Positions 1-32,399 of a stretch of 32,399 bases of DNA are shown here, piece after piece; position 1 is the first letter of the stretch, and the number at the start of each line of letters is the position of its first letter. The DNA is taken from assembly GCA_017882785.1 (NCBI GenBank), contig JADGOV010000025.1:1-32399 (forward strand), in the 5' to 3' direction. Position numbers and translations under genes: made by a program. The stretch comes from Frankiaceae bacterium. Lineage in GTDB: Bacteria; Actinomycetota; Actinomycetes; JADGOV01. The notes below the pieces were generated by a model that saw nothing but the letters and a program-made list of their open reading frames with translations, ran no database searches and was not told the DNA's origin.

Positions 1-222
1 GATCACGTAGGGCCGCCCGGCGGCCAGCAGCTCCCGCCACAGCCGGCTGCCGTTGGCCGGGCCGAGCACCAGGCCGCGCAGCCCGTTCGCGCCACGTCCG
101 TCGACGCCCCCCAGAACGTGCATCCCACCGTCGACCTCGGCGAGAATCGCCACCAGGTTCGCGTGGACAGCCTGTCGGGAACGTCGGGCGATCAGTTCCA
201 ACGCCTCTCTGGGGCTGCTCAT
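1..222 (-). CDS. GAF-domain protein, N-terminal part (runs off left edge)
   Basis: Reading leftward from ATG at 222, 74 codons are open to the window edge with no stop. The translation (MSSPREALELIARRSRQ..., later LAEVDGGMHVLGG and LRGLVLGPANGSRLWRELLAAGRPYVI-like text) fits the first helix, strand and the 'drop to LAAGRP' helix of a GAF domain, which here begins almost at residue 5. In actinobacteria such N-terminal GAF domains usually precede a histidine kinase (DevS-like) or a PP2C/SpoIIE phosphatase, but that part lies outside the window, so the output domain is unknown. The start is backed by a purine-rich AGGGA about 8 bases upstream on the minus strand. A TTG two codons upstream is a weaker alternative. 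A good -10 box lies about 120 bases upstream (see 325-360). The GAF call is inferred from pattern only. Confidence 0.6.
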   Translation of the reverse strand, partial: MSSPREALELIARRSRQAVHANLVAILAEVDGGMHVLGGVDGRGANGLRGLVLGPANGSRLWRELLAAGRPYVI

Positions 223-324
223 GTGCAATCCCTGCGTCGGGATGCTGGCAGGGGATGCGACCGGCGCAGCATGCCCGCCTTGGCGCCCGGTGTCCGACTC
301 CGCGTTCACGTCCGGCCGGCCCCC

Positions 325-360
325 CTCACTTAGCGTTAAGAAAGTATAACTAAGCGTGAG
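325..360 (-). promoter_or_regulatory. AT-rich inverted repeat with minus-strand -10 box
   Basis: This is the only AT-rich patch in the 223-511 gap. On the minus strand it contains TATACT (348-343), close to the -10 consensus, positioned to transcribe the GAF gene that starts at 222. The box lies between the arms of an imperfect inverted repeat: CTCACTTAG (325-333) against CTAAGCGTGAG (350-360), in which CTTAG/CTAAG is exact and the outer CTCAC/GTGAG also matches with a 2-base offset. Such a layout suits a repressor operator over a promoter. No convincing -35 is visible. The rest of the gap shows no gene. Confidence 0.4.
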
Positions 361-465
361 AGAAGTGGGAAGGCAGGTTCCGCAGCGTTCGACGAACAGG
401 TCCGCACGAGTCCGACATCGGGTACGCAGTGGGCACGACCGGCAACTATGGCGCCGGAAGTGGGG

Positions 466-500
466 CCGCAGGCGAGCGTCTTGGCGCACGTGACCTGCGG
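466..500 (-). terminator. Possible hairpin downstream of tRNA-Gly
   Basis: CCGCAGG (466-472) pairs with CCTGCGG (494-500), 7 bp with a 21-base loop, starting 12 bases past the 3' end of the leftward tRNA-Gly. There is no T-tract, so a terminator or 3'-processing role is only suggested by position. Confidence 0.25.
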
Positions 501-511
501 TTTCATCGTGG

Positions 512-582
512 AGCGGGCGACCGGGATCGAACCGGCATGGCCAGCTTGGAAGGCTGGGGCTCTGCCATTGAGCTACGCCCGC
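512..582 (-). tRNA. tRNA-Gly (anticodon TCC)
   Basis: The minus strand folds as a complete 71-nt cloverleaf. The acceptor arms are GCGGGCG (582-576) and CGCCCGC (519-513) with discriminator T at 512. The D arm is GCTC/GAGC, the anticodon stem is CCAGC/GCTGG around the loop CTTCCAA (anticodon TCC), and the T arm is CCGGT-TCGATCC-CGG type with the invariant TTCGA. No CCA is encoded after position 512. The upstream side (583-660) shows no clear promoter. It faces away from the tRNA-Pro at 752. Confidence 0.95.
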
Positions 583-663
583 GTGCCCGTCCCGCCGTCC
601 TTTGCCGGCGGCGTCCGGAGAACCTCCCCAGGGTGTCACGTCCGGGCCCGGGGCGCGCAACCT

Positions 664-717
664 ACCGTCGACCTACCGACGACCGACACTGGACCGTCGA
701 CCGACCGACCGTTGACC
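664..717 (+). repeat. Three copies of ACCGTYGACC before tRNA-Pro
   Basis: ACCGTCGACC occurs at 664-673 and 693-702, and ACCGTTGACC at 708-717, in a stretch dense in GACC tetramers. The core GTCGAC of the first two is palindromic. The third copy contains the likely -35 (TTGACC) of the tRNA-Pro promoter. They could be binding sites or simple low-complexity drift; nothing else is seen in the 583-751 gap. Confidence 0.5.
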
Positions 718-738
718 GACCGGGTTGTCCCCTAGACT
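712..738 (+). promoter_or_regulatory. Promoter of tRNA-Pro
   Basis: TTGACC (712-717) and TAGACT (733-738) are separated by 15 bases, a little short for the main sigma factor. TAGACT fits the actinobacterial TAnnnT -10 box. Transcription would start near 745, just before the tRNA at 752. Confidence 0.55.
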
Positions 739-751
739 GCCGGGGTCGCCG

Positions 752-824
752 CGGGGCGTAGCGTAGTGGCTAGCGCGCCTGCTTTGGGTGCAGGAGATCG
801 GGAGTTCGAGTCTCCCCGCCCCGA
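752..824 (+). tRNA. tRNA-Pro (anticodon TGG)
   Basis: A 73-nt cloverleaf: acceptor arms CGGGGCG (752-758) and CGCCCCG (817-823), discriminator A at 824, a D arm beginning GCGT, anticodon stem CCTGC/GCAGG around loop TTTGGGT (anticodon TGG), and T arm CGGGAGTTCGAGTCTCCCG-like with the invariant TTCGA. Initial C of the acceptor stem is typical of bacterial tRNA-Pro. CCA is not encoded. It sits 80 bases upstream of tig and on the same strand; a shared promoter cannot be excluded. Confidence 0.95.
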
Positions 825-903
825 CCGCCTCGGCGGACTGCGGTGTGTCGACAACACCACCAGCCACCCGTCCCGAGCCGCCTCCCCAAGGAGAACCACC
901 GCT

Positions 904-2313
904 GTGAAGAGCGCCGTCGAGAGCGTGAACCAGACCCGGGTACGGCTCACCGTCGAGGTGGCCTTCGAGGAGTTGAAGCCGGATCTGGACAGCGCCTACC
1001 GGGAGATCGGTCGGCAGGTGCGCATCTCGGGGTTCCGCCCGGGCAAGGTGCCCGCTCGCATCCTCGACCAGCGGATCGGCCGCAGTGCGGTTCTGGAGCA
1101 GGCGATTCAGGAGGCCGTCCCCCGGCTCTACGGCGACGCACTGCGCGAAAACGACGTACAGGGCATCGGTCAGCCCTCGGTCGAGGTGACGAGGTTTTCC
1201 GACGGCGAAGAGTTGGTATTCACCGCCGAGGTGGACGTCCGGCCGGAGGTCACGCTGCCGGAGTACAACGGGATCGCCGTGACCGTCGATGACGCCGAGG
1301 TGACCGACGACGACGTGGACGAGCAGCTTGCCAGCCTCAGGGAACGTTTCGCCACGCTGACCACGATCGACCGCGCGGTCGACGATGGCGACTTCGTGCT
1401 GCTCGACCTGCAGGCCAGCGTGGATGGCGAGGAGGTGGCCGGCTCCAGTGCGACCGGGCTGTCCTACCAGGTAGGCAGCAACGATCTGATGCCCGGTCTG
1501 GACGACGCCCTGCTCGGTGCGGTCGAGGGGGAGATGAGGACCTTCGACAGCGACCTGGTCCGCGGGGATCACGGCGGGCAGACCGCGCAGGTCCAGGCGA
1601 CTGTGCGCAGCGTCCGGGTGAAGGACCTGCCCGCGCTCGACGACGAGTTCGCGCAGACCGCGAGTGAGTTCGACACGATCGCGGAGATGCGGACCGACGC
1701 CAGGACCCGGATGGAGCGGGTCAAGCGGGTCGAGCAGGGTGTGCAGGCCCGCGACCGGGTGCTCGAATCCTTGCTGGCCCAGGTCGACGTGCCGCTGCCG
1801 GACAGCCTGCTGAAGTCTGAGGTCCAGTGGCGCAACCAGAACATCGACCGCCAACTGAGCCAAGTGGGGCTCGGCAAGGCCGACTATCTGGCGGCCGAGG
1901 GGAAGACCGAGGAGGCCTTCGACGCCGAGGTCGCCGAGTCGGCGGCGGCCGCGGTGAAGTCGCAGTTCGTGCTGGAGGCCGTAGCCGGTAAGGAGGAGGT
2001 CGGGGTCACCGAGGCCGAACTCACCGATCACATCGTGCGGCGGGCGCGGCAGGTCGAGGTCCCGCCAGACGAGTTCGCCCGCCAGGTCGTCGAGTCGGGC
2101 GGTCTGGGCACCTTGGCCAGTGAAGTCGTCCGTGGCAAGGCGCTGGCGCTCATCTTGGAGCACGCAGTGGTCTCCGATGTCTCGGGGCGGCCGGTTGACC
2201 TCAACGCGGCGAGCGCCGACTTCGAGGCGGTGAGCGAGGGTGTCGAGGATGCCGATGGTGAGGTTGCCGAGGTCGATGTCGCCGACGACGCCGAGGCACT
2301 GCGCCCAGGGTGA
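904..2313 (+). CDS. tig: Trigger factor, ribosome-associated chaperone
   Basis: 469 aa. Trigger factor binds ribosomal protein L23 at the exit tunnel and shields nascent chains; its middle domain is an FKBP-type prolyl isomerase. The ribosome-binding signature GFRPGKVP is at residues 43-50. The PPIase domain covers roughly 150-245 and the C-terminal chaperone arms follow, ending in a very acidic tail after about residue 440, as is common in actinobacteria. The GTG start at 904 is chosen because AAGGAGAA lies about 9 bases upstream and the protein then begins at the normal N-terminal strand (VKSAVESVNQTRVRLTVEV). The reading frame stays open back through the tRNA-Pro, but that extension is not coding. 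It heads the tig-clpP1-clpP2-clpX cluster, so folding and degradation genes are adjacent. Confidence 0.97.
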   Translation: MKSAVESVNQTRVRLTVEVAFEELKPDLDSAYREIGRQVRISGFRPGKVPARILDQRIGRSAVLEQAIQEAVPRLYGDALRENDVQGIGQPSVEVTRFSDGEELVFTAEVDVRPEVTLPEYNGIAVTVDDAEVTDDDVDEQLASLRERFATLTTIDRAVDDGDFVLLDLQASVDGEEVAGSSATGLSYQVGSNDLMPGLDDALLGAVEGEMRTFDSDLVRGDHGGQTAQVQATVRSVRVKDLPALDDEFAQTASEFDTIAEMRTDARTRMERVKRVEQGVQARDRVLESLLAQVDVPLPDSLLKSEVQWRNQNIDRQLSQVGLGKADYLAAEGKTEEAFDAEVAESAAAAVKSQFVLEAVAGKEEVGVTEAELTDHIVRRARQVEVPPDEFARQVVESGGLGTLASEVVRGKALALILEHAVVSDVSGRPVDLNAASADFEAVSEGVEDADGEVAEVDVADDAEALRPG

Positions 2314-2353
2314 ACACCGGCTCGGGCGCGGGGCGCCGGCCGGCGACAGCGGC

Positions 2354-2359
2354 TAGGGT
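2354..2359 (+). promoter_or_regulatory. Likely -10 box for clpP1-clpP2
   Basis: TAGGGT lies in the 84-base tig-clpP1 gap, 38 bases before the clpP1 start, and matches the TAnnnT pattern. A GC-rich self-complementary stretch just upstream (about 2326-2346) may end the tig transcript. No clear -35, and no ClgR-like site is evident. Confidence 0.4.
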
Positions 2360-2397
2360 CGGTGAAGAGCATCCCCCGACCGTCAAGCAGGTGACCT

Positions 2398-3048
2398 GTG
2401 ACGCATATTCCTGGTATCGCCATCCCTTCCTCCGCGCTCGGCGCGCCAGCCGGCCGGAGCCCCGGCAACGGGATGAACCTCGGAGACCAGGTCTTTGATC
2501 GACTTCTGCGTGAACGCATCGTCTTCCTCGGCTCGGAGGTCGGCGAGTCGAACGCGAACCAGATCTGCGCCCAGTTGCTGCTGCTGGCCGCCGAGGACCC
2601 CGGCCGGGACATCTTCCTCTACATCAACTCACCGGGTGGGTCGGTCACCGCAGGCTTGGCGATCTACGACACGATGCAGTGGGTCGAGAACGACGTCGCC
2701 ACGGTCGCGTTGGGATTGGCCGCGTCGATGGGACAGTTCCTGCTGTGCGCGGGGACCCAGGGCAAGCGCTACGCCTTGCCGCATGCGCGGATCATGATGC
2801 ACCAGCCCTCCGGGGGGCTCGGCGGGACGGCCTCGGACATCGCCATCCAGGCCGAGAACATGCTCTACATCAAGAAGACCATGCAGGAACGCATCGCCTT
2901 CCACACCGGACAGCCGGTGGAGCAGATCGAGCGTGATTCCGACCGGGATCGGTGGTTCACGGCGGAGGAGGCCAAGGAGTATGGCTTTGTCGACCACGTC
3001 GTCAGTGGTGCCAAGCAGGTCCCGGCCGGTGCCGGCACCCTGAGTTGA
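2398..3048 (+). CDS. clpP1: ATP-dependent Clp protease proteolytic subunit ClpP1
   Basis: 216 aa. A serine peptidase that, with ClpP2, forms the barrel of the Clp protease; ClpX or ClpC feeds unfolded substrates. The catalytic triad is complete: S110 (in GLAASMG), H135 (MMHQPSGG) and D184 (in the RDSDRDR stretch). The GTG at 2398 gives about 26 residues before [19 protein letters not shown], resembling the processed N-terminal propeptides of actinobacterial ClpP1. ATG at 2473 would remove it and is the main alternative; the ribosome-binding site of either is weak. Eleven bases separate it from clpP2, so the two are surely cotranscribed. In this phylum the two subunits form a mixed ClpP1P2 tetradecamer. 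Confidence 0.96.
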
Positions 3049-3059
3049 GAGCGGACCCG

Positions 3060-3665
3060 ATGTCCTACACCATCCCGTACGTGGTCGAGCAGACCTCCCG
3101 CGGAGAGCGCACCTTCGACATCTACAGCCGACTGTTGAAGGAGCGCATCGTCTTCCTCGGCACGCCCATCGACGACGGGGTCGCCAACGTCGTCATGGCG
3201 CAGCTCCTGCACCTGGAGTCCGAAGATCCGGACCGCGACATCAACCTCTACATCAACTCACCGGGCGGCTCGTTCACCGCGCTCACCGCGATCTATGACA
3301 CCATGCAGTTCATTCGGGCCGAGATCCAGACCTACTGCATGGGGCAGGCCGCCTCGGCGGCAGCCGTCATCCTCGGCGCCGGCACCAAGGGCAAGCGGTT
3401 CGCGCTTGAGCATTCCCGCGTCCTGCTGCACCAGCCCTACAGCGAGGGTGGCGGGCAGGGCAGCGACATCGAGATCCAGGCCCGCGAGATCCTCCGGATG
3501 CGTAAGTTGCTGGAGGAACTGCTGGCTCGGCACACCGGTCGGGACGAGGATCTGATTCGTGCTGACATCGAGCGGGACAAGATTCTCACCGCGGCTGAGG
3601 CGCTGGAGTACGGGCTGATTGACGAGGTCATCACCACCCGGAAGGTGCACGCCGACTTCAACTGA
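3060..3665 (+). CDS. clpP2: ATP-dependent Clp protease proteolytic subunit ClpP2
   Basis: 201 aa. Second ClpP subunit, similar to ClpP1 in the core ([18 protein letters not shown]). Its triad is also intact: S99 (GQAASA), H124 (LLHQPYS) and D173 (in DIERDK). The N-terminus [25 protein letters not shown] is the classical ClpP2 form. ATG at 3060 follows the clpP1 stop by 11 bases with only a weak GAGAG-like site upstream, suggesting translation coupled to clpP1. Both subunits keep their active sites, so both rings should be catalytic. The next gene, clpX, starts after a 132-base gap with a possible promoter of its own. Confidence 0.97.
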
Positions 3666-3735
3666 CCGGAGGCTGGTAGGCGGACTCGGAACAATCCCGT
3701 CCCGGATAAAGGGGTCCCTTCCGCCCAATGAGGCG

Positions 3736-3751
3736 GTACGGTCGTCCGTAC
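3736..3751 (+). promoter_or_regulatory. Hyphenated palindrome upstream of clpX
   Basis: GTACGG-TCGT-CCGTAC is a perfect 6-bp inverted repeat with a 4-base spacer, 46 bases before the clpX start. TACGGT (3737-3742) inside it could serve as a -10 box. This may be an operator for separate clpX control or a short hairpin; the regulator is unknown. Confidence 0.35.
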
Positions 3752-3797
3752 GGGGATGCCAGGGCTGGTACCGCCCCCGCAGAGAAAGAGGGTTCGA

Positions 3798-5078
3798 GTG
3801 GCACGCATCGGTGACGGCGGCGACCTGCTCAAATGCTCCTTCTGTGGGAAATCGCAGAAGCAGGTCAAGAAGCTGATCGCGGGTCCCGGTGTATACATCT
3901 GCGACGAGTGCATCGATCTCTGTAACGAGATCATCGAGGAGGAGCTCTCCGAGTCCTCCGACCTCCGCTGGGACGACTTGCCGAAGCCGAAGGAGATCTT
4001 CGACTTCCTGGACTCCTATGTCATCGGGCAGGACTCGGCCAAGAAGACACTGTCGGTGGCCGTCTACAACCACTACAAGCGCATCCAGGCGGGGGAGAAG
4101 GACAAGGACTCCGTCGAGTTGGCGAAGTCCAACATCCTCTTGCTTGGCCCGACCGGCTGTGGAAAGACACTGCTGGCCCAGACGCTGGCTCGGATGCTCA
4201 ACGTGCCGTTCGCCATCGCCGACGCGACTGCCCTCACCGAGGCCGGCTACGTGGGCGAGGACGTCGAGAACATCCTGCTCAAGCTCATCCAGGCCGCCGA
4301 TTATGATGTCAAGAAGGCTGAAACCGGGATAATCTACATCGACGAGGTCGACAAGATCGCCCGGAAGTCGGAGAACCCCTCGATCACCCGAGACGTCTCC
4401 GGCGAAGGTGTGCAGCAGGCGCTGCTGAAGATACTCGAAGGCACCACTGCCTCCGTGCCGCCGCAGGGCGGGCGCAAGCATCCGCACCAGGAATTCATCC
4501 AGATCGACACGACCAACGTGTTGTTCATCTGCGGGGGCGCGTTCGCCGGGTTGGATAAGATCATCGACTCGCGGGTCGGACAGAAGTCCATCGGGTTCGG
4601 CGCGATGCTGCGCTCCAAGCTCGACGTCGACACCGCTGACGCCTTCGCCGACGTCATGCCAGAGGACTTGTTGCGTTTCGGCCTCATCCCCGAGTTCATC
4701 GGCCGACTTCCGGTGATCACCAGCGTGCACAGTCTCGACCGGCTCGCTCTCATGCAGATTCTCACCGAGCCGAAGAACGCCCTTGTTCGGCAGTACCGGC
4801 GCCTGTTCGACCTCGACAACGTCGACTTGGAGTTCCGCGACGACTCGCTGGAGGCGATCGCCGATCAGGCGATCCTGCGCGGCACCGGCGCCCGAGGTCT
4901 TCGCGCGATCATGGAAGAGGTCTTGCTGTCGGTGATGTACGACATCCCGAGCCGCAAGGACATCGCCCGGGTCGTGATCACGCGCGAGGCGGTCCTCGAC
5001 CATGCCACTCCGACGCTGATCCCCCGGGAGATCACGCCGGAGATCCGCAAACGCGAACGCCGGGAGAAGTCGGCCTGA
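3798..5078 (+). CDS. clpX: ATP-dependent Clp protease ATP-binding subunit ClpX
   Basis: 426 aa. AAA+ unfoldase that recognises tagged proteins and threads them into ClpP. The N-terminal zinc-binding domain has C13, C16, C35 and C38. The AAA+ module shows Walker A GPTGCGKT (117-124), Walker B IIYIDEVD (178-185), pore loop GYVG (150-153), RKH loop (226-228), the ClpP-docking IGF loop (265-267) and sensor-2 GAR (364-366). The GTG at 3798 gives the standard [15 protein letters not shown] start and has AAAGAGGG upstream; a longer open frame extends back to 3756 but lacks support. Length is normal. Downstream, 156 bases separate it from valS. Confidence 0.98.
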
Positions 5079-5221
5079 CCGCCGTCGAGCCTTACGGCTT
5101 GACCAGCCCGACGATCACGACCAGCGACACACGCCTACCTCAAGGGCGTCATGACCCCGACTCTGGGCAAGGGCGACCGGCGTGCCGGGAAACGGGTTCG
5201 TCGCCCGGCGGCGTGTCTTCC

Positions 5222-5234
5222 TAGACTGGCAGCC
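5222..5234 (+). promoter_or_regulatory. Leaderless-type promoter of valS
   Basis: TAGACT (5222-5227) ends 7 bases before the GTG at 5235, with no ribosome-binding sequence between them. This spacing is typical of actinobacterial transcripts that begin at the start codon itself, and it decides the valS start in favour of 5235 over the in-frame ATG at 5151. Confidence 0.6.
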
Positions 5235-7853
5235 GTGACCGCCCCGCCCGATGGTTCCCCGCAGGCCCTGCCCACGCAGTACGAAGCCGCGGCGGTCGAG
5301 GGGGAGATCTACGCCCGATGGGAGCGCAACGGGTACTTCACCGCGGACGCGGGCAGTGCCAAACCGGCGTTCTCGATCGTCATCCCACCACCGAACGTCA
5401 ACGGCTCGCTGCACATGGGCCACGCCTTCGAGCACACCCTCATCGACGCGGTCACCCGGCGGAAGCGGATGGCCGGCTACGAGGCCCTGTGGCTGCCCGG
5501 GATGGACCACGCCGGGATCTCCATGCAGAACGTGGTGGAACGGCACCTGGCGAGTGAGGGGATCTCCCGGCATGACCTCGGGCGTACCGCGTTCGTCGAG
5601 CGCGTCTGGCGTTACAAGGCCGAGTACGGCGGCGCGATCCTGCGTCAGATGCGCCGGCTCGGTACCAGCGTGGACTGGACTCGCGAGCGCTTCACCATGG
5701 ACGAGGGACTCTCCCGGGCGGTCCGCACCATGTTCGGCCGGATGTATGCCGACGGCCTCATCTACCGCGCCGAGCGGATCATCAACTGGTGCCCGCGCTG
5801 CATGACCGCTCTCTCCGACATCGAAGTGGACCATTGGGAGGACGAGGGGGAGCTGGTCTCGCTGTGCTACGGCCCGCTGACGGTGGCCACGACCCGAGTG
5901 GAGACCATGTTGGGGGACACGGCGGTCGCCGTGCACCCCGACGACGAGCGCTACACGCACCTGGTGGGCACCGAGGTCGAGCTGCCACTGACCGGCCGCC
6001 GGATTCCGGTGGTCGCCGACGTCCACGTCGACCCGGCCTTCGGCACCGGTGCGGTGAAAGTGACCCCCGCCCACGACCCGAACGACTTCGAGATCGCCCA
6101 GCGGCATGGCCTGGCCGCGCTGTCCGTGTTGGACGAGCGCGGCGTCATCACCGCCCCTGGCCCGTTCGAGGGCCTGGACCGCTACGAGGCGCGCCCGGCC
6201 ATCACCGCCGCGCTGCGCGAGCTGGGCGCGATCGCCGCCGAGCGGCGGCCTTACCTGCACGCGGTCGGCCACTGCGACCGCTGCAAGACCGTCGTCGAAC
6301 CGCGGCTGTCCAAGCAGTGGTTCGTCGCGGTGGCCTCCCTCGCCACATCCGCCGGCGACGCCGTCCGCAACGGCACGACCGTGCTGCACCCGCCGGAGAT
6401 GGCCGACCGCTACTTCGCCTGGGTGGACAACATGCACGACTGGTGCATCAGCCGCCAGTTGTGGTGGGGGCACCGGATCCCGGTATGGTACTGCCCCGAC
6501 GGGCACGTCACGGTGCCGGCGGATGCCGACCAGCCCGACCCGAGCGGCTGCGGCAGGTGCGGCTCTGGTCAGTTGCGCCAGGACGACGACGTGCTGGACA
6601 CCTGGTTCTCCTCCGGACTGTGGCCATTCTCCACGCTGGGTTGGCCCGATGCCACCCCGGACCTGGCCCGGTTCTACCCGACCTCGACGATGGTGGTCGG
6701 CTACGACATCATCTTCTTCTGGGTCGCCCGAATGATGATGTTCGGCACGTACGCCCTTCCCGAGGCGCCGTTCCGGGATGCGCTCCTGCATGGCCTGGTC
6801 CGGGACGCCCGGGGCAAGAAGATGTCCAAGAGCTGGGGCAACGTGGTCGACCCGCTGGACTGGGTCGACAGGTACGGTGCTGACGCGCTGCGCTTCACGC
6901 TCGCCCGCGGCGCCAACCCGGGCGCCGACGTCCCGATCAGCGAGGAGTGGGTGCAGGGCGCACGCAACTTCACGAACAAGCTGTGGAATGCGACCCGGTT
7001 CGCACTGCTCAACGGGGCGACCACGGCCCTCCCGCTGCCGGCCCCTGACCAGCTCGCCCCGGTCCCGGCATGGATCATGTCCCGACTGCAGTCGGTGGTC
7101 GCGGAGGTGGACGGCTGCTACGAGCGTTACGAGTTCGGGCGGGTCTGCGAGACGCTCTTCCACTTTGCCTGGGACGAGCTCTGTGACTGGTACCTGGAAC
7201 TCGCCAAGCTGCCACTCGCGCAGGAGGCGGAGGCGGCAGCCACCCGGGCGGTCCTCGGGCACGTGTTCGACACGCTGCTGCGGCTGCTGCACCCGGTCAT
7301 GCCCTTCGTCACGGAGGAGCTGTGGCGGGTGGTGACCGGTGGGGAGAGCGTGATGGTCGCGCCCTGGCCGACGGCCGACCCGGCATATCGCAACACCGCC
7401 GCGGAGGGGGAGGTGGCCGAACTTCAGCAGATCGTCACCGAGGTCCGCCGGTTCCGCTCGGACCAGCGGATCAGGCCCTCGACTCCGCTGCCGGCCGTGA
7501 TCGTCGGTTCCGCGCATCGCTTCGGCCGCGAGGTGGCCACGCTGGCCCGGCTGGAGGGCCTGACCCCCGTGGCGGCGCCCCCGGCCGGCTGGACGCCGGT
7601 CGTCGCCGCCGGGCGGACGGTGGCACTGGACCTCTCCGGAGTCATCGACCTGGAGGCCGAGCGGGCCCGCCTGGCCAAGGACCGGGCGGCCGCGGAGAAG
7701 GAGCGGGCGGCGGTGAGCGCGAAGCTGGCCAACACCGACTTCGTCGCGAAGGCGCCCGGGGCGATCATCGAGCAGACTCGCCAGCGGCTGACCGTGGCGG
7801 AGGCGGATCTGGAGCGGATCGCCGCTCAACTCGCCGGGCTGCCGTCCGGGTGA
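5235..7853 (+). CDS. valS: Valine--tRNA ligase
   Basis: 872 aa. Charges tRNA-Val with valine in the cytoplasm. Class I signatures are present: HMGH at 60-63 (after PPPNVNGSL) and KMSKS at 529-533. Between them lies the CP1 editing domain, with [17 protein letters not shown] and [17 protein letters not shown] marking it as ValS rather than IleS. The C-terminal stretch ([19 protein letters not shown] region) is the tRNA-binding coiled coil found in ValS. Length is typical. The GTG start is fixed by the leaderless promoter at 5222. The gene ends in a GTGA overlap with folC, so the two are translationally coupled, an arrangement common in actinobacteria. Confidence 0.97.
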
Positions 7854-9184
7854 GCGCCGGAGCCGAGCGCGCCCGGGTCGAGGCCGCGCTCGATGCCCGG
7901 GTGCCGACCCTCATCGTGCCGGGCCTGGACCGCATTCGCGACCTGCTCGACGTGCTGGGCTCGCCGCAGCTCGCCTACCCTGCCATCCACATCGCCGGTA
8001 CCAACGGCAAGACCAGCACGGCCCGGATGGTCGATGCGCTGCTGCGCGCGTTCGGGCTGCGAACCGGGCGCACCACGAGCCCGCACCTCGCCGCGGTGAC
8101 CGAGCGGATCGCCATCGACGGCATGGAACTCGACGAGGCGTTGTTCGCGGCCCTCTACGACGAGGTCGCGCCGTACATGGCCCTGGTCGACGCCCGCCAC
8201 ACCGAGCCGGTCACCTACTACGAGGCCGTGATCGCGATGGCCTTCGCCGCCTTCGCCGATCGCCCGGTCGATGCGGCCGTGGTCGAGGTGGGTCTGGGCG
8301 GGCGCTGGGACGCGACGAACGTGCTGGACGCCGGAGTATCCGTGATCACGCCGATCGGGCTGGACCACGAGAACTACCTGGGGGACACGATCGCGGGGAT
8401 CGCTGCCGAGAAGGTGGCGATCGTGGCTGATCGCAGTGTCCTCGTCAGTGCGGTGCAGCCGCCGGAGGCCGCGGACGTGGTCTTCGCCCGAGCCGCCGAG
8501 GCTGGTGCGCAACTCCTCCGCGAAGGCATCGACTTCGGGATCGCCGGCCGCCGGGTCGCCGTCGGCGGGCAACATCTCACGCTGCGTGGGCTCGCGGGCG
8601 ACTACGAGGACATCGTGCTACCGCTGTTCGGGGTTCACCAGGCGGGCAACGCGGCCTGCGCGCTGGCTGCGGTGGAGTCCCAGCTCGGCGGTGGCGTACC
8701 GGGCCGTCCTCGCCTCGACCTGGAGCTGGTGCAGGCCGCCTTCGCCGCCGTCACCGCGCCCGGCCGCCTCGAAGTGCTCCGCACCTCACCCACCATCCTC
8801 GTCGACGCCGCGCACAATCCGGCCGGTGCCGAGGTGACGGCGGCCGCGCTCCGCGAGTCCTTCGCGTTCACCCGGCTGGCCGGCGTCGTGGCCGTTCTGC
8901 GCGACAAGGATGCCGCCGGGATCCTGCGTGCCCTGGAGCCGGTGCTGGCCGAGGTGGTGCTCACCACCAATGCCTCGCTACGCGCGATGGCCCCTGATGA
9001 TCTGGCGGCCATCGCCGTGGAGGTGTTCGGCAGCGACCGCGTCCTCGTCGAGCCGCGGCTCCCGGACGCCATCGACGCCGCGGTCGAGATCGCCGAGGCG
9101 GAGGGCCTGGGTGGTGCCGGCGTACTGATCACCGGCTCCATCGTGACCGTCGCCGAGGCGCGGACGCTGTTGCGCCGGGCCTGA
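7850..9184 (+). CDS. folC: Folylpolyglutamate synthase / dihydrofolate synthase
   Basis: 444 aa. Adds glutamates to folates and in many bacteria also couples dihydropteroate to glutamate. The Mur-ligase-type P-loop GTNGKTS is at 50-56 ([15 protein letters not shown]); the TSPHL motif, the [10 protein letters not shown] region and [14 protein letters not shown] follow, and [14 protein letters not shown] begins the C-terminal ligase domain. The GTG at 7850 overlaps the valS stop (GTGA), and the protein starts with the usual short N-terminal helix. Its reading frame is open much further upstream inside valS, which is a shadow. Downstream it is followed by 107 noncoding bases and an alcohol dehydrogenase rather than the small membrane protein that usually separates folC from ndk in this phylum. 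Confidence 0.95.
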
Positions 9185-9291
9185 CCGCGCCGATCTGACT
9201 GACCCTCTTGGCGGGCTCGGGGGTTGCGCGGGCAGGTCGCTGCGGACAGTGTGAGGCTCGGTGAAACCGCCAGTTGATCAATGGAGGGCTC

Positions 9292-10335
9292 ATGCGCGCT
9301 GTGGTGTACCGAGGTCCGGGTAGCAAGGTCTGGGACGAAGTGGCCGACCCGGAGGTCATCGACGACACGGATGCGATCGTCCGCGTCGACGCCGTGACGA
9401 TCTGCGGAACGGACCTGCACATCCTCAAGGGCGACGTCCCTGCCGTCACCGATGGACGGATCCTCGGCCACGAGGCGGTCGGGACCGTCCAGGAGGTGGG
9501 GGCCGGGGTCAAGAACGTCAGACCCGGCGACCGTGTGCTGGTCTCGTGCATCTCCGCCTGCGGCCGCTGCAGCTACTGTCGACAGAGTGCGTACGGCCAG
9601 TGCCTGGGCGGCGGTGGCTGGATTCTCGGCCACCGGATCGACGGCACCCAGGCGGACTACGTCCGGGTGCCCTTCGCGGACACCTCCACCTACCTGGTGC
9701 CCGCCGGCGTCCGGGACGAGGACGTGCTCATGCTCGCCGACATCCTGCCGACGAGCTACGAGGTCGGCGTGCTCAACGGGCGGGTGCGGCCAGGGGACAC
9801 GGTGGCCGTGGTCGGCGCGGGCCCGATCGGGCTGTCCGCGATGCTGTCAGCGCGGCTGTTCTCACCGAGGCACATCGTCGCGGTCGACCTGGCGGATCGC
9901 CGACTCGACGCCGCCAAGGAGTTCGGCGCGGACGTGACGGTCAACAACGGCCGGGAGGACACCCTCGCCCGCGTCCTGGAGCTCACCGGCGGGCTCGGCG
10001 CCGACGTCGCGATCGAGGCCGTCGGTGTGCCGGCGTCCTTCGAGCTCTGCACGTCGTTGGTGCGGGCCGGCGGCACCGTCGCGAATATCGGGGTCCACGG
10101 TGGGCCGGCGACCCTTCACCTGGAGGAGCTCTGGATCAAGAACGTGACGATCACGACCGGGCTCGTCGACACCTACTCGACTCCGGTGCTGCTGCGGCTG
10201 CTCACCTCGGGTCAGGTGGACGCCGGCCGGTTCGTGACCCACCGCTTCGCCCTCGGGGAGTTCATGCAGGCCTACGACGTCTTCGCCAACGCCGCGGACA
10301 CCGGTGCGCTGAAGGTGGTCCTGACCCGCGAGTAG
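9292..10335 (+). CDS. Zinc-dependent alcohol dehydrogenase (medium-chain family)
   Basis: 347 aa. Oxidises an alcohol (or reduces the ketone/aldehyde) with a nicotinamide cofactor. Catalytic-zinc ligands C38 (TICGTDLH) and H60-E61 (GHE) are present, and the structural-zinc cysteines C90, C93, C96 and C104 are intact. The Rossmann motif is GAGPIG, and the acidic residue in VAVDLADRR favours NAD over NADP. The general pattern is of the secondary-alcohol/butanediol type, but the substrate cannot be read from sequence. ATG at 9292 has a strong GGAGGG 4-5 bases upstream; an in-frame TTG at 9274 is unlikely. It is a stand-alone gene between folC and ndk and has no obvious link with either. Confidence 0.9.
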   Translation: MRAVVYRGPGSKVWDEVADPEVIDDTDAIVRVDAVTICGTDLHILKGDVPAVTDGRILGHEAVGTVQEVGAGVKNVRPGDRVLVSCISACGRCSYCRQSAYGQCLGGGGWILGHRIDGTQADYVRVPFADTSTYLVPAGVRDEDVLMLADILPTSYEVGVLNGRVRPGDTVAVVGAGPIGLSAMLSARLFSPRHIVAVDLADRRLDAAKEFGADVTVNNGREDTLARVLELTGGLGADVAIEAVGVPASFELCTSLVRAGGTVANIGVHGGPATLHLEELWIKNVTITTGLVDTYSTPVLLRLLTSGQVDAGRFVTHRFALGEFMQAYDVFANAADTGALKVVLTRE

Positions 10336-10355
10336 CGACCCTGCTGGCCCTGCCG

Positions 10356-10380
10356 CCCGTTCGGCCCGTTCGGCCCGTCC
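10356..10380 (+). repeat. Short 9-bp tandem repeat
   Basis: CCCGTTCGG is repeated at 10356-10364 and 10365-10373, followed by a partial copy (CCCGTCCGC, 10374-10382), in the 55-base gap after the dehydrogenase. No function is evident. Confidence 0.6.
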
Positions 10381-10390
10381 GCGTTCTACC

Positions 10391-11131
10391 GTGATGGGCG
10401 TGGAGGTGTCTCGACCGATCGAGCAGGGCCGGCTGTCCGAGCCCGAGGTGGCGGCGCTCGTGGCGCGCGCCGTGGAACTGGACGCGCATCGGGGCAGTGT
10501 CGGCGATCTCGACGTGGCTGCCGTACGGCAGGTGGTCGCCGACGTCGGTGTCTCGGACGCGGCGTTCCAGCAGGCGCTGTCCGAGTGGCGGGCCGGCACG
10601 TTGGTGCCGCAGGTGTCGACGGGTCGGCCGTCGCCGGTGGCCTTGGCTCTCGCCGAGCGGTTGGTGCACGTCCCGCCCGATCGGGCGGCGGCCCGGTTGG
10701 ACGCCGCGCTGAACCGGCAGTGCTTCGACCGCATCAGGCGAGTCGGTGCGCAGAGCCAGTACGTCCGCCGCCGGGGCCTCGTCGCCGATCTGCAACGCGG
10801 CCTCAACCTGCGCGGTCGGATGAGTCTGAAGGAGGTCAGCCGGCTCTCGGTCTCGATCCAGCCGTGTGGCGAGGTCAGCACCCGGATCTCGCTCACCGTC
10901 GATCTCAGCTCCTACCGCCGTTCCCTGCTCGCAGGCTGGATCGGCGGGCCGCTGGTCGCCGGCTCCGCGGTCGCGCTGGGGGCGTTGATCGGTCCGGATG
11001 CGCTGCTGCTGGCCTTGCCGGCCGGAGCTGCCCTGGCTACCGGCGGCTGGGCCGGCGCCGGCATGGCCCTGACCAGTCGACGGGACCGGATCGGGGACGG
11101 ACTCGCCGGTGTGCTGGACGGCATCGCATAG
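10391..11131 (+). CDS. Hypothetical protein with two C-terminal membrane segments
   Basis: 246 aa, not assignable to a named family. Residues 15-66 (LSEPEVAALVARAVELDAHRG..., VRQVVADVGVSDAAFQQAL) form a small helical motif of the 'RAxELxxxxG...VAxEVGIxxxxxxxAL' kind seen at the N-terminus of many uncharacterised membrane-associated proteins. Residues 80-175 are a soluble segment rich in arginine. Two hydrophobic stretches at about 178-200 and 203-228 can span the membrane as a hairpin, leaving a short tail. The start could be GTG 10391, ATG 10394 or GTG 10403; no ribosome-binding site decides. Codon use matches the neighbours, so it is a real gene. It occupies part of the folC-ndk gap. Confidence 0.75.
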   Translation: MMGVEVSRPIEQGRLSEPEVAALVARAVELDAHRGSVGDLDVAAVRQVVADVGVSDAAFQQALSEWRAGTLVPQVSTGRPSPVALALAERLVHVPPDRAAARLDAALNRQCFDRIRRVGAQSQYVRRRGLVADLQRGLNLRGRMSLKEVSRLSVSIQPCGEVSTRISLTVDLSSYRRSLLAGWIGGPLVAGSAVALGALIGPDALLLALPAGAALATGGWAGAGMALTSRRDRIGDGLAGVLDGIA

Positions 11132-11166
11132 CTGCGCCGGCCGTACGCCGCTCGCCGCTCGCCGCT

Positions 11167-11260
11167 CGCCGATCATGCTCCAACGCGCGTTGGACTCGCC
11201 GATCATGCTCGAATGCGCGGTGTCGCCTTCTCCCGAGCGTCCGATTGAGCATGATCGGCG
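11167..11260 (+). repeat. Intergenic GATCATGC repeat element, copy 1
   Basis: CGCCGATCATGCTC occurs at 11167-11180 and again at 11197-11210 (30-bp step), and its exact reverse complement GAGCATGATCGGCG at 11247-11260. Between the direct copies is a perfect 14-bp palindrome, CCAACGCGCGTTGG (11180-11193). The outer arms could fold into a 14-bp stem. The element fills the middle of the 283-base gap between the hypothetical gene and ndk; no gene is seen there. A second copy with the same spacing lies at 19497-19590. Confidence 0.85.
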
Positions 11261-11414
11261 CGGGGGAGGGGTTGGCGTCGGGGGGCCCGTGCGGGGGCGG
11301 GTCGGCGTGGGAGCGGCGGCGTCGAAGCAAGCGTCGGCGCCCCAGCCCGGTTCGGAGACCTGCCGGACAGCCTGGGAGGATTAGGGCGTCCACCCGATCG
11401 AAGGAGATCTGCCC

Positions 11415-11822
11415 GTGTCCGAGCGCACCCTGGTTCTCGTCAAGCCCGACGGCGTGCGCCGCGGCCTCGTCGGTGAGATCGTCAGCCGGCTTGAGCGCAA
11501 GGGGGCCACGCTTGTCGCAATGGAGATGCGCACCCTCGACCGGGCGACGGCGGAGCAGCACTACGGCGAGCACCGCGAGAAGCCGTTCTTCGGTGAGCTC
11601 GTCGAGTTCATCACGTCGGGACCCCTGGTTGCGGTGGTCGTCGAGGGGCATCGAGTCATCGAGGCGTGGCGGACGATGATGGGTGTCACCGACCCGGTGA
11701 ACTCGGCCCCGGGATCGTTGCGTGGCGACTATGCGCTGGTTCTGACGGAAAATCTCGTACACGGCTCGGACTCCCCTGAGTCGGCGGCTCGCGAGGTCGC
11801 GTTGTTCTTTCCGCGGCTCTGA
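11415..11822 (+). CDS. ndk: Nucleoside diphosphate kinase
   Basis: 135 aa, the usual length. Transfers the terminal phosphate of ATP to other nucleoside diphosphates through a phosphohistidine. The catalytic histidine is H116 in [13 protein letters not shown], the family signature. The N-terminal [18 protein letters not shown] and the [13 protein letters not shown] segment (where many homologues have AAPGTIRGDF) are also typical. GTG at 11415 is supported by AAGGAGATC nine bases upstream. Its location next to mreB is conserved in actinobacteria, though 137 bases with a possible promoter separate them, so it need not be part of the mre transcript. Confidence 0.97.
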
Positions 11823-11909
11823 CCTCGCGGAGAAGGGACCGCTCGCTTCCGTGTCGCAGTCGTAACCCACACTGGGCGTGTTTCCCCTCCGCAGGCGCCG
11901 ATGTCCACC

Positions 11910-11915
11910 TAGGCT
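11910..11915 (+). promoter_or_regulatory. Likely -10 box for the mre operon
   Basis: TAGGCT lies in the ndk-mreB gap, 29 bases before ATG 11945 and 44 before GTG 11960. It fits TAnnnT; a -35 is not clear. Confidence 0.35.
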
Positions 11916-11959
11916 TCGAAGACGCCGTATGCGTCGGCAACGAGATGGAAGGCGGCGAC

Positions 11960-12991
11960 GTGGGCAGGGCGGGCACGTTGCTCGGCAGAGACATCGCTGT
12001 CGATCTGGGTACTGCGAACACATTGGTGTACGTACGCGGCAAGGGCATCGTGCTCAACGAACCGTCCGTCGTGGCCCTAAACCTGGACACGGGCGGCATC
12101 CTGGCCGTCGGTACGCAGGCAAAGCGGATGATCGGTCGTACGCCGGCCAATGTCGTCGCGGTGCGACCGCTGCGGGACGGCGTCATCGCCGACTTCGACA
12201 TCACTGAGAGAATGCTGCGTTACTTCATCCAGCGGGTGCACCGCCGTCGGCACTTCGCCAAGCCGCGGGTGGTCGTGTGTGTCCCTTCCGGGATCACCAG
12301 CGTGGAGCGGCGGGCGGTGGTCGACGCCGGCAACCAGGCTGGCGCGAGCCGGGTCTATGTCATCGACGAGCCGATGGCGGCCGCGATCGGTGCCGGACTC
12401 CCGGTCGAGCAGCCGACCGGCAACATGATCGTAGACATCGGCGGAGGCACCACCGAGGTGGCCATCATCTCCCTCGGCGGGGTCGTGGCCAGCATGTCGA
12501 TTCGCACCGGGGGTGACGAACTCGACCAAGCGATCATCACGCACGTTCGGAAGGAGCGTGGCCTCTCTCTAGGGGAGCGCACCGCAGAGGACGTGAAGAT
12601 GGCGATCGGGTCGGCCTGGCCGGCTCCGGACGAGCCCTCGGCGGAAATTCGTGGCCGGGACCTCGTGTCGGGTCTGCCGAAGACCATCGTCGTGAGCTCC
12701 GAGGAGATCCGGCGGGCGATGGATGAGCCGCTCGGGGTCATCGTGGACGCTGTCAAGAATACGCTGGACCGTTGCCCGCCAGAACTGGCAGGCGACGTCA
12801 TGGAACGGGGCATCGTGCTCTCCGGCGGGGGTGCGCTGCTGCGCGGGCTGGACGAGCGGGTCCGGGAGGAAACCGGCGTGCCGACCCTCGTGACTGACGG
12901 ACCGTTGCTCTCGGTCGCGATGGGTGCGGGTCGCTGTGTCGAGGAGTTCGAGGCGCTGCAGCCTGTCCTCCTCTCCGAAGTTTCCGGTTGA
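11960..12991 (+). CDS. mreB: Rod shape-determining protein MreB (bacterial actin)
   Basis: 343 aa from GTG 11960. Actin-like ATPase that forms membrane-bound filaments and steers lateral peptidoglycan synthesis. Actin-fold motifs are clear: phosphate 1 ([12 protein letters not shown]), phosphate 2 ([11 protein letters not shown]) and the adenosine motif ([13 protein letters not shown]). The whole chain aligns well with actinobacterial MreB ([37 protein letters not shown]). The start at 11960 is preferred because GGAAGG lies 6-7 bases upstream; ATG at 11945 would add five residues and has a poor upstream site. It heads the mreBCD-mrdA-rodA set, with mreC starting 3 bases after its stop. Confidence 0.96.
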
Positions 12992-12994
12992 CCA

Positions 12995-13909
12995 ATGCTG
13001 CGTGACTTTCGCCTATCCCGGGTGCTACTGGCCCTCCTGCTGGTCCTTGCCTTCGTCTTCATCACACTCGACTACCGGGCTGGCCGGGGCTCGCCGCTCG
13101 ACGGCGTTCGGCACGGTGCCGCCCGGGTCTTCGGGCCGATACAGGAGGGGATCGCAGCAGGTGCTCGCCCCGTCGGTCACGTCTTCGCTGGGGTGACCGC
13201 CGGCACAGCCGCCAAGGCGCGTGCGGATCGGTTGGCAACGGAGAACACCGCGCTGCGTACCCAACTCGCGATGACCCGTGCGCAGGTGAGCAAGGGTCCG
13301 CTCGAGGCATTGTTGGGTCTGGCGGGGAAGGACCGCTTCCGCATCGTGGCCGGCCGCGTCGTGGCCATCGGTACCGGTCTCGGCTTCTCCTGGACCGCCA
13401 CCGTGGATGCAGGCAGTCGCGACGGTGTCGTCGCGGACCTCCCCGTGGTCGATGGCGACGGTCTGGTCGGCCGGGTGAAGACGACCACCGCCTCCACGGC
13501 CACCGTGCTGCTCACAGCGGATCCGTCCTCCAAGGTGGGCGTACGGGTCGCCGGGTCGGGGGAGGTGGGCGTGGTCAGCGGTCAGGCCACCGGGCCCTTG
13601 GCGCTGCAGATGCTCGATGCCAACGCCGTTCTGCGGGTGGGGCAGACGGTGTCCACGTTCGGCTCGCCGCGGGGCCGGCCTTATGCCGCCGGCATCCCGG
13701 TCGGTCGGGTCAGCCGAATCCTCCCCGGTCCGGGCCCGGGCACGCGGAACGCGCTGGTCACACCCTTCGCCCTGTCCTCGGCGCTCGACGTCGTGGGCAT
13801 CGTGGTCGCGGCGCCCCGCGTGTCCAGGCGCGAAGCCGTGCTGCCGCCCAAGCCCAAGCCGGTTGTCAGCGCGCCTACATCACGGCCCACGACCTCGGGT
13901 CGGCCTTGA
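12995..13909 (+). CDS. mreC: Rod shape-determining protein MreC
   Basis: 304 aa. Bitopic membrane protein linking MreB to the PBP2-RodA synthase. One transmembrane helix (about 10-26, VLLALLLVLAFVFITLDY) is followed by a coiled coil around residues 65-95 (ADRLATENTALRTQLAM...) and the two beta-barrel MreC domain (GRVVAIGTGLGFSWTATVDAGS, VVDGDGLVGRVKT, LTADPSSKVGVR). The tail is proline- and lysine-rich, ending in PTSRPTTSGRP. ATG at 12995 comes 3 bases after mreB and its own ribosome-binding site overlaps the mreB end (GAAGTTTCCGG region), so translation is probably coupled. Length is within the actinobacterial range. Confidence 0.95.
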   Translation: MLRDFRLSRVLLALLLVLAFVFITLDYRAGRGSPLDGVRHGAARVFGPIQEGIAAGARPVGHVFAGVTAGTAAKARADRLATENTALRTQLAMTRAQVSKGPLEALLGLAGKDRFRIVAGRVVAIGTGLGFSWTATVDAGSRDGVVADLPVVDGDGLVGRVKTTTASTATVLLTADPSSKVGVRVAGSGEVGVVSGQATGPLALQMLDANAVLRVGQTVSTFGSPRGRPYAAGIPVGRVSRILPGPGPGTRNALVTPFALSSALDVVGIVVAAPRVSRREAVLPPKPKPVVSAPTSRPTTSGRP

Positions 13910-13910
13910 G

Positions 13911-14522
13911 ATGTCCTGGTCGCGCGCGCTGGTCGTCGGCGTCCTGGTCGCACTCGCCGTACTGCTGCAGTCCAGCCTGCTGGCTCGGCTGCCACTGCCC
14001 GGTGGCGACCCGCAGCTGCTCGTCCTGCTCGTCTCCGCGGTCGCCTGGACCTACGGTCCCAACGCGGGGATGGTGACGGGTTTCGCGGGCGGGGTACTGG
14101 CCGATCTGACCCCACCGTCGGACCAGCCACTGGGTCGTTCCGTCCTGGTTCTCGTGGTCGTCGGTGAGATCGTCGGGCTCCTCCGCCGCCGCCCGAGCGG
14201 CATTGGCTGGCCGTTGTTCGTGGTGGCGCTGGCCACGGTCGTGGCCGGGTTCGGCGCGGCCGCGGTCGGTGCCGTCCTGCAGCAGCCGCAGCTGCCGTGG
14301 GGTCGGCTGACGGGGGCGGTTCTCGCGGCCGCAGCGTACAACGTCGCGCTGGCCCCGTTCGTGCTCCCGCTCGTCGGCTCCGGTCGCCGCACCGGGGTTT
14401 CGAGCCGGACCCTGGGACCGGCGCCGATCAGGGGCCTGGCGCCCGTCCGGCGACGTCGCCGTGATCCGTCCGTCGCCGGCGGTTCGCTCGATCGCTCGCC
14501 GGCCGCGGGAGGTGCGCGGTGA
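13911..14522 (+). CDS. mreD: Rod shape-determining protein MreD
   Basis: 203 aa. Integral membrane partner of MreC in the elongation machine. About five hydrophobic segments lie in residues 5-160 (RALVVGVLVALAVLLQSSLL, LLVLLVSAVAWTYG, GFAGGVLADLTPP, SVLVLVVVGEIVGLL and LFVVALATVVAGFGAAAVGAV). The GFAGGVLADL motif is typical of MreD. The last 45 residues are arginine-rich and probably cytoplasmic. ATG 13911 is one base after the mreC stop. The ORF is open upstream in this frame inside mreC, but only 13911 gives the usual N-terminal membrane helix. The stop overlaps the mrdA start (GTGA). Confidence 0.92.
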   Translation: MSWSRALVVGVLVALAVLLQSSLLARLPLPGGDPQLLVLLVSAVAWTYGPNAGMVTGFAGGVLADLTPPSDQPLGRSVLVLVVVGEIVGLLRRRPSGIGWPLFVVALATVVAGFGAAAVGAVLQQPQLPWGRLTGAVLAAAAYNVALAPFVLPLVGSGRRTGVSSRTLGPAPIRGLAPVRRRRRDPSVAGGSLDRSPAAGGAR

Positions 14523-16558
14523 AGTACACCTCGCGCTATGGCCTGCGCCTCGGCGTGCTGCGCTTCCTCGTCTTCGGGTTGCTGCTGGCCCTGTTCGGAC
14601 AGCTCTGGTACCTGCAGATCGTGGGCGGGGAAACCTACCGGCGGGCCGCGGTGGAGAACCACGTGCGGGACGTCGTCGTACCGGCCGATCGGGGCCGGAT
14701 CCTCGATGACCAGGGCCGAGCGCTGGTGGCCAATCGGACAGTGCTGCGGATCACGGTGGACCGCATCGCGCTCAGTCGCCAGCGCGACCACGGGACGGCG
14801 GTGCTGCACCGGCTGGCCGGGCTGTTGCGGGTGTCGTACGCCGATGTGCGGCACCGCATCACACTCTGTGGCAAGGGGGTGCCGCAGCCGTGCTGGAACG
14901 GGTCGCCTTTCCAACCCATCCCGGTCAGCGAGCAGGCCGACCCCATGGTCGCGCTGCAGATCAACGAGCAGTCCGAGTCCTACCCGGGCGTATCGGCCGA
15001 GGTGGCCACCTCCCGGTCCTACCCGCGTCCGTCCCAGGCGCTGGCCGCCCACGTGCTCGGCTACGTCGCGCCGATCAGCGAGGGTGAGCTCAGCACGTTG
15101 AGTACCGAGCAGCAGGACATTCGACGCAATGACGTCGTGGGCCGAGCCGGGCTGGAGACGAGCTACAACGGGCTGCTCTCCGGGCGGGACGGCATCCGGC
15201 GGGTTGCCGTAGACGCGGTGGGCGGCGTTACCGCCACCGTGAGCGAAACTCCTGCCGTAAGTGGCGATGACCTCCTCACCAGCCTCGATGCCAAGGTGCA
15301 GGCCGTGCTCGAGCGGGCGCTCGGACTGGGGTTGGCCCGGGCCCGTTCCTTCGGCCAACCGGCGAAAACGGCGGCCGGGGTGGTGCTCGACGCTCAGACC
15401 GGTCACGTCGTGGCCATGGCGAGTTATCCCGCGTACAACCCGGAGATCTTCATCGGGGGCATCTCGGCGGCCGACTACCGCGCGGTGACCAGCCGCAAGG
15501 CGGGCGTGCCGTTGCTCAACCGGGCCATTCAGGGCGAGTACGCACCTGGGTCGTCATTCAAGCCGATCTCGGTGTCCGCCGTGGTCAAGGAGGGCACCGC
15601 CAACTTCCACGACACCTACTCCTGTCCCAGCGGTGTCACGATCGGTAACCGCGTCTTCCACAACTTCGAGAGCACCTCATTGGGCCAGATCAACATGCAC
15701 ACCGTGTTGGTCAAGTCCTGCGACACGGTGTTCTACCAGTTCGCCAACCACGACTGGTTCGCCGATCAGCGTCGGATCAAGAATGGGCAGCCGCCCATCG
15801 AGGCAGTGCAGAACATGGCTCGGGCCTACGGACTGGGCCAGGACACCGGTATCGACCTGCCGTCGGAGAGCGGCGGGCTGATCGAGGACCGCGCCAGCAA
15901 ACTGGCGCGGTGGAAGACCTATCTGCGGCGCAACGCCTGCGCCGGGGCGAAGCGGCGGCCAGCCAGCGACCCGATCCATCAGTTGGACGTCGAGAACTGT
16001 ACGGACGGCTGGAGGTTCCGCGACGCCGACCAGGCAAATGAGAACATCGGACAGGGCACGGTGCTCGTGACGCCGCTGCAGTTGGCGGCCGCGTACGCCT
16101 CGCTGGTCAATGGCGGCACTGTTTACTCTCCGCGGATCGGTGCGGTCGTCCGCGCGCCGAACGGCCGCATCGTCCGGCGGATAGCGAGCCCCGTCCGCGG
16201 CCATGTACCGATCTCCGCCCGCCTGCGGGCGGACATCGTCAGCGCCCTCTACGACGTGCCGCGCGCGGGCACGGCGGCGGGGGCTTTCGGCGGCTTCCCG
16301 CTGGACACCGTGCACGTCGGCGGGAAGACCGGGACCGCGCAGTCTGGACTGGACACCAAGTACGACACGTCGTGGTTCGCGTCGTTCGCCGGACTGCCCG
16401 GCAAGCCCGCGAAGTACGTTGCGGTCGTGACCATTCCGCAAGCCGGTCAGGGCGCCCGCGCGGCAGCTCCGGCGGTCCGGGCAATCTGGGAGGGCATCTT
16501 CGGCGTCGGTCAGGCGCCGGCGGCGAAGCCCAGCCAGACGAGTGGGCGGCGACCATGA
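14519..16558 (+). CDS. mrdA: Penicillin-binding protein 2, elongation transpeptidase
   Basis: 679 aa. Class B transpeptidase that cross-links new lateral-wall peptidoglycan together with RodA. A membrane anchor lies at about 11-33 (LGVLRFLVFGLLLALFG), then the PBP dimerisation domain (VVPADRGRILDDQGRALVAN at 53-72) and the transpeptidase domain. Active-site motifs are S345-SFK348 (YAPGSSFKP), S400-C-D402 and K603-TG605 (GGKTGTAQ). Residues 470-505 (RRNACAGAKRRPASDPI...) form an insertion with two cysteines near the active-site rim, as often seen in actinobacterial PBP2. GTG 14519 overlaps the mreD stop by 4 bases, and the stop overlaps rodA (ATGA). Confidence 0.96.
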   Translation: MKYTSRYGLRLGVLRFLVFGLLLALFGQLWYLQIVGGETYRRAAVENHVRDVVVPADRGRILDDQGRALVANRTVLRITVDRIALSRQRDHGTAVLHRLAGLLRVSYADVRHRITLCGKGVPQPCWNGSPFQPIPVSEQADPMVALQINEQSESYPGVSAEVATSRSYPRPSQALAAHVLGYVAPISEGELSTLSTEQQDIRRNDVVGRAGLETSYNGLLSGRDGIRRVAVDAVGGVTATVSETPAVSGDDLLTSLDAKVQAVLERALGLGLARARSFGQPAKTAAGVVLDAQTGHVVAMASYPAYNPEIFIGGISAADYRAVTSRKAGVPLLNRAIQGEYAPGSSFKPISVSAVVKEGTANFHDTYSCPSGVTIGNRVFHNFESTSLGQINMHTVLVKSCDTVFYQFANHDWFADQRRIKNGQPPIEAVQNMARAYGLGQDTGIDLPSESGGLIEDRASKLARWKTYLRRNACAGAKRRPASDPIHQLDVENCTDGWRFRDADQANENIGQGTVLVTPLQLAAAYASLVNGGTVYSPRIGAVVRAPNGRIVRRIASPVRGHVPISARLRADIVSALYDVPRAGTAAGAFGGFPLDTVHVGGKTGTAQSGLDTKYDTSWFASFAGLPGKPAKYVAVVTIPQAGQGARAAAPAVRAIWEGIFGVGQAPAAKPSQTSGRRP

Positions 16559-17748
16559 CCACGCTGGCCGACAGTCTCGTCGCCCTGCGCGGCCGGTCGT
16601 CGATGCGGGAACGGCTGCGCATGCGGGACACCGTTGTGCGCCGCTTCGACTTCCTGCTCCTCGGCTCGTCGCTGACCTTGTGCGCACTTGGCGCCGTCCT
16701 GGTCTGGTCTGCCACGCGCGGCCCGGCGGCGATCAGCGGCACGTCACCAACCGAGTACTTGCACCGCGATGCACTGAACATCGGCATAGGCGTGATGCTG
16801 GGCGCGGTGACCATGGTGCTCGGCGGCCCCCGGTTGCGGCGCTGGACACCTGGGGTCTACCTGCTGGCCTGCGCGCTGCTCCTGCTGGTCCTCGGCCCGC
16901 TCGGCGCGACGGTGAACGGGTCGCACTCCTGGATCATCCTCGGCGGCGGATTCCAGCTTCAGCCGGCCGAGGTGGCCAAGCTGGCATTGGTGTTGTCGCT
17001 GGCGTTGGTGCTGGGTGAGTGGCGGGCCACACCCGAGGGGCCGGGCACGCCGGAGGTCCTCCTGGTGCTGGGTTTGGCTGCGGTGCCGATCGGTCTGGTG
17101 CTGCTGCAGCCCGACCTGGGCACGGTGATGGTTCTCGTCTTCACGGTGATCGGCGTGCTGATGGTGTCCGGCGCCTCCCGCCGCTGGGTGGTCGCGTTGC
17201 TGCTGGTCGGCGTGCTCGGCAGCATCGGGGTGGTGCAGCTGAACGTGCTCAAGGACTACCAGCTGCAGCGGTTCACAGCCTTCCTGCACCCCGGCACCGA
17301 CCCACGCGGGTTCGGCTACAACGCCACCCAGGCCAAGATCACTGTGGCTTCGGGTGGGCTGCTGGGGGTCGGGCTGGGACACGGCGCGCAGACCAGCGGC
17401 CGGTTCGTCCCCGAACAGCACACCGACTTCATCTTCACCGTGGCCGGGGAAGAGCTGGGCTTCCTCGGCTGCTCGGTCATCCTCGCCCTGTTGGGCCTGG
17501 TGCTGTGGCGTGGGCTGCGCATCGCCGCCCGCTCACCGGACCCGTACGGCGCACTCGTGGCGGCCGGCGTGGTCTGCTGGTTTGCCTTCCAGACGTTCCA
17601 GAACATCGGCATGACCGTAGGGCTGATGCCCATCACCGGGCTGCCACTGCCGTTCCTGTCCTATGGTGGCTCGGCGATGTTCGCCAATCTGGTCGCAATC
17701 GGGTTGCTGGAGAGTGTCGCTATCGGCACGCCGCGTCGGGTCAGGTAG
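16555..17748 (+). CDS. rodA: Peptidoglycan glycosyltransferase RodA (SEDS family)
   Basis: 397 aa. SEDS-family glycan polymerase that works with PBP2. About ten membrane segments can be counted. The catalytic aspartate is D187 in LLQPDLGT, and SWIILGGGFQLQPAEVAKLAL, VPEQHTDFIFTVAGEELGF and the final LPFLSYGGSAMFANLVAIGLL are hallmark SEDS motifs. ATG 16555 overlaps the mrdA stop (ATGA), giving tight coupling; the open frame running upstream inside mrdA is not used. The gene ends 8 bases inside the oppositely oriented regulator gene that follows, so this is the end of the mre-rod operon. Confidence 0.96.
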   Translation: MTTLADSLVALRGRSSMRERLRMRDTVVRRFDFLLLGSSLTLCALGAVLVWSATRGPAAISGTSPTEYLHRDALNIGIGVMLGAVTMVLGGPRLRRWTPGVYLLACALLLLVLGPLGATVNGSHSWIILGGGFQLQPAEVAKLALVLSLALVLGEWRATPEGPGTPEVLLVLGLAAVPIGLVLLQPDLGTVMVLVFTVIGVLMVSGASRRWVVALLLVGVLGSIGVVQLNVLKDYQLQRFTAFLHPGTDPRGFGYNATQAKITVASGGLLGVGLGHGAQTSGRFVPEQHTDFIFTVAGEELGFLGCSVILALLGLVLWRGLRIAARSPDPYGALVAAGVVCWFAFQTFQNIGMTVGLMPITGLPLPFLSYGGSAMFANLVAIGLLESVAIGTPRRVR

Positions 17749-18751
17749 GGGTAATCAGGCACCGGTTCAAGGTAGCGCCGGGTTCCTCGTACGCGGCGAG
17801 CAACTCCCGGGCGAGAGCGGCCAGTCGCAGGCGTGCCTCCGGCGGGTCGAGCACGTGCAGCCTGCCACCGAATCCCGCTACTCGGCGGGCGATCATGTCG
17901 ACGCTCGGGCCGGCGAGCACGACCTCGACCCGGCCATCGGCCCTGGGCTGCCCCACGGTGATCTCGGAGTCGAACACCCATCGCAGCGCGTGCACGACGT
18001 CGGCATCGGCTGCGGCGCGGACCCGTGCCGGGGCGCGCAGTTCGTCCACGGCGTCGAGGACGTGCTGCCACGCCTCGCGCAGGTCGAATTCCGCCGGTCG
18101 GGCCACCGGCTGGCCGGTCCGCTCCACCGCCCGGACCCGGTCGACCCGGAAGGTACGCAGGCCGCGCGTCGTATCGGCCATGAGGTACCAGGCGCCGTGC
18201 TTGGCCACCAGGCCCAGCGGGTGCACCGTTCGAGCGCCGGGGGTGCCATTGCGACCGAGGTATTCCAGCTGAACCTGCTCGCCGTCGATCGTGGCCTGCT
18301 GCAGCGCATCGAGGTGCACCGGCGTCGGTCGTTGCCGGCGGGTGGCGCCCCAGCCGCCGGGGTCCACGACGACAGCGTCGGCGGCGGCCTGCGCGGCTGG
18401 CCGAAACGGTGCCGGTAGCGCGCGCACGAGTTTGCGCAGCGCGGCCTTCAACTCGGGACTGGCCGCCGCAGCCGGGCCCGCAACGGCGAACAGCGTCCGC
18501 GCCTCGGCAGCGGTCAGGCCGGACAGGTCGGTGCGTGCCCCGCCCAACAGTTCCCATCCGCCGCCACGTCCGGCGCAGGCGTAGACCGGAATGCCGGCCA
18601 TAGCCAGGGCGTCGAGGTCGCGTCGGGCGGTGCGTTCGGACACCTCCAGCTCGCCGGCGACCTCGGCGGCCGTCATCCGACCGCGGCCCTGGAGCAGCAG
18701 CAGGGTCGCCACCAGCCGATCCGCGCGCACACCCTCAGCATGCCCGGTCAA
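17741..18751 (-). CDS. WYL-domain HTH transcriptional regulator (YafY type)
   Basis: 336 aa on the minus strand. An N-terminal helix-turn-helix of the HTH_11 kind (VATLLLLQGRGRMTAAEVAGELEVSERTARRDLDAL, about 13-49) is followed by a WYL ligand-sensing domain; the eponymous W188-Y189-L190 is in KHGAWYLMADT, and the FRVDRVRAVE strand and a C-terminal WCX-like extension complete it. WYL proteins respond to small ligands or nucleic acids; the signal is unknown here. The start is uncertain: TTG 18751 gives the fullest N-terminus, GTG 18730 is an alternative just before the HTH. It converges with rodA (8-bp overlap) and diverges from the DinB gene, with only 92 bases between them, so it may control that gene and itself. 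Confidence 0.9.
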   Translation of the reverse strand: MTGHAEGVRADRLVATLLLLQGRGRMTAAEVAGELEVSERTARRDLDALAMAGIPVYACAGRGGGWELLGGARTDLSGLTAAEARTLFAVAGPAAAASPELKAALRKLVRALPAPFRPAAQAAADAVVVDPGGWGATRRQRPTPVHLDALQQATIDGEQVQLEYLGRNGTPGARTVHPLGLVAKHGAWYLMADTTRGLRTFRVDRVRAVERTGQPVARPAEFDLREAWQHVLDAVDELRAPARVRAAADADVVHALRWVFDSEITVGQPRADGRVEVVLAGPSVDMIARRVAGFGGRLHVLDPPEARLRLAALARELLAAYEEPGATLNRCLITPT

Positions 18752-18843
18752 AGTGGCCAGGAGGTGACCAGTTTAGCCGGCACAGTAGGTCATGGGCCAC
18801 ATCGGTCACAACGGCTACATCCGAGAACAAGGGAGCGCCCACC

Positions 18844-19443
18844 ATGCCCGCACACGTACCTCCGGTCGCCGAAGAACGCGAGGGTCTGCTCGCCTTCCTC
18901 GCCCAGCAGCGTGCCGCGGTGCGCAACGCCTGCTACGGGCTGGACGAGACCCAGGCCCGCGCCACACCCACCGCCAGCGTTCTGAGCGTGGGCGGCCTGG
19001 TCAAGCACCTCGCGGAAACCGAGCGCGGCTGGATGCGGCGGGTATGCGGTCAGCCCGACGATGTCCCACCGGACGCCGCCAGCGCCTTCGAGGACTATCG
19101 GGCGGGGTTTCGGCTCGGACCGGCGCAGACCCTCGGCGGGTCCCTGGCGGACTATGCCGACGCCGCCGCTGAGACCGAGGCAGTCATCGGCGGCATAGCC
19201 GACCTGGGGCGAGCCGTGCCGGTGCCCAAGGGCGTGCCGTGGTTCCCCGACGACGTGGAGGCCTGGTCTGTGCGGTGGGTGCTGCTGCACCTGATCGAGG
19301 AGACGGCTCGTCACGCCGGCCACGCGGACATCGTGCGGGAGTCCCTCGACGGCGCCACGGGCCACGAACTGCTCGCGGCCGCGGAAGGGTGGCCCGCCAC
19401 GCCGTGGGTGCAGCCCTGGCGACCGGCCGCCGTACCCGGATAA
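18844..19443 (+). CDS. DinB/DUF664 family protein (possible thiol-dependent enzyme)
   Basis: 199 aa four-helix-bundle protein of the DinB-like superfamily, DUF664 branch. Predicted metal ligands are H55 (GGLVKHLAETE), H149 (VLLHLIEE) and the H157-x-x-H160 pair (ARHAGHADIVRE). In this superfamily the three-histidine site binds a divalent metal, and several actinobacterial members are mycothiol- or bacillithiol-dependent transferases or isomerases. The substrate here is unknown. ATG 18844 has AAGGGAGC about 8 bases upstream. The WYL regulator is divergent, and a 269-base gap holding repeat copy 2 follows. Confidence 0.88.
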   Translation: MPAHVPPVAEEREGLLAFLAQQRAAVRNACYGLDETQARATPTASVLSVGGLVKHLAETERGWMRRVCGQPDDVPPDAASAFEDYRAGFRLGPAQTLGGSLADYADAAAETEAVIGGIADLGRAVPVPKGVPWFPDDVEAWSVRWVLLHLIEETARHAGHADIVRESLDGATGHELLAAAEGWPATPWVQPWRPAAVPG

Positions 19444-19496
19444 GAGGCGACGAGCCGCCACCCGCACGTGACCTGCGCGTGCGTACCCTCGGCCGC

Positions 19497-19590
19497 GGCG
19501 ATCATGCGAGAACGCGCGTTGGAAGCGGCGATCATGCGAGGACGCGCGTTGGAATCCGAGTATCAACGCACATTTGAGCATGATCGGCGC
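19497..19590 (+). repeat. Intergenic GATCATGC repeat element, copy 2
   Basis: GGCGATCATGCGAG is found at 19497-19510 and 19527-19540 (30-bp step), each followed by ACGCGCGTTGGAA, and the inverted form GAGCATGATCGGCGC at 19576-19590. The three GATCATG/CATGATC cores have centres at 19503, 19533 and 19582, i.e. steps of 30 and 49 bases, exactly those of copy 1. It begins 53 bases after the DinB gene; no gene is seen in the 19444-19712 gap. Confidence 0.85.
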
Positions 19591-19698
19591 GTTGCAGGCG
19601 CGGTTGACGCCCGCCGCACACCGCGCTACCGCCGCTACCGCCGCGCCCGCCGCTCGCCGCTGGACCGTCGGGCTGACTCCCGGCAGAGCCCAACAGGT

Positions 19699-19712
19699 TA
19701 GGCTGACCCGCG
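19699..19712 (+). promoter_or_regulatory. Leaderless-type promoter of the radical SAM gene
   Basis: TAGGCT (19699-19704) ends 8 bases before ATG 19713, with no ribosome-binding site between. It resembles the valS arrangement and supports this start. No obvious -35. Confidence 0.55.
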
Positions 19713-21635
19713 ATGACTGTCGAGTCGCTCTTCCCCCGTTTGGAGCCGTTGCTGCCGCGGGTCAGCAAGCCGATCCAGTACGTCGGCGGCGAGTTGAACG
19801 CCCAGGTCAAGGCCTGGGACGGCGCCGGGGGCCGACCGATGGTGCGGTGGTGCCTGCATTACCCGGACGCCTACGAGGTCGGGCTACCCAACCAGGGTGT
19901 GCAGATCCTCTACGAGCTGCTCAACGAGACCCCGGACGTACTCGCCGAGCGGGCCTACGCCGTGTGGCCTGACCTCGAGCGTTTGATGCGGGAGCACGGC
20001 GTGCCGTTGTTCACCGTCGATGCGCACCGCCCGGTTCGGGCCTTCGACGTGCTCGGGGTCTCCTTCGCCACCGAACTGGGCTACACGAATTTCCTCACGA
20101 CACTGGACCTCGCGGGCATCCCGCTGGACAGTGCCGACCGCGGCGATGACGATCCGTTGGTGCTGGCCGGTGGGCACGCCGCCTTCAACCCCGAGCCGGT
20201 CGCGGACTTCCTGGACGCGGCGGTGCTCGGCGACGGTGAGCAGGCCGTGTTGGCGATAACCGAGGTAGTCCGGGGGTGGAAGGACGAGGGTCGCCCCGGC
20301 GGCCGGGACGAGGCGCTGCTGCGGCTGGCCGCCTCCGGCGCGGTCTACGTGCCGCGGTTCTACGACGTGGACTACCTGCCCGACGGCCGGATCCGCCGGG
20401 TGCTCCCTAACCGGGCCGGTGTGCCCTACCGGGTGGTCAAGCACACTGTGATGGACCTCGACGCGTGGCCGTACCCGAAGCGTCCGCTGGTGCCGCTGGC
20501 GGAGACCGTTCACGAGCGCTACAGCGTAGAGATCTTCCGAGGGTGTACCCGGGGCTGTCGGTTCTGCCAGGCCGGCATGATCACCCGACCGGTGCGGGAG
20601 CGCAGCGTTACCGCTATCGGTGAGATGGTGGCGACCGGGGTGGAGTCCAGCGGCTTCTCCGAGGTCGGGCTCCTCTCCCTGTCCAGTGCCGACCATTCCG
20701 AGATCGGGCTGATCGCCAAGGGGTTGGCCGACCGGTACGAGGGGACCAATACCGCTCTCTCGCTGCCCAGCACCCGGGTGGATGCCTTCAACGTCGAGTT
20801 GGCCGGGGAGTTGTCCCGCAACGGCCGACGGTCCGGCTTGACCTTCGCACCCGAGGGCGGCTCGGAGCGCATCCGCAAGGTGATCAATAAGATGGTCACC
20901 GAAGAGGATCTCATCCGGACGGTGACGACCGCGTACTCCGCCGGTTGGCGGCAGGTGAAGCTGTACTTCATGTGTGGACTGCCGACCGAGACCGACGAGG
21001 ATGTGCTGGCGATCGCGGGACTCGCCAAGGAGGTCATCCGCGCGGGCCGGCGAGTGACGGGGCGCAGTGACATCCGCTGCACGGTCTCGATCGGCGGTTT
21101 CGTGCCCAAGCCGCACACGCCGTTCCAGTGGGCCGGCCAGCTCGACGCGCTGACCACGGACGCCCGGCTCGCGCTGTTGCGGGAGGCCATCGGCCGAGAC
21201 CGCGCGATCGGGTTCCGTTATCACGACGGGCAGCCGGGGGTCGTCGAGGGCCTACTCTCCCGCGGCGACCGACGCGTGGGTGCCGTCATCAGGCGGGTGT
21301 GGGCGGACGGCGGGCGTTTCGACGGGTGGAGCGAGCACTTCTCCTACAGTCGGTGGGCGGACGCCTGCGAGCAGGCATTCACCGGCACCCCGCTGAGCCT
21401 GGACTGGTACACGACACGGGAACGGGTCCTGTCGGAGGTGCTGCCCTGGGATCACCTGGACTCCGGTCTGGACAAGGACTGGCTGTGGCAGGACTGGCAG
21501 GACTCACTTACCGGCGGTGAGGTGGAGGACTGCCGCTGGCAACCGTGCTATGACTGCGGCGTCTGCCCCGGCATGGGTACAGAGATCCAGGTCGGCCCGA
21601 CCGGGCGGACGTTGCTCCCGCTCTCGCCGACCTGA
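19713..21635 (+). CDS. B12-binding-domain radical SAM protein (TIGR03960 type)
   Basis: 640 aa. Predicted radical S-adenosylmethionine enzyme with a 4Fe-4S cluster. The N-terminal 1-230 resemble a cobalamin-binding fold (MVRWCLHYPDAYEVGLPNQGVQ, FDVLGVSFATELGYTNFLTTLDL, GGHAAFNPEPVADFLDA). The radical SAM motif CxxxCxxC is C278, C282 and C285 (RGCTRGCRFCQAGMITRP). Further signatures are SLSSADHSEIGLI, LTFAPEGGSERIRKVINK and LYFMCGLPTETDEDV. Near the C-terminus four cysteines (CRWQPCYDCGVCPGMGTEIQ) may hold a second metal site. The reaction is not known. The partner gene follows after 7 bases; in some other phyla the two are fused, which suggests one complex. It is placed beside rne, rplU and rpmA, hinting at RNA or ribosome modification. 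Confidence 0.92.
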   Translation: MTVESLFPRLEPLLPRVSKPIQYVGGELNAQVKAWDGAGGRPMVRWCLHYPDAYEVGLPNQGVQILYELLNETPDVLAERAYAVWPDLERLMREHGVPLFTVDAHRPVRAFDVLGVSFATELGYTNFLTTLDLAGIPLDSADRGDDDPLVLAGGHAAFNPEPVADFLDAAVLGDGEQAVLAITEVVRGWKDEGRPGGRDEALLRLAASGAVYVPRFYDVDYLPDGRIRRVLPNRAGVPYRVVKHTVMDLDAWPYPKRPLVPLAETVHERYSVEIFRGCTRGCRFCQAGMITRPVRERSVTAIGEMVATGVESSGFSEVGLLSLSSADHSEIGLIAKGLADRYEGTNTALSLPSTRVDAFNVELAGELSRNGRRSGLTFAPEGGSERIRKVINKMVTEEDLIRTVTTAYSAGWRQVKLYFMCGLPTETDEDVLAIAGLAKEVIRAGRRVTGRSDIRCTVSIGGFVPKPHTPFQWAGQLDALTTDARLALLREAIGRDRAIGFRYHDGQPGVVEGLLSRGDRRVGAVIRRVWADGGRFDGWSEHFSYSRWADACEQAFTGTPLSLDWYTTRERVLSEVLPWDHLDSGLDKDWLWQDWQDSLTGGEVEDCRWQPCYDCGVCPGMGTEIQVGPTGRTLLPLSPT

Positions 21636-21642
21636 GCTACCC

Positions 21643-22479
21643 ATGAGCCGCATGCCCCCCGGACCGCCTCCGCCACCGGCAGTGCAACGCCTGCGGATCC
21701 GCTTCGCCAAACGGGGTCGCCTGCGGTTCACCAGCCACCGCGACTTCCAAAGGGCCTTCGAGCGGGCGCTGCGCCGGGCGGCGGTGCCGATGGCCTACTC
21801 CGCCGGATTCAGCCCGCATCCCAAGATCTCCTATGTCGGGGCGGCGCCCACCGGGACGGCAAGTGAGGCCGAGTACCTCGAGATGGCCGTCACCGAGCGG
21901 CTGGATCCGGCCGCAGTGCGAGCCGACCTGGACGCCGCACTGCCCACCGGCCTCGACCTGCTCGAGATTGTCGAAGCCCTGGGCGGTTCGCTGCCGGAGC
22001 GGATCGAGGCCTCGCTGTGGGAGCTCAGGCTGCCCGGGGTGCCCACCGCCACCCTCGCCGGGGCAGTGTCCCGGTTCCTCGCCGCCACGGACATCACGGT
22101 CGAACGTCGGCTCAAGGACGGCCGCCGGCAACTTGACGCGCGGGCCCCGGTTCTGCACGCGGGGGTGATCGAGGATCGGAATTGTGCGATACTACGGATG
22201 GTCGTCCGGCACGTGACACCTGCCGTGCGACCCGACGACGTCCTGGTCGGGCTTCGTCAGGTGGCCAACCTCACGCCACCCGTCCCGCCCCTGGTGACGC
22301 GGCTGGCGCAGGGGCTGCTTGCTGATGGCGACCCGGCCACCGACCAGCTCGCCGATCCGCTCGCGTTCGACCGTGGATGCCCCTCGGAACGCGCCCCAGC
22401 TGCCGACGGGACGTTGGTCGCGTCGGATGGTGCGAGCGTCGAGGACGCCGTTGGCGTGTCTGCCGCGACACACGGTTGA
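21643..22479 (+). CDS. Radical SAM-associated protein, TIGR03936/DUF2344 type
   Basis: 278 aa. The family core is at residues 15-215: LRIRFAKRGRLRFTSHRDFQRAFERALRRAAVPMAYSAGFSPHPKISYVG is its hallmark region (seen here across about 17-66). Function is unknown; members always accompany TIGR03960 radical SAM proteins. ATG 21643 follows the upstream stop by 7 bases; ATG 21652 is a possible alternative. The last 60 residues (after PPVPPLVTRLAQGLL) are low in conserved features. Together with the upstream gene this is a likely two-component enzyme. Gap to rne is 108 bases. Confidence 0.9.
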   Translation: MSRMPPGPPPPPAVQRLRIRFAKRGRLRFTSHRDFQRAFERALRRAAVPMAYSAGFSPHPKISYVGAAPTGTASEAEYLEMAVTERLDPAAVRADLDAALPTGLDLLEIVEALGGSLPERIEASLWELRLPGVPTATLAGAVSRFLAATDITVERRLKDGRRQLDARAPVLHAGVIEDRNCAILRMVVRHVTPAVRPDDVLVGLRQVANLTPPVPPLVTRLAQGLLADGDPATDQLADPLAFDRGCPSERAPAADGTLVASDGASVEDAVGVSAATHG

Positions 22480-22496
22480 CGCGCGGCCCAGGACTT

Positions 22497-22523
22497 TGCG
22501 CTGCGGCCTTCGGCAGCAGCGCA
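22497..22523 (+). promoter_or_regulatory. Strong hairpin in front of rne
   Basis: TGCGCTGC (22497-22504) pairs with GCAGCGCA (22516-22523), and inside, after a G-A mismatch, GCC (22506-22508) pairs with GGC (22512-22514). No T-tract follows. It lies 18 bases after the DUF2344 stop and 64 bases before rne: either a transcription terminator lacking a U-run or a structured rne leader, the latter of interest because RNase E levels are controlled through leader hairpins in enterobacteria. Confidence 0.5.
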
Positions 22524-22587
22524 CCCGAACAGCTCCTGCGCGGCGGCGTGCACCACGCGCCCGGGAGCACGAACAGGAGAGCATCTC

Positions 22588-24948
<2,361 letters not shown>

Positions 24949-24971
24949 CGAGTGCCGGGCAGTCGCTGTCG

Positions 24972-25001
24972 TGGACCGGGCGTTCGGCCCTCGGGTAGTG
25001 T
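24972..25001 (+). promoter_or_regulatory. Likely promoter of rplU-rpmA
   Basis: TGGACC (24972-24977) and TAGTGT (24996-25001) are 18 bases apart, a fair fit to actinobacterial main-sigma promoters, and lie 79 bases before rplU. The leader in between may carry L21 control signals, but no fold stands out. Confidence 0.45.
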
Positions 25002-25079
25002 GGGTATCCCGGCGCGGTGCGCGCCCGGTGTCGCATGTTCGTGGCGCCAAGACTCGCAGCTGACAGTAGGAGCCGAATC

Positions 25080-25481
25080 GTGTACGCCATCGTCCGCAGC
25101 GGCGGGAAGCAACATCGGGTCGCCGTCGGCGATGTGATTACCGTTGATCGGCTCGCCGCCACCCCGGGGGACACCGTTCGGCTACCGGCGGTGCTGCACG
25201 TCGACGGGGCGACGGTCACCACCTCGGCGTCAGAGCTCGCCGAGGTCCGCGTCGATGCGGAGATCGTCGCCGCGACGAAGGGACCGAAGATCGATATTCT
25301 CCGGTACAAGAACAAGACCCGGTATCGGCGTCGCCAGGGGCACCGCGCGCAGCTCACCACGCTGCGGATCACCGGTATCGGGCTCGGTGCCGACAGCCCG
25401 CAGCCGGCCACCGCAACCGTGCCTGCTCCCGTGCCGGATGCAACGATGGTCGCCGACGCGACGACCAGCCAGGAGAACTGA
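25080..25481 (+). CDS. rplU: 50S ribosomal protein L21
   Basis: 133 aa. Large-subunit protein binding 23S rRNA. The chain begins [17 protein letters not shown], the L21 hallmark, and contains [33 protein letters not shown], the RNA-binding end of the fold. About 30 residues after this ([20 protein letters not shown]...) are a low-complexity alanine/proline tail absent from many L21 proteins. GTG 25080 has TAGGAG about 8 bases upstream; the frame is open back to 25017 but without conservation. rpmA follows after 3 bases. Confidence 0.97.
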
Positions 25482-25484
25482 GCG

Positions 25485-25775
25485 ATGGCACACAAGAAGG
25501 GTGCGTCCAGCAGCCGCAACGGTCGTGACTCGAACTCACAGCGGCTCGGGGTGAAGCGCTACGGCGGCCAGCTGGTCAACGCCGGTGAGATCCTCGTCCG
25601 CCAGCGAGGCACGCATTTCCACCCCGGCTCGCTGGTCGGTCGGGGAAAGGACGACACCCTGTTCGCGCTTGCTGCCGGTGCCGTCGAGTTCGGCACGAAG
25701 CGCCGCCGCCGTGTGATCAACATCGTGCCGGCCGAGACAGTGTCGGCTTCCGAGCCGGTCGGCAGCCCGGCCTGA
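25485..25775 (+). CDS. rpmA: 50S ribosomal protein L27
   Basis: 96 aa. L27 reaches into the peptidyl-transferase centre. [19 protein letters not shown], then [28 protein letters not shown], are the standard family text. The N-terminus starts directly with AHKKG, so there is no cleavable Firmicute-type extension. ATG 25485 has CAGGAGAAC upstream inside the end of rplU. The C-terminal 12 residues ([13 protein letters not shown]) are a short non-conserved tail. Confidence 0.98.
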
Positions 25776-25791
25776 CCGCCCTCGTCGGTCG

Positions 25792-25819
25792 AGGCGGGCT
25801 TCCTCATCGAGGCCCGCCT
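25792..25819 (+). terminator. Hairpin between rpmA and obgE
   Basis: AGGCGGGC (25792-25799) pairs perfectly with GCCCGCCT (25812-25819), 8 bp with a 12-base loop, followed by TCC rather than a T-run. It may terminate or attenuate the L21-L27 transcript. A TAGCCT -10-like box (25823-25828) just after it could start a separate obgE-proBA message. Confidence 0.5.
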
Positions 25820-25851
25820 TCCTAGCCTGTCCGGACTGAAGGAGCACCGCC

Positions 25852-27198
25852 GTGGCGTCGTTCGTCGATCGCGCCGTGCTGCACGCGGTCGCGGGCGACG
25901 GCGGGAACGGCTGTGCATCCGTTCACCGGGAGAAGTTCAAGCCGTTGGGCGGTCCGGACGGTGGCAACGGGGGCCGGGGCGGGGACGTGGTCGTCATGGT
26001 GGATCCATCCACGACGACGCTGCTCGACGTCCAACGACATCCGCACCGGAGGGCCGCCTCCGGCAAACCCGGGCAGGGTAGCCACCGCAACGGCGCCGAG
26101 GGCGCAGATATCGTCATCCCGGTGCCGGAAGGCACGGTCGTGCGTCACCCGGCGCGTGCCGAGCCGGTGGCCGACCTGATCGGTGACGGAACGCGGTGGG
26201 TGATTGCCCGCGGCGGTCGCGGTGGCCTCGGCAACGCGGCGCTGGCCTCGCCGCGTCGCAAGGCACCCGGCTTCGCGTTGCTCGGAGAGCCGGGGGACTC
26301 CGTCGAGGTGACACTCGAGCTCAAGACCGTTGCTGACGTCGCGCTCGTCGGATTTCCCAACGCCGGCAAGTCCTCGTTGGTCTCGGCGCTCTCCGCGGCC
26401 CGTCCCAAGATTGCGGACTATCCGTTCACCACGCTGGTGCCCAACCTTGGCGTCGTCACCGCTGGTGAGACGGTGTTCACCGTGGCCGATGTGCCCGGTC
26501 TCATTCCCGGCGCCAGCGCGGGCAAAGGACTGGGGCTGGAGTTCCTGCGTCACGTCGAACGATGCTCGGTGCTGGTCCATGTCCTCGACTGTGCCACCGA
26601 GGAGCCGGACCGCGATCCGATCAGCGATCTGCGTGCTCTGGAGGCGGAGCTGTCGGCGTACGGGGGCCTCGCCGACCGGCCGAGGCTGGTGCTGCTCAAC
26701 AAGGTCGACGTCCCGGCCGGGCGGGAGCTGGCCGAGATGGTCGGGCCGATGCTGCGCGATGCCGGCTTCCCCGTCCTGGCCGGCAGCGCCGCCACCCATG
26801 AGGGTCTTCGCGCACTGAGCTTCTCGATGGCCGGGGCGGTGAACGCCGACCGCGCGGCCCGTCCGAGGGCGGAGCCGCCGCGCGTGATCCTTCGGCCCAA
26901 GGCGGTCGACGACGCGGGCTTCACCGTGCAGCGAACCGAGGACGCCTTCGTCATCCTCGGAGACAAACCCCGGCGGTGGGTACAGCAGACGGACTTCGGC
27001 AATGACGAGGCCGTCGGTTACCTTGCCGACCGGCTCGCTCGCCTCGGCGTCGAGCAGGCGCTGGTTGCGGCCGGCGCGCAACCGGGGGACACCATCGCCA
27101 TTGACGAGGTCACTTTCGACTGGGAGCCCGCGCTGCTGGCCGGAGTCGAGCACGTGCTCGGCCGGCGGGGGCAGGATCTGCGGATCGACGGTCGATGA
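25852..27198 (+). CDS. obgE: GTPase Obg (ribosome assembly, stress signalling)
   Basis: 448 aa. GTPase acting in 50S maturation and stress/sporulation control. The glycine-rich Obg fold covers 1-160 ([32 protein letters not shown]). The G domain has G1 GFPNAGKSS (167-175), G2 in [13 protein letters not shown]3 DVPGLI and G4 NKVD. A C-terminal OCT domain (about 345-425: [26 protein letters not shown]) is present, as in most actinobacterial and Firmicute Obg proteins. GTG 25852 follows GAAGGAGCACC; it is 76 bases from rpmA. It ends in an ATGA overlap with proB. Confidence 0.98.
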
Positions 27199-28340
27199 GA
27201 ACAGCGGTGTCCACCGCTGCCCGGGTGGTCGTCAAGATCGGCTCGTCATCGCTCACCCGACGCGGGGGCGGGCTGGATTCCGGCCGGGTCGACGCACTGG
27301 TCGACGCCCTCGCCGAGCGGTCCGGTTCGGTGGTGCTCGTCTCCTCGGGTGCCATCGCGGCCGGACTGGCTCCGCTCGGTCTGACCCGCAAGCCGCGTGA
27401 CCTCGCCACCCTGCAGGCCGCCGCCAGCGTCGGTCAGGGGCTGCTTGTCGAGCGGTACGCGGTCTCCTTCGCCCGGCACGACCGTCGCGTCGGGCAGGTG
27501 TTGCTGACCGCGGACGACGTGGTGCGCCGCGCCCACTACCGCAACGCGCAACGGACCTTGGACCGACTGCTGGCCCTCGGCGTCGTGCCGATCGTCAACG
27601 AGAACGACACCGTGGCCACGGAGGAGATTCGCTTCGGGGACAACGACCGGCTCGCCGCGCTCGTCGCGCACATCGTCCGGGCGGACGCGCTCGTGCTGCT
27701 CTCCGATGTCAGCGGGGTCCACGATGACGACCCACGACGGCCGGGGGCCACGTTGCTCGCCGAGGTGCGCTCCGCTGCCGATCTCGTCGGGGTGACCGCG
27801 ACCCGACGCGGCTCGGCGGTCGGCTCCGGGGGGATGGCCGCGAAGCTGGCTGCCGCCAGCCTGGCCACGGCAGCCGGCGTACCCGTCGTCGTCGCGCACG
27901 CCGATGACGTCAGGGCTGCCCTGGCCGGCAAGGAGGTCGGCACGCTGTTCCACCCCACCGGCACCCGGACACCGGCCCGGCTGCTCTGGCTGGCGCACGC
28001 CGCCGCCCCGCGGGGGCGGCTGGTGCTCGACATCGGGGCGGTGGCCGCTGTCGTGCACCGCCGGCTCTCACTGCTGCCGGCCGGCATCACCGCGGTCGAA
28101 GGCAACTTCGCCGCCGGTGATCCGGTGGATCTCGTCGGTGAGGACGGCCGGGTCGTTGCCCGTGGGTTGGTCGAGTACGACGCCAGCGAGTTGCCACCGC
28201 TGCTCGGTCGCTCCACCCGGGACCTGGCCGCCGAGTTGGGGCCGGCCTACGAGCGGGAGGTCATCCACCGTGACGACCTTGTCCTCCTGCCGGCCGGAGG
28301 AGACCTCGACCCCCCGGCCGTGGGACCCTCGATCCCATGA
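27195..28340 (+). CDS. proB: Glutamate 5-kinase
   Basis: 381 aa. First step of proline synthesis: glutamate plus ATP gives gamma-glutamyl phosphate. The amino-acid kinase fold is marked by [48 protein letters not shown] and [14 protein letters not shown]. The C-terminal ~100 residues ([49 protein letters not shown]) are a PUA domain, present in the longer form of the enzyme. ATG 27195 overlaps obgE by 4 bases, and its stop overlaps proA by 4 bases. Feedback inhibition by proline is known for the family. Confidence 0.97.
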
Positions 28341-29617
28341 CGTCAGTCCAGAGCAGTGACCTTCCGGAGGTCACCGAGATCACAGCGGTGGCTCTCCGTG
28401 CTCGCCGTGCCGCCGTCGAGCTGGGCCTGCTGACCCGCGCGGCGAAGGATACCGCTCTGCTGGCCATGGCGGACGCGCTGCAGGCCCGGACCCGGGAGGT
28501 GCTGGCGGCCAACGCCGAGGACGTTGCCCGCGGCCGGGCGGCTGGCTTGAGCGAGGCGATGCTCGACCGGCTCAGTCTCAGTACGGATCGGGTCATGGCG
28601 ATGGCAGACGGTCTGCGTCAGGTCGCCGGGCTGCCGGACCCGGTAGGCGAGGTGGTGCGCGGCTCGACCCTGGCCAACGGCCTGGAGTTGCGTCAGGTCC
28701 GGGTTCCGATCGGGGTGGTCGGCATCATCTACGAAGCCAGGCCCAACGTCACGGTCGACGCGGCGGGCCTGGCGGTGAAGAGCGGCAATGCCGTGCTGCT
28801 CCGCGGCTCGGCCTCGGCGCGGGCTTCCAACACCTGCCTGATCGACATCCTCACCGCCGCGGGGAGCGCCGCCGGCCTCCCGCCTGACGCGGTCCAGCGC
28901 GTGCCCGGGGACGACCACGACGCGGTCAAGCACCTGCTGCGCTCCCGCGGTCTGGTCGACGTCGTGATCCCGCGCGGTGGGGCCGGGCTCATCCGCTCCG
29001 TCGTCGAGGAGGCGACGGTGCCGGTCATCGAGACCGGCGTCGGCAACTGCCACGTCTATGTCGACGCCGGCGCCGACCTCGACGCGGCACTGGCGATCAC
29101 GCTCAACGCCAAGACGCAGCGACCCAGTGTGTGCAACGCGGCCGAGACCCTGCTCGTCCACGCCGACGCGGCCGCCGAGTTCCTCCCGCTGGCCCTGCCG
29201 GCGCTGCGCTCGGCGGGGGTCACGCTGCACGGGGACGTGACCGTTGCCGGCTATGACGACGCGGTCATCGCCGCGACCGAGGAGGACTGGGCCAGGGAAT
29301 ACCTCTCCCTCGATCTCGCGGTCGCGGTCGTGCCCTCGCTGTCGGCCGCGGTGTCCCACATCCGGCGCTGGGGGAGTGGCCACACCGAGGCGATCGTCAC
29401 CGCATCGCAGCACAGCGCCCGACGCTTCGCAGCCGAGGTCGACGCGGCTGCGGTGATGGTGAACTGCTCCACGCGGTTCACCGACGGAGAGCAACTAGGC
29501 TTCGGTGCGGAGATCGGCATTTCCACCCAGAAGCTGCACGCGCGCGGGCCGATGGGCCTGACCGAGCTCACCTCGACGAAGTTCCTCGTCACTGGGGACG
29601 GCCAGATTCGCAGCTGA
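28337..29617 (+). CDS. proA: Gamma-glutamyl phosphate reductase
   Basis: 426 aa. NADPH-dependent second step of proline synthesis, giving glutamate semialdehyde. Aldehyde-dehydrogenase superfamily. The catalytic cysteine is C266 in [12 protein letters not shown]. Also present are [46 protein letters not shown] and the C-terminal [31 protein letters not shown] motif typical of ProA. ATG 28337 overlaps the proB stop (ATGA), so ProB and ProA, which pass on an unstable intermediate, are made together. Length is normal. Confidence 0.97.
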
Positions 29618-29670
29618 CCGGCGGTGAAGCTGCGCCGGAATGGGCGGCCTGGTCCTCCCGTTGTGCTGGC

Positions 29671-30186
29671 GTGAGGTCTTGGTTGGGCGACAGCGGCCCG
29701 ACACCGCTGGAGCCGGTGGCGGCCGCGCTGGCTCGGAGCAGTCATCCCTCTCGCCGTCCCCCCGCTGCCGCCCCCGCACCGCGGTGGGTGGCGCCGGTGT
29801 TCGGCGTGCTTGCGGTCGGACTCCTGCCCTGGACGGTCTGGCTGGGGTTGAGCCTTCCCGCGCGGACGGTCTCCGAGCGGTGGAACCTTGCCTGGGTGGG
29901 CTTCGACGTGGCCCTCTTCCTCGCGCTGGCCGGCACAGCGTTGGCGGCCTACCGGCGCTCCACCTGGGTGGTGGCCACGGCGACCGCCGCGGCGACGTTG
30001 CTGATCTGCGATGCCTGGTTCGATGTCACCACGTCGCGTTCCCGCGGCGAGTTGATGGTCGCGCTGGGGCAGGCCGTCCTGATGGAGTTACCGCTCGCCG
30101 GGATTTGTCTGTGGATTGCTCGGCACGCGGAGCAGGTCAAGGAGCGGACCACGGTCCTGCTGGCCCGGCACGCCCACCGCAGCTAG
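29671..30186 (+). CDS. Hypothetical small membrane protein
   Basis: 171 aa. No named family recognised, but similar proteins (a WxxFDVALF... segment, then LLICDAWFDV) are widespread in actinobacteria. About four transmembrane helices: residues 38-58 (WVAPVFGVLAVGLLPWTVW), 72-92 (AWVGFDVALFLALAGTALAAY), 97-114 (WVVATATAAATLLICDAW) and 129-148. The motif CDAWFD between helices 3 and 4 is the most distinctive part. The GTG start at 29671 is not backed by a good ribosome-binding site, and the true start might be a little different. It follows proA by 53 bases and converges with cysG (4-bp overlap of the 3' ends). Confidence 0.7.
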   Translation: MRSWLGDSGPTPLEPVAAALARSSHPSRRPPAAAPAPRWVAPVFGVLAVGLLPWTVWLGLSLPARTVSERWNLAWVGFDVALFLALAGTALAAYRRSTWVVATATAAATLLICDAWFDVTTSRSRGELMVALGQAVLMELPLAGICLWIARHAEQVKERTTVLLARHAHRS

Positions 30187-31433
30187 CTGCGCAGTGCCAC
30201 CACCTCACCGATGACCACCACCGCCGGTGGCCTCAAGGCGAGCGGCCCGGCTGCGGCTTCACCGGCCGCTGTGCCGGCCACCGCTGTGCCGGCCACCGCT
30301 GTGCCGGCCACTGCTTCGAGCGTGGACACGCGGACCCGTTGGGTGGCCAGGGAGGCGTCGACGATGCCGGCGACCGGCGTGCCGCCAGGGCGGCCGCCGC
30401 GGAGCAGCGCCGCGGCGATGGCAGCGAGATGCTCCACCGCCATCAGCAGGACGATCGTTGCGTTGCTGGCTCCCCAGGCGGCCCAGTCGACGGTCGATCG
30501 ACGGTCGCCGGGAGGGACGTGCCCGGTGGCGACGATGAACTCCTGGGTGATCCCGCGGTGGGTCAGCGGGATCCCGGCCAACGCTGGCGCGGATGTGACA
30601 CTCGACACGCCCGGGATCACCTCTACCGCGACGCCGGCCGCGACGCATGCCTGAACCTCCTCCGCCCCCCGGCCGAAGACGTACCCGTCGCCGCCCTTCA
30701 GTCGGGCGACCCGCTGGCCGGCCAGCGCCCGTTCGACGATGAGTCGGTTGATGTCCGCCTGCTGAGCGGCCGGGCCCCGGGGGGTCTTGCCCACGTCGAT
30801 GATCTCGACGTCATCGGGCAGCACGTCGAGCAGTTCGCGGGGACCCAGCCGATCGGTCACCACGACGTCGGCGGCCAGGAGCCGCCGATACCCACGCAAC
30901 GTGATCAGACCCGCGTCGCCGGGCCCCCCACCGATGAGGACCACCCCCGGCCCGGCCCGCTGCGGCCTGGCCGGCAGCGGATCGGCGTGCAGGGCGGCGG
31001 CGAACCGGTCGCGGAGGACGCTGGCGCGTCGCGGGTCGCCGGCCGCGCTGATCGCCACCGTGACGTCGTCAACGGCGGCGCTGGCCGGTACCCAGGCGGC
31101 AGAGGATTCCGCCTGGTCGGCCCGGACACACCAGAGGTGACGCTCCTCGGCCTCACGGGCGACTGTTGCGTTGAGTTCGACGTCATCGGTGCACGCGTGG
31201 ACGAGACTGACGGCGTCCAGATCGGCGGAGGTGTAGGGCCGTCGATGCCAGCGCAGGTGGCCGGCGGACGCCTCGACCCGGGTCGCGAGACCCACGTCGG
31301 CAGTCGGCGCCACCACCGTGATAAGGGCTCCGGCGGACACCAGCGCGTCGATGCGGCGGGCCGCCACCCGGCCGGCCCCGACCACGAGCACCTGCCGACC
31401 GCGCAGATCGAGGAAGAGCGGATAGCGAGTCAC
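30183..31433 (-). CDS. cysG: Siroheme synthase / uroporphyrinogen-III C-methyltransferase
   Basis: 416 aa on the minus strand, a fusion. The N-terminal ~150 residues are precorrin-2 dehydrogenase/ferrochelatase-like (FLDLRGRQVLVVGAGRVAARRI, NAD-binding glycines; HACTDDVELNATVAREAEERHLWCVRAD). Residues ~163-400 are the SAM-dependent methyltransferase that converts uroporphyrinogen III to precorrin-2 (VVLIGGGPGDAGLITLRGYRRL, RLKGGDGYVFGRGAEE, IPGVSSVTSAPALAGIPLTHRG). Together they make siroheme, the cofactor of sulfite and nitrite reductases. Near the C-terminus there is a repeated GTAVA stretch (see 30271-30315). GTG 31433 is chosen because TACGGT lies 6 bases upstream (leaderless-like). It is the last core gene before the irregular right end. 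Confidence 0.94.
   Translation of the reverse strand: MTRYPLFLDLRGRQVLVVGAGRVAARRIDALVSAGALITVVAPTADVGLATRVEASAGHLRWHRRPYTSADLDAVSLVHACTDDVELNATVAREAEERHLWCVRADQAESSAAWVPASAAVDDVTVAISAAGDPRRASVLRDRFAAALHADPLPARPQRAGPGVVLIGGGPGDAGLITLRGYRRLLAADVVVTDRLGPRELLDVLPDDVEIIDVGKTPRGPAAQQADINRLIVERALAGQRVARLKGGDGYVFGRGAEEVQACVAAGVAVEVIPGVSSVTSAPALAGIPLTHRGITQEFIVATGHVPPGDRRSTVDWAAWGASNATIVLLMAVEHLAAIAAALLRGGRPGGTPVAGIVDASLATQRVRVSTLEAVAGTAVAGTAVAGTAAGEAAAGPLALRPPAVVVIGEVVALRS
30271..30315 (+). repeat. 15-bp in-frame tandem repeat in cysG
   Basis: GTGCCGGCCACCGCT occurs at 30271-30285 and 30286-30300, with a one-base variant (CCACTGCT end) at 30301-30315. On the coding strand this gives repeated Ala-Gly-Thr-Ala-Val units in the loop before the final strand of the methyltransferase domain. 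Array length may vary between strains. Confidence 0.9.
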
Positions 31434-31645
31434 CGGTGCACCGTAGGCGAAGAGTGGCGGCCCTCGGTCGAGGCGGCATTCGCTCCGCCAATATGTCGCC
31501 CAACGTAATCAAGCCATAACATAGCGCCCTCCCGGGTGGCCAGCCGGATCGGGTCGGCCATGTCGCGCCCCTGCCTTCCTGTGTGTTCGATCTTCGGCCG
31601 TGCGCGCGTCCACCAGGTGGATCAGGGAAGTCTGCAATCCCGCCA

Positions 31646-31700
31646 TCAATCGCGCCAACACCGGCACCACCTCAAACCGCGGCACGATTGGCGCGATTGA
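31646..31700. repeat. Perfect 13-bp inverted repeat
   Basis: TCAATCGCGCCAA (31646-31658) and TTGGCGCGATTGA (31688-31700) are exact reverse complements with a 29-base spacer. A GATCATGCC sequence follows at 31704. The structure could be a recombinase or repressor site, or a replication/transfer site of the element to the right. Confidence 0.8.
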
Positions 31701-31754
31701 AACGATCATGCCAACCATGCCTCTCACCTGTACCTACTCAACTCTTGAAGACAC

Positions 31755-31795
31755 TCTCCCCAGGTAATCTCGCCAATGGCGCCAAGATTGGGAGA
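31755..31795. repeat. Bulged hairpin
   Basis: Three helices stack: TCTCCC/GGGAGA (31755-31760 with 31790-31795), AATCT/AGATT (31766-31770 with 31785-31789) and CGCC/GGCG (31771-31774 with 31778-31781) around an AAT loop, with bulges of five and three bases. It lies directly before the ATPase remnant. Confidence 0.6.
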
Positions 31796-31825
31796 CCCCC
31801 GCGCGCGTGGCGCGATGGGCCGGTC

Positions 31826-32399
31826 ATGGTGTCCAGCTCCAGAAAGTCCGCCGAGGAGTCCCAGGCTCCGCCTGGTTCGTCACCACGACGCCCGCTCGGG
31901 CACGGACTCGCTGAGAGTCCTCACGGAGTGGTGGGCTCGACGTCCGCCGACTTCACCTCGTGCGACTCGGCACGTCCTCTCCGGCGGCACGGAGATATTC
32001 TCGGGGAGAAGCAAGCCGTCCTCGTCCTGCTCGACCCTCCCGTCTCCCGCCTCTCCGCAGGGCTCGACACGCACAAGGACTCCGAGGTGCGCCGGGGGCT
32101 GGAGCAGATCAAGGCGATCGCGGATCGTACCCGCTGCGCGGTGGTCGGTCTGATCCACCTGAACAAGTCGAGCAGGTCCGATCCGCTCGACCAGATCCAG
32201 GCATCGGTGGCGTTCGGCGCCGTGGCCCGGTCGGTGCTCTTCGTCACCGTCGACCCCATGGCACAACCTCGGCGAGGAGGCGCCGACGCTGTCGTTCGAG
32301 ATCGGGCGGGTGGACTTGGCCACTACCGACGAGGGTGTGGTCGCCGCCGGGCGGATCAGGTGGATCGGTGCGGTCGGAGTCCATCAAGGACGTGCTGGA
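31826..32399 (+). pseudogene. Frameshifted phage/plasmid-type AAA ATPase (RepA-like) remnant
   Basis: An open frame from ATG 31826 becomes recognisable from about 32009: VLVLLDPPVSRLSAGLDTHKDSEVRRGLEQI..., ADRTRCAVVGLIHLNKSS, then FGAVARSVLFVTVDP, the second half of the RecA/RepA-like ATPase found in actinobacterial prophages and integrative elements (LDP is the Walker B area, LIHLNKS the following sensor region). After D-P (32252-32257) the homology jumps to the +1 frame (NLGEEAPTLSFEIGRVDLATTDEG..., 32265-32369), and the stretch normally between them is missing. From 32371 it jumps again (SESIKDVL). No Walker A motif is found upstream. The 5' part before 32009 has no recognisable similarity. 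It is very likely dead; the 3' end lies outside the window. Confidence 0.75.

Follow-up and report, generated by a model that had tools for sequence, protein, structure and literature searches.

Tail-to-tail half-site arrays dispersed after genes in a Frankiaceae genome: candidate duplex docking sites for a putative bridging protein

The genome of a Frankiaceae bacterium carries a dispersed family of short arrays in which two half-sites are set tail to tail at a constant distance, and we regard it as an even call that these arrays are duplex sites read by a putative bridging protein. The observations comprise the family itself, its geometry, the independence of its two arms, flanks in which neither homology nor target duplication was found, and a location on the 3' side of genes. 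The family was first seen as two copies in a stretch of 32,399 nucleotides (hereafter the window), which is contig 157 of a genome of 3,215,427 bases in 230 contigs from the class Actinomycetes.

In the window, copy 1 has GATCATG cores at 11171 (+), 11201 (+) and 11250 (−); those of copy 2, 8.33 kb away, lie at 19500 (+), 19530 (+) and 19579 (−). The core spacings of 30 and 49 are identical in the two copies, so that the arrangement originally predicted, two direct cores and one inverted core at these distances, is matched exactly at both loci. The heptamer occurs 13 times in the window compared with 3.3 expected, a count reached in none of 100 shuffles. The whole array of copy 1 (11167–11260) has CGCC/GGCG edges and consists of an optional third unit, the outer direct half-site CGCCGATCATGCTCCAACGCGCGTTG (11167–11192, +), followed after a 30 bp step by the left half-site (11197–11222, +) and after a further 48 bp step by the inverted right half-site (11235–11260, −) of an obligatory pair that measures 56 bp core to core (11201–11256). 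Copy 2 (19496–19589) has the same geometry, with its outer direct half-site at 19496–19521 (+) and its pair at 19526–19551 (+) and 19564–19589 (−), or 19530–19585 core to core. The palindrome CCAACGCGCGTTGG, which had been placed between the direct cores of copy 1, is indeed present at 11181–11194, but it forms the inner portion of the first unit and is not a separate feature, since the family consensus CGAACGTACGTTCG of that unit is itself near-palindromic. Genes near the arrays in the window encode NDK, a mycothiol-S-transferase/DinB protein and a radical SAM protein, and the gene preceding copy 1 gave no Pfam match. Near the start of the window lie two tRNA genes on opposite strands, at 512–582 (−) and 752–824 (+), and downstream of them are ORFs read as a putative trigger factor, clpP, clpP and clpX.

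Behind the two window copies is a larger genome-wide family, and the description of the element as two-copy was therefore superseded by genome counts of 64 for the exact pair and 36 for the exact triple. The pairs follow the tail-to-tail pattern GATCATGC-N(30-52)-GCATGATC, nearly always with N = 40, and the reversed-pattern control gave none; CGATCATGCTC occurs 102 times in the genome, with a control count of zero. The genome search suggested with the original prediction thus returned further copies with conserved spacing. For finer analysis, 1.06 Mb of stretches from the same genome was used, most of it chosen around matches, so that densities within it are not genome averages. Of the 66 pairs in these stretches, 63 were spaced at 48 bp and three at 47 bp, while the units were sharply conserved and the spacers were unrelated to one another and at background composition, as anticipated by the proposal that the geometry itself is selected.

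The half-site consensus is CGCCGATCATGCTcGAAcGnrCGTT, and a perfect GATCATGC is present in 127 of the 132 pair members. In 0.75 Mb, a half-site matrix (positions −4 to +21) matched 147 times at a score of at least 20, whereas reversed sequence gave no match, a contrast sharpened by the training of the matrix on perfect-core units. The inner part of the half-site is weakly palindromic (0.470 versus 0.453 expected). A LexA box was considered because the consensus resembles CGAAC-N4-GTTCG, and was rejected; the best conserved positions fall in the N4, and other dialects of the element are without such a box. Optional direct units are added outward in the same orientation at 29–32, 40–41 or 51 bp, places that differ by about one helical turn. 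The distant spacings of 40, 41, 41, 51 and 51 bp all fall within about 1 bp of 30 + 10.5k (p of about 2e-4 for a uniform range of 33–60 bp, estimated by hand), where five independent spacings were used, the two 41s of contig 41 were counted once, and three units with weak scores, at 24, 35 and 36 bp, which do not fit, were left out. Neighboring direct units are more alike than random units (0.65 versus 0.55), which suggests that units have been duplicated locally in tandem. On contig 41 (L090:6103–6382), two whole arrays lie about 183 bp apart, both with the 41 bp direct spacing, as if one array had been duplicated in tandem.

According to genes called with a home-made codon-bias caller, 61 of 64 elements lie outside predicted genes. 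Among 58 placed arrays, 15 occupy convergent regions, an enrichment over the 54 of 394 background intergenic regions (p = 0.007), and eight occupy divergent regions, a depletion relative to 110 of 394 (p = 0.011); where the flanking genes are co-directional, the upstream stop is the nearer end in 25 of 35 arrays. The pairs thus favor gene 3' ends and convergent regions. No functional coherence was found among the scanned neighbors, and a search across genomes for a mobilizer or binder gene common to array neighbors returned only abundant families (GGDEF/EAL, ABC transporter and two-component) and ribosomal L13/S9. Arrays lie upstream of rplM-rpsI both in this genome (L089, near 10158) and in genome G157 (L220, near 9165), a sharing that is about at chance level for these copy numbers as estimated by hand.

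Most of the 395 genomes searched within the class gave between zero and two matches, and several actinobacterial families were found to carry the octamer GATCATGC with lineage-specific suffixes. All 14 copies in G057 span 56 bp, as do all those listed among the 21 copies in the searched range of G073; other carriers are G157 (21 copies), G257 (14), G092 (52), G029 (8), G005 (7) and G083 (9), and G045, which belongs to the genus of G092, carries a single copy versus 52. Pair spacing varies in G092 and G029, and stretches of G157 contain pair spacings of 35–37 and 47–48 bp, about one helical turn apart. In G092, six of 27 clusters are without an inverted pair, half of these being lone units, and some clusters consist of direct units only. 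The same genome has extended arrays that mix direct and inverted GATCATGC units, up to ten in number, in steps of about 28–62 bp (for example L203:16729–16920 and L212:10315–10694), denser than any array in the Frankiaceae genome. The sampled part of G045, a genome without the GATCATGC family, contains a different small repeat around GCGGTAGC, in which direct steps measure 20 bp and the distance to inverted partners is 34 or 54 bp (L257:17868–18006 and L258:13632–13866). A GTDB contig scan with the exact 58-bp pattern gave mostly conserved coding matches in Burkholderiales or chance matches, together with one Frankiaceae metagenome-assembled genome (L125) with two such pairs, and viral contigs and plasmids gave no match. 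A phylum-wide search with a GT-flanked core, a pattern that misses elements with other flanks, including those of the Frankiaceae genome itself, found one genome of the same class and none from other classes. Literature searches for the motif returned nothing relevant.

The position of the elements shortly after stop codons and in convergent intergenic regions would suit an RNA hairpin that terminates transcription or stabilizes mRNA 3' ends, and the pairs could form a perfect outer stem of 12 bp with a mean folding energy of −35 kcal/mol. However, complementarity at variable arm positions was 0.496 compared with 0.501 for shuffled pairings, real pairs folded no better than chimeras with swapped arms, and the two partners of a pair resembled each other slightly less than random units do. 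Where flanking genes are co-directional, 44 G-U and 41 A-C combinations were counted on their sense strand, so that G-U is not in excess; element length is fixed, and the direct units of G092 that have no inverted partner also speak against a hairpin. An Rfam search at the elements matched no family. Arm independence was likewise observed in G092 (0.790 versus 0.783 shuffled), and arm covariation was absent in G073 and seen in G057, where it probably arises in part from mixed sub-dialects. The folded RNA offered in the original prediction was rejected on the arm-swap, covariation and wobble tests, all of which were null, and we consider the hairpin explanation improbable; the lack of arm covariation and of better folding speaks for two duplex half-sites, putatively read by protein, rather than for a selected RNA hairpin. 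A DNA uptake sequence with lineage dialects, also used in inverted pairs, is far more improbable still. Uptake sequences are present in hundreds to thousands of copies, many of them single. The abundant single copies, many in genes, that such a sequence should show were not found; about 180 units are present in the match-enriched 1.06 Mb, against the hundreds to thousands expected, and the half-site matches outside arrays are few, lie mostly inside predicted genes and look like chance matches. What recalls the uptake sequence dialects described in Neisseriaceae (PMC3630211) is a constant core with lineage-specific neighbors and inverted pairs; the present family differs in having far fewer copies, essentially none single, and a fixed pair spacing.

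A further alternative, a REPIN-like non-autonomous mobile doublet whose ends would be recognized by a transposase other than Y1/RAYT, whose spacer drifts and whose 3' location reflects tolerated insertions, is possible, although we consider it less likely than docking sites. The usual explanation of REP-like repeats invokes RAYT transposases together with hairpins. In Pseudomonas fluorescens SBW25, REPINs are REP doublets that form hairpins at a spacing of 71 bp, compared with 48 bp here, and compensatory changes in their arms are common; shared with them are extragenic inverted doublets, a short conserved sequence at the ends, a characteristic spacing, a less conserved spacer (PMC3116915), and genome-wide dispersal with some larger clusters. 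REPs are often dimers in opposite orientation, found chiefly 3' of genes and where the neighboring genes are convergent or co-directional, and CGTC-tagged families without a dedicated transposase exist (PMC3733652). The family described here resembles GTAG/CGTC REPs in its small repeats, its frequent inverted dimers and its preference for gene 3' ends and convergent regions; unlike theirs, its unit is not a tagged palindrome, the constant part being GATCATGC and the consensus being without a terminal GTAG/CGTC tag. The patchy distribution and the uniformity of the suffix within a genome also favor a mobile doublet. However, a search of 11 genomes, the Frankiaceae genome and ten others, gave no match to the RAYT/IS200 transposase (PF01797), with control genomes positive; the flanking target duplications suggested for inspection in the original prediction were no commoner than direct repeats in permuted flanks; no homology was found among array flanks; the spacer is not shared; the arms are without compensatory changes; and recurring array neighbors include no mobilizer-like gene. 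The elements are not a recent insertion, given the flanks without homology or target duplication and the failure to find PF01797. A classical MITE is not supported, since neither a target-site duplication nor shared internal sequence or flanks were found. Membership of the RAYT-associated REP/REPIN class is not supported either, because PF01797, compensatory changes and the tag were not found, the end sequence moreover differing from that of SBW25 REPINs. Of the REP/BIME-like character originally proposed, the layout thus stands (inverted doublets, extragenic, on the gene 3' side) and the RAYT that defines RAYT-driven REP families does not. The family shares the layout of a REPIN population, and REPIN identity is withheld because neither the transposase nor compensatory change in the stem was found.

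In the docking-site explanation, each element would be a platform on duplex DNA, with two half-sites of about 26 bp set tail to tail, their distance fixed at 48 bp and the pair measuring 56 bp from end to end, each half-site made up of the core GATCATGC common to the families and a lineage-specific suffix. Further direct half-sites would be added outward, with approximately whole helical turns between their usual places (30, 40–41 and 51 bp), and a putative sequence-specific protein able to bridge two half-sites would read them. The protein array site named in the original prediction is supported by these stepped direct units and by arms that evolve independently; the fixed 48 or 47 bp spacing, the background-composition spacers, convergent enrichment and divergent depletion agree with it. 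Against docking sites stand the failure to find a binder among array neighbors, which share no function, the dependence of the helical-phase argument on five spacings that the weak units misfit, and the variable pair spacing of G092 and G029. Furthermore, a spreading element fits the patchy distribution (52 copies in G092, one in G045) and the genome-wide change of suffix at least as well. Docking sites and a mobile doublet are partly compatible, as the reading protein could also spread the elements.

Because the sites are scattered, mostly close past stops and between convergent genes, the elements would most likely serve an architectural or boundary role, through local nucleoid bridging or as a roadblock after genes, and not as promoter operators. 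A broader and rather doubtful proposition is that the GATCATGC arrays of several families are read as duplex by one conserved protein, which would bridge half-sites at a fixed distance after genes and coevolve with dozens to hundreds of sites, as a RAYT-less counterpart of REP/REPIN systems. In layout the family resembles the known REP/REPIN kind, yet Y1 transposase and arm covariation were not found. As a well-populated family with a REPIN-type doublet layout, a 3' location and dialects, it is a clean case for asking what conserves such repeats, and the 56-bp pair with its 48-bp register provides an exact bait for fishing out the putative protein.
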